DNA of 64,000 nucleotides from Phyto melanocephala (lineage: Eukaryota; Arthropoda; Insecta; Diptera; Rhinophoridae), in NCBI GenBank assembly GCA_941918925.1, contig OW799237.1, positions 11,079,201 through 11,143,200 of the forward strand, in the 5' to 3' direction. The notes under the pieces are model-generated. The model did no database searches. It had not been told where the DNA came from and saw only the letters and a program-made list of their open reading frames with translations. Shown one piece after another: positions 1 through 64,000 of this stretch. A program made the translations under genes and the position numbers. Position 1 is the stretch's first letter. Each line of letters starts with the position of its first letter.

Positions 1-3000
1 GCAAATAATTAGAGCATCAAAGAGCCCTACCAAGTGGGACATCTCATATAAAAATCATGCCTTCCTGAAGCAGGTGGGGAAAGGAGAGTACATTTATCTC
101 TCCCTTACAAACCTGCTTCCGGGTATGAGTAAATTTTTGCTGAGATATTATTGAAGTGGTGAGATTTAATGTTTAGTAGAACAATTTACTACTCCCTAAA
201 GTATGCAGCATATAATATAGCTTTTTGTTTGTGTATTACTTAGTATGATACTCTCACCCGAATTGATAGTATCATATACATAATGCATAAAAACATTAAT
301 CCAACTGAATATGTAACAATATGATTTATCAAAGACGAGGTTTCTTTAAAGAGTTTTTTTCAATCATTCGATTGTAGATAGAAAATCATTGCATATGGAA
401 GGCTTTTGAATGTTAAACTAGTGATGCATTAATGCAAATCAAACATTTGGTGTCCTAATAAAACTTTTACAAAATTTAAGTTAAGGAGAGACTTTGTCAA
501 ACAAAACCAAATCAAGCTTTTGTCAAATAGGAGAAAATTTCTAATACTGATTTTCTGGTACGGTTTTTTGTCAAATGGGAGGTATGAATTTCAGAAAGTT
601 TGTAGTGAGTACTGTATTAAGGTCATCAGGGAAAATCTAAAGTTTCCTAAAAATATTTATATTTAAATTAAATTATTAAAACAATAAATGGTGTTAATAT
701 AATCACCAGAATCTGTTTTAGAGTGAAGTCACTCATAAGACTCACTTATGCTAGGTGCCTGTCTGTTCTCCTTAATCTACTATTAGGGTTTGCTAAATAT
801 TTGCATACTACATGTACTGCTATCTATTTATCCTCCAAGTACATTCCGAAAAAATTATCCTTATCTACTTGTTTTCTTGCTCAGAGTATATTTTTTAAGT
901 TTCCATGTCATTTCTGTGACTAACGCAGCTATTTAGCTTTTTGTCCGAGTACCAGCAAATGTTGTTGCCACAGGACTCTGCTAATCATCAGTATTTGTTT
1001 CTTTTTAATATTCCCAGTTGTAAATTAGTTCTGGTAGGGTCAAGGGCTGGAACGTCGTTACCATTCTTATTTAAGAGCAGACCATCGTTTTTTATCTAGC
1101 TTCGAATGTTGTGATTCTCATTCTTGTCTTGGTTTGTTATGTGGCGTCTCGTAGAGACCTCTTCCAGAGGTTTCTACATTTAAGAGTGTGATTGTTTTAT
1201 TAGCTTGAGGAGGACTTAAGTACTACTATTAAACTAATCTTTTGTAAATAGAGGTGTACCATTAAATTCGTTTTTATATATTGTTCATATGTTTACGACT
1301 ACCTATATGAAGGTATACTATATTAATCGACATACTAAGGAATAAATAATTTTTATTTTCTGTTCGGATGTCTCCAATTTTCTATATGAAGGTTTAAGTC
1401 GGCTTGCTGATACTAAATAATTGAAGTCTATTTTATTTAATATTGTTTCGAAAAATAAATTCAGATTTATTTTGATAATGAATGCATTTACTTGTTAATC
1501 CACCAACTATAAAAAATGGTACTTTTAAAAGTTGTGTTAAAAAACACATGATTTTGCTCATGAACAAAAAAATGTTCATACCAATTGAATATAATTTAAA
1601 AAAAAAATTGTTTTATTGGATTATGGGTAAGTATTACAAACAAATTTAATTGTTACAATTGTTACTGGCAAAAAACACTTTTGCCTAAATGGGTGTATGG
1701 TACACACAGTATTTAAAGATAAAGGTACAGCTCACCCTTTGTGCTACAATAAAAATTACGAAATTTTGTTGGCAACATTTGGTTAAACAAAATCCCCTGC
1801 AGTTTCATAAAATATACAGTATCGTGCAATATAACAGACGGTAAAAAGAATTCATTTAAATTTTGTTGTACAAAAACGTTTTTAACTGCTGTTTTGATGT
1901 TAAACAACAACAATGTTAAAAAAAAAATAACCCAAAGCGTAAGAGATCTTATGTAAAGCTCGACCAACCAGCTGAATCGACACTCAATCTTAATATCAAT
2001 GTCGCTAAAGTAATACTCTGTATTAAGTGGGACAAAAACCATATGAGCTACTGAAATCTGGCGTGACCATCACAAGGAACGTTTAACGAATACAACTGTC
2101 CAATAATTGCTTGTTTTGATCGATGCATAAAGCTGTAAATATCAAACACTCTTTTTTTTATATTTTTGTAAGCAATACAAACTTCATTTGCAAACCGTGT
2201 GGCATAAATGAAAATGCTAAAATTATTTGCACTCAAACCGCAACAATGTGTGTCCTTTATACTCTTTCTAATTTCAGAAGTGATGAAAGTAGAGCTTGGC
2301 AATTAAAACGTAAAGACATTCGAAATCGGAAATCTCATATAAAAACCATGTCTTTTACAAGGGCTCTTGAAAGCCGATAAGTACCAAATACCCCATTGAA
2401 TAAACGTTTTTTTTTTGGTAATAAAGAATCTGATGAAAAATTATAACAACATATGTAAACCTATTTTATAATCAATCCAGCTTCTTTCCTGTATGGTTTT
2501 GAATATTATTGCAATGCATTGTTTTTAAATTGCACACTACTGTTTATATAGGTCACATACAAAATAAGCCCAACAGATAAAAAAGTAAATTGTTTAGTTG
2601 GTTTTTTGTATATGAAAAAGAAAACAAATTTTAAAGGCTTCATTAGTAACAAACCCAAAGGAATACCAAATGTTTTGGTAACTGAAATTTTAAAAAGATA
2701 AAAATTTTATATAAACCAAATCAAGTTCTTCCTTTTTATTGTAAATTGTTTTAAAAAACATAAATTTATCTAAAACCCTTTTTTTCTATAAGAACTAACT
2801 GGAGAATAGGAAGTTATTACAACAGTTTTATTACCTAATATTTTACATATGAAATGATGTTTCTATTTGAAAAGTTTTTCATTTAAATGTTGCACTACAT
2901 TTTTATTCAACAAATTTTAGACCCTTAAGGACATTCAGATAAAGTTTTTATTTATTTTTAGTTTTATTTTTTACTTGTATTGTAGTGCATTCTTAATTGT

Positions 3001-3140
3001 TATAAAAAATATTTTTATTTGTATTTTTATATACATATTTAGTAGCAATTAAAATAAAAAATAACAGAAAGTGCTTTGCTAGAAATAAAATAAAGAGAAT
3101 AGATATAAAAAAGGGTAAATCCCTTTTTAGTTCAAACAAA
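1..3140. other. AT-rich DNA without recognised gene
   Basis: No reading frame here looks like a known protein family; the longer frames (1713-2042 on minus, 2048-2302 on minus, 2123-2380 on plus) have no motif I recognise and overlap one another on opposite strands. A short imperfect hairpin lies at 64-122, with GAAGCAGGT pairing to ACCTGCTTC and GGAGAG to CTCTCC. A 23-bp segment at 41-63 recurs with two mismatches at 2332-2354, which suggests remnants of a dispersed repeat. Confidence 0.5.
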
Positions 3141-3152
3141 GCTTATCTGTCT

Positions 3153-3210
3153 GTTTTTATACTCGCCACCAAAAAAATGGTGGGGGTATATTCATTTTTT
3201 TCATATAAAT
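3153..3210. repeat. Dispersed-repeat end with CCACC/GGTGG hairpin
   Basis: The sequence TATACTCGCCACC is followed by an A-rich loop and then TGGTGGGGGTATATTC. It reads as a small hairpin flanked by 'tata' on both sides. I associate this motif from memory with termini of abundant unnamed repeats in fly genomes. Only the end is recognisable here. Confidence 0.45.
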
Positions 3211-3660
3211 TGTTTTTTTTTAATAGGTTATTTAGTTTAATACGAAACAATTGGAAGTTTATGTTTATAGAGCTGCGCAAACTGTTCTAAAAATTATGTG
3301 TTTTATTTTGCACTACTTTCTACACTACTATATTCCAATGTAAGCATAAACAACAAAACTTTACTCTCACTAAAATAAATGAACCACCATTCATTTTCCT
3401 TTGTTCGTTTTTGTGTTTTTAAGCAAAGCGGCATATAAACCAAAAAAAGTGACAATGAAATAACAAACCATAGCAAAAATATCGAGTACAGTAGAACACA
3501 TTCCACAAACGTAGAATATATTAAACAGCGGTGTTACTAAATATTTACATTTTTGATAGTTAAAACGTTTAGCCTTTTATAGAAGATTTTTATACCCTTC
3601 ACACGAGAGTGTAAGTAAAAAGTGTCCAAATTTTTAGTATAATTTTGATTTTAAAATCGT
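3211..3660. other. AT-rich spacer
   Basis: No gene seen. The minus-strand frame at 3303-3506 shows no family motif. At about 3593-3625 there is a short 'tatacccttcacac' stretch followed by 'gagtgtaa', like the ends of the dispersed repeat seen at 12.5, 36.5 and 39.9 kb. Confidence 0.4.
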
Positions 3661-3965
3661 TACAGGGAGATAATGCAAGACTTTTTATGGCGTAAATTTG
3701 ATGATTTAAATGTAGTGAATGTGCTTCAACAGTATGGTGCCACTTACCACACATTCACAGAGAAACAATAGACTTTTTGAAAGAAGAGTTCTAAAATTGC
3801 ATTATTTTTCCTAGGAGACAATTGAATTATCTATTAAGATCGTACCTTTAGTTAACTTTTTGTAGGGTTCTTTGAATTTAGAAGTGTACAGCAATAATCT
3901 TACATCAGTTCAAAAGGTTAAAAACAACAGTTTATTTAAAAACTTGATTGAGACTTTGGTTACTT
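3661..3965 (+). pseudogene. Mariner-like (DD41D-type) transposase relic
   Basis: Frame 1 from 3661 reads YREIMQDFLWRKFDDLNV and then LQQYGATYHT. This matches the stretch around the second catalytic Asp of DD41D-type mariner transposases, normally FQQDGATCHT; the catalytic Asp has become Tyr. A stop follows at once. Further on, in other frames, IDFLKEEF and then LNLEVYSNNLTSVQKVKN correspond to the region after the third catalytic residue. There are several stops and frameshifts and no terminal repeats that I can see. It is an old, dead, truncated copy and would not make a transposase. The family call rests on motif order recalled from the family, not on a search. Confidence 0.7.
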
Positions 3966-4084
3966 GACCGACAGAATTTTTTTATTTTTTAATCAGAATC
4001 TATTTGTAAACTGAAGGAAGGATATTTGTTTAAAATCTCAAGAAAAACTCTTTTTTTAAATTAAAATTAAAAGGATGCCTCAAA

Positions 4085-4330
4085 TTTCGACACCCTTTAT
4101 AAAGTATTTATTTACAAAACCATAAGGTATATATATTCTAAATCCCTATAGATAGATTAGTCGATTTAGCTATGTCCATCTGTCCATCCTTGTGAGCGTT
4201 GAAATCAACTTTTTGTTAACGCCACATATCTTACAATTTATCAGTTATGCTTTCGCGAATTTGGTTATTGAGAAATTAAAATTTCGACCCATTTGTGGTT
4301 GAGATATGAGCAAAAAACTACATTTGCATC
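4085..4330 (-). repeat. Partial copy of the 'gaagggtataaaa' dispersed repeat
   Basis: Read on the minus strand this carries 'gctcatatctcaa', then 'gttgatttcaac', then a GGACAGATGGACA tract. The same order is seen on the plus strand at 12870-13090 and 39715-39955. It is degraded and lacks the terminal GAAGGGTATAAAA. The family is unnamed here and no coding capacity is visible. Confidence 0.5.
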
Positions 4331-4884
4331 TGTTGTACTAAACACAATACATTTTTGCAGCTTCCAGGAAATTTTTTAACCATGTATTAATCGTCGCTAT
4401 AAGATACGATACATACATATAAGAACATAAATGAAAAATATTAGTTGAATCAGTCCATTACCCTGTGTATATGATGGTGTAAACTGGTTGGGTTTTTGTT
4501 GTAGCTGTTATTTTTTTTATACAAACTTTGCCAGCCGCTTACTAGCTGTACGTTGCACGAACATGATCACATACAACAGGATGAGATTAACAACAGTAAA
4601 GGTTGAGCAAGTTTAAATACCCAGCAAAAAAAATTTGAACTAGCTTAATGTGAATACCGTTTTTTATGACTTCTAATTCATAAGTGAAAAATGAGGCATG
4701 AACAATGCCTTCTCTTATTACAAAACAGTTAGCCTTTAAATAGTTTTTGCTTAAAAACACATTCAAATGCATGCAAAAAAATTTGCTGGTTAAAAGACAG
4801 ATTTTGAAAAATTTATTTCACAAACAATTTTTATTTAATCTCATACTTGCATATTTACACTTCTGTCAAGAGTATAAAAGATCA
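4331..4884. other. AT-rich spacer
   Basis: Nothing recognisable. The two short overlapping frames (minus 4587-4772, plus 4747-5037) are on opposite strands without family motifs, and the plus one runs into the palindromic element at 4885. Confidence 0.4.
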
Positions 4885-5015
4885 GGGGCCGAATTACGGC
4901 ATTCGATCACGATCGAAATTTTACTCGAACGATCGAGTTCGCTGTGCTTTAGGTATAGTGATTCTAATAAGAATTTTACAATTTCGATCACGATCGAATG
5001 CTGTAATTTGGCCCC
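4885..5015. mobile_element. Palindromic MITE, copy 1 (131 bp)
   Basis: The two ends are inverted repeats of about 36 bp: GGGGCCGAATTACGGCATTC at the left and its near-complement, ending TGTAATTTGGCCCC, at the right. Each arm contains GATCACGATCGAAA, and the centre has CGAACGATCGAGTTCGCTG. A second copy in opposite orientation is at 26985-27114 and a worn one at 14521-14640, which shows it is a dispersed element. It has no coding capacity, and a target duplication is not clear. Confidence 0.75.
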
Positions 5016-5307
5016 AGGCATAATCGAATATAGTTAATACATATGAACTCTCTTCACTACATAACTTTAAAAATTAAAGTTTTTTTGCGCGATTTTTTTT
5101 GGTTTAGGTCTATTATTAAAATATCTAAACATATATTTTATGTTCTATTCTATTTGAATGTTCTATTTTAACTTTGTTCTATTTCAGATTTCTTTTGTTC
5201 TTCAGTTTCTTTATCGTAAAGAAAGGCACATATTTTTGCAAGTGTGTATTTTGTAAATACACCCCCTCCTTTAAATTTAATGAAATAACTTGTAAGCAAT
5301 TTTTCTT

Positions 5308-5744
5308 AAGGCAGAATTAGTCTTTACTTTCTGTTCCGTTCCGAATCAGCTGACTTCATTCTGTTAAATAGAAAATGTGTAAATGTGTCGTAAGTTGTTC
5401 TGTTACTTTCCGTGCCGTTGCAGACGTACCTGTAGAAAATAGAATTCAACGTTAAGTGACGGCCATTGAGAGAGAAACAGCTGATATTGAGGTGCCTATA
5501 TTTTAAAGGTGGCTGTAACATAGAGACTCTGTTTGCCCTTAGATGAAATCTGACACAACAAATTTTTTTTTTATGTACGGACTTTGACGAGAAAAAGAAA
5601 CAAAAAATATAATAAGCTTGTGTTTGTAAGATTACCTTGAAAATTAAGGCAGATGATTTTTTACAGAAGAAGTAACCACAAAAATTAAACAACAGAACGG
5701 CACGTCACAGAACGACAACAGAAAGTAAAGACTAATGAAGCCTT
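5308..5744. mobile_element. Inverted-repeat element (437 bp)
   Basis: The left end reads AAGGCAGAATTAGTCTTTAC and the right end, reverse complemented, AAGGCTTCATTAGTCTTTAC; both continue with TTTCTGTT. An internal segment near 5397-5420 (GTTCTGTTACTTTCCGTGCC) resembles the right subterminal sequence. The minus-strand 122-codon frame inside (5324-5692) has no recognised motif and includes the terminal repeat itself, so I regard it as fortuitous. This is a non-autonomous DNA-transposon-like element of unassigned superfamily; no clear target duplication is visible. Confidence 0.65.
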
Positions 5745-6308
5745 TATGCTTGTGCAGTGCTTTAGTTTATAGATATGTATATATGTACGTGCAACCAAAA
5801 ACAAATAATAAATTGTAGTATCTATTTATTTTTTGGCTCTCTTGATTCGCAGTTTGGCTTCAATAGCAGTGTATTTTAATCAACAAGATTTTTTGTAAAA
5901 AAATTTTTTTTTATAAAATTTAAAACAATTAAGAGGAAAATATCAAAAGAGTTATTCGTATAAATTAGTAGTGATGCAATCCAAATCTGGTGTTTTAGAA
6001 AAATAAACTATCGTTCTGGTACAAAAAAAAATTATACTCTTTTACATTTTCGGCTTTAGTTCATTAGAGAATATAAAACCTCATCCAAGAAAATTTTCAA
6101 ATCATTTAACCTTTTTTCATTATCCAATAATCGAAACCACTAACCAGAAAAAAAATCTTATCACCTACACACAACTCCCTTGTCTTAAAAAATTAATGAT
6201 AGAACTCATGTGTGCTCTTGAGTTGTGTATTTTTATCCAGCTATGAGTATTAAATGCCAACTCATTTCGACAACAATTTATAAACATTTTCTCTTATGCA
6301 GTTACCAA
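5745..6308. other. AT-rich spacer
   Basis: No gene or repeat recognised between the 437-bp inverted-repeat element and the large transposon. Confidence 0.4.
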
Positions 6309-6311
6309 TTA

Positions 6312-6733
6312 CACTGTGCTAGTTGAAAAAACAGACAAGCCGGGCACCTAGCGTTTTAACATAATTCGGGTACGCTGAATCCAGTGGTGCCCACGGTTTT
6401 TTAAGATTGGCTCTGGTTTTCGAGATATACCGTTATTTCGAAAATGGAGGAGGTTGCACAACATATGTTCGCGTAACTCAAAAACGCTTTAGCTTATTGA
6501 AAAAACCGAAATTCCGCAATAAAATTTCCTTCAAGAAAAGTAAAACTTTTTTCTAATATTCGCAGTCGTTTTAGAAAAATAATTTTTTTTTTGAAAAAAA
6601 AATTAATATTTTTATCAAAATTTCGAAATTTTTATTTTTTTAAAATTCATAAAAAATTGAAAAATTCAGCTAGGCTTCTAATTTTTTGCAGACATATAAA
6701 AAACAAAGCTGCAAACAAAACAAGCCATAAATA
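6312..6733 (+). repeat. Left terminal inverted repeat
   Basis: This arm pairs with 9631-10073. The outer 8 bp (CACTGTGC) match, the next roughly 14-25 bp differ in length and sequence, and from GACAAGC inward the two arms stay nearly identical through long A/T runs to GCAAACAAAACAAGC near 6711-6725. Such long arms can form a hairpin in single strands. Confidence 0.85.
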
Positions 6734-7134
6734 ACACTGCTCGACAAAAAATAATTTTTTTTCTTCCCGTTAATTAAAACTATGTGGTCTATGTGGATTT
6801 TGATGCGCTGAACTCAAATCCGTAATCGGTTTTTTTCCATCAGATCGGTATTTTTTTTATGGGCGTGCCAATTTTTTCCCCTAAATTAGGTTTCGGTTTT
6901 CAAAAGTAAAACCCCAGAAGATGTGTTTTCTCTATTTCTTATCGTTTTGGAATTATTTAAAAATTAATGGAGATAAAAAAAATTTTTCGTGCCAAATTCG
7001 TAATATTTTTCAATTTAAAAATATAATTAAAAAAAATATAAAGCAAATATTCAACATTTTGCATTTTTTTCTGAGAACTACTTATCTTAAAAATAAAAAA
7101 AGCCGCAAGCCATAAAAATCGGTTAAAAAATTTA

Positions 7135-7343
7135 GATTTTATTGTCAATTTACCGCAGGTACCCAATATTGTAATGCAACCAGCCTTACATATGATACAG
7201 CATTTCGTTAGGTGAGCATGTAATGGAACTGAAGTACAACGGTATTTTGTATGGTTCTTAGAATTAAAAATTATAACATAGTATTTTTCAATTACCTGTG
7301 AATTCAAATTATTGGGTACCTGCGATAAATTGACAATAAAATC
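7135..7343. mobile_element. Nested TA-flanked MITE (209 bp)
   Basis: The arms are 34 bp: 7135-7168 starting GATTTTATTGTCAATTTA and 7310-7343 ending TAAATTGACAATAAAATC. They match at 33 of 34 positions. TA dinucleotides flank both ends (7133-7134 and 7344-7345), the expected duplication for Tc1/mariner-type insertion. It sits inside the larger transposon, about 100 bp upstream of its TATA box, so it arrived later. No coding capacity. Confidence 0.85.
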
Positions 7344-7442
7344 TACACCTGGAAAAGTTAGAAATATTATTCGTCCTGGGTTTTTTTTTACAAAACATGG
7401 TCATGAAGGTCTCGACTGGTACTTTGATTAAAACAATTACAG

Positions 7443-7471
7443 TATAAATAAGAGTTCCTCAACCCCTTCAC
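7443..7471 (+). promoter_or_regulatory. Candidate TATA box and initiator of the transposase gene
   Basis: TATAAATA at 7443-7450 is followed by CTTCACTGTC, giving an initiator-like TCACTG whose A (7470) lies 27 bp from the first T of the TATA box. That spacing fits insect core promoters. The first in-frame ATG is at 7529 and a better-context ATG at 7562. Predicted from sequence only. Confidence 0.55.
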
Positions 7472-7528
7472 TGTCATATGGAAAGTGCTTGCGAAAGTGA
7501 TTAGTGAATTTTAAAGCCTCTGACAGTC

Positions 7529-9256
7529 TTGTATCTAAACAGTTATATTGAAATATCTAAGATGGAGGCGTGTAAAAAGTTTAATTACTTTTGTTATGTG
7601 TGTGGGAAATATAAAAATATGCCAAGTCGCCGTAAAATCACTACTGAAACAAGTACCTTGTATGAATCATATTTTTCTTTAAGGGTTATATATGGTAAGA
7701 GTTGGACACCATCAATAGTGTGTACACACTGCATTTACCATTTAAATAAGTGGGAAAAAAATGGAGACGCCATGCCATTTGGTGTTCCAATGATTTGGAG
7801 AGATCCCATAGTTCATGTTGAAGATGAGTGTTATGCGTGCATAAATTATACAGCGGGTATAAACAGAAGAAAAATGACTTATATGTCTTATACTGAAACA
7901 GCATATGCTCGATTTCCGCTGCCACATTCTGATGAAATTACTGTTCCGGGTAGCCATATACCAACAGAACATATTCCCTCAATAATTCATTCTGTTGAAG
8001 CGGATAGCCCAGCTACTTCAATGTATCAACCGTCATGCATCACGGTTCCATGCAGTCACAATGAAATCACGCAAGATCGTCTGGATATAATGGTACGGCG
8101 TCTAAAATTATCTCAAAGACAGAGCATTCTCTTGGCAAAAGAGTTAAAACGAGCTAATATTTTAGCACCAGGTGTACAAACATACGGGGCTATCAATCGC
8201 CATAAACGATTTACGACTTTTTTTAAATCTATTGAGAATAATTCTATTGCGTATTGTACTGACATCCGCGGATTGGTTTTAACAATGCAAAATGAATATA
8301 ATCCTGGAGATTGGCGCTTATTCATTGATTCTTCCAAAAGTAGCTTAAAAGCAGTTTTGCTACATGTCACTAATTTAAAAAGTCCTATTCCGATAGCACT
8401 TAGCACAAATACTAAAGAGACATACGCATCAATGAAAAAAATAATACAGTTAATTAAATATGAAGACCACAAGTGGAAAATATGCGCAGATTTAAAAGTG
8501 GTAGCTCTTTTAAGAGGCATGTAATTGGGCTATACTAAAAATATGTGCTTCATGTGCTTATGGAATACGCGTTTCGATGGCGACCAGTACAATACACGGG
8601 ATTGGGCTTTACGTGAGGAAAGCAGATTGCATAGAAACAATGTTATTGAATTACCACCTGTGTCGATGGAAAAGATTTTGCTTCCTCCACTCCACATCAA
8701 ACTGGGTATTGTAAAAAATTTTATAAAAGCATTGAGCCCAGATGGTGTTGCTTTTACTGAATTGCACCGAATTTTTCCACGATTAAGCGGCATGAAAGTA
8801 AAAGAAGGTATGAACTCTAACTACTTTATTAAATTAGATTTATATTTCATTTCATAATGTTTCTATTTTACAGGAATTCTTAATGGACCGGACATTCGCC
8901 GTCTTATGAAGGACCATCAATTTGAGGTTGCATTGAATGATATCGAGCTATTGGCCTGGAATTGTGTGAAATCAGTAATAGAAAATGTATTAGGAAATCA
9001 TCGGTCTGAAAACTGGCGAATTTTAATCAAAAATATGCTAACCGCATTTAAAAACTTAAACGTTAGAATGTCATTGAAAATACATTTTTTGCATTGCCAT
9101 GCCGAAAAATTTAATGAACAATCACCAGCCGAGTCTGATGAACATGGCGAGAGATTTCACCAAGTAACAGCCAGGCTCGAACACTGGTATAGCGGCAAAC
9201 AACTTGATTCGCTATTAGGGGATATTTGTTGGAATCTGCAGGAGGAAGAAGAATAA
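7529..9256 (+). pseudogene. Zinc-binding, DDE-like transposase, one nonsense codon
   Basis: Two exons (7529-8807 and 8874-9256) encode a protein of about 550 residues. The likelier start is Met12 at 7562 (AAGATGG context). Residues C22/C25, C65/C68 with H71, and C101/C104 form a zinc-binding region (CYVC, CTHC, CYAC). The core holds LFIDSSKSSLKAVLL (Asp267) and ICADLKVVALL (Asp321). Then follow GYTKNMCFMCLW, LPPLHIKLGIVKNFIKAL, FLGNH-like VLGNH, MSLKIHFLHCH and SDEHGERFHQ. I recognise this motif series from an uncharacterised protein family common in arthropods and other metazoans; reading D, D and E as a catalytic triad is inference. A TAA at 8522-8524 replaces the expected codon between RGM and LGYTK; a CAA-to-TAA change would explain it. 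Everything downstream stays in frame, so the copy looks only just dead. It is the sole gene of the long-TIR element. Confidence 0.85.
8808..8873 (+). other. Intron of the transposase gene (66 bp)
   Basis: The donor GTATGA at 8808 and acceptor TTTTACAG ending at 8873 follow the GT-AG rule. The acceptor is preceded by a T-rich tract. Splicing joins KVKEG to ILNGPDIRRLM and restores the family motif across the junction. Without splicing, exon 1 would read through to a stop at 8857. The length is typical of short insect introns. Confidence 0.85.
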
Positions 9257-9263
9257 ATTTCTA

Positions 9264-9269
9264 AATAAA
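9264..9269 (+). terminator. Poly(A) signal of the transposase gene
   Basis: AATAAA lies 8 bp after the TAA stop (9254-9256), a plausible cleavage and polyadenylation signal within the element. Confidence 0.55.
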
Positions 9270-9342
9270 AACTACTTAACAACAAAAAATTTTTAGTTTG
9301 GTTATATAAAAAATTCAAAAATTTCATCTTTTCTGAAAAAAT

Positions 9343-9672
9343 CAAAAGTTGTAGACAGACTTTAATCACAAATAGCTTATTTTGCACCTGCGCAACTTTG
9401 TTTTCATTCCCATCATTTGTTTCTAAGGCCTAGGATTCACTCCTAGGGGGATAAAATGTATGACCGACCTCCAATGTTTTTTGTTCTTAACATTTTCTTA
9501 AATTATACTTTCCCTTTATCACCATCCCTTAGGGGGGCCCCAATACAAATGTTGCGTTTTATGAAATTCTTAGATTAATTAAAATTTGTCGACTTTTGTG
9601 AATAAAATCAAAAGTTGCAAACATATTTTAATTGTTTATAGCTTGTTTTGTTTGCAGCTTTGTTTTTTATAT
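9343..9672 (+). repeat. Diverged internal direct repeat
   Basis: ATCAAAAGTTG, an ACATATTTTAAT-like tract, AATAGCTTATTTTG and CAACTTTGTTTT at 9343-9403 recur as a related series at 9608-9672. The second copy overlaps the inner edge of the right terminal inverted repeat. The stretch between them has no recognised gene. The repeat may be a duplicated subterminal site. Confidence 0.5.
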
Positions 9673-10073
9673 GTGTGCAAAAAATTAGAAGCCTAGCTGA
9701 ATTTTTCAATTTTTTATGAATTTTTAAAAAATAAAAATTTCGAAATTTTTATAAAAAAATTAATTTTTTTTTCAAAAAAAAAATTATGTTTCTAAAACGA
9801 CTGCGAATGTTAGAAAGAGGTTTTACTTTTCTTAAAGAAAATTTTATTGCGGAATTTCGGTTTTTTAAGTTTTTTCAATAAGCTAAAGCGTTTTTGAGTT
9901 ACGCGAACATATGTTGTGCAACCTCCTCCATTTTCGAAATAACGGTATATCTCGAAAACCAGAGCCAATCTTAAAAAACCGTGGGCACCACTGGATTCAG
10001 CGTACCCGAATTATGTTAAAACGCTAGGTGCCCAGCTTGTCACGAAAAAAAAGTGTCAATTTCATGCACAGTG
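9631..10073 (-). repeat. Right terminal inverted repeat
   Basis: Reverse complement of 6312-6733. The inner edge is near GTTTATAGCTTGTTTTG and the outer end is GCACAGTG followed by TTA. The two arms differ by scattered substitutions and by a different-length AT-rich spacer near the tip. Confidence 0.85.
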
Positions 10074-10076
10074 TTA

Positions 10077-10950
10077 TCATACCTTCATAAAACAAGTACT
10101 AATTCCCAACATTAAAAGCTTAAGCTAGAAGTTTAGTCATGTTAAAAAAGCTGCTAATAACCCAGAGATTTCTAATCATTTTACTTGTTAGCAAGAGAAT
10201 AGAAAATGTGCACGTAATTTGCGTTAATTTGAGGATTTTACACAATTAAATTTAGTAAAAAAATAAGGACAGAAACAGTGAATAAATTGATAACAAAAAA
10301 AGTCCTAAAATTTGGTTTAGTTCAGTATGAGCGAAAACCGAAAAATGAACCTGAAATTTTAAAACAAATTTTTTAAACATTTTTCTTTTTAATTTCACAA
10401 GATTTTCCACGTCGTGCTTAGATTGGTAAAAAGGAGAAGCAGCAGTAGACACATTATACAATAACTTGTAACAGATGTTTTAAACCTTTTAAATTAAAGT
10501 ACAATTAAACCTGGGCATGAGTGCTTTTAAATTGCCATTATATAGGCTGACTGGCTGTTTTTTTTTTATCATGCACACGCTTTTGCATGTTACATATTTG
10601 GGAAATTAAAAAGTGTCTAAACCATAATTTTTGTTGGACAGCATAGTTTGGGGTTTTTGAAGCACAAGTATTCTCATAATTGTTATATGGCTTGACTTTT
10701 TTTATCTAAAGCTTCTTACGCAAATATGTACACAGATATGAGAGAGGGGAAAAAAATTATAGATTTAATACTAAAATTAGAATGACATTTTTTATTGGCA
10801 TCAAATTAGTTTTATATTTGACATTTAATAAATAGGGCGCTTAAACAAATTGAGAAAAAAATACGTTGAAAAAAAAGAAAAAAAAGGTCGTTTTTCTTTC
10901 CACAATTCCACAATAAACCCGTTTGTTAAGTCAGTTTTAAACAACTAAAG
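10077..10950. other. AT-rich spacer
   Basis: No gene recognised. The minus-strand 69-codon frame at 10252-10461 has no motif. The region ends at the mariner remnant. Confidence 0.4.
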
Positions 10951-11513
10951 TTCTGTAGGAACGAATTCGATGAAAACAATTTTTAAGAATTTTTTCTATT
11001 AAATCAAGTTGTGTGTCATGCATGTCACGTTCAATATTGACTTGCAAAGCTTGAAGAGAGTCTGGCTTATTTCAAAAGACCAATGACTTCAAATAGTCCA
11101 ACAAGAAAAATTCTAATGGTGTTAAATCACAACTTCTTGGAGGCCATTCAATATCACAACTTTTTGAAATAATCGAATCTCCAAAATTTTCATGCAATAA
11201 TTCAATTGTTGCATTTGCTGAGTGGCACGTAGCCCACCCGTCTTGTTGGAACCAAATGTTGTCAAGATCAACTTGCTCCAATTTCGGCCATAAAAGGTGG
11301 GTTATAATCGTTCTTTACCGTTCTTCATTGACAGCAACGGAGTTACCAGATTTATTTCGAAAGAAGTACGGACCGATGATTCCAGCAGGCCAAAAACCAC
11401 ACCAAACTGTCAATTTAGGCGAATGTAATGGTTTTTCAAGAATAATTTGTGGATTTTCTTCGCACTAGAATCGACATTTTTGTTTATTTACTGCATCACT
11501 CAGATGAAGGTGA
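10951..11513 (-). pseudogene. Mariner-like transposase relic, DD41-type
   Basis: On the minus strand one frame runs from AHLHLS near 11510 through NKQKCRF, stop, ENPQIILEKPLH, LTVWCGFWPAGIIGPYFFRN, a stop, DLDNIWFQQDGWATCH, then EWPPRSCDLTPLEFFLLDYL and a worn C-terminus (IEKILKNCFHRI). It contains the second catalytic Asp (QQDG), an extra Trp codon directly after it, and Glu at the third catalytic position (TPLE). The N-terminal half, including the helix-turn-helix domains and the first Asp, is missing. The relic stops abruptly at about 11513, where an opposite-strand fragment of a related element begins. Several stops make it inactive. Confidence 0.8.
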
Positions 11514-11690
11514 GCCTTGATTTAGTGGAAAAAGTGCTCGAAAATTGGGTTCATCGAGTACGTTTCTGCAGAAGAAGTCGTGGAGGCCATTTAAATGACG
11601 TTTTATTTAAAACTTATTTGTATCGATTGTACTGCAAATTAAATAAAAAACTTACGAATTTCCTTAACAATTTCTTTTTTTAAATAAATC
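11514..11690 (+). pseudogene. Mariner C-terminal fragment, inverted
   Basis: The plus strand reads DLVEKVLENWVHRVRFC followed by RRSRGGHLNDVLFKT. This is the C-terminal end of a DD41-type mariner transposase. It abuts the minus-strand relic directly, so the two share an internal junction with C-termini pointing outward. The corresponding C-terminus of the minus relic (IEKILKNCFHRI) is homologous but lacks RGGHLND. This looks like an inverted fusion of two copies, or an inversion inside a head-to-head pair. Confidence 0.65.
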
Positions 11691-11699
11691 ATGTCACTT

Positions 11700-12477
11700 T
11701 TATTGGAAAACCTTTCATTATTAAATGTATGTTTGTATATTTTTCGAAGCCATCAAAGTTTTAGTCAATGTTGATTTACATTGTCAGTGTTTTGAGGTTT
11801 TTATTGCTAAAATCATGAAACCTAACATTTGCAAACAATGCTTAGCCAAATAACTTCTCTGGAAAATAAACTACGAATTACATGTATATTCTGGCTTTTT
11901 ATCCTAAACCTACAGTACACACGTACATAGTTTATACTTTTATGCAGAGTAGCGGTTTTGTTACCTTGTTAGCCTTGAAGTTTTACTCTCGTCTCTCTAA
12001 CAATGTTGGTTAGTATGGTGTGGCATTTTAGCTTTTTTTGCTGCATTCGCAAACAAAATGTTAGCAAAGCAATCTTTTCTACAATATTTCATATTTATAG
12101 TAGCAAATAAAAAGGGGGTTTGCAGTGCATCATTTTTGTCATGGGTTGTATTCATTTAAAAAGTTGTATTGAATTAGTTAAAAAAAAAAAATATTAGTAG
12201 CAAGTCAATAGTTATTGATGAAAACTTCTTATTTAGAAAACTTATTATTAAAGCTAAGTTTACACTGCATTAAAAGTCGTTAAATTTTCTGTGCGGGGAT
12301 GGAAAACTCAGTAATTTTTTTTTATGTGATCTCCATTGAAATATCAAATTTTAAGATCTGACTTGAAAGTCCGATAATATAATGAACTCTAAATGACTAT
12401 TTTATTGTTATATTTTTAAATCAAATATTTTATACTTGTTATGAAAAATTAAGTCAGTAGAAATTTTAAATAAAAAA
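11700..12477. other. AT-rich spacer
   Basis: No gene or repeat recognised. Confidence 0.4.
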
Positions 12478-13092
12478 CAAGAAAGAGTGCTATATTCGGC
12501 CGTGCAGAATCTTGTATACCCTTCAAAACGTGTAGTTATGCAAAAAACAATTGTTTGTACAACCATTCATCTCATAAGAAATACGAACATTCATATAAAA
12601 AACATACATGAATGTGCATATATAAACATCCCATTGTAAAATTATAAATTAACGTTTGTGTGTTAAAAAAATAAAAAAAATATTAAATAATAAAAAACTT
12701 AAAAATAATAAAAATAAAAATATAAAAAATATATAAAATAAAAAAAAACAGTTTTTGGCTTATCTGGAATTCGATGCCACATTCACTTAAATCAGTAAAT
12801 ATCCCGTTTGTATGTATGTGTTGTGTGTTGTTGTTGTGAAAAAAAATCGAGGTGGTCGTGGGTTTCTGCTCATATCTCAGTTGGTTATGTACCGATGTTT
12901 CTGATTTTCAATACCGATCGACTTTTGAATATTTCTGATATTCTAATACCTCACCCGGGTCCAAGAGATGTCGGGAAGCATCAAAAAGTTGATTTCAACA
13001 TACACACGGACACACGGACAGACTAAGAGAGCTTAATCGACTCCCCTATTCATAAGCTTTCAGAAAATATATACTTGTGAAGGGTATAAAAA
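12478..13092 (+). repeat. Dispersed repeat with TATACCCTTC / GAAGGGTATA ends
   Basis: It starts with GAAAGAGTGCTATATTCGG and TATACCCTTC and ends with GTGAAGGGTATAAAAA, so the ends are inverted. The 3' half has CTCATATCTCAG, GATTTTCAAT, AGTTGATTTCAACA, then a purine-rich CACGGACAGAC tract; the same order recurs at 39715-39955 and, reversed, at 4085-4330. The centre is A/T simple sequence. The 72-codon frame at 12808-13026 is repeat sequence and not a gene. Confidence 0.65.
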
Positions 13093-14520
13093 TCAATGAA
13101 AATCTATAAGTCATCACGTGTTAATGAAATGCTTTGCCGTTATGGTCAAAATCATTATTACTTATACTCTTAGCGTGTTAAACTAAATGAGAATTATAAA
13201 AATTCATGTATTTTATTGGTTTCTAACAAATTTCGCAATTTTATTGTGTGTGTATGTAAGCAAATTTAGGAAAATAAGTTCTTACGTTTCACATTATAAA
13301 TCAAGTCATTACTAAAATACTTCTTAGTAAGACAGATAATATGTAGTAGTCATTAAAGTGTATTGTTTGGTAAGAACAAGTCATTATCTAGTTTATGCTG
13401 GGATGTTTAATAAAATGTTTTTCATAATAATTTTTTTTTATTTTCAAAGAAAATTATCATATTTTCGCAATGGCCTTAATTAACTGATTAATATGCATTG
13501 ATTTTTTTTTTGCTTCGGTTTATTGCTGCAATAAACTAAAACTATCAATCATCATTTCAAGTGTCATCAGTGGCTTCATCACACAGCATTTTTTTACTAT
13601 TATTTTTGTTAAGAAAAAGTCATTAACGAAAACTGATGGTAAGTATTTTTTTTAACACACCATACTATTGTCGTGTCTTAAACTGCATATCAGTATTTAA
13701 GCTTTAAAATGTTCTGCACTTGGTCAGGCTTTTTAAAAGTTTATTTTCTGTTGCCTTGTGTCTATAACTCATCACAACGTTTATTGTCGCCCGAGGTCAT
13801 TTCAATCCACTGATATGCAGCAATGTGTGTGCATGTGTATGCATGTGCGTGAAAGAGGTATAGAGAGAATGAGTTGTTTTTAATGATTGACCATAAAAAT
13901 GCAGTTTATATTCTTTGTTTAGATCAAGTCAAGTCAAAGTGTTGTCACTACAATACTCAAGGCAAAATATGCAAAAATCTTGAAAATATAAACGACAGTT
14001 TAATAACAAAGATAGAAATAACAGGTATCCATCATCAATGCGAAGTATTTAAATAAATAAAGGCCGACATATTTAAACCGTACTGCAAAATTTTCCAAAG
14101 AAAAATTAAAAAAAAAAAATAATTTTCTTAACAGATTGCATAGAATAGTTGTTAGAATAGCCATACAACACTGGGTAAAGTTTAAGGTCATTTTCAATTT
14201 CTTTAAAAAGTCCTTACTTTATGCTGTTAAAAATCTTTTATTCTACTTCAAGCATTGTTCCTCTCTTCAAACTGTGTCGGTTGCCATAAATGTAGCAATT
14301 GTGACCATGATAATCTGGTAAACTGAAAAGTCATTTAATAAACATCAAGTTGACAAAACAGTTGCAGCTGCAGTTTTCAATGATTGATGATAATTATTAA
14401 AAGAAAAATTTCTTCGATTAAAACCTTAATATTTATGGTTTTCATAAAAAAACAAGTAAAGCTATCAATACATAAAACAAGAAAAAAATTGAAAAATTAG
14501 TGAAAAAAAGTCAAAGTCAG
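13093..14520. other. AT-rich spacer
   Basis: No recognised gene. Short frames at 13874-14056 and 14136-14321 (plus) and 14000-14197 (minus) overlap one another and lack known motifs. Confidence 0.4.
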
Positions 14521-14640
14521 GATTATATTACGGCATTCGAACGCTATCGAATTACATGAATTTTCGAGTTCGTTGTGCTTTTGCTATAGATATTCTTATA
14601 AGAATTTTAAAATTTCTCAAATAATCGAAAACCCTAATTT
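14521..14640 (+). mobile_element. Palindromic MITE, worn copy
   Basis: ATTACGGCATTCGAACG at the left, TTCGAGTTCGTTGTGCTTTTG in the middle and TCTTATAAGAATTTTA on the right match the 4885-5015 element in the same orientation. The right arm is degraded and the GGGGCC end is lost, so it is older than the other two copies. Confidence 0.6.
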
Positions 14641-15359
14641 AGTCTCTTAATTTTGAGAATATTCCTTTAGATCAATTTAGTTTTTCATAACACCTTATTT
14701 CTTGTTATTTATTTCTTTTTCCATTTTCCAATATTCCATAAATCATTTGGCCGTTTGTATCTGTTTCATTTCTCCCATTACGATTGTAACATTTTCAATT
14801 ATAGCGATATCTCGTAATAATTTTTTCATGGTTTTGCTGTGATTTTATTTTATGTTTATAGCCAAGATTTCTTTATTTATATGTTGTACTTTTTTATCTT
14901 TTTTATGGTTGTCATACTAATCCCGTTTTAAAAAGTTAAAGAACCCAGCAAAATGTTTAGAAAAAGAGGAACTGAAATGAAATGTTGGTAAAAATATTCC
15001 ATCCTTTCGATAATTTAGTTTTTAAGTAAATCGCGCAAATCTAGCGCGTGTAAAAACAATCTAAATCTTGCGCGAAAAGCGCTAAATTGACATCGTAGAC
15101 TTAATTGTAAGTGAATAGGAGAAATTAACTAGAATCTTACTACAAATGAACCAGAATCATTGGCGTAGCTACAAATTTTTTCTGGCAGTGGCAAAAGTTT
15201 GAAATTGTTATTCATTAAAACCTTTAATTGTGTTAATTTTATATGTATATTATATGTAAATAGTTATTTTTTTTTAAATTTTTTAAAACAATTCTGGGAT
15301 TTATTTACACCCATGGCCTGGTTGGAAAAAACTTCAACTTAAATGAATTTTTTTAATCA
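14641..15359. other. AT-rich spacer
   Basis: Nothing recognisable. Confidence 0.4.
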
Positions 15360-15520
15360 AAACTAGAACTGAACCATAGTTGAGATATAAATGAAGTAGA
15401 ATTAAACAAAAACTAACCAAAAGCTGAACTAAAAGTAAATTAAAACCGAACCAGCATTGAAATATAATTGTGCTTAAAATGAATTAAAACTGAACTTATA
15501 CTAATCTATAACACTACACA
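15360..15520 (+). repeat. Degenerate outlier of the AACTGAAC repeat
   Basis: Loose, spaced AACTGAACC and AACTGAACT words occur here, like the flanks of the minisatellite at 16370. It looks like a decayed edge of that array, separated from it by about 850 bp. Confidence 0.5.
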
Positions 15521-16369
15521 GCAGCATTTCTGTTGACTAGGTTATGTTACCTCATATAAGTCCAATTTTCGTTGACGATTTTAACTTCTTGATTGAAATT
15601 TCTGTATCAGCTATAGTTGAAAAATATTTTATGGATGTTTTTTTCTTTGACAATAAAACGCTAAGATATTTAAATTTATTAAATTCTTATTTTATGATTT
15701 TTTTGCTTAAGCTGAAGACAGAGAACTATTCTGAGTGCTTCAGCAATAGTCATCTATAATGTGTGCGTTTCTCGCCCCGTTCTTCGGTTAGGTCCACCAA
15801 GATTGGCGGGAAAATATTTTAGATGTTTGAAGTCATTATTTCTAAAGCATCCCTTAACAGTTCCAGAGCTCTGACGAGGTCGCTGAAATCATCTTGGTTG
15901 AATAGGTTTGGTGCTTTCAGGTGACATTTAAAGTCACGATCACTACTATTAGTTTTTACGCCAAATGCATAGGATCCTTTTATTAAGCATCAACTTGAAG
16001 TTCAAGTAATTTTTTAGAACTCAAAATGTGCCTAACGTATGACCCCATTTTTTCGGTTAATGTGAGGTATGTTCACCAAACAAAAATAACAATTGTTTTA
16101 GTGGCTAAAAATTTCAGTATAGATCGTTTATTTGTCGACAAACGTAGAAACTCAACACATTTTCTGTGTACTTTTTGCGGAATCCAAGTTTTGTCTCTCA
16201 TTCACAGTGTATGACAAAAGTAATTTTTGTAAGCCTCTGTCATATTGTAATAGTATTCTTTAAATATTTACTATCAGCAAGTGAAAAAAGAAATAATAAT
16301 TTGGATCAATGACACAAACTTCTCTTGACGATGGCATATCAAATTATATTAAGAAAATTTAATAAAACC
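15521..16369. other. AT-rich segment between repeat blocks
   Basis: No recognised gene. Two short plus-strand frames (15544-15759, 16026-16214) carry no known motif. The segment lies between degenerate and dense parts of the same repeat and could be an insertion that split the array. Confidence 0.35.
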
Positions 16370-17060
16370 GTGCAGTGAAATTGAACTAGAACTGAGTCAA
16401 AATTTAAATAGCACTGAACTAGAATTGAACCAGAACTGTACTAGAACTGAAATATAACTGAGCTAGAACTGAACTAGAACTGAACTAGAACTGAACTAGA
16501 ACTGAACTAGAACTGAACTAGAACTGAAGTAGAACTGAACTAGAACTGAACTAGAACTGAACTAGAACTGAACTAGAACTGAACTAGAACTGAACTATAA
16601 CTGAACTGGAACTGAACTAGAACTGAACTAGAACTGAACTAGAACTGAACTAGAACTGAACTAGAACTGAACTAGAACTGAACTAGAACTGAACTAGAAC
16701 TGAACTAGAACTGAACTAGAACTGAACTAGAACTGAACTAGAACTGAACTAGAACTGAACTAGAACTGAACTAAAACTGAACTAGAACTGAACTAGACCT
16801 GAACTAGAACTGAACTAGAACTGAACTAGAACTGAACTAGAACTGAAATAGAACTGAAATAGAACTGAACTAGAACTGAACTAGAACTGAACTAGAATTG
16901 AACTAGAACTGAACTAGAACTGAATTAGAACTGAACTAGAACTGAACTGAAACTAAACTGAAACTAAACTTAAACTACACAGGAAATGAACCAGCACTGA
17001 ACTATAACTAAAATAGAACTTAACCAGAACTGAACTATAACTGCACTAAAATTTTACCAA
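16370..17060 (+). repeat. 11-bp minisatellite (AACTAGAACTG)n
   Basis: Around 45-50 tandem copies of AACTAGAACTG make a dense core from about 16430 to 16965, with single-base variants (GAAATAG, CTATAAC, CTGGAAC). The unit is itself GAACT + A + GAACT. The edges degrade into loosely spaced AACTGAACC words up to about 17060. Frames are closed by TAG or TAA inside the unit, so it is not coding. Confidence 0.95.
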
Positions 17061-19190
17061 AATAAGTTAAAGTGAATCCTGGCTAAAACTCTATACTTTT
17101 TCTTGCTAAATTCTTTGCTGGGTTTCTTTAATATCTCTTCCTGTCCTTGTTTAGTTCTGGTCTTCAAAAAACGATAAGTATAAGAGCAAATTTAATTTCA
17201 CGCTTGACGCCCTCATTTCCATTTTCTAGATTATTTTCTTTTACTTCATTTCATATTTTTTTATCGTGATTTTATTTTCTTAAACTTTTTGTTATGTTTT
17301 CTCGTTGACAAAACTTCTAAATGTAGCGTGGCCAATAAATTTATTTCTTTCTATTGCCCCTTTTGCTTACTGCTGGCAGGATATAAAGACACCGTTGAAA
17401 ATGTCTAAATAATGCAAAGGAATTTGTTTCCGTTTTTTATTTATTTCTTTAAATTTACTATAGAAATATGTAAAACATGTTAACAAGCTTGTTTTCCATA
17501 TTGTGTATTTATGTGATATTGAACCCTTTTTATATATGGAATTTAAAAAAAAAAATTGTGACAGTTTTATTTGTCTGCAAGAAGGTGGAGGTTTTTTAAA
17601 AAAAGGACCCATAAATTTCATATGGAAATTGCTTGTCAATAAACAATAAAAAATTATGAAAGGACATCAGTATTTATGGAGTTTTTTTTATTGAGCTATA
17701 ATGACAATGGTGGCAACGAGTCCATGTCTTATTTAACGTTTCGTTGGGTTTCACAGTTAAAATGTTAGTTGATGAGATTTAAAGGTGGGGGTTTAGTTTG
17801 AAAAAAACAATATTTTTTAAATAAAAATTTACAATTTCGATTGAGTTCAATTTCGTTAATATTTAAGTATATTTTTGGCCTAGTTTAGCCAGCTTTCTTT
17901 GCAGTTGTTTTTCAGTTTTATTTTAAAAGGCATCATCCACTTTTGAAACTCCAAAAATTTTTTTTAAATATTTTACATTTCAATTACATTTTTATGACTC
18001 TTGTCATAAAGTTGTTGTTTTAATTTGCTTATTTGACAAATTACTCAAAATAATCAAGATCTAAAACAATCACCATTTTTAATTTCTTAATGGCTAGACG
18101 TAAACCAAATCCTTTTGAAATTTACACACATAGCTGCTTCGTCATCCATTTTTTGTTTTCCTGTCAATTCCCATATGAATTTCATAAGAAATTTCTCTAC
18201 CTAATGGCCCTCATTAAACAATCTTTTTCTGTTTATAACGTTTCCTCTGTATTTTGTTGTTGTTACGAAATAATTGATATGACTAAATAAAAACAATAAG
18301 GATGGCAGGGGGTCCTTTATTATCTTAAATAAGTGTTTTTCCACGACGAGTGTTTGCTATTTCTAATCATAACATGTCAACAACCAACCCCTTTAATGCT
18401 GCTCTGCATCACTTTTCGTAGAAAATATATTAAAATTTTTGAGTTGAGGGGGTTGATTTGCAACCCGCTAAAGATTTACATTGCAATGCTTTCTTCTGTT
18501 TTTTTTTGTACATCAATATTTATTATACAGTTTGTTGATTAATCTCTACCCATAAATAAAACACACAGTTTAAGTTAATGAGTCTTGTTGTGGGTGTGTT
18601 TGTGTGGGGTATATGTAGTAGCGGGGGGGTTTTCAAAAATGGGATTAAAACATTTAGTGTAATTGAAAAGAAGTTTGATGTAATGATATATGTTGAATTG
18701 TTAAATTTAAATTTTGTTCTTTTCATGTAATTGTTGTGTTTATACGGTAATTTAGAGAGCTTTGGCATAAATTGTTGTCAAACATTTATTTAAAAATTTT
18801 TCTATGGCAAATTAAAAGGGTGAGTTTTGATGGGAGTTTGAAGGACTTTGTAAAAAAAATTTTAATTTTGTGTATGTATAGACAATTATTTAATGAGAAA
18901 TAAATATTTAAATAAACTGTAAAGAAAAATTATTTGATAAAAGTACAACATTCTTCAGGTCGTAAAAATTTCAAAAGATACAAAACAGACATATAGGAAA
19001 GAAGGGCGTGAAACCGGAAGATGTAATTTTTTTGTTCTTCCATAAAATCCATTCTTTAGTTGCAAGTAGTTGAATAATTACTTTGAGTAGATTCCGTAAG
19101 GTTGGCGAAATAAAAGAAGGTTTTCTTTTGCGGATGGATTGTTAAATGTTAACGTACATTAAAGAAAATGGGTAACTAGGAAAACCGGAG
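17061..19190. other. AT-rich spacer
   Basis: No gene recognised. Short frames at 17367-17639, 18090-18290, 18333-18542 and 18523-18768 have no family motif. Confidence 0.4.
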
Positions 19191-19680
19191 ATATAAATTA
19201 TTACATTAGTCAGATGCTAGCAGAACATGGATAGTTTAGAAAGTAGCCTATATGATGAAGTTCAGGATGACGCAGAGCACACTTTCTTCAATTGCAGTCG
19301 CTGGGCATAAAATCGGGAAAACTTAAGTCATGCGATACAACTGTGTAAAATCTAATAGACAAGATGATAAAGAATGAAAAAAACTGGATTGCCATCTCAA
19401 ATTGCTGTGAAAGTATTTTAAGGACAAAGATAAAGGATCTAAATGAGGACCAAACACGACGGATGATAACTGCCTAAGGATGGGTACAGGTGGGGATTTG
19501 GACGCAAGCTATGGTTCGATGACGGTAGAATGACCGCAAAGGGGAGGTAATGAGAGAGCGTTGCCGAGGAGGATATAGCTCCTGTAGGTAACGAGGAGGG
19601 TTTTTAGTCGGTAGCACCTGGAGTGATCCAGGTGACGTACGTCAAAGCATTAATAATCGTGATACTAAATAGTATCACTA
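19191..19680 (+). pseudogene. R1-like non-LTR retrotransposon, 3' fragment
   Basis: Plus-strand pieces read YYISQMLAEHG, then DDAEHTFFNCSRW, then LIDKMIKNEKNWIAISNCCE and ILRTKIKDLNEDQTR before a stop. This order, especially the His/Cys AEHTFF-C-RW motif after the RT domain, fits the C-terminal end of R1-clade ORF2. Frames shift between the pieces and stops interrupt them, so it is dead. The sequence after the stop (about 19490-19680), less AT-rich than its surroundings, is probably the 3' UTR. No RT core is present; the copy is 5'-truncated, as is usual for LINEs. Confidence 0.75.
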
Positions 19681-20636
19681 AAATATAATATTGCGAGTCT
19701 AGCACTGGGAAAAGACAATTTTTATATAAAGCTTAACTCTTTAATGTTAATCACAGAAGGTGGAAAACAACCCCCAGTATAGCCAGAAGGCTAAACGTCA
19801 AAAATAAGATGAAGCATCTGGCAACTTTAATTTTAAGGAAGTAGATGTATTTGTATACCCTTGTAGCAAGGTATATTAACACTAGGTAGACATAAGTCTA
19901 CAGCTAATCATTGTTTTGTTTATGCATTTCTCTCCCCAAATGTCAAAATTTGTTTACCTTACTTTGTACGTTTACATAAGCATGTACGTATGTATCATAA
20001 ATATTTTTTATTTACTAACATTTTGCTACTACTTTTATCAGCTGTTTAGGGTTTTGTTTTGACATTTAGGAAGTTTGTTGTAGCAACAAAGTACATGGTG
20101 CGTCTATTTTAAATAAAACAACTGCCATCAGTTTGGCGATGAAGCGAAGAATTATGCTTGATTAAAAATATTAATTTGAGCTTAGTAGGCAATTTATCCT
20201 AGCCATTGTTCTAGAAGACAAAGAGGTATGGAAACTTGCTCAAGCTGAAGTTGTTCTTGTTCTTGTTTTAGAGAAAAATACATCGCAAATACTTCTACGT
20301 CGGAGGAGATTGTCGACATTGTACGAACCAAGAGTTATATGTGCGATACGGTGACGTCAAGCGCCAATCTATAGGGGGTGGGGGGTTTTATGAGGATATT
20401 AAATTTTTATGCCCGTTTGTGCACCCTGTATATTTTTATAACAAAATTGATTCGTACAAGTTTTGTAAGAAGTTATTTATTAAGTCAAAACTATTATTGT
20501 TGTTTTGATAAGAAAAATTGTAATTAAATTGCAATTTCAAATTCTAAATTTGAACTACCGATTACTTTGACTGTAAAAAGGTAGAATAACATTAATTTTT
20601 ATTATTGTTTACAGGTTTGTGTTTGACATTTTCTAA
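19681..20636. other. AT-rich spacer
   Basis: No recognised gene. Confidence 0.35.
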
Positions 20637-20930
20637 ATGGGACGCTATAGGCTCGAACAAAATTGTTATTAAAATCTTGCTTCCAAAGTAGAGTCTTTAA
20701 CGAAGCTGTATGGAATTTTTTTGGACAATTTTCGAGAAGAGATGAACTTTCAGTTCAGGTTGTGTGACAATTTGTGTATCGAATTTATGAAAATGGATCA
20801 CTATTAGACAGAGAAACCCACGTAAATTCTTGTTCGAAGAATTCAATCGAAAACATTGCTGCTATGGCTGAGAATCTTCTCAGGAAATGAACATTTCTTG
20901 CACTTCTTTAAAAAGCACAAAAAAAAAAAT
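20637..20930 (+). pseudogene. Mariner N-terminal (helix-turn-helix) relic
   Basis: It opens with GRYRLEQN, and after frameshifts reads RRDELSVQVV, a stop, QFVYRIYENGSLLDRETHVN and SIENIAAMAENLL. This corresponds to the paired helix-turn-helix DNA-binding region of mariner transposases, where a GS-LLDR segment links the two parts and EENIAAVAE starts the second. No catalytic domain follows. It is a 3'-truncated relic. Confidence 0.65.
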
Positions 20931-22934
20931 AAATTTGAGTTAAACGGACGAGGTACTGCCAAGCCAGTCATGATATTGTGATCCATTCTTAAACGAAAAG
21001 GTTCAACCAAATAATTCTAGAGATTTAATACAAATAATCAGTACTTTTTTATAGCCGATTCATATTTAAAAATTTTAAATGGTTAATCCTGTATTTAAAA
21101 TTTTTAATTTTTTCTTTGTAGACAAAAACAGTCTTTAGAAAAAGTAGTTCTCAATAAAATTAAATACGAATTAAAACAACATATTTGATAAGTTGTAAAA
21201 TTATAAAAAAAGTTATAATTATAAAAACTAAAATTTATTTTAAGAACTCTTATTCAGAAAACTTTTATTAAAATAGATTTCAAGTTAATTTTAAATTTTA
21301 TGAATATGGGGTTTGTATTTTAAAATATTTTTCTGCTGTACAAAATTATTCACCATGACAATAGACCTCAAAATAAAAATTTCTCTAAAAACATTATCTT
21401 CAAACATTTAAATTACATTTCATATGTGATGAAAACAGAACAAACGTATTTCTAGTTCACTAACCTATAATACTAAAATATATGTATTTGATGTGAAATA
21501 CTCGCATAATTCTCAAATTCTTATGTGCAAAATTAAACCTTATAAAAAATACATTCAACTCTACTCTAACCCCTAAATATTTGGCTGTAGTCCAATGTTG
21601 CCAGAAAAAAAATATAAAAAATGAAGTATGAAAAAAATCTGCTTAGTTCTGGGAAGCAGCGACGAAAGGATGCATTTTACTACAAAATGTTAATGAACCT
21701 TATTTTAAAATGTGAACTTTTTCTCTCTATTTTAGATTAAGACTTGTGCTGTCTTAAAGCCTGGAAAAAATGCAGTTTTTTATTTGTGATTTTAAAATTT
21801 TGTTAGTGAATATAAAGCACGCACATGCACACACATACATATACAGAAAAATAAAATTGGCGTCTGGTGTATTAACTGTTTAACTAAAGAAAATGTTATT
21901 TATTGTTTAAGGCATACTTTTAGGGATTGTTAGTAGGTTTTAAAGGATTTTAAAATTGGACAAGAATGAGCTGAATTTCCAAGCCATTTAATTTAAAAAT
22001 GGTTTAAGTTAATTTTAAAAGTTAATGACAGTTTAAATAGTGTTTAGGGTTTAAAAGCGGGTTGAAATTAAAGTTTTATAAAGGATTGTCTGTTTAAAAA
22101 ATTTAAATAACAAAATTAACTAAAAACTTAAAGTTGACTTCATTTTTGTCTACAGTAGCAAAATTGAAAATTAAAGATTATCATTTGGAAGTCGATTATT
22201 GAAAAGCCGATTTTAGTGTGGGACTATGAATTTGGGTCATAATGTTAAAAAAATATTTAATCATTTAAGATCAAACTTTATTCAAGGTGCTTAACAATTA
22301 TGTTTTATTAAGCTTTACGAAAATATAAAAATTTTTGGATTAAATAGTTTTTGGGTTTTTTTTCTGGCTAAAGTCCACTTTAATGTTTTATGTAGGAATT
22401 AATTTTTTTATTACAAATAAATTTGATACTTTCAAATCAACGAAATCAACAAATATTGACCTAAACAAATGCAGAAAAAAATTAAAATAAGAAAATTCTG
22501 CCAAAAATATATTCAGAGTCCAGTAAAGTACTAGATTATAGCTAATTGGCACAATTGTACTACAAATCTTAACTATGATCCTAGTGCCAGTAGAGTTTGA
22601 TATCGCACCGATAACATTCGGCTTTTTTATACTTATACATTTTTGAAAACAAAAAACAACAACTGCAGCCAACTTCCGTACCGATCGTTTTGTCATAATT
22701 GGATTTTCCAACTGCAAAGCGTTGCCGTCTCGGTATTTCGGTTTGTTTCGCACAAATTGTATGAACATGAGAATATTTTACAGCCAAAAAACGCTTACCG
22801 GTCTTGTTTAGGTTTGGCTGTAAACAAGAATTGTAAGGTGTTTCCCTGTAAGAACTTCATATTAAGGATATTCCAGAAAAACTTCGATTGATATAAAAGG
22901 GCGTTAATAACAAATGTATAATAATTATAAATAA
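20931..22934. other. AT-rich spacer
   Basis: No gene recognised. The 126-codon minus frame at 22388-22768 and its overlapping frames on both strands show no domain I know. Confidence 0.35.
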
Positions 22935-23345
22935 TTATAAAAAAAGAAAACATTTAATTATGCAATAAAAAATATTGTCAAAATGAAATATTAACGCGGT
23001 TGGCACGGTATCGACACTACAATTTATCATTGATATCTGCTCGATAATATAATTTTTAAAATCTTTAACCTTTGTGGCATTATTGCTGTACAATTTCGAT
23101 CTAAAAAAATCCCACAAAAAATAGTCCGGCAACACTAGACTATTTTTTACAATTCTAATGTATTTAGTTGTCCTCTATGAGAAATCTTTTTATTTTCTTA
23201 GCAGAGATCTATTGTTTATCTTGATGTATCGTAGGTGGCATCATTCTGTTGAAACCACATTATCTCTACGTCTAAATCATAAATTTTGCTGCCACAAAAA
23301 ATTTCGAATCATCTCTAATTTAGAGATTCCTATTGACATATAATA
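22935..23345 (-). pseudogene. Mariner-like transposase relic
   Basis: The minus strand reads IYDLDVEIMWFQQNDATYDTSR (given only as the positions 23216-23293 for the full stretch), which matches the motif around the second catalytic Asp (normally WFQQDGATCHT). It then reads PDYFLWDFFRSKLYSNNA in the region of the third catalytic residue. The canonical WPPRSCDLT block between them is lost or frameshifted. The copy is worn, without visible terminal repeats. Confidence 0.65.
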
Positions 23346-23853
23346 CTTCAAATGTACTCGATGATGCTGTCTCATTATCATCAACTTTAGTTGTTTAAGC
23401 TTTTTACTTGAATAATATTAATTTTTGTTTCAATATGTTGCATTTGCATGTTGTCTGACGCCTTCCTTTACAGCTACTGATGCATCTCAATGAACTTTGA
23501 AAGAACACAACATTATTGGCTTTCTAGAACAGGTGGGAAAATTTAAAAAAAATTACAGCAAAAAAAAAAAACATTTAACAGTGCAGTCAAATGGATTTAA
23601 CTGGCAACAGCTGTGAACATTATCGAACGGATAAATAATTTTTTATGAGATATTAAAATATATTAAATAATTTAAACTTTGCTGCAATTTGATAGTTTAA
23701 ATAAAGTATGACTAAATAATCCGGGTCATTCGTGTTAATATTATTAAATGGCGATGCTACTTTAGACTACAAATAACTAAAACAGTTTTTGCTACCACGC
23801 CATTTGCTTTAGAAACACTTTTTAACAATTTAGGAGAGTAAAGTTTGTTTTCA
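23346..23853. other. AT-rich spacer
   Basis: Nothing recognisable. Confidence 0.4.
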
Positions 23854-23856
23854 TTA

Positions 23857-24194
23857 CACTGTACAACATTTTTCAGGTGATTGACTCGGGACTCAATTCT
23901 TATAATTGTTTATGAAAGTAGACCCAAAAATAAGAACTTCTGCATCATTAGTTTGGTCACGGCACATCAAATAATAATTTAAAAAATGATTTGAAGTTAG
24001 TAAGTATCGTATAGGGGAGTATGTCACGTTTAAGGCTCTTTTCTTTGTCATAACTTGAGAACCACTAGTCCAAATAAGCTGAATTAAATTTTAAAAAATT
24101 AAGAATTACAATTCCTTTAATCTGTTATTATTTTTGGGTCTACTTTCATAAACAATTATCAGAATTGAGTCCCGAAATCATGTGTTGTACAGTG
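23857..24194. mobile_element. TTA-flanked inverted-repeat MITE (338 bp)
   Basis: The ends are CACTGTACAACA on both sides, followed inward by GGGACTCAATTCT, then ATAATTGTTTATGAAAG and TAGACCCAAAAAT. Each arm is about 70-80 bp; the left has about 10 bp extra between tip and GGGACT. TTA flanks both ends (23854-23856, 24195-24197). The tip and duplication match the long-TIR transposon at 6312 (CACTGTGC, TTA). It has no coding capacity and could be a non-autonomous relative of that class, although the inner sequences differ. Confidence 0.8.
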
Positions 24195-24197
24195 TTA

Positions 24198-24695
24198 TTT
24201 CATACACTCTCTCTACTCAACAATTAAATTCTTCTTCTCTAAAAAATTTTTCTGCTTTATGTCAATTCTTTCCGAGTTTCAGATGTCTATGTGAGTTTTA
24301 GATGAATGTGTTAAAATTTATTTTTATTTTTTTTTTATATTTTTTAATCACATTTTTTATCTGTATCCTGCGTGACGTTAAGTTCCATACATTTGGGGAT
24401 TTTTTTGCATTTTATACTAAAAATATTTTAAGGAGTTTGTTTTAATGCTTATAACAGGGTATCATACACATATCAACAAAATGTATTTTAAATACTTTTT
24501 TGTTTTGCAGATTTTCATGATTAAAGTTAAAAGTAAATTACAATTTGATTTTTTATATTTGTTGGTGGCAGTAGTTATTTTCTGTTTTTTTTATGAATGC
24601 GGAGTAAAATAATAAACAGAAGCAAAGAAATAAAATTTTTATAGATATTAAGATGAATAGTAAAAAATATAGCTGCAGTCAGAATTAAGTTTATA
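24198..24695. other. AT-rich spacer
   Basis: Nothing recognisable. Confidence 0.4.
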
Positions 24696-24697
24696 TA

Positions 24698-25230
24698 GGG
24701 TCCGCCATCTAACGTTTTTTTTCAACTAGTTATTATTTCGTGAATGGTAACACTTAGCTCAGGTCTGATTTGGCAGATAATTAGTTTTATCCTTCCGCTG
24801 AACGAATATGGTTCTTGAACAACGCTGGAAAATATTACGACATTACTTTAGCCGATTTTGCAAAAAAAAAAATCAGATGAAGCTCTTTTTGATTTTGGCG
24901 GGTATATAAACAAGCAGAATTGTCGCATTTGGGGCACAGAAAACCCGCACGCATACATTGAAAAGCCGATACACCCAAAACCTCTCACTGTTTGGTGCGG
25001 ATTTTTGTCTGGAGGCATAATTGGGCCATTTTTCTTTGACAATGGGCAAGAAGTGGCCGTAGTCAATTGCGCTTGTTATCGGGCCATGTTGAACAAATTT
25101 TTGTTCACACAAATTAAAGAAGAGGATATTGCAAACATTTTGTTTCAACAGGACGGCGCTACGTGCAACACAGCTGAAGCTACACATTTTTATAGCATTT
25201 AAAAAAAAAAAGAAGTTATTTGGCGGACCC
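24698..25230 (+). mobile_element. Internally deleted mariner-like element (533 bp)
   Basis: The ends are GGGTCCGCCATCTAAC at the left and, reverse complemented, GGGTCCGCCAAATAAC at the right. TA precedes the left end; TT follows the right, so the duplication is imperfect. Inside, the first codons of a transposase remain, then a deletion joins them to the catalytic region. Everything after the second catalytic Asp block is also lost. It could only be moved by a related enzyme from elsewhere. Confidence 0.8.
24808..25203 (+). pseudogene. Deleted DD41-type mariner transposase
   Basis: From ATG at 24808 the frame reads MVLEQRWKILRHYF, a plausible transposase N-terminus. After a deletion and a frame change it continues SDEALFDFGGYINKQNCRIW, ENPHAYIEKPIHP, LTVWCGFLSGGIIGPFFFDN, YRAMLNKFLF and ILFQQDGATCNTAEATH, then a stop. 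The first catalytic Asp (SDEA) and second (QQDG) are present; the third and the C-terminus are gone. The C-terminal reading frame is otherwise open for about 110 codons, so decay is modest and the deletions are probably the main lesion. Confidence 0.8.
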
Positions 25231-25979
25231 TTTACAAGATAAGTATTAAAATCTGAACACAGAATGCGGTAATAAATTTTAACGGACTTTGAAATAGAAA
25301 AATTTAATTAACATTTATAGTATTTTATTACGGTAGTTAAGGACAAGATATTTAGAAAAACAATCGAAAATAACATGATTTTAAAATAGGCCCTTATAAC
25401 TGCCGCATTATAGAATGAATCTTAAATGCTTTAAGTACTTTGAGGTTGTTGATGTAATTGTTGAGCGTATGTTTTGAATGAAAATTTTGTTCTCTCATTA
25501 AACAATTATGAAAGAAATTAGTTTAAGATAAACACAATCGTTGCAGGGCTTATATTTAACATCTCCATCTAAGTTTTAGCGAAAGCTAGTCTCTGAAGAA
25601 ATGATGAAGCTATAATTCTGGAACTACATCAAAATTTAAGGCAATGATTGTCCAATAGGCAGTTTTACTAAATATCCCTAAGGCCCAAGTATGTAGAATC
25701 CTTAACCAACTGCAGGAGAATTTGTTTAAGCCAACTTGGTTAGTTTTGATGTCCTATAAAATCTCCATCTTCCCTAGGTTAGGTAAAAAAGCTGGTGCAA
25801 CGTTACCTTCACACCCTCACCCAGAGACATATATGGTCCATTGTGGCGCCTTTGTAAAAGATAGTAAGAATAGTTGGTTAACATTGTAGTTCACTGCACG
25901 CGAACAGTCAAATGGAGTCTGTATGATACCGTTTTGACGAGACCACATCAGTAAAAAGAGTGGAAAAGAGAATGAAGAA
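25231..25979. other. AT-rich spacer, possibly retrotransposon 3' UTR
   Basis: No gene recognised. The right part may be the 3' untranslated region of the minus-strand non-LTR fragment beginning at 25980, but nothing proves it. Confidence 0.35.
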
Positions 25980-26400
25980 TTAAGAAAGGTTAAGCAAAAA
26001 AGTAGTGGTTGTTAAAAGAGAGCCTACATTTCCTCTAACCTCAGACTGCTGTCTCGCAGCCAAATTAGTCCCTTTAATAATCCTATTAGGTTTTGAGCCC
26101 AAAGCCAAAACCATCCACCAATTCCCCAGGAATCTTCTACCTAACAATCTTAGCCTGCTATTCTGCTGTCTGGGACAATGACACATAATGTGCTCAACAC
26201 TCTTCTCACAAAACCTGCACATATCCGACAGGTCCGATACCATTCTCACCGCCATCCTGCATAACATGGAGTGGCCCATAATAATACCTACCATGGTCCT
26301 AACGCAGGCCCTACCCCTGTCTAGAAGCGAATCCGAATTGGACTATATTTTCAAAAGCTTTAAATCTGAATAAGAATATTGTTCTGGAAAGAAATCGCTC
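25980..26400 (-). pseudogene. Non-LTR retrotransposon fragment (3' part of pol)
   Basis: The minus frame reads GRACVRTMVGIIMGHSMLCR, then MVSDLSDMCRFCEKSVEHIM and CHCPRQQNSRLRLLG, FLGNWWMVLAL. The order of a 'GH' segment, then C-x2-C...H-x3-C (CRFC...EHIMC), is typical of the end of the RNase H and zinc-knuckle region in insect Jockey/I-type pol proteins. The frame is open for more than 100 codons. There is no RT domain: only the C-terminal end survives. It probably belongs to a different clade from the R1-like pieces at 19 and 58 kb. Confidence 0.7.
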
Positions 26401-26984
26401 TACACATAAAAATATTTAAACTTGAATGAACTGCTAATATAAGTAGTCAAATTTTTCATGACAAGAGGGGCGGTAGAAGAGTTTAAAATTGTTCTGTTCT
26501 TTACTTTGGCTTGTTTAAAGTGCGAAAACCAATCATATTCTGACCCGTATTCGACATAAATCCAAGCAGATATGAATACTTCCGTCAACCAGATCACAAT
26601 AATGTTTCCCAGATTGAGATTATAGCAATTGCGGAAGGAATTAGAATATGAAAGGGATTGATAATGAAAATTCAATTCGTATTCTTACGAATAGTAAATT
26701 GGTATTAAATGTTCTAAAGCATCAAAAAGATGAATCTTGGCGTGAACTACAATGCAGAAATAAATTGTCAATGTCTGAAGATAACATGTCTATCGATATG
26801 TAGGGCAGACGAAGAAGAGGATGCCACTTTGTAAAACTAAATTTGTCAATGGCAATTTTGTTAGACGTATTAGACACGAAAACTTTAACGTGAAAACTAT
26901 ACTGATTTAAGATAATCTTAGGAATTAAATAATAATAAGAAAATAATAATCTAAGTCAAATTATGAACTTAGTTTCGAATACTG
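26401..26984. other. AT-rich spacer
   Basis: No recognised gene; the minus frame at 26400-26675 has no motif. Confidence 0.35.
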
Positions 26985-27114
26985 GGGGCAAATTACGGCA
27001 TTCGAACGTGATCGAAATTTGAAAATTCTTATTAAAATCTTTATATCTAAAGCACAGCGAACTCGATCGTTCGAGTAAAATTTTGATCGTGATCGAATGC
27101 CGTAATTTGGCCCC
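26985..27114. mobile_element. Palindromic MITE, copy 2 (130 bp)
   Basis: GGGGCAAATTACGGCATTCG at the left and CGAATGCCGTAATTTGGCCCC-type end at the right (27094-27114). Relative to the 4885 copy it is in the opposite orientation, since its centre reads the complement of GATCGAGTTCGCTGTGC. It is the best preserved of the three copies. Confidence 0.75.
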
Positions 27115-29800
27115 TGGTTTCACAGGGATAATTTTTACTTCCTTAAAAAGTCAACAACATGCCGAATTGATATTTTTTGGGCTTCCAATGCCCCTATTTT
27201 TTTAATCTTACTTAAGTAGGAATATAAATTCAAAATTAAACTAACAACTGTTTTTTCCTGAACTTTCGAATAACAGTTACGCACAAACTCATAAATGGAA
27301 GTATAATTTGGTCCAGTCGTTTTAAATTTTTAGCATAAATATAGATAGTTTTTTTGTATAAATATAGATAATTCGAATACTGTGCCACCTAGAACATCAA
27401 CATTTTTTTAGACACTATATGCTAAGCTGTAATTTCCTGTTCAGTAATATGGAATTTCCCAGCAAAAGTTTAAAGTAGTGCAAAGCGAATTACATTTTAA
27501 AGACTTTATTAATTGTGTAAAAACAAAAATTATAAATGACTCCCTAAATTTTTCATAAATGATGTGCTTAGAAATGAATGCAACATCATGCAAAATATCT
27601 TGTAAAATTCATGTAAACAAACTAAATTAACTCATGTAACATGGGATGCTTTTTACTATATAAGCATGAGTTCTGTGCACTTGTTAAAATACAATGCAAT
27701 TCATTAAAATATTCATGTTAACACATACTCTCCAATGACATGCTAATGTTAAAATCAGTAGTGTTTTCACCTAAAATTAATCGCTTCGTCTCCAGTTGAA
27801 CACCTGCAAATTCACATTTTTGTGATAGATTTTTTTTGCTGGGTCAGAACGGCAACGCTCAAGTGTATTAAAAAAAGTAAGTCAAATTAAAAAAAGAACA
27901 CTAATACGTTATGTTATGATTATATATGTTAAATTATATATGTTTTTTTCTATAGTTTTGTTATTAAAAACACATTTTTAATTGTGTCTGCATTAACAAA
28001 AAAAAAAAAACTACAAATGTGTTTTATGGAGTGCTTTTTGGTTTGACTTTAAAACTAGCTTTATGACCTTATTACACTACTATGTTTTTTCCTGTTTGAC
28101 TTTTCATGATTATTTTATGTTTTTATGTCGAAAGTTTAAAGAAGGCTTTAGGAAACCACTTGCTGTTGGAGTAAATCTTAAATTTAATGCCCGGATTTCA
28201 TATGTGGTCGAATTTATTTAAATTTATGTATGTTAGAAAACCCCAAATACTCTTAGCATATATTTGTGGATGTATACATACATATGTAAAAATATATGTA
28301 TGTTTGTATGTTCATGAAAATCATAAGTATGTGCTTAGACAAACTTATGTGTGTGTTTATGGTTTTTTTAAATCTGTTTCTATTTGCTTTTATGTATGTA
28401 TTTTAGGCTTAAGGATACATATATGACTTTTGATGATTTTGTTGTCGAAATTGCTAAGTAATCAGTAAATTATAAACAAGATTTGTTTTGGTTGAAATAT
28501 GTAAAGAAATTTTTAATTATGTAGTTAGAAGACATATTTTATCAATGTTTAGGGTTGTACATATACATACATCATATTCATTTCATGCAGCTGCAGAAAA
28601 AAGGTTTTTGTGAGAATTTTTGTTAGAGGAAGCGAAAGAGTAGGCCTTGGTAAGGCCATTCAAAAACTATTTTCAAAGATTTTAAAACGCTCCCAAAATT
28701 TTGAAATTATTTTGGAAAAACTGTTGATAATAAATTTCTTCTTTTAAAATGTTTTTAACAAAAACAATACTTTTCACCTTACAAAGGTGTGGACAAATGC
28801 AGGTCAACTTAAAGCGTAATTCCTTTCAAAACCGTCCAAATCAAAATTGAACAAAAACTTGTTAAGCTGGCGTACATTATCCGGGTCTAAGGTTGTTTTT
28901 TTTTAATTTTTTTTACACAATTTATAATGTACTCTATAATCCCTGTAACCTATGCTAGGTCCTTTTTTAGTTTTTTTTTTTCTTCTTGATACCTTATTTA
29001 ATAAACATCATAAGGCAGATGGAACACATAGATATAAAATTATTTTAGTAGAAACCAAAAAATTTTAAACGCAATAATTTTTTACATAAATTATTCTATA
29101 ACGTTAATAAAAAGCAAATGTTACTTTGATGCATATTTCATAATAAAATTCATAATAAAATTAAAATTTATTTCTAAAGTAGATTAATAAAAATAATGAT
29201 AAAAATGTTAAAAAGTCATAGTTTTATAATCGAAAGCAATAATATTAAGGGCAAAAAAATAAAGCGATTAACAAACAAAGTTTAACACCAAAACTAAACA
29301 GAAAACACATACAGAATGAACAAAAACAAAATATGTACTTGAAAAACAAAAACAAAGTATTTATATTAAAAACACACAATACTGAAACACTACAACTCTC
29401 ACTCACTCTCACACACACCTAATAGCAAATATAAATACAGAAAACAAAAATACCCTCGCCGTTATGCAAACAAAAAAAAAACTTGCAAAAGTACCACTAT
29501 AAAGTCATCAAAGTGTGTTAAAAGAGCTGAGTGAATCAAAAAATAAAAAATAAAACAATATGAAAACATTTGAAAACAATCTATTGAAATTGTATGGCAA
29601 CATTTAAATAATTCTCTAGTTAAGAGAATGCCATTGTAATACAAATACAAAAAAAAAACAGCAACAAAAACTTAAACACAACAAATTGAGAGTTGCCTGT
29701 TAAGCAACTTGAAAAATAAATTTAGTATTCAATTGAAATACAACAAAAAAGTACACAAAAACTGTGAAATAATAATAAAAATGACAGGAAACTGACGACA
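27115..29800. other. AT-rich spacer
   Basis: No gene recognised. At 27465-27505 a 40-bp segment around GTAGTGCAAAGCGAATTACA recurs in similar form at 57696-57740 (GCAGTGCAAAGTAAATTACC), an unassigned dispersed fragment. The frame at 28187-28426 is TATGTATG-type simple sequence. Confidence 0.4.
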
Positions 29801-29804
29801 CTAA

Positions 29805-29934
29805 CCCCCATACCTAAACAAGAGCGTTGAGCGTCAAGCGTTGGAGTTTTACATGTGTTTTGTTTTTGTTACAATAACAAAATACATGCAAAATTGCAAC
29901 GCTTGCCGCTCAACGCTCTTGTTTAGGTATGGGC
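29805..29934. mobile_element. Short hairpin-forming MITE (130 bp)
   Basis: The arms start CCCATACCTAAACAAGAGCG and pair over about 35 bp with the right end, which finishes GTTTAGGTATGGG. The next segment, CAAGCGTTG on the left and CAACGCTTG on the right, extends the pairing with one or two bulged bases. CTAA flanks both ends (29801-29804, 29935-29938), a candidate 4-bp duplication. The loop includes ACAAAATACATG near a complementary ACATGTGTTTTGT. Confidence 0.7.
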
Positions 29935-29938
29935 CTAA

Positions 29939-30662
29939 GATCAACAACAAAATTGAAAACATCCTCAACAGCGGCAACAACAACTGTTGACCATAATAAT
30001 AAAAAGCACACCAAAACTTTTAAATTTTCAATTATTTTTCGTTTTGCTTTAAGATAGGTTTTTTCTTTTCTTTATAAACTGAAGAAAAAGTTTGCTTTTT
30101 AAAGTGTAAGAAATTCTGAGTGACAGAAAATAGATTTTAAAATGTATTTTAAATTTGTTTTAAATTCTCATTTAATTTTTTATATTTGTTGATCAACCTA
30201 AATTGCAAATGGGAATGATAGATATGAACACAGTGTTAGGGGGTCTTTAATGCAGAATATACTATGGTCTACTCTTTAAAGAGGATTTAAATATGGCACA
30301 TACATCGCACAATTATTATTTTTAAAGAATAAATGGCAATAACTACTAAAAATAATTATTCGATTTGCCTAAAACAAACTGCGGGGTGTGACAGAAGACC
30401 AAGTCTCGATTTTCTTTTCAAATATTAATATTGAAAATTTTTTACCACTAAACTATTATAGTCAGAGAAGGGTTATACCATTATACCATTAAGAAATTAT
30501 GCCTCAAAAATCAAGAAAAGAGAAGAGATGAAAAATAAACTCAATTTATTTAAAAGGTGATTCATTATGAAGTTTGATTTATAATGAAAAATAAAACAGA
30601 TGTGTTAGAAAGTGTTTATAAAATTTTTAATATCTGTCAAAATAGCAATTTATATAAGGAAC
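29939..30662. other. AT-rich spacer
   Basis: Nothing recognisable. Confidence 0.35.
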
Positions 30663-30967
30663 CACTATGCATCATTACACCATTTAATTGTTGATATTGT
30701 TATGATTACATTGATGATTCGTTACCTACCTACTAGTTCTTTTATGATACTTTGTGCTTAGATCTCGTTATGTAAAAATCTTTAATTTTTTGTGTATCAT
30801 ATCATATTTTGCAACTATACCTTTGACTATATAAAAACAATATATTTTACATTTTCCCAGAACGAAAAGCTAGCCAAAGGTATCCTAAAAAAGTTAGCAG
30901 AGAAGTAGTGATCAATGTAATCATCAAATCAGTAGCAATAGTCATAAGGTGTAACGATGCACAGTAC
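30663..30967. mobile_element. Candidate inverted-repeat element (about 305 bp)
   Basis: ACTATGCATCATTACACC at the left matches the reverse complement of the right end (ACTGTGCATCGTTACACC). Further in, ATGATTACATTGAT occurs in both arms at a similar distance. About 15-20 bp between these blocks is not conserved. No clear target duplication, so it is a candidate only. Confidence 0.45.
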
Positions 30968-33900
30968 TTTCATCTGAGAAATATCGTAATAAGTATATAT
31001 TTCTTCATAGTTATAGAACGAAAATTGAGCCCATGTTTGTATAAGCTTAGTTACTCCAAAAATTTAAAGTCTTAAAGTTAATGAATTTTTAGTTTTAAAT
31101 AACAATAAGTTTAGATTTTGCAATCACGGCAATTTGGCCTTGACTCCTGTATGAGCTGTTTTAAAAAAGAAGAAAATAAGACAGTTTCCATGTTCAAGTC
31201 ATATGCACTGGAACATCTAAAGTATATTTATACTTGCGTTCTTCAGAAGTTTGATCTGTAGCTAATTAAGTAAATTATCGTTGAAAATGTTGTTTTGTTT
31301 AAATCTTTTCTAAATTTGCTATTTTATTATTGGTTCGAAAGAAATCTTCGTTAATCAATATGATGACATTATTTTCATTTTTTTCATTCTTTGAATAACA
31401 AAAAAAAAAAAATAAGCGAAATTTTTTCTCTTGGAGTCTGGCATAATTTCAGTGGGATTTGTTCGAAAATATCGCTAACTATTTCTTATTTTTTTTATTA
31501 ATTGGTTGTTTAGTATAAAATAATATAAAATTAACATTGTTAAGGTAAATTGAAATGTAGTACATTTATTGTCAGTAATCTTTTTCCAACTAACTGGCCT
31601 ACCTTCTATGTGATAATTAAGTCTGTAGTAAAAGCGCCTGTAACACTTTTTGATCTTGACTTTGTCTCCTAATTTTATCTTTGTTTTAAGAATGACGTGT
31701 AGCCACTTTTGCTTTTTTTCAGACTTTGTTTTTCAATTGACAGTAGGTTCGTCTACTTCAACTAAGGTGTGAAGCTGTGTTTTGTTTCTTACTAATAGGG
31801 AGCGTTATTTTTATACTAACTAGTGACATTATTTTGACACTAATAAGCGACAAGTTGTTATGCAAAGATACGTTTGTAGATGTATAAAACTTAATTAGTA
31901 ATAAGAGTGCAGTTAGACTAACATGGACAATATGAAGATAATTCATTAAAGTAAAAAAATATATATAATGATTTGTAGACCTGTCTTAACTTAATTCTAT
32001 ACCAAGCATATATTCTAATTTAAAGTTCTTTAGATAAAACATTTTATTATTTAATCTACAGCTAGCATCATAGTCTAGTCTGCAGACAACATTAAAATTT
32101 GCAACATTTAATTTTTGTTGTTGTTAAATTTTAAAATCAACTAACAGTTTCCGTGAAGACCAACATGATATCAATTATTTTTTTATATCAATAGTATGTC
32201 TAACTTATATCAGTTACTACTGTAGGGGTACTTCCCTAAAATTTTTAAACATTACAATAATTATTGTTTTATATATTTTTTATCCAAATTTTTACCTATA
32301 TTTATAGAGCGATGGCCTAAGCCATAATTACGTAATTATGATGTTTGAATTATAGTGATTTAGAGTCATGATGCTAGTGCGATGAATAAGTTTTATCCGC
32401 GTTTATTATTTTTGTTTCTTATGTTGTACATTTAATTTTGCAAATAATTTTCTGAATTAATTATTAGTGAATGAATTATTTTATTTTATTCCAATATTGC
32501 GCTACCACGTTGGGTAGCTTCTTCAGGGAAAGTTTTTACAATTTATAACAATTAACAATTAAATTTTTAAAATTGTTCAAGATCAAATTTTTTTTAAAAG
32601 GCGGGAACATTTTTTAGTTTTTTAGCTCAAACAAATTAAAACAACATATTAATAAAAAAAGATCGAAAAAGTTTAATTATTAATTATTTTATTTTTATTG
32701 AATTTAAGGTATGCAATCGGATTAGTGTCAATTTGTAATAACTTGCGGACGGTTGTGTAGATTTTGTATCAGTTTAGTGCTTTTATGAGCGGACAAAAGG
32801 CAGTAGATTAACCCTCTGTGCTTCTAATCTGTCATATTTTGTTTAATATATTGTTTATATCAAAGTTTACGACTTTGTATTATGTGTCATGGTCAAATAT
32901 AAAGTGCAGTTTGTAGAACAATCTATAGTCTAGGAATTACACTAACAAATTTTAAGTATTAACTAGAATCTTTACATAAAAACTTAGTATATAATCTGAT
33001 CGGTAGTCTATACTCTGGTCTATAGTATAATGCACTATATATTCCAATCTCTTCTATTTGGTCTATCCCATTGCCTTTTTGATTTTCTAGCCTATATTTC
33101 TTAATGAGATTACCTTCCCTGCTATGTAGCAACATTGAAATTTTGTGTGTGTTAAAATTAGGTACTTGCACGTATGCATTTAAAATGTCTGTATGTGCAT
33201 GTGTTGGGATATAAGTATAAGTGTATGCGTGCATGTTGATAATGCTTTTGAATAGTTATGGGTTTCATTTTATTAGCATATTACCGTACTTTAATACAAG
33301 TATTTGTAATGATTTCAAATATGCATAACATGTGCTAAACGTGACTAAAATGCAATTTTTAATAGAAAAAACACAAAAACTTTAATAATATTATAGTTGA
33401 TTTTTTTTTCCGAGAAAAGTGTGATTGCCTGTTTACGTACGAGTGTTTGTTTGTGTATGAAAATAAGAGCAGTGTTTTGTTCTTTTTTTGTTGTTTTTTT
33501 GGTTTGTTTTTGTGGCAACTAAACCGAAGCAAAGGTAGAGATATCAAACTAAAATGGATTACCTAAGCGTATGATGATTATTGAATTAGAAATTTTAAAT
33601 TACGTATACGTATGTGTACGTTTTAGTTTTAAATTGTGTCAATGATAAAAATGAAGCAAATGTGAATAAGAAAATTAAATTGTTTTTTTTTTTTTTTTTT
33701 TTTTTGAAAAATTTAAATTAATTTTAGGAAATTTGTTTTAAGAACAAAAATTGATTTTTTTCTGATTTAAATGAATCTATGTACGTAAGTGTTGTTTTAT
33801 CCTTTAAATTAAATATTAAGAGAAATATTTAATATTTTTTAATTTTTTTTCGAAATTTATACTTTATTATGTGTCTTGAAAGTAAAATTTTTTTTAAGTT

Positions 33901-36900
33901 CCTTTCTGAATTTTAAATAAAATATTAAGAAAAATATAAAAAATTTTTTTTATGTTTTAGATTTTTTTTCAAAATTGATACCTTATTATGTGTAAATGAT
34001 ATTTCTCGAATGTACAATTTTTTTAATGTATTTTCCATGAATTCATAATTTTTTATTTTAATGCTCTCCTCTCTGGTTCGTACTTTTCCTGCTATTATAT
34101 TTTAATTACATGTTGGCACGCCATTCTTTGTTGCATGCATGTCTTTTTACTTGTTTCAACAACTCAGACACTTGTATGTCTTTTGCAATTCTTTTTCTAC
34201 AGTGTTTAACATATTTAAGAGCACCAGAAAAATTATCTACCTACTGAATAAAGTGTCATTAGTTCTGTGAACATAAAAAATTTTTTTTCTGAACATTTTT
34301 ACCTTTCTTGTAATAAGTGGTTATATTTTTTTGTTGCTCACTGTTTTCTCATTTATATACATCTTGATTTATTATTAAGTGCTCATTCAAATATTTTTTT
34401 TAACACGAAAATTTCATCAGTATTATGCTGTAATAATATATAAAATTTTGTTAGCACACAAAGAACTACTACTACAATTTTAATACTTAAAATTTTGCAC
34501 AGTAAAAGTAAGTTCAAAGAAATACTTCTCATAAGTTTTTCTATCCAAATTTTCTTTCTATTACGAAGGGTGTATAGCATTCGCCACAGCTATATGCAGA
34601 ACTGCTATTTACTTTTTAATTTATGTTTTGTAATAAATTTCATGTCTTTGTTATGATGCGTGTCTGCGAAAAGAAACGTAATCAGCTCTAGGTGGATGCT
34701 TGCATGCAACACTATAACACTTCTACCTGCCACTTATGAACATTTTCATATAAATGACACTGAAAGTTATATGTAAGTGTGCTAAGAAAAAAAAAAAAAC
34801 AGAAAAGTGCTAAAAATGAATGATATTTCATAACAGATATTAAGAGGGGAGTGTAAAAATTGAAGAGTAGAACAAATTCAAAATTCAACAAATTGAGTTG
34901 TTTTAAAAATCCTCATAAATTTTTTTAATTTCAAACATTAAAACATTTTATTAAATTTTAAAAAAATATACATTCTCACAAGAATGAAAAAAAATTGTTT
35001 TATCATATTCGAAAATTCGAACTTAAGTTTTAAAAAAATTTTACAAAAAAAAAAAAAATATTTTAATGTTAGTAGCCAAAAACACTTTATCGAACTTTTC
35101 TTAATAAATTTTTTGTTTATTTTTAATTAACCTTCTTATGTCAATTAAGATTATATTTGTTATTTAAAGATCGAAAAATATTTACGTAACTACGAGGAAA
35201 TATATTTTAGGGCTTATTGACTGAGGATATTAAAAATATTTTTTCAAACGAATGTTGAGCTGCAAGACGTTGAAGCTTTAACATTCTAGAAAAAAACTTA
35301 ATTTTTTTTTATAAATTTATATGAGTAAATATTAATGGAAAAGTTGTTTACAATATTCGAATATACATAATTACCAATATCATTTTTTTTCATATACAAA
35401 ATTAGTTTATATTCTGGAGGTTAAGAATTTATACGAAATTTATAGATATTGCTTACATTTAGTTATTAGTTAGATATTTTTAAATTTCGAAGATAGCAAT
35501 TTCTAAAAAAAAATTAAATTAAACTTCTATTTTGCATGAGTTTTTAAAGGATTTTGAAAAAATTTAAGTTTTATTAATGTTCGAAAATTTTCGAACTTAA
35601 GTTCGAAATTTTTTTTAAGCTAAAAATATTGCTTAAAGCCTGAGGCTTAAAAATATGTGAGTTTTTCTTTGTTAGTTTAATAAATTTTTGATAATTTCAG
35701 CATTTCGAATACCAATATTGGAACTAATTTAGGAAAAATGTTCTTTTTTTGATAGTTATTAAAAACGAAATAAAAATAGGTTTTTTTTAATTTTTTTTAA
35801 TCGTTGATATAGTCAATTTAATATTAATCAACTGTAACTTAATTTAATTCTTAAATAAGTTCATCTGTTGGTAATAGTAAGAGTTTATGCTTGTTTAACT
35901 TGTTATGTGTTTTGTTAAAAATTAACTAAAATGCTCACATACGTAAGACCTACTAACACACATATACATACACTACATGTGTTATTAATACTAATATTCT
36001 ATAAATAATATTACTGTTGACAAGTTGTATGACAGGCAACTAAATTCATGTGAATGTGCTTGTGTGTAAAAACATAATGAGATATGATGTGATATCTAAA
36101 ACACTAACATATAAAACAAATGGACTAACGCACGTATGCTCACATACATGTATGTATGATATAGCACATACATACATACAAACATTAGCAAGCATATGGA
36201 GTATATATTATAACAATCACTATCACTTAATATGCATATAGAACATGTATGCTGTTAGTTAATGGTATGTGTGATTGTTACGGCCTAACTTAATAATATA
36301 CATTCATAACAACATCAGATCTACATGCGTAATTTATCAAACATACATCTATGTATGTGTGTGTGTGTAAAGTTATACAAAAATTCTTGTTTGCTTTGCC
36401 TTTAACTACCCTACAGTTTTAGAGGTTTAGGAACTAGATATGTTTTTAATATTTTAGCAACAGTTGACTTAGATATTTTCTCCGCTATAAACAAGTAAGA
36501 TTGCTGTATTCTGCTGTACCAAGTCTTAAATGTATACCCTTCACAAAAGTGTAAATATGCAACGACAAGCATATGTGAGTTGTTTGTAAGACAAATTTTT
36601 CTTATTTACACTAGCTCAACTACAACATAGATAGTTGATTAAGGGCATGTGATCATGTACGTACAATCTCGTTGTGTGTGATCTTGTTCGTGATACGTAC
36701 TGTAAATAAATGAAACTCTTTGCAATTTCAGCAATACGTCTGACGAAGTCAGCCTTACATACATTCGTTCACCAAAACTAAGCATACAAAATATAACAAC
36801 TACAATAAAAGCCCGCACAGTTTGTATTATCATGTCCATACAATGAGGCTTCGATTATCCGTGATTCGATTAACCAGGAACATCAGTTATATGCGAAAGG

Positions 36901-37250
36901 TTAAGTAGTTTTAATTTTGTTTAAATTAATCGTGATTTCCTGTATTTTACGGGATTGTAAACCTAATTTTTTTTATCCTCCCAAACACGATATGAATAAA
37001 GTCAAACGATGACCTAGAGATATATAAATATATATGCGTACGCATACGTGTTTAATTTAATTCTGTTTAGAAATTGAAGAACTGTGGATTGTTAGTGCTT
37101 ATATTTTTAATGGCGTTCTTATCAGCCATACAAAAATGCCTTAACTATTGAATACAAAATTAAGATGATTTGGAAATACTTCTTCTGTGTTAAATATTTC
37201 TATTAATAATCAGAGGATTGCTTTTGTGAATAAGATATAGATTAGCTTAT
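30968..37250. other. Long AT-rich region, no gene seen
   Basis: About 6.3 kb with no recognisable coding sequence. Minor features are an 18-bp perfect palindrome at 32323-32340 (CATAATTACGTAATTATG), a 24-bp poly(T) near 33681-33704, a 20-bp palindrome at 35589-35608 centred on GAACTTAAGTTC, and TATACCCTTCACAAAAGTG at about 36533, like the ends of the dispersed repeat. Short frames (for example 32959-33234, 34383-34580, 36639-36839) carry no motif. Confidence 0.4.
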
Positions 37251-37259
37251 GCACTCTTA

Positions 37260-37453
37260 GGTAAGGTAGAACAGGCAGCAGTTGTGCAGCTCACTTGGGT
37301 CCATTATATTGATCCCTTTGTGATATCTGAATAGAAAAGTAAGAATAGAATAGAAAGGAGAGAAGAGAAGCAGACAAGTCCAGAGTCTCTGGCAGGAATT
37401 GAACCCGCACCCCCAAACTAGCAGACCAGCACACTACTGACTAGTCCACCGGG
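37260..37453 (-). mobile_element. tRNA-derived SINE with 9-bp target duplication
   Basis: On the minus strand the head starts GCCCCGGTGGACTAGTCAG and has an A-box-like TAGTCAGTAGTG and a B box GGTTCAATTCC (37395-37405), the two internal RNA polymerase III promoter parts of a tRNA. A body and tail follow, with TTCTCTTCTCTCCTTTC and, at the 3' end, AAGTGAGCTGCACAACTGC. Both sides carry GCACTCTTA (37251-37259 and 37454-37462), a perfect 9-bp duplication expected of LINE-driven insertion. Related tail sequence lies at 49030-49135. It has no coding capacity and moves only with a LINE's enzymes. The parent tRNA is not identified. Confidence 0.85.
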
Positions 37454-37462
37454 GCACTCTTA

Positions 37463-38949
37463 ATGCCATATATAATTTTTGGGCTTGAAGTTGTAGCTGA
37501 AACTTTGGGTTGTATATTTTTTAAATTAAAACGTATCTTAAACGTTATTGTTTACTATGCTTATAAAGTCCCTAGAAGAGAGCACATTTCTGAGCATGTG
37601 AGGAAATTTTTGGGTTGTTGCTTTAAACACTTTGTTAATGTCTGTTGTTTATTGCTTTTCTATAGAGTTATCAAGCTTTAACTTTTCTTCATCTACAAGA
37701 AATCCTCAGATTATTATTCTTTGGATTAGGTGTAGCCTTTTTGAACGTTTTTTTTTATTGTTAGAGTAGCTAGAAGTTGGAACTTTCTACCACTAGATAT
37801 TTGTATTTTTTCTCACTCGAATAATGCATTTCGTTTAAAAAGGTTAATGCATTTTTCTACTTTTGATTAGTGCTGTCTAATTTTTTACACCTATACCTTC
37901 CTCTTAAATTCTCTTTAATACTCGTTTATACTGTTTTTAACTCTTTTGGTATAACGTCTGGATATTCTTGTTGATTGGTTACTACTTGTGGGATACTTGT
38001 TTCTTTCTTTCGGCTGTGGAGCCAATTGTTAAAATAATAAAATTTTTTTTATATATTAGAATATTCTTTGTATTATAGTTTTATTGGCTTTTAGGGCTTT
38101 TTATATTACTCTTGTTGAAAATAAAAAAAATAAAAAACATAAAAAAACAATGTGTGTTAAAACTCTCTCCCAAAAATACTGAGTGATGATTTTAACAATC
38201 TATAACATTATAAAAAATTAGAACTTTAAGAAATTACCTAATATGAATACCTTATGAATTGTTCATTGCTGGCTGATAAAAATTTCATATCTGTAAATTT
38301 TATTCGAACATGTTTTTAAAATCCTTAAATGATTATGTTTTTACATAAATACATGAATAGAAAGAAGTAAATGCAAAAATTTATTAAAAAAATTGTCAAA
38401 ACTGTTATTTAATTAACTGGAGAAAGTAATTATCCGGAATACTTTCTGTCCTCATCATTACCGATAATTGAGGTCTCACTGTATACGATCGTCTCGCCTT
38501 ACAGGCAAAAGAAAAAAAGTTCGCTGTACACCAATGAATATAAAATATTTTTGATAGTTTCAAATAATGTGTTTTTGTTTTGCCGAACGTAGGTTTCCCC
38601 AGAATACATGTCTCATTATATTTACCTTTGATTTGTTTTTTTTTCGCACGTAGACCAATGTTTTGCTTTAATAGTTATTGACGTTAAATATCCCGCTTTC
38701 TTATTGACTCACTAGATCTCAGTTCCTATCACCCTAATGTAAAACCCTTATATAAGAAAACTAAAGGTCGCAAAAACTCAGAAAACTTTTGTAAAGAAAG
38801 TTTATCAATAATTCTAGCAGAACTGTTAAAAAAAAACTTTGTATGTTCATTTTGCCGATCGAAGTGATAGCCTTTTTAAAATGTTCATCATATCTGCGGT
38901 ATTTACAGTCTGATCTTAAAGTACGATATGTCGATGGTCTTGGTTTTAA
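37463..38949. other. AT-rich spacer
   Basis: No recognised gene; the 72-codon frame at 37463-37681 begins right at the SINE edge and has no motif. Confidence 0.4.
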
Positions 38950-39013
38950 TTGAGGGCAATATCCATTGAAGTAAAAGGGCTCTTTGTTTTACTTCAATGG
39001 ATATTGCCTTCAA
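38950..39013. other. Near-perfect 27-bp hairpin with 10-nt loop
   Basis: The arm 38950-38976 (TTGAGGGCAATATCC and onward) is complementary to 38987-39013 over 27 pairs. The inner 22 are perfect and the outer five include one G-T pair. The loop is GGGCTCTTTG. It could be a small inverted duplication, a MITE tip or a transcribed hairpin. It is too short and too perfect for a typical animal pre-miRNA, so I do not call it one. Confidence 0.75.
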
Positions 39014-39690
39014 GTACCCTCATCTAGTACTAACCCGTCATAATTCAATTTATAAAAAAGGAATTAAAAGGAAAATAATGTCAAATAAAAGGTATAAAGA
39101 AAAATTTATTTTAGCGAGCCCTACGTTCGGAAAACAAAAAATTCGAAACTGCCTTGCAACAACACCTTATATGTGGTGTAGGGCGGATTTTTTTTAAATA
39201 CACTCTACTGTACACACTTCCATTTAAAATCAAATGTTTTAAATATTTGAAATAAATGAGTTAAATTAACTCTAAAACAAGTGTTAATTTAAATCACAAA
39301 TATGTAAATGCAATTGTTAAAAATGTAGAATTTAAGGATACAATTTTAAAACTAGTTCTGTATGCCAATCTGGCTCTCAACTATTTAGTTTTTATTATAA
39401 TTATAGATAATATCAATATTTAAACATCAAAATTGTAATTTATTTTGGTAATATCTATTAAATAAATAAATAAAAAAACATCCATTTATAAGAAGCGTGC
39501 ATCAGTCTCAGCTTGGTTTTGTGGTTGTATTTCAAATTAAATTTTGTTGTCCCAATCTCAAAAAAAATTTAATAATTTGCCGGATCGAATTAACCAATAT
39601 TTTCGTTTTTTTATATGCTTAGGCATATCCTATAGTGATATTGAACAAATGGGTCAAGGTGATATGTGGAAGCTGACAAATCTGACTTTC
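39014..39690. other. AT-rich spacer
   Basis: Nothing recognisable. Confidence 0.35.
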
Positions 39691-39955
39691 TTTAGGTAAA
39701 AAGGAGTGGCAATCTAGTTTTCTCTAGCTCATATCTCAGCTTGTAGTGTGCCACATAAATGATTTTCAATTTTAAATTTATGTCAAAATTAATACTATAT
39801 AATAGCCTAAAGGATACGTGGGGGCTCCAGAAAGTTGATTTCAACACACAAACAGACAGACGGACAGACAGACAAAAAAAGTCGGACGGACAGACAGACA
39901 GAAAACCAGACAAACAGAACTTTTACACTCTTATGCGAAGGGTATAAAAACGACA
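39691..39955 (+). repeat. Dispersed repeat, 3' part
   Basis: It carries CTCATATCTCAGCTTG, GATTTTCAATTTTAAA, AAGTTGATTTCAACACAC, a GACAGACGGACAGACAGAC tract and, at the end, GAAGGGTATAAAAAC. This matches the 3' half of the copy at 12478-13092. The frames on both strands through it (39692-39913, 39759-39947) come from the GACA repeat and are not genes. Confidence 0.65.
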
Positions 39956-41691
39956 TATTTTTTACAATTATGCTGTACAATTAAAAAAATATAAATTTAT
40001 TAACCTCTTAAGCATTAAGTTTTATAATATATAAAAAAGTAAATATATATACACACCCTTTAGATTACTTAGAGACAGTAAAGCGTCAATTGCCTATAGC
40101 TATGTAAAAAAGATATAATTTTCCTTAGCTATTGTATAAAAATTTTTATCTACAAAAATTCCAGGGCAATTATTATTTATGTGAATGGTGTTATGTGGGT
40201 GTTAGAGAAATTATGATTGTGTTTGCTTTAGTCTATGTATTTGTGTATGTGGTAACTAAACATGTTTTTAGCATATATTTGAATATTTGCAAAGTTATTT
40301 TATTTTTGTACTTAGTATATTTTCCGACCACAAAAAATGTCGCAAAATATCAAAAAAATTACACAAAGACACATACACATGACAACTCATAGCTACATAA
40401 ATATTCGTTCTATATTAAAGGTTTTAGTTTATGTGTAATGTGATGTTGTAGTTGTGATGCTACAGCAAAGAGTAGTATATTATGTAAAGAGGATTCTTTA
40501 GTAACACGATTATCTGTTAGACTAAAAACGCAAACAACAAAAGACATAGTAAACTAGATAATAAGTAAAGTAGATTATAAAATATACTATAGGCTTTAGT
40601 TGAGACAAAACTATATAATAAACTAAACTTTAATATAAGTCCACTTTCTAATCAAATTATAAATAAATTAAGTCTTGAGCCAAGCACACTTTCAAATTAG
40701 GCAAACAAATAATTGAAAATTTCCTTTTAATCTGTGTAGTGTTGAACTTAGTGCTTCGAGGTTGTTGAGTCAGAGTTCAAATTTATATTAAGCAAAAACA
40801 AATAATTAAAATCTTTTTTTAATCTGTGTAGTGTTAAACTTAGTCACTACTCCTTAGCAGCATACACTTATTACTAACATTAGTATAATGTTTTATATCT
40901 GGTTACTTTCCATTGTATCTAGTGTTTATATTATAAATAACAAACCCCAACATATGGTTAATATTTGATGTATAAAATTAAACAACATTTTAGCAAAAAT
41001 AGTCAATATAGTATTTACAAACACAAAACATACAATTTTTGGTTTCAGAACAACAGAAACGATTCATAATAAAATGCGTGTTTATTTTAATGTTATGAGT
41101 AGTTTGTCATCATTATTTCATACATATACCAACCACAATATGTCACAGTTACTACACAATACAGATACACCCATAATACATATGCAAGCCTATACACAAC
41201 AACAGGAAAAATAACAACATCATCACGCTTACAAATTTAAAATAAAGAATCTGTTTAATATATTTATACTCATGCATGACATGTCGCTAAAATTTATCAT
41301 CAGTCCAATGACTACTATGAGTTAGTCACATGTGACATGTTACAGTAGTTGTAACAATAGTTGGTCAATAAACTCCACAAACGCTTGTGTATATACAAAC
41401 AAATACCAACAAAATATGGATAAGATTTTACTTAGAAGTAAACCTTTATTCAAGTCTGTATGTGATAAAGTGTTTAGAACATGTGCCTGCATTCATATAT
41501 TGGTCTGTTTGTAGCCTAAAATTATGCAATGCTTATGTTAACTTTCAAAATTTTCTATGTTCAATGTTGTGCAATTTACATGTAGTTGTAGTTTTGTATA
41601 ATGACTAACAGTATGTATAAGTTAAAATTTGTTGTATGTGTTGTGGTTGATTTTATCAGTTTTTGTAAATGGCAAACATTTATGTTTCAAA
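39956..41691. other. AT-rich spacer
   Basis: No recognised gene. Several short frames (40132-40392, 41332-41514, 41387-41608) have no family motif and overlap. Confidence 0.35.
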
Positions 41692-41693
41692 TA

Positions 41694-42606
41694 CCGGGTG
41701 TTTTTTTCAGTGGTATAGAACTTCGAATTGAAATAAAACACGAGAAAATCGTTTTAATGACCATAAATTTGGCTTTATTGGAAGGATAATTTTATGCCAT
41801 TAATGTTTAAATATGATTTCAGGCATGTGGCCACCGCGACTGGTTCGAATAAAGCCAATTCTACAGGTCCAATTTTTAACCACTTTTTCGAGAATATGGG
41901 GCCGTATGTCGGCAATAACGCCACGAATGTTGGCTTCCAATTCCCCTAACGTTTCTGGTTTGTAGACGAGCGACTTCACATATCTCCAAAGAAAATAATC
42001 CAATGGTGTCAAATCACACGATCTTGGTGGCCAATTGACAGGTCCATTCCGCGAAATTATGCGCTCATCGAATGTTTCCTTCAATAAATCGATTGTGGCG
42101 TGCGCTGTGTGGCATGTAGCGCCGTCTTGTTGGAACCACAACTCATCCACATTCATGCTATCCAATTCGGGAACAAAATAGTCGGTTATCATGGCTCTAT
42201 ACCGGTCTCCATTAACGGTAACTGCCTCTTCAGCATTATTTCGGAAGAAGTATGGCCCAATGACTCCACCAGCCCATAGAGCACACCAAACAGTCAGTTT
42301 TTGTGGATGTAATGGCGTCTCAAGGGTCGCATGTGGATTCTCTTCACTCCAAATGCGGCAATTTTGCTTGTTGACGTAGCCATTCAACCAAAAATGAGCC
42401 TCATCACTGAACAAAATTTTGCGATGAAAATCAGCATCGAGATCAATCTCATTTTCGGCCCATACACCAAAATCACGACGCATTGCATGGTCATGATGAA
42501 ATGGCAAACCAAACTGAACATAAATGACATTAGAGTTGCCAGATTTGACCACAAAATGCCAGTTTTATCTCTATTCGAAAAACAAACCTGTAAAAAAAAC
42601 ACCCGG
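41694..42606 (-). mobile_element. DD41D mariner-like element, internally deleted (913 bp)
   Basis: Ends are CCGGGTGTTTTTTTCAG at 41694 and, reverse complemented, CCGGGTGTTTTTTTTACAG at 42606. Weaker similarity continues for another 15-20 bp. TA flanks both ends (41692-41693, 42607-42608). The transposase lies on the minus strand. Compared with a full-length element of about 1.2-1.3 kb, roughly 350-400 bp covering the N-terminal DNA-binding part are missing. Both ends are intact, so it could still be moved by a full-length relative. Confidence 0.92.
41800..42552 (-). CDS. DD41D mariner transposase, N-terminally deleted
   Basis: An open frame of 250 codons. Mariner homology starts at about residue 22 (HAMRRDFGVWAE) and runs to the normal C-terminus RGGHMPEIIFKH. 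The catalytic residues are Asp50 (LFSDEAHFWLNGYVNKQNC), Asp143 (WFQQDGATCHTA) and Asp185 (RSCDLTPLDYFLW), with 41 residues between the last two: a DD41D triad. Also present are NPHATLETPLHP, VTVNGDRYRAMI and VNWPPR. The first ~120 residues of the family, with the two helix-turn-helix motifs, have been deleted, and the present start codon lies in former upstream sequence. There is no stop in the catalytic domain. It could be translated, but without the DNA-binding part it is not expected to transpose; it might act as an inhibitor of related enzymes, which is speculation. Confidence 0.9.
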   Translation of the reverse strand: MVKSGNSNVIYVQFGLPFHHDHAMRRDFGVWAENEIDLDADFHRKILFSDEAHFWLNGYVNKQNCRIWSEENPHATLETPLHPQKLTVWCALWAGGVIGPYFFRNNAEEAVTVNGDRYRAMITDYFVPELDSMNVDELWFQQDGATCHTAHATIDLLKETFDERIISRNGPVNWPPRSCDLTPLDYFLWRYVKSLVYKPETLGELEANIRGVIADIRPHILEKVVKNWTCRIGFIRTSRGGHMPEIIFKH

Positions 42607-42608
42607 TA

Positions 42609-44138
42609 CTAATGCATTTCTATGTGTGCGTGTGTTTGTGTAAACATGGTTTATAATAATTTGCGTGTGTTTTAATATCAATCAAAATATTTTATATGAT
42701 TATGAACATATTTGCTGATATGTAGTTGCAAAATTTTCTAATGAGTTTATGTTAAGTGAAATGAGGACGAACTTTTCGTTTAATGGAAACTTAAGAAAGA
42801 AATTATATTAACTTAGAAAATATGTTTATAATATAAATTGATTTTGGAATAATATAAAGTGTAGTACATAGCCAAGATGATGTTTTTCTCCAACATCTTA
42901 AACATTAGTCCCTTCGAGGCAAAATAATTGATATATCACACATTTTAGCATGCGATTGCTAATATTGAATAAATAAAGAAAATTTCAAAAAGGCGAACCC
43001 TACACTCGACTAAAAACAAAGAATTTGTTGAGAAATTACCTTGCAAGAATATTTGATATTAGAAGTTGTAAGGCACTATCTTGTCTATTCTATATTATAG
43101 TCTACACTTAAGAGGAAACTGTAACGGGTTAATTAGTTTTAAGCTGAACATATTTTTATGCTCCTCGTTTTGCCTTTACAACTATTGATTAAAACATAAT
43201 ATTGCATTAGTGTTGTTGAGTTACTTACTACTAATTTTATGCAAATGTCATTACAATTTATATGTAATAACATTATTTTCAATTACCCAACATTGACTAA
43301 ATAAATGGCAGCTATAAAACTGAACAAAAAGTACATGAGAAAACAAATAGTTTTACAAAAGGACATGTAGTCAAATAATATTAGCATTATTATTATTATC
43401 TGCAGCTGTATATAAAAAAGCAATCAATCTTACTGAGATAGTAAAGTAAAAGATAGTAAAAACTATCTTGAAGAAAAAAAGGAAATGACAAATAACAGTG
43501 AAGTTGTTATAAGAGTTCAACAGTAATAAAAATAAAATAAAAAATAAAATAAATTTTAAAGTAGCAATAACCATATGAATGCAAATAAAGATTTCAATAT
43601 AATTTTTATATATTTTTCTTGTGCTTTTTATTCGTATTTATAAAAATAAATGTGTTGTATAGAATTGACTGTTTATTTGTTTGGTCCCTTGTGTCAGCTT
43701 GTGTGTTTGAAATCTAAACAAAAATTTAATAAAATTTTAGGTAAATAAACAGCTTGTCAAAGCTAAATAATATTTATAAAATTTAATAAAGTTTAAAGAA
43801 TATAATAAATATGAAAGGACTCTTCTTCCTCTTTATTTGCTTTTTAAATTTGTGTCTTCAAAACAATTACATTTAGGGCCTTTATTACAGTTTAGTTAAA
43901 GGTAGGACTTTTGTGCGCGATACATAGCTTTGGATTAGTATATGTTAAATTTTTTTTATTGTTATTGTTATTATTAACAATGATAATACTTAATGGATGA
44001 AAAGACAATAAATGAAGTCTTTATAATGCAAAGCCATTTATCTGTCCGAAAAAATTCTGCCTTTAACTAACGGAGAGTTGTAATAATGGCCTTTAGTTGT
44101 ATTTTAATTTACCTTTTATATAATTTCTAAATTTTTTT
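42609..44138. other. AT-rich spacer
   Basis: Nothing recognisable. Confidence 0.35.
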
Positions 44139-44639
44139 ATGATCTCGGCAAAGGCTTTTCTATTTCACGCCTTACTCAAGAGACTGCCTACATCATGGAT
44201 GGCATTTCATGTCTGTATATTTTTAAGTCATGTTTTTTCTTTTCTTTCTTTAGCTGGCGGTCCTTCGATATTTGCTCGCGTAGTAATTTGTAGTTGCTTA
44301 TATTTTAGATTTCGTCTTTCTATAATAGCAAGGTGTTCTCTTTTGCGGTGTATTTGTATCAAAACTTTGCTGTTTGATACAAAATGGTTTCAATATATAT
44401 TTAGGATTCGATGTATAAACCATATTTCAAAGGCCTTCAGTTTCTTTATGTCTACTGCTTTAATGGTCCATCCTTTACTGCATACAAATTAGGCTAGACC
44501 ATTCAAAATGTTAAATTGGCTAAAAAAAAGTTTAATTTTGAATATTTTTCAAAATTTCTGATTTCATTAGAAGGGTTAAACTTTCTCATTTAAGACTTAA
44601 ACACAATATCATTCATATATCTGCCATGACTAGCTCGGC

Positions 44640-44870
44640 AGTATTCTATCCGATCAACTACATTTATTTTCTCATAGAACCGTCAGAAATGTTCAGTTCC
44701 TGAGTAAGATGATGAGTTAATTTTGATAGATGTTCCTGCACATTCTCAAGCTGTTCCTGAACATTCTCACACACTAAACAAGGACGTACACGGTTTGCTT
44801 TGTCCAATATGGAACCAATTTCATGAACTCGCTTCAAAAATTGACACACAAAATTAACTTATAGCTGATC
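44640..44870 (-). pseudogene. Mariner N-terminal fragment inside the LINE
   Basis: The minus frame reads FLKRVHEIGSILDKANRVRP and then VQEHLSKLTHHLTQELNIS. This resembles the linker and second helix-turn-helix of mariner transposases (GS-LDK-...-RVRP...ENV...S-R-LAQELNIS). An internal repetition ENVQEQLENVQEHL is present. No catalytic domain adjoins. It lies between two pieces of the non-LTR element, so it was inserted there. Confidence 0.6.
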
Positions 44871-45028
44871 TCTTTCCAAAAAATTTCTACGTACATTTCT
44901 GACAGTTTTTTTATTTGTTTTATTTTTAATTTTTTAATTCTTTTATTCAATAATTAAAAAAAAAACAATGAATATAATTCCTTAGCACCAAAAAGTTATT
45001 ATAGAGGCGAGTTTTCAAAATAATATTA

Positions 45029-45030
<2 letters not shown>

Positions 45031-45074
<44 letters not shown>
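45031..45074 (+). repeat. (ATT)n microsatellite
   Basis: About 14 uninterrupted ATT units, likely grown after the mariner fragment inserted. Confidence 0.95.
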
Positions 45075-45473
45075 GCATTAGAGACTCTCCATTAAAATTA
45101 AATTTTTAATATTTCCCAATTCTGTTTGAGCGCATAACGTCTCATTTTGCACATGTCAAACATAAATCTGAAAATAAAAATGAATGTTTTTCAACCTTTC
45201 AAAGTCAAAGACATCGGTACTTAAACCTCGAAATTATAAATGGCCCTATAGAGAAGACCATACATTAGCTTTGAAGATTTATTGGTAAAAATTTTCATCT
45301 CTAGCCATTTCAATATATATTATCCCATCGGTCATTGATTGTAACCCCGTGATATTTAAAACTATAAAGCCTGTTGTTGTAGTTGTTTTGTATCTTCAAA
45401 GTGGTTGTTCTACCCAAATTTATATATTTCTTTTTTCTGTATAGTAATCTTCAAGCCGTGATTCACTGTACGT

Positions 45474-47056
45474 CACACATAGGGGCTTATTGCCAATCTA
45501 GCTGGAAATCACTTTTTTCAGCTTATTTTACTTTTTAAAAGTTATAGAGTGCCTCTAGATCAACTTAGCTTGGCAGTAATAAGTGTTAAAGTTATAGGCT
45601 GGTGGAGCTTGAAAATAAGAAAAATCTGATCGAGGGAATACAAGTTTTCCAAAGAAAAACTAAGTAGGCCTAGCTCTGAAAAATTCTAATTTTTCCTATA
45701 CTTTGTTTAGCAAATGCATCTTTTATCGTTAGCATAAGTGAATGGATAAAAAGGTTTTCCCACGACTTTTTTCCAACTTTTTTTGTTCATTTGTAGCTGT
45801 GCTTGGGCAGCATGCATCAGTTAATCAGCATCAAGTTGAGTTCACAAGATTTCAGTTTTTCTTCTCTTACTTCTTTTGGTTAATTCAACAAACGGCTTTT
45901 GTAGTTGTTGTAAAAACGATCTACCAAATACAGGTATTGTCACTATTCTTTCCAGCCATGTGGTATGCTTGCTTTGAAATCGGTTCTTTTTATTATTTAT
46001 ATTTTAATTTTTTTTTTTAAATTTTTTTAACACTGCTTTACTGCTGATATATGACTATACCCTTGACATTATGAAATTTCGCACAATTTTCTAACTAAAA
46101 ATTGCAATTTTACTTCAATAGGCTTAGCATTACATTCCTGTAATTTTTGGAATAACTCTAATCTTGTATACACTTTATCCATTTTACTCTCGAAGCTTCA
46201 AAAGGGTTTTGATAACAATTTTGGGTAATAACCACACTTTAAAGTTTTTTAATTTATAATTTCTTTTGTTTTTAGTACTTTTCAGATTGATTTACAACAG
46301 GTACAGGTACTTATTTTGCTCATTTTGAATGCAACTGTACAGGTTGTTTTAAGACCGTTTTAGGGGTGGCTGAAAATTACACATGCCTTTTTTGACGTAG
46401 ATAAGGGTAAATACTTAAGTGTAATAAATAATTTAAACAAAAAATCATTTACTTACAATTTTGAAAAATCAAAATAGCTTATGACAGACAAAATGGTTTA
46501 TTACTCACTTATACCATTCAAAATAATCAAGAACAGAAAAAGGTGATATTTTCAAGCCTAATATTTATTAGACTAATAGTAGAATTTTTATATTATCGTG
46601 ATGTATAACATTTTTATGATCGTGACTGTTCTCACTCTCAAAAACCTTTAAATGTTTTTTTCTCAAAAAAAGAAAAAAACCCGGTTTGTTAATTTTAACA
46701 ATTTTTTTTATGAAAAAATTAAAAAAAAAATTTTTTCTAAAAATTATTTTAAGCAGCTGTCAATATTTTCTTTCACAGAGAAAAGAATGCAATGTAAAAT
46801 CTTTATTACTTTACCACAAAAAAATATATTGTAAACCTCTGAAAATCGTGAAAAATCAGTAGGTACCCATGCAATTTACTCAACTTTGTTGACTTTAACA
46901 GTGTCCCAAAACGACAAATCTCAAGAAAAAGGTTTGAAAATTCATTTAAAAATGCAACATTTTGTTGTCTTTTGAGCTGTGTACCTAAATTTTTACATTT
47001 CTGGAAAATCACTTTTTACCAAATATCCGGCTAGATTGGCAAAATAACCCTATGTG
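45474..47056 (-). mobile_element. 1.58-kb TIR element with CAC termini and CGT/ACG duplication
   Basis: The left end is CACACATAGGGGCTTATTGCC and the right end, reverse complemented, CACATAGGGTTATTTTGCC. Both then read AATCTAGCYGG and, a few bases on, AAATCACTTTT or its match. CGT flanks both ends (45471-45473, 47057-47059). It interrupts a non-LTR RT frame: on the minus strand RYADATLIMANSMTEQTNN lies on one side and HGLKITIQKKK on the other, and removing the element plus one duplication brings these together within a few bases of frame. It holds an N-terminal gene remnant on the minus strand and otherwise AT-rich DNA. Confidence 0.8.
45800..46182 (-). pseudogene. Remnant 5' exons of the 1.58-kb element's gene
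   Basis: An ATG at 46182 opens a 37-codon frame (46069-46182) reading MDKVYTRLELFQKLQECN and ending VRKLCEIS. About 150 bp on, a second piece reads FGRSFLQQLQKPFVEL and then TKRSKREKLKSC. From memory, an opening of this kind followed by a 'GRP-KPF-EL-RSKR-K' block is the N-terminus of another uncharacterised transposon-borne protein family of insects. The rest of that protein is missing, so this is an internal-deletion derivative. The match rests on two short blocks, so it is tentative. Confidence 0.45.
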
Positions 47057-47059
47057 CGT

Positions 47060-47237
47060 TGTTAGTTTGTTCGGTCATACTATTAGCCATTATTAAAGTG
47101 GCATCAGCATACCTAGTATTGTAGAGAAATATGTCGTTTATATTTATACCTTTTCTAAAATTGCCAATGTGTTCTTGGAAATTTTGTCTAGAGTAGACGT
47201 TAAATAAATGAAGTGACAGTAAGCAGTGTTGTCTCAC
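47060..47237 (-). pseudogene. Non-LTR reverse transcriptase core fragment
   Basis: The minus frame reads RQHCLLSLHLFNVYS, then GININDIFLYNTRYADATL and IMANSMTEQ. RQ(G)C-LSP-LFN-YS and the active-site RYADDT are hallmark RT motifs; here the second catalytic Asp of YADD has become Ala, and SP has become SL. It continues on the far side of the 1.58-kb element. No upstream endonuclease domain was found. Confidence 0.8.
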
Positions 47238-48540
47238 TCATTTAGAAACTGAGATACCTTTTGCCATCTTGCCATTGACATTAAGTTGTGTTGTTTATTT
47301 AAAGGAAATAATATACCTTAATTTAGTAGCAAGTATAAGTTTTCTTTTAAATATTTTTCAAAGTTAAATTTCATTTGCACTTAGTGAATATTAATTAAAA
47401 TAAATAATAATCATACGCCTCAGTGTTCGATTTTTTCTTTTCAATAAAAAACCCTCTGAAGTATTCTTAATTCCTTTTTTTGTAAGCACAACTTCTTTAA
47501 ATTGTTTTTAAAACACGCCTCAATAGTAACTATTTCAAATAACTTTAGTTCGTTATTTAGAGCATAAACTACTTTAATTAAAAATCTCAATAAATTCTAA
47601 ACAGCACGTAGTTTCTTTTCAGAAAAGTAGCGAAGGAAACTTTTCTGCTTTGCATTCATTTCATTTAATCATTAAAACCTAAAAAGAAATGTTTCTTTTT
47701 TTTCGAAAGATTGGTTAAAACACTACTAAAAGTATTTTTATATAACAACCCTGTTAAATTCAAGAAATCTAAACTTAAAATAAGAAGAAAAAATAAACAA
47801 ATTCACAACGCAAAGAAATCATTAACATTAAGCTGAGTGAAAAAGTAGTGGAGAAAAGAAAAAAAATTAAACGTAATGCAATTCTTTCTTCTTCATCTAT
47901 TTACAACTTTATCTCGTTGGCTTTAAACGCATCTAAGAAAAAATGTTGAAATAAAATCTATTTAGGGAAAAAATATATAAAAACAGATTTTTTTTCCCGT
48001 TGGCTCATATAAAAACCAAAATCTGCGCAATACTAGAAAAAGCAACGACAAAACAACAGCAAAGGTAATCTTTGAAGTTCATTTTTTTTATCTCTCATTC
48101 ATGCTCATTTTATTCAATTACACCTTTGGGTGTTGTAATTTCAGTTGGCTGTTAAAAATGCAAAAAAAAAGAAATTTAGAAATTATAGCAGAAAAAAGAA
48201 CTGAACAGAAGCTCTTTAAATACAAACGCTAACATGACATCATTGAAAGGAACAAATAAACAGATACAAAATAGAAAATGATGCTTGTGAAAAAACAGAG
48301 GTGCTCGCAGAAATAGCACTGATGAGAAATGTTTTGGTTAAATTCTGATTAAAGCCCAAAGAGTAATCTTAAGTCTAGTCCTTAAAATACTATGTTCTAT
48401 AGTAATGAATATAATTTTGTAAATAGTTTTTATTATAGTTTGTACTATCTCTAGTCTAGTGTATATTTTAGTATATTGTTTACTAGAATATAGTCTAATC
48501 TATAGTTAAATATTAAGTCTAATCTTAAGATCAAAGTATA
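47238..48540. other. AT-rich spacer
   Basis: Nothing recognisable. Confidence 0.35.
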
Positions 48541-48559
48541 TGAAGCCTTAGTTATAGTC

Positions 48560-48646
48560 TGATATATGAAAGGCCAGATGTGGAAAGATTAATATCACCT
48601 GGCTTCAACAGCCATTACCTGATGACAGGTTTGCCTTTGGTTTGAA

Positions 48647-48679
<33 letters not shown>

Positions 48680-48680
48680 A
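48560..48680 (+). repeat. Possible retrotransposon 3' tail with (AAAT)n
   Basis: GGCTTCAACAGCCATTACC and CCTGATGACAGGTTTGCC, containing the short hairpin CCTGATGACAGG, precede an AAAT tandem repeat at 48647-48679. A hairpin-bearing unique end followed by a simple repeat is typical of LINE or SINE 3' ends, but I have no second copy to compare. Confidence 0.4.
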
Positions 48681-49029
48681 CACTCAATAATCTTCCCTGT
48701 ATGCAATGCAAAGTAGCATATCATTGAAAAAATTTTTTTACCTGACTTTCAAAGGTTATAAACAAACATCTAACTCGGACTTTTCAATATCTCATTGCGA
48801 GGAATACGGTTAATCGGATCCAGCTGTACGAATCAGAGATTGACGCCGAACAACTAAGAAGGCAACTCTGGTGAAAGGCAACATCACTTACAGATGATAG
48901 CGGTTAACTGAAATGCACTTTTATCCGATTCGGATTGCAATTAGAGCTATCGGTATCAAAAGTCCTCACCAATGGCCAGTCCACGACAAGTCTTTTAGGC
49001 TTTTTTGACGAACAGATTCAGGATTATCA

Positions 49030-49135
49030 AACATTATGTTATGTAGAATAGGAAGCTCTTGTGCAATTCATTTGGGTTCATCGTACTGAGCCCTTTTTAA
49101 TTAAAATAAAATAAAAAATTAAGCACGAAAAATAA
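49030..49135 (-). repeat. Sequence shared with the SINE tail at 37.3 kb
   Basis: On the minus strand, AAAGGGCTCAGTACGATG, AACCCAAATGAATTGCACAA and TTCCTATTCTACATAAC parallel the SINE 3' part (AAAGGGATCAATATAATG, GACCCAAGTGAGCTGCACAA, CTGTTCTACCTTACC). No tRNA-like head is seen here; upstream sequence (49140-49900) is different. This is either a second SINE with another head or the tail of a partner LINE. Confidence 0.6.
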
Positions 49136-49139
49136 TACA

Positions 49140-50160
49140 AAGAAGACTAGAAAGAAATTAAGTCGTTAGCTAGTTCATCTATCTCTTTGAGGGAGGTTGT
49201 TTTAAGTGACAGTTATTTCTCAATTGTAGACTGGTTAAGGGAACCATCCAGACTGTTTTATATAAAGATGAAAATGTCAAATGCCGTCTTCGACATGCTA
49301 TGTAGTCGGCAGACCCCGAAAATTAACCACCAAAATTTTTCAGTGCGAGAAATTGGGATGAAATCTATGTTTCCAATAATGTTGGCGTAACCCTATCGCC
49401 AGGCGGTCCATTGGTAGTCAGTGCAATATCGCAAAAAGTCCTTTGACTGGAGTCGACTTAATCGTGACTGTAATGCAGATTTCGCCATGTATTGCAAAAT
49501 CTTCTCAACCTGTTGTTGATTTGCATCATGGTACATGGCCTTCCACCAGACCATAGTTTGATGACTGACGGTTTGGTGAGTTACTCATATAGATAGTTAA
49601 CATCTCTAGGGTTTAATATCCAGATCCTGCTACATACACAGATAGTCATCGTCGCCGTCGACTTCTAGTAGATTATGATGTTTCCAAACATACAACTGAA
49701 AATGCCTTTAATAAATATACTTCGAAGGTATCTTAAAGTTATAGTAAAACTGGCGCCATTTACACTCTTCAAAGCTCAACTTAATTTGTGGTCCTACTAT
49801 TGGATGAATTTGATACGTTCAGACCAAGCTTTTGCAATACACACACAGAGCTTTTCTACACAACAACTGCAATTGGGAAGAGCTAATCTCCTGTAATTTA
49901 TCTGGAGACATTCTATGGGTTATGCAAATAATTCAGTAAAGATATTTATCCTAAAGCCTAACATCGTTCGAATTATTCATGTGATAAAACTTAAATTGGA
50001 TTGTCGGAGGTAGTCAAATCAATGCTGCCGTGTTTTATAAATAATGGGAACATGTAAGTCAAAATAGCTTAAGAGCAAAAAGTGATTATACTGAAGTATG
50101 TAGAGTAAAGTGTTTGAAAGATGTGTGGGTATTTTAGTTTATAGGCCATATACCACGCGT
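49140..50160. other. Unassigned, possibly old retroelement
   Basis: It is richer in G+C than its surroundings, and the minus strand has short coding-like stretches (for example NPRDVNYLYE near 49610). I cannot assign it to a family. It lies directly upstream, on the minus strand, of the SINE-tail-like sequence. Confidence 0.3.
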
Positions 50161-50167
50161 CGTAGAT

Positions 50168-50608
50168 CCTCATATGGGGCCTTCTCCGAGAAAATGGACC
50201 TGGTGTGAGAAAACAAAGTTTTGAGAAAAACGCATTAAAAGTTTCATAACGCATTATCACACGTTCATTAACACACGTTCAGTTGGAAGATGTGACTCGG
50301 TATGGTTAGTTATGACTGGGTGCCGACTTTAGTGGCGTCATGCCTATGTGTTGATGTATTTTTTTTCGTTTTTAGTGTGACAATTCCTTTGCTTTTGATG
50401 CTGCTCTGTTTTTAATGATCTCAACATTTGATTCTTAAGCCGCAACCAGTGACCGTTTTGTATGTTTTTATGGGGAAAAGAAGTTTTTATCAGAAATCTA
50501 ACGCATGTCATCTAATTCTACACTCTTTCAGGTGCCAGAATCCACTCTTAAGTCCAAACCCGTTTTTCGACACACTAGGTCCCTTTTCTGGGAGAAGGTC
50601 ACATATAA
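50168..50608. mobile_element. Candidate inverted-repeat element (about 440 bp)
   Basis: On the left CATATGGGGCCTTCTCCGAG, AAAATGGACCTGGTGTGAG; on the right, reverse complemented, TATATGTGACCTTCTCCCAG, AAAAGGGACCTAGTGTGTC. About 30 of 38 positions agree. The frames that run across the two arms (LTPGPFSRRRPH and TLGPFSGRRSH) mirror each other because of this repeat and are not two genes. The true ends are unclear. Confidence 0.45.
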
Positions 50609-52243
50609 TGAATTAGTAATAACTCATATCTTAAGGAGATTTTGTAGCTCAAAACAAATATATTTGTGATGTATATGGTCTGGTAGTCTAGTTTATAGTC
50701 TATAAGTCTCATGGCTTGTTTACTCTCGAATCATTTCTTGTTAAAAATTATACGATGTTTTCTCCCCGAACTGTATAAGTATGAGCAAGATAATGTAAGA
50801 AATAAAATCTTAATGTTTGTCTGATGATAAAAGAAGGAATTTCTCTTTTACAAAAAAAAAAAAAAACAAACAAACAACAGCAAGCAGTTTCTTTAACAGT
50901 TGTTTTTGTTAACGCGGCTACAAATGTTGTTAAATTGTGTTTTTGTTGTTGGCGTTGTTATTGTTGGTAATGTTTAAATACATTAGAAGTTGATATCGGA
51001 ACTTTTTTTCTTGAAATGAACAACGCATCAACACACCCACACAAATACACAAACACACATCCATACAAAATGAAATAAGCTGATGGTTTCTTGTAGCAAA
51101 CTTGAAGCATTTTGACTGAAATGCCTGAGTGAATGAACAAATGGCGGTATGGCTGAATGAGTAGTTGGCTTTTTTGACTTCCCTATTCATTTCAACTTAT
51201 TGCTCATTCAAGTTATTTTTCTTCAAACGCTGACTAATGTAATGGATTTTGCTAATTTGTTTTATTTTTCTCTGTTTTTATTTTTTGCAAAAAATGCTTT
51301 CTTTTACCATTACAATTTCATCTTCAAATGAATGGAGTTAAAAGAAAAGACTCTGCTGTAAAATATCTGCCATAAATGAAGAAATATTTAGCAAATTTTT
51401 TGTTTAGTATGAATTTTACTTATTTGTTTTTTGGCTTCAAATGGAAATTAAAGATGTTTTGATGGCAAAGGAATCAAACAGAAATGTTTGTCTGGAGGTG
51501 GGGACTTTTTTGACCCCAATCTTACAAGGGGTTGTTTTCTGTTCTCTGCTGTTTTTGCTCTGTTTAGCGCCTTATGTTTTTTTTTCTGCGGCTAAATGTT
51601 GTTATCATTTGTTCGTAAACGTGTTGTTGGCAACAATTTTTCTTTTAATATATTCATAAATGTAATAAATATAATGAAGATGAAAACGTAATGATACTTG
51701 TTAAAGAAGGTAAATAATAAAGAAGTTTTGTTGGCAATTTTCTTAAAAGCTTTTAAACAATATACAAATACAAAAGCTAAAGAGTGAGTTTTAAAGGTTG
51801 ATTTAATTTAGAAGTTGGTTGCAAGGTAAAGCATTATTAAAGCAAGAACGATTTGCTGAAAAATAAATAGAATTTTGCTCGATTTTTATTTAAGATACTT
51901 AGTTAAATGATAAAGCATAGCATTCTCTAGGTTATTAAACTAAAGCCTTTGAAATATGATAGTAGACAGCGGCCATATTGTTTAAGCTACTCCATTGAAT
52001 TGGCAACCATTTATTTAGTTTATTTTGCTTCATCACCAAAGATAGATAAAGCGTTCCACAACGAGTGCCAATTACAACACTGTTTTCTTAAAAAGTCCGT
52101 CCTATTCGGGTAATATTCCGATCAACGTTTTTATTAAAAAAAAAAAAAAAAAAACATCTGGAATCACATCTGAAACAATTAGTACGTCAACAATCGAAAT
52201 TTGTTGGATTTAGGACAGAGATGCTCACTTTATTTCAATTGTT
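50609..52243. other. AT-rich spacer
   Basis: No recognised gene. The frames at 50930-51190 (minus) and 51441-51659 (plus) carry no known motif. Confidence 0.35.
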
Positions 52244-52245
52244 TA

Positions 52246-53529
52246 AGGGGTGTCTCCAAATGCTTTTTTACATTTTAAAATGTCTCCCAAATCTAAAATA
52301 CATTTTATTAGCGTTATGGAGAAAAATTTCTAATCTTTATTATGCAAAAAAACCAAAGTTTCAAATTTTATTTTCTCTTGCAAAATTTCGCACTTTTTTC
52401 TTAACGCTTTGCATTAGACGTTGGACACAGGTTTTGCCAAAGTGTTTGATAGCTTCTTTCCAAATAAATCCAATTTTTTTTACATTTGCAGAAGCTTTGA
52501 ACTTTGTTCTTAGGTACTGCTTAATTATAGCCCAATAGCGTTCAATTGGCCTTAGCTCTGGACAATTAGGTGGATTCATATTTTTCGGCACAAAATTTAT
52601 TTTGTTGGCCTCATACCACTCAAGGACGTTTTTGCTGTAGTGGCAGCTTGCCAAGTCGAGCCAAAACAGTGGAGGTATATTGTGGCTTCTGTCTAATGGT
52701 AATACAGCCTTTTTCAGGCACTCATTAATATAAAATTGGCTGTTCATTGCACGATTCACAATAATTGCCTTTGAAGTTTTCCCACATGTACATATTGCTT
52801 GCCATATCATATATTTTTTGGAGAATTTTGAAATCTTTTTATACTTAAATTTATCGGAAACATTAGCTCTTTTATTAGAAACATAAAAACCCTGACCAGG
52901 AAGCTCTGAATAGTCAGCCTTACAAAAGGTTTCATCGTCCATTAAAATACATCCATTAAAATTATTTAATTTGTGACGTAGCAACTGTCTTGCTCTTATT
53001 CTTGCCGTTTTTGTTCCTTTTTCGTTTCGGCTTGGAGCTTTCATGACTTTGAATGAATGTTCTTAAATTTTCTTTATCCGTTCTACAAGCGACTGCGAAA
53101 TATTTAGTTTTCGTGCGATATCGCGAATGGAAATGTTTGGATTTTGCTTTCAAAGTACCTTCACCTTTTTAACGATTTGAGGATTCCTAAAACCACGAGA
53201 CCCTCCACCTTTCTTGTGCTTAATAGACAAGTCTATTTTGAACTTAGAAATAACGTTACGAGCAGTCTGTCTGGACACTTTTGCTCGTTGCGCAACTTCA
53301 GCGTAAGAAAGTAGTTTTTTTTCATTATAAATATCCACAATATTTTTTCTCACTTTTTATCTTTTTGACGACATTTTAAATACGGATTAAATAATTTGAA
53401 TAAACTTATTAACAAAGTATTGTTGACACTTATAACTATCATAGAGTGGAACGAAAAAAAATTAATTATATAATAATTGTTTGCGTAGTGCCCTGTAAAA
53501 AATGTAAAAAAGTATTTCGAAACACCCCT
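52246..53529 (-). mobile_element. DD37E Tc1-like transposon (1284 bp)
   Basis: The ends are AGGGGTGTCTCCAAATGC at 52246 and, reverse complemented, AGGGGTGTTTCGAAATAC at 53529, each continuing TTTTTTACATTTT. TA flanks both sides (52244-52245, 53530-53531). The length and single minus-strand gene between short inverted repeats are as expected of a full-length Tc1-like element. The transposase has two stop codons but no large deletion. Confidence 0.92.
52361..53353 (-). pseudogene. DD37E Tc1-like transposase, two nonsense codons
   Basis: One frame of about 330 codons runs from Met at 53353 to the stop at 52361. Residues 1-67 hold the first helix-turn-helix (SYAEVAQRAKVSRQTARNVI) and a GGGSRG linker. 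After a TGA at codon 68 comes the second (NPNISIRDIARKLNISQSLV), then a TAA at codon 97, then KAPSRNEKGTK. The catalytic domain is open: Asp140 (LMDDETF), Asp233 (FWLDLASCHYS) and Glu271 (CPELRPIERYW), with 37 residues between the last two. A DD37E spacing is known from mosquito ITmD37E-type elements; closer assignment needs a search. The stops fall only in the DNA-binding half, so the copy is inactive but recent. Confidence 0.9.
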
Positions 53530-53531
53530 TA

Positions 53532-53629
53532 TAACCCCACCTCTTTTATTTTTATGTTCTTAATTTAGTCGTCCATGATACAGCAACGAGTGCACAAGCT
53601 TAGCGGCTTTGTCGATATTTATTTAAATA
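53532..53629. other. Short spacer
   Basis: Nothing recognisable between the DD37E element and the candidate at 53630. Confidence 0.3.
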
Positions 53630-53941
53630 CAGTGGGTAAAAAAATTATGATGGAATTAGATAATTATTTTATTTTTAAAAATTTAAGACTGCAAAATGTT
53701 CCATTTTGACAAGTAAAAAAATAATAAATTCAGTGTTTACTGTATTTTTACTACTTTTTTACACCCAAAAAAATTTCTTGTATTAAATTTTAATGGAAAA
53801 CTTTACGCTTATTTTTTTCTTTTAACTGAAAAATATCAAATAAAGTGTAAACTGCATTATTTTATATTTTAAAAAAACAAAAATAATTTTTTGTGACTAA
53901 AATTTGATAAAAATCTGTGAGTTTACTTTTTCGTGACACTG
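53630..53941. mobile_element. Candidate TA-flanked short element (312 bp)
   Basis: It starts CAGTGGGTAAAAAAATTATG after a TA and ends AAAAAGTAAACTC-complement, CGTGACACTG, before a TA. The inverted similarity beyond CAGTG is weak. It is AT-rich inside with no gene, so this is only a possible Tc1/mariner-type MITE. Confidence 0.35.
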
Positions 53942-54179
53942 TAGCTCAAAACTCCCTCATTAGTAGGGTTGCAAAACATTTGTGGGCATCATTGATTTAG
54001 GACAACTTTAATTAATACGAGATCAGAGAGCGATTATTGCATCACGAAAAACTCAATGTTTGTTTAAGTTGTCGGTGTCAGTGGTCAAAATTTTTTTTAA
54101 GAACCCCATTGGTTAGGACACCACCGTCAACGGAGATTGCTCAAATGGATGGTATGGACACCAAATCAAGGTGATTTTA

Positions 54180-54420
54180 ACAAAACAATACGGTACTACC
54201 ACACAGCTCATGCTATATTTGATATTCTGCAAGAGCAATTTGACAGTACAGTCACTTCATCTGTAGGTGGTGTAATAAGGTCGCTAAGTTAGGCAATTTG
54301 ATTCCCTTAGACTTTTTCTTCTGGATTTTCTTAAGTGGTAAATGAGTTAAAAGCCAGAAATCAATTACATCGGCAAATGAGTAATGCTCCAAAGTCAAGC
54401 AAAATTAAAAATTTCAGCAA
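54180..54420 (+). pseudogene. Mariner C-terminal relic
   Basis: YHTAHAIFDILQEQFDSTVTS corresponds to the stretch after the second catalytic Asp (DGATCHTA-AT-D-L...). Further on IPLDFFFWIFLSG corresponds to TPLDFFLWGF, with the third catalytic Asp still present, and a stop follows. Several frameshifts. It faces the next relic tail to tail. Confidence 0.55.
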
Positions 54421-54489
54421 ATACGATACAATATTTCCTACATAATGAATGGCTTCGATAGGCCATCAAAATAAAAAAAAATGAAACTA

Positions 54490-55450
54490 TCATATTTTAA
54501 TATTTTTTTACACTTTACATGTAAAATAATTTGACTTAAATGAGCCCCGTTTTCAACTTCGCAATGATGGTCTTGCATTTTATTTAGCATTTGCAGATCT
54601 AGCGCTCGAATTTCTGCAAAAATTTTGGCATTCAGTTCAGGGATAATGACAGGCATCTGAACGTATACTTACTTCTTTAAATAACCCTTAGGAAAATAGT
54701 CGGGTACTAATAAATCTGGCAAACGCGCTGGTGGATTAATTTTAATTTCTGCAAATTATTAACTCTCCAAATATTTTAATCAAAAATTACACTGTCTATC
54801 AGGGAGTGTAGACAGTGATTCTATCCTGCTAAAACCGAATCTCAGGTTTGCTTGTATAAGCAGGACGTAAAGAAGTTTTTATTATAAAGGGATACCGCTC
54901 TACATTTACGGCTAAAGCACTCGCATTTTTATCATCGAAAAAATAAAGCGCAATAATTATTTAAGATGTAATTCCGCACCATACTATAAACCTTATGGGG
55001 TTCAATTGGCTTGTATAAATGGCTAATGGATTTAAAAACCCCTAAAACCTACAGTTCTGTTATAAGCGAAGCCATTCAAATAAAAATGAGCTTTATCACA
55101 GATAATCAGATTTTCAATAAAGTTGATTTCAATACTAGCTAACTGTTCAAATTTAACTGCACCTTATATGGGAGTATTATTAGATATTTTTTTAAGATGT
55201 GCCATACTGATGTACGAGTTATTCCTACTTAGCACGTCAGAACGCCTTCTGGTAGGTATTTCTGGAGTTTTTGTTAAAACTTTACTCTAGGCTTTTAATT
55301 TTTATTTCGCAGTGTGTATTAAACGTGGACTACCGGTTCGAAGCAAACTTCTTAACGTGCCATGTTCGTGCTGGGGTGTTGATAAACTAATTTAAAAATC
55401 ATTGTTTTATAGGGCGAAATTCTGACATTAAAATGTCGACGATATGCTGT
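54490..55450 (-). pseudogene. Nearly full-length, decayed mariner transposase
   Basis: On the minus strand, in changing frames: TKTPEIPTRRRSDVLSR (second helix-turn-helix region), VKFEQLASIEINFIENLIIC, DKAHFYLNGFAYN (first catalytic Asp region, DEAHF-type), VWCGIT, IIIALYFFDDKNASALAVNV, then INPPARLPDLLVPDYFPKGYL (third catalytic Asp in PDYF) and, in an open frame at 54438-54656, PELNAKIFAEIRALDLQML with VENGAHLSQIILHV at the C-terminus. The QQDGATCHT block is not recognisable. The AHLS-II-HV ending marks a different subfamily from the RGGHMPEIIFKH copy at 41.8 kb. Dead. Confidence 0.75.
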
Positions 55451-56477
55451 TTGTGGTAAAATAACTAATAGGTGATTTTAATAATCAAAATTCTATTTTT
55501 CTTGTTCTTTATTCCGTGTTTAATATGTATATAATCTAAAAAAAAAATAAAAAAAAAATTAAAAAAGATATAAACGAAAAAGTTACTAAATATTTAAACC
55601 CCATGGGGACTTCTGGAATAACCTGTAACATTATTACACCTAACCTTTTATCTCTATTTATAAATTAAGAAATATTTTTAAATGTTGTTTTATTTTTATA
55701 AAGAGATTTTAATTTGTTATTTTTATTTTTTTTTGTATAAAATTTTCATAAACATATTATTGTTAAAAACAACCATATTAAAGTTTGTTTGAATAGTAGA
55801 TAATAGTAATAAAAATTATACGGATAATTGATTATAAAGATAAAAATTAATGATTAAAGAAAAATAATCCAAATTATTATAATTTGTTTATGATAACCAT
55901 GTATTATTTTAGAGAAGATAATATGGTTGTATTAATCATATTTCAAACTGGCTATTTTTTTTTGCATGTAAGCTAAAAGAAAGTAATACTATGTACCGTA
56001 AAAAGCAAAATGTTTTTGTTTTTTACTTTAAAAAAATGTCGGACTATTTAATCAATAGAGTTTCATTATGCCAAACATATGAAACAACAACACTTAGATA
56101 AGAAATTCTGTTAGAATCATTACAAACAAATAATGTACATAAATGATGCGTAGATATACTGACTCACTTAAAATTGTTTACATGGACGACAAGGAACTAG
56201 TGATTACACGCACATTGCCACAAGTGATTATAATAATGAAAGAGTTGATATCCAAAAGCAGTACATGTTACTAAAATAAGGATAAAATCGAAGACTCAAT
56301 TTTTAGCCAAAATAAGTATGGAAAATTTTAGCTTAAAGCTATTTAAACTATTAACTAATACTTTGCTTCACAGAGATGGACCAAATAATTTCAATAAGAG
56401 AAATATTTTTTAAAAACTAAAAAATAATTAATGTTTGAACGTTTTTTTAAAATAAATTTACGATTTTTCAAATACAC
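55451..56477. other. AT-rich spacer
   Basis: Nothing recognisable. Confidence 0.35.
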
Positions 56478-56479
56478 TA

Positions 56480-56918
56480 CCCTGTAAATAAAGTAACTGG
56501 TACCTGTATGTGGTTACATAACTGTCCTTTTTTCATATAACAAACTAGCGATTTTACAATAAGGTTGTCATAGGACCCTAACTAGTTCATTTGTATATAG
56601 TTGTATACTAGTTTAAATAACAATTATTATTAGAAAGTGAGTGTATTCACCTGAAAAATACCGAAAAATAATCAAAATGAATTTTACACAGCAATTTATG
56701 CAACAAGCGCGATTAGATGTCTTCTATCTCAACCGAGATTTGGACCAAGATATTTTGATAATTTATTTAATTGATAGTAATAAAAAAAGTGCTCTAAAAT
56801 TTTGCGATGCTGAGTTTTAGTCAATGCTTGTGAGATCTAATCCGTTTACTATGTTCTCATTCCATCTAGTAATGTGACTAGTTCAAACTGTAACTAGTTA
56901 AAAAGTTTAGCTAGAGGG
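56480..56918. mobile_element. TA-flanked inverted-repeat element (439 bp)
   Basis: Left end CCCTGTAAATAAAGTAACTGG; right end, reverse complemented, CCCTCTAGCTAAACTTTTTA then ACTAGTTAC. TA flanks both ends (56478-56479, 56919-56920). ACTAGT motifs recur subterminally (56580-56615, 56877-56902). A 47-codon frame lies inside. Probably a non-autonomous or shrunken DNA transposon. Confidence 0.6.
56677..56820 (+). CDS. Small ORF (47 aa) inside the 439-bp element
   Basis: The frame starts MNFTQQFMQQARLDVFYLN and ends KFCDAEF. It is centrally placed in the element and has mixed, protein-like composition in a very AT-rich setting. I do not recognise it. It may be the remaining N-terminus of a transposase, or chance. 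Confidence 0.3.
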   Translation: MNFTQQFMQQARLDVFYLNRDLDQDILIIYLIDSNKKSALKFCDAEF

Positions 56919-56920
56919 TA

Positions 56921-58090
56921 TTAACTAATATTTATTTGTGTTCACTCCCCTTTCCCTTTAACTGGTATTTTTAATTTGCTCCATTAATTTTCTGTTTTAG
57001 ATTTCCTATTTTATGTATTGAAATTTATTATATCTTTTTTGTTGCCATTTTTTATGTCATTTAATTTTTATTATTCTTTTGGTTTGCCTTGTTCATACTG
57101 TCTATTAATGTTTTCATTTTTTATACTGCTGACATTCTATGCTTCATTAATCATTGTGCTCTTAAGGAAATTGTGTCATTTTCTAAGCTTTTAATAAATA
57201 TTTAAATGTCCTCTTTTTTATGTTTTATTATAGATTTATTTAATAGACAATATTTGAAAAAAAAAAATAATAAAAAAAAAGAAAAATAATAGACAATAAA
57301 GTACAAATATAAATAAGAACTGTCCATAAAAGGAAATAGAGTTTCTTTGGTTTGTTTTTTGAGAAAAAAAAAACTAAATTAATATTGACAGCCGAAGTAG
57401 TAAGAAGTCAATAATAAAAAAGAGAACTAATTTTTTTTTAGGTTAGAGTTTTTGGGGTTTAAAATTTTTATAAATTATTTAAAACAAATATAAAACAATG
57501 TTAAGCTAGATATTAAGTTGCCTAATGGCTTAGTAGTTAGCACGTTCTTGTAATCGGTTTCTTATATCGTCTTATAAATTCTGCGGTTTATAAATGCTGC
57601 TGCACCTCCATTCCAACACAATAAGTTTAAAAATCCCACTAACTGTTTTTGGTCCTTTGAACATGGTTTGTCGATTATCAGCAATCAGAACCATCTAAAA
57701 AATTTGAAGCAGTGCAAAGTAAATTACCTTTTTAGACCTTCTAAAACTATAGTGCAAAAGCAAACGTTATGGAAAAGCTAGGTATCAGAACCTTTGTCCA
57801 ATTTGTGGGCTTTTAAAAGATAAAAAAACAGAGTAGCAACCCAAAATAAAATAAAATGATACAATATGGGCAAAAAGAAGTGTTCGGTAATGATGTGAAG
57901 TGGAAACTATTGTATTTAAAGTTGCGGGTTACAAAAGAGTAAAGCTAGAAGAATAAGTTAGGGAACAGAGCCCTTGTCCTGTTGATGAATTTAGATGACA
58001 ATATATTAACAACCCTTTTCCCATCCAACAAACTACCTGTTATCAGAATATACTCAGATGAAGTAATTAAAATTCCTTTAAGAACAGCTG
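56921..58090. other. AT-rich spacer with a tRNA-like stretch
   Basis: At 57516-57560 the plus strand reads GTTGCCTAATGGCTTAGTAG and TTAGCACG, which resembles a tRNA D-arm with an A box (TGGCTTAGTAGTTAG). A convincing B box does not follow, so it is at best a SINE head fragment. At 57696-57740 lies the 40-bp segment also seen at 27465. No protein gene is recognised. Confidence 0.4.
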
Positions 58091-58214
58091 CCGAAACCAA
58101 GAAAAACCAGCAAAAAACAAAAGCCCAAAAAGTCACCTGTTCCACATGAAACACCATCAGAAGTAATCAAGCATATATCTCTTAATCAAATACATTTGAC
58201 GTTTGAGAAGTACA

Positions 58215-59140
58215 AAAATTGAATCGTGAAAGGTTTTTTTTTTCAAAGGCATGGAAGTGACAGAAATTTTTGCTTATTAGTAAAGGCAAGGGTGATCCAG
58301 GCTTGCCAACAAGATTTAGAGCACTATGCATGCTTAAGACTGCAGGTACATGTTTTAAGCGACTCCTGAAATCCATACTGAAAGAGGAGGATTTTTATTC
58401 AAAGAATAAGTTGAATTCAGACCAGGGAGGTCCACCATTGGAACATTAAAAGATGTTGTTGATGGTTTAAACATCTTTAAATAGAAGAATCACTTTGACA
58501 GGCCATTGTAACCACGCTATAGGCATCTATAACATCCTAAGTTGGACAGATGATTTCCAAGTATTAGAGACGTGCTTTCGGTTACCATTGTTTATGTAGT
58601 GAATAATAAGAAGCTACTTAAAGAAAAAGCAGCTTATATATAACAAAAAGTTGGGACAAAGAATTATATTAGAAGCATCCGGGGCAATACAGGGACAAAG
58701 CCTCGGCACAGACCTATTAAAAATTATCTATGGTGATAAATTAAGGATTGAAATGATTAAGAATACTTCTCAGCAGGTTTAACTACTAGTGACATAGAGG
58801 AGGCTAAACCAAAAATGTGGCAGGTCATGATAAGAACAAAACATTGGCTTGACATCTCTTAAGATGGCAATCCAGAAGATTGTATTGCACCTCTTAAGGA
58901 GGAGACACATACCTATAGAAGTAAATAATGTTATAGAGTAGATTTGGATACAAGCTAATGCATAAGGCAAATTTCTTGGTATAAGAAATTACTCCAAAAC
59001 GACGTTCTCAGATAAAATCAAGTATGCAGCAAACAATATGGCTAAAGAAACAACACAACTGAGACGAATAATATTTAAGAAATATAGAAGGCTCGCTACA
59101 GAACAAAAGAAAGCTGGAGATAAATATTAAAATTCTCCTA
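58215..59140 (+). pseudogene. R1-like non-LTR reverse transcriptase, decayed
   Basis: Across shifting plus-strand frames I read FSKAWK, LISKGKGDPGLPTRFRALCM (RT start: LPKGKGDP-RP-CLL), LKTAGTCFKRLLKSIL, NSDQGG, RSTIGTLKDVVDGLN (GRST-DAI), later GNPEDCIAPLKEETH and finally KFLGIRNYSKTTFSDKIKYA with NNMAKETTQLRRI (KYLGV-LD-L-F-H--AA-KA). This order is that of an R1-clade RT. The YADD active site is not recognisable. Many stops and frameshifts. The hAT-type MITE lies immediately downstream. Confidence 0.75.
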
Positions 59141-59174
59141 ATAGAGACAATTTTTTTAAATTAACTCTCATAAG

Positions 59175-59885
59175 CAGTGTTGCCGCCGACCAACTTTTTT
59201 TCGCAGTGAAATCGACAAAAAAAAACGCAGTGAAGCGCAGTGACGAGAAATAAAAAAATTTCGTTTTCGTTTGGACAAAAAAAGGAAATTTTTTTCACTT
59301 TTTCAACACTTTTTTGCCTTTTTTTTAAGAATTACTTGTTTTTTAATTTTTTTAGTTAATTTTATTCTGCCTTTGTGTTGTTGCCGGGAGTTTCCTTTTC
59401 TTTGCATTTGTCGTCTTGTTGGTTTTCTCTTGGCTGCTATAAATAAATATTATGTAATATTTTCTAGTTATTTTAAACGCCAACTTACCCATTCATTTCT
59501 AAACAATATAAAAATTAATTAAATGGACTGAAAAGCAAATATTTTTTTCACGAAATAGTTTGTTTATGTTTTTCTAACGAGATTTTTGACATTTTAATTC
59601 AGGACCTAATCAGTCAACTGCAACGTAACGTAACAGCAGAAAATGTTGCCATCTAGCTGCTATATTTTTAACAGGGTGACAATTTTATCTCGTTGTGTTA
59701 TAGCCTTTACAGACTTACGTGTTAAACACGTTTGAGGTAAATCATGTTAAGGCGTTGTTGATCAAAAAAAGAGGAAAACTACCAAAAACTGAAAAACGCA
59801 GTGATATTAAAAAAAACGCAGTTACGCAGTGACGACGGGCAAATCGCAGTGAAAAACTGCGATCGCAGTGAAAACGGCAACACTG
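59175..59885. mobile_element. hAT-type MITE (711 bp) with 8-bp duplication
   Basis: The termini are CAGTGTTGCCG and its complement CGGCAACACTG. CTCATAAG flanks both ends exactly (59167-59174 and 59886-59893), an 8-bp duplication diagnostic of hAT insertion. CGCAGTGA occurs three times near the left end (59202, 59226, 59236) and four times near the right (59797, 59825, 59845, 59864), plus a CGCAGTTA variant. All are in the same direction, and are likely transposase-binding sites. The 83-codon frame inside (59271-59522) is not a recognisable transposase, so it depends on an autonomous hAT elsewhere. Confidence 0.92.
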
Positions 59886-61304
59886 CTCATAAGATTGTCA
59901 TAAATCTGGCAACGTAATTATCATTTGTTTAATTAACTATTTAATCTTGAGTAGACTAACATCAGAAGAAACTTGCACATGATAAAAATTAGTTACGAAA
60001 ATCATGGCTTAGTTTAAGAATGCTGCAGTGCAACATAATTCCAATATGAATTTATTTTTGGCTTGATAGAATTGTTAATATATTAAATAACCGCATTTTA
60101 AGTGAAAAAAATCCACGTTTTTTGAATGATTAAATCACAGGTGGTGACATCTGTAGAAATAAGATGAAGGACAAATTAAAAGTGTTGTCATAGGCTTAAA
60201 ATAAAAACACGATCAATTATATTTTATTAATTTATTTTTCTTAAATTAAGATTTTATTTTAAATCTTTGCTTAGTATTTTATTATTATTTGTCCTTTTTA
60301 GGATTCTTTACAATCTGTTTTGAAGCGCCGATCAATAATGACTTTTGTATCATTTACGTATTATTTTTGTATATACATACATATATTTTAAAAAATTAAA
60401 AAAATAGTAATAAAGAAACACAATAACGAAATCGAACATGATTGTGCATGCAAAAAACTGGGATTTCATGATGTATTTCTTCACCTAGTTACGCATTGAT
60501 CGTAAATTGGTAAGCAATGAAAATATACAATGTAAGTATGTATGTATGTATGTACAATCAAATACAAAAGCTGTTGCTAAGATAAGATCATGCATGCCCA
60601 ATCATGTGGATTATTTGTTCTTGTACTTTAAAGTTAAATGAAGCAAAGTTAAATAAGAGTTAATTAATATTATAATTAGGGGTATTCACTATACACATAT
60701 AACTTGTAGAGTCAAAGCGAGCGATATAGGGCCACCATTATTAATTTTTTGGGAATGCTATAAGATGGGATGCTACATTTTATTCAACAGCTAGATGATA
60801 AGTGATATTTAGTGTTTTAAACACCTTTAGCGAAAATGTTTATTTTTGAAATGATTTAGTCAGTTGGTCTTTAAGTCCAGGCGATTTAATGACTTTGTAT
60901 TTATTTTTAAGGTTACGTTTAGCTGTAGATTTATGCGAATAAAGCAGTATTATTGGACGACTTGACGAACAAAATTGCCGAGGTTCAACAACATTCGCAT
61001 GTGGATTGTTCGAAATTTTGACTACCGAAATGTGATACATTAGAGCCAGCCACAAGCATGGCCGAAATACTACTGAAAAGTTGACAGGATAAAGTTATCC
61101 TTATAATAAGGTCAACTTGGTGGTTTAAATTATGTAAAAGTGGTGCATTTTGCGAGGTGGGTGAAAGTCACCAGGTGTTTAAAAATTAAAATTTTTAATA
61201 ATTAAAATAAAAACAGGGTGAAAGCCTCATTTACACTTATGTCAGGTTAGGTTGAAAAACAGGGGCACTAAAAGCCCAAACTCATTGCAGGTAAACACAT
61301 ATGC

Positions 61305-61349
61305 CCAATTGGCATGTATGACCAATTGGCGTGTATGACCAGTTGGAAT
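61305..61349 (+). repeat. 17-bp short tandem repeat
   Basis: Copies CCAATTGGCATGTATGA, CCAATTGGCGTGTATGA and a partial CCAGTTGGAAT. Confidence 0.85.
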
Positions 61350-62218
61350 GTTACTTATATTTCGCTTCTTATATCTCATAACTTAATCTTATAACCAGAT
61401 TGATAAAAAATATTAACGATATAAATTCTTTTATTTAAATATAAACTCTTACTTGCCAGCAGGGCAGTACTTGAATTTACCGTCTGCTTAGAAATTGTAT
61501 GGTGATGAATTAAGGGAATATATATTTAATTTGAACTCATCAAAATGAAAAATATCATACGCAAAAACAAAGCTGCCGTTGAATATTGCTACAATTGACT
61601 TAATTACCAAAAAAAAAAAAAAAAAAAAAAATAAGGAATGCAACTGACAAACACACACACTGACACTCATTCAAGAGCAAATGGCAAGTAGTTAATAACT
61701 GACTAAAATACCCGCTTCCAAGGAAAATAACAACAACAGCAACACAATGCAAAGCGGTGTAGTGAAAAGGAAAAACGAGAAGTAATAGACAGAGAGTTAC
61801 TTTGACTGAGACTTTTACACACACACACACACTCACACTAAGCAATATTATTAATTAACAAAAGAAGGAATGCGCTTAAGAAAAATTTACATAAACAAAA
61901 ACAGAGAAGACGAGAAATATAGCAAAAGTTTTAAATGATTCAAATTAAGGGATGGCAAATATTTAACAAGAGAACGTTGTTAAAAATAACCCCAATTATT
62001 TTTCACACATCTGTCACTTCTTATTACAGCCTTTTCTAAGTTTCAGCCCTGCACTGCAATTTATGTCAGTAATTTATGTTGAGAAATTGGCTAAATGAAA
62101 ATGATTCCAATTTAAACTTTAAATTCATTGTAATCAAAAACACACGCTAAACAACAAAAGGGATGCACAGTAAACCGTTAACTTAACAACTACACCATCA
62201 TTTAAACTTTAGAAATAT

Positions 62219-62242
62219 GTGTGTGTGTGTGTGTGTGTGTGT
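62219..62242 (+). repeat. (GT)n microsatellite
   Basis: About 12 GT units. Confidence 0.95.
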
Positions 62243-63209
62243 CTATGTGTGTGCATGAATGTTAAAGTACTAGTTTAGCTATGAGTGAAAATAAAAATTT
62301 ATATGAACGTAATTGTAAAATGCCAAGATTATGTATAATTTAAAAACCAAAAAAAAAAAAGAACACAACTATGTAACGCAGCCACCACCTTTTTCAAGTT
62401 TTTCCCTTCTAATGGCAAACTAACAAGTAACAATACAAACAAATGTTTCAAATACGTTTATGTGTATGTAAATACAAATGAGAATGCGAACAAGTGGCAG
62501 CGGGGGGAACACAAATAAAAATCAACGTTTATATAATTTTTGTATGAATTTTAAGTATCACGTTGAGAACAAGAGCCACATTTTTGACACAGAATTAAAA
62601 CACAGATGCAAATTGTTTAAAATGCTAATATAACACAATGGGATTAATAATAAATAGAAGTGGATTGTAGTTTGGTCTTAAGTTTATATGATGGTACATA
62701 TGGATTATAAGAGTCTGTGGATATTAGTGAGGATTAAAGTGTAAATTGATGGTTTAGATTTTGGATTAAAGTCGAGTTTATGGTTTGTTGTATATTGCCT
62801 CAATGTAGACTAGTATAAAGATTACAGTTTAGTATTAAACACTTTATACTCACTTTACAGTCAGGGTAAAGTCTAGTCATGCTACGAGTAGCTTAAAAAG
62901 GAGCACCAGCGGAAAAAGTCTGTACTAATGTCATGGGTTTCAAATCTGGTTTCATCTAAAGTATGGAATATTGAGTCATCCATAGGCTATATTCATTGTG
63001 GTCCACATATTGGAATATATTCAAGTGGATAGACATTATACTCTAGTTTAAATCGTAGTCGACATTATAGTACAATGTATTGTTAAAACTATAGTATAGT
63101 CGATACCAAAGACTTGAGTTTAGACAACAGCTTGGACTATTCTCCAGTTTATAATTAAGATGATTTCCTAGTAAAAATTTTGAGGGCTTAATAATTTGGT
63201 CTATTATTA

Positions 63210-64000
63210 GGTGATTTTTTAAGATATAAAAAAGTTCAAAAAACACATACAAATCAGAAAAACTCATGAAATCTCTATTTGAATCGAAAGTACGGTCCAT
63301 TGAATTTAACGTTTGAAGATTATTTCATGCAAATATAGACGGGGACTGCGCCTCAAATGGTCCATCCCCTTGGTCCAATTTTGGCATACCCTTTCCAACA
63401 TTTCGGCTGGTATCTCATGAATAAATGCTTCAACGTTGTCTTCCAATGCGTCAATTGAAGCGGGCATGTGTGTATAGACATGAGCTTTAACATAGCCCCA
63501 CAAAAAATACTCTAAAGGCGTTAAATCGCACGATCTAGGCGGTCAATTGACCAGTCCCGAACGTGAAATAAAATGTTCACCGAACTCGCCTCTCAATAAG
63601 TCCATTGTTAAGCGTGATGTGTGGCATGTGGCACCGTCTTGTTGAAACCACATGTCATGCCAGTCAAGCTCTTGCATTTTGGGCAAAAAAAAATTGGATA
63701 TCATTTCACGGTAGCGCTTACCATTCACAGCTACGTTACGATTCGCATCATCTTTGAAAAAGTATGGTCCAATGATGCCACCAGCCAGTAAACCGCACCA
63801 AATTGTGACTTTTTCTGGATGTTTTGGTAGCTCTTGCAGTGCTTCTGGCTGATCTTCACTTCAAAATCGACAATTCTGCTTATTAACGTACCCATTGAGC
63901 CAAAAATGAGCTTCGTCGCTGAACACAAGAAGCGCGCGATGAACTTTCTTAACAGAGCAAGCATTTTAATAAAAAAATTCAATAGTTTGCAAGCGTTGTT
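63210..64000 (-). mobile_element. Mariner-like element, runs off the window
   Basis: The 3' end is a TA (63208-63209) followed by GGTGATTTTTTAAG, a typical mariner-type terminal sequence. The transposase is on the minus strand and its start lies beyond 64000, so only one end can be checked. Confidence 0.75.
63306..63990 (-). pseudogene. DD41-type mariner transposase, two W-to-stop changes
   Basis: The minus frame reads RALLVFSDEAHFWLNGYVNK, QNCRF, TGA stop, SEDQPEALQELPKHPEKVTI, WCGLLAGGIIGPYFFKDD, VAVNGKRYREMISNFFLPKM, DMWFQQDGATCHTSR, ISRSGLVN, TGA stop, PPRSCDLTPLEYFLWGYVK, and ends LYLHEIIFKR. The first Asp (SDEA) and second (QQDG) are intact; the third position is Glu (TPLE), with 41 residues between. 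Both stops replace a Trp that the family has (RFW/RIW and NWPP), each a single TGG-to-TGA change. Otherwise the frame is open for 220 codons. The N-terminal half is outside the window. Confidence 0.85.

Follow-up and report, generated by a model that had tools for sequence, protein, structure and literature searches.

The window, i.e. the whole stretch of 64,000 nucleotides which was analysed, contains a transposon of 3,762 bp on the plus strand at positions 6312..10073. Its left tip CACTGTGC occupies 6312..6319 (plus strand) and the right tip at 10066..10073 reads CACTGTGC on the minus strand, giving 5'-CAC ... GTG-3' termini. On the plus strand of the window, CACTGTGC occurs once (from 6312) and so does GCACAGTG (10066-10073). 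The element is flanked by a target-site duplication (TSD) TTA at 6309..6311, preceded by A, and at 10074..10076, followed by T; the same A|TWA context is found in other copies. The span and the TTA duplications proposed in the initial annotation are exact, as judged by the positions of the tips and the adjoining TTA.

The inverted repeats of about 400 bp which had been reported correspond to a left arm at 6334..6734 (plus strand) and a right arm at 9632..10041 (minus strand). When aligned to each other, 388 of 401 columns are identical and a single 9-bp gap is present. The stretches between tip and arm are unlike at the two ends, in sequence as well as in length. The subterminal spacer between CACTGTG and GACAAGC comprises 15 nt at the left end (6319..6333, plus strand) and 25 nt at the right end (10042..10066, minus strand).

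Within the element, a MITE-like internal inverted repeat is located at 7133..7345, with 36-bp arms (97%) 141 bp apart and TA on either outer side. Matches to these arms were obtained in six of the first eight copies fetched from the genome (L001-L006, not L007 and L008), hence this insert seems older than the burst. A direct repeat of about 90 bp (73%) lies in the right half of the transposon (9312-9404 and 9577-9666). Elsewhere in the window, a 233-codon open frame at 52361-53062 (minus strand) matches DDE_3 with an e-value of 8e-08 and is a Tc1/mariner-like transposase remnant. Two frames with 'QQDGAT' motifs, at 41800-42564 (minus strand) and 24852-25202 (plus strand), have no Pfam match at an e-value of 0.01; they resemble mariner-type transposase remnants.

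Transposase gene of the window copy

A single spliced gene between the repeats, as first described, was found on the plus strand. It comprises 543 codons including the terminal stop, starts with ATG at 7562 and is predicted to consist of exon 1 (7562..8807), a 66-bp GT-AG intron (8808..8873) and exon 2 (8874..9256). The encoded transposase has a length of 542 aa. Exon 1 encodes the Cys pairs (CYVC, CTHC, CYAC), D256 (codon 8327-8329) in FIDSSK, D310 (8489-8491) in CADLKV, C329/C332 and LH (H378). Exon 2 encodes H486/H491 of the H(4)H motif and DEHGERFH, in which E505 (9140-9142) and E508 (9149-9151) are the two glutamates of DEHGE. All motifs of the initial annotation are thus there, and the protein also has the C(2)C, LH and H(4)H motifs. 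The two aspartates, previously numbered D267 and D321, become D256 and D310 when counted from the ATG at 7562; the glutamate is E505 or E508.

The reading frame of the window copy is interrupted by one in-frame stop at 8522..8524 (plus strand), which is absent from all 20 other near-full-length copies, each of which has letters at this position. The window copy is defective and makes no full protein; it could be moved only with the enzyme from another copy.

Copies in the host genome

Further copies were searched with 188 bases from position 6313 against the assembly of 739.75 Mb (9 contigs). The search scored 40 of 1,735 first-look candidates and gave at least 43 matches, with the window's own copy on C5 outside the list. 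Of the 43 matches listed, 40 are 100% identical to the query of the 5' end, which is more than chance, and all 40 places were fetched; perfect left ends and contigs C1-C3 are overrepresented in this sample. Both ends are present in 30 of the 40 fetched copies, and the remaining ten, which are truncated, interrupted or altered at the tip, show no right end within 4.6 kb. Two of these ten (L039 and L040, G000:C1 near 72.57-72.58 Mb) have the same match tables and look like duplicates; they lie 7 kb apart with another end just outside each, and are probably nested copies that were duplicated locally.

The duplication is identical on both sides in 29 of the 30 two-ended copies, the exception being TTA/TTT, and reads TWA in 28, with one CAA pair. 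It is preceded by A in 30/30 and followed by T in 29/30 copies. A perfect TWA duplication with A before and T after is found in 27 of the 30 and in the window copy. This bears out the earlier claim of a bounded mobile element; further copies sharing its ends, which had been proposed as a check, exist and share its type of TSD as well. The two-ended copies range from 475 to 3,776 bp, hence internally deleted forms exist, and these retain the unequal ends.

Among 31 elements, window included, the left spacer is 15 nt in all cases, whereas the right spacer is 25 nt in 28, 24 nt in one and 23 nt in one. This constancy may reflect shared descent only, since the copies are ~99% identical and were chosen by their left end. 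One element (L043) carries left-type sequence at both ends, with the right tip CACTATGC, and the other 30 of 31 are left-right pairs.

The median pairwise divergence of the 21 near-full-length copies (3,664-3,776 bp, window included) is 1.1%. The 66-bp intron with GT and AG is found in 23 of the 25 other long copies. A full 543-codon frame with GT-AG at the intron is present in six of 25 copies above 3.1 kb; in two more (L024, L034) the frame is open yet shorter, and the remainder show a frameshift, a stop, a deletion, a splice defect or, in one case (L048), an improper alignment. Purifying selection was dropped as a supporting argument, because dN/dS is ~1 among the six intact copies. The family is young, multi-copy and recently active.

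For an empty site, the 31 joined flank pairs were compared with the fetched DNA. In one pair, the flanks of L035 match a sequence at L027 with 87% identity and without a gap at the junction, which is probably a paralogous site without the element. The match lies within a repeat family rather than at the orthologous locus, and one of the three bases at this site deviates from the duplication of L035. Matches of L010, L019 and further matches of L035 flanks (70-73% over the junction) were discarded as gapped, of low complexity or too low in identity.

Protein family and classification

The protein search retrieved 1,562 relatives with an e-value of 1e-3 or better, at least 120 of which were listed, including proteins of Contarinia nasturtii, Brassicogethes aeneus, Mythimna loreyi and Helobdella robusta. 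Those named among the 120 are 'uncharacterized', 'hypothetical' or 'unnamed' proteins, as the initial annotation had anticipated, and none of the 120 has a precomputed Pfam domain. A second protein search (P0045) gave no named Chapaev3 protein among the 120 of 1,702 matches listed, and none was found in the viral contig scans (P0007, A1), the genome contig scan or the viral fold library. One TIR pattern had 0 matches in viral contigs, and a literature search with the motif strings of the family found no paper.

In an alignment of 64 relatives, the six N-terminal Cys (64/64) and the first D are invariant, and the second D is retained in 63/64. The C(2)C cysteines are conserved in 63/63 and 64/64, the second being invariant, and LH in 64/64. 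The histidines of H(4)H are found in 55/58 and 56/57, with a spacing of 5 in 57/57. Where a residue is present, the DEHGE glutamates are E in 57/58 and 56/56 rows; as both are conserved, the choice of the catalytic Glu is not settled by conservation. E505 is preferred over E508 because E962 of RAG1 presumably aligns with the first Glu. For a relative, an RNase H-type fold resembling the RAG1 core was predicted, with a fold list headed by RAG1/Transib. RT_RNaseH was matched weakly (E ≤ 0.1) in 3/64 relatives. The conserved residues and this predicted fold agree with the DD-E triad and the RNase H core which had been proposed.

The element is very probably a defective member of a young, multi-copy family of cut-and-paste DNA transposons of the Chapaev3 type (CMC group). 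This group was described in 2007-2008 in Repbase Reports by Kapitonov and Jurka (cited in PMC4411706). The assignment was made by match to published features, since tips, TSD with flanking A/T, motifs and fold agree with those given for the group in PMC4079192 and PMC4411706. According to the description in PMC4079192, Chapaev elements end in CAC/GTG and carry the motifs C(2)C, LH and H(4)H, and the TWA duplication lies between A and T in all Chapaev3 elements examined there. The element shares these tips and this duplication with Merrow, Garfield and Conan, and also the three motifs, the DDE residues and internally deleted small copies. Its transposase is similar in length to that of Garfield_BM (542 and 556 aa), and two of the families in PMC4079192 likewise have two exons. 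Differences from the families of PMC4079192 concern the size (3.76 kb vs 0.3-3.4 kb in its Table 1) and the intron, located after about residue 415 here and about residue 78 there. The earlier view of a family without described function, to which the element would give a new one, is not upheld: the element only assigns uncharacterised proteins to a known group. What is new is the family in this host, together with a bounded element to which unnamed proteins can be tied; the kind itself is known.

A separate sister lineage of Chapaev3 within the wider CMC/Transib (CMCT) group, as yet undescribed, is an improbable alternative. It would fit the length and intron position, which are unlike those of the published Merrow and Garfield families, and the three open pieces of the window, for which no Pfam match reaches its cut-off; moreover, likeness to Chapaev3 was judged from published descriptions. 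Against it, both the TSD with its flanking A/T and the three motifs follow the Chapaev3 description, and Repbase would hardly have missed a family of 1,562 proteins.

Slightly less probable still is a Transib or RAG-like (RAGL) transposon. The predicted RAG1-core-like fold would suit it, whereas TWA duplications of 3 bp in 28/30 copies contrast with the 5 bp stated for Transib/RAGL in PMC7204232. With a view to a 5-bp duplication, A stands directly ahead of the left TSD, and the right TSD is preceded by a G of the element itself. Furthermore, chains of RAG1, RAGL and Transib show 11-14% identity, and no second gene of RAG2L size as a RAG2 partner is among the open frames listed.

The remaining two explanations have a negligible probability. 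PIF/Harbinger elements also duplicate TWA, which makes this feature not distinctive, and encode a Harbinger-type transposase plus a Myb-like second protein; here, a single gene is seen, the fold list is headed by RAG1/Transib, and the CAC/GTG tips, C(2)C...H(4)H and the RAG1-like core all point to CMC. A domesticated host gene placed between repeats by chance would account for one gene with intact splice sites, but not for the numerous copies sharing ends and TSDs, a stop codon private to the window copy among 21, and a dN/dS of ~1 among the intact copies.

Under the Chapaev3 assignment, the unnamed relatives can be annotated as Chapaev3-type transposases and not as host genes. The near-identical intact copies are candidates for a functional Chapaev3 transposon and would offer a simple system for studying RAG1-like DNA cleavage.

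Comparison with RAG1 and Transib

RAG1 rearranges human antibody genes, and the transposase is a distant relative of it. At the N-terminus, zf-AD, the ZAD domain known from zinc-finger transcription factors of insects, was matched weakly in 15/64 relatives (E ≤ 0.1; 20 bits in P0007 vs a cut-off of 28) and, in a second set, in 13/73 at E ≤ 1 and 0/73 at 0.01. RAG1_imp_bd was matched in 3/73 at E ≤ 1 (best 0.0064) and is absent from the families listed for the 64 relatives (A1). In an alignment with the RAG1 chain 21wb_A, the Cys and His positions coincide, but the e-value is only 0.99; with a second profile (E 1.7) this chain ranked fourth of four, below unrelated chains, and with P0109 alone as query it was not found. 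On the strength of these chain alignments, plain RAG1 homology of the N-terminus was not adopted; RAG1 is also absent from the N-terminal fold lists, which excludes nothing. According to PMC4411706, the N-terminal Chapa zinc domain of Chapaev3 is common to the RAG1 N-terminus. The ZAD-like N-terminus is a lead on the history of RAG1 and insect transcription factors.

The observed and computed basis for a mechanism consists of the ends, the TSD, the copies, the intact frames, the motifs and the predicted fold of a relative. The transposase would bind both ends via its N-terminal Cys-rich domain and its core. It would cut next to the CAC tips by means of D256, D310 and a DEHGE Glu, E505 by analogy. 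Zinc binding is likely, and C329/C332 and H486/H491 would jointly hold a structural zinc, like C727/C730 and H937/H942 of RAG1. Integration into an ATWAT target would follow, and its 3-bp stagger would produce the TWA duplication.

In some Transib elements, as in RAG signals, a spacer of 12 is paired with one of 23 (PMC8355894). The unequal ends are a lead on RAG1 history as well: Chapaev3 might be a colinear cousin of RAG1, and the spacers of 15 and 25 nt, which differ by about one turn of the helix, might represent a 12/23-like pairing rule outside Transib/RAG, though we consider this rather unlikely. Likeness of the tip to an RSS heptamer was not counted, since a match of at least three of the four bases after CAC has a 5% chance.

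The likeness to the Transib transposase and the RAG1 core extends over about 350-370 residues of the predicted fold. The order D, D, C(2)C, H(4)H, E is the same, as is CAC at the ends, and the D-to-C spacing is 19 both here and in RAG1, whereas the two D are separated by 53 residues here and by 107 in the Transib/RAG1 core.
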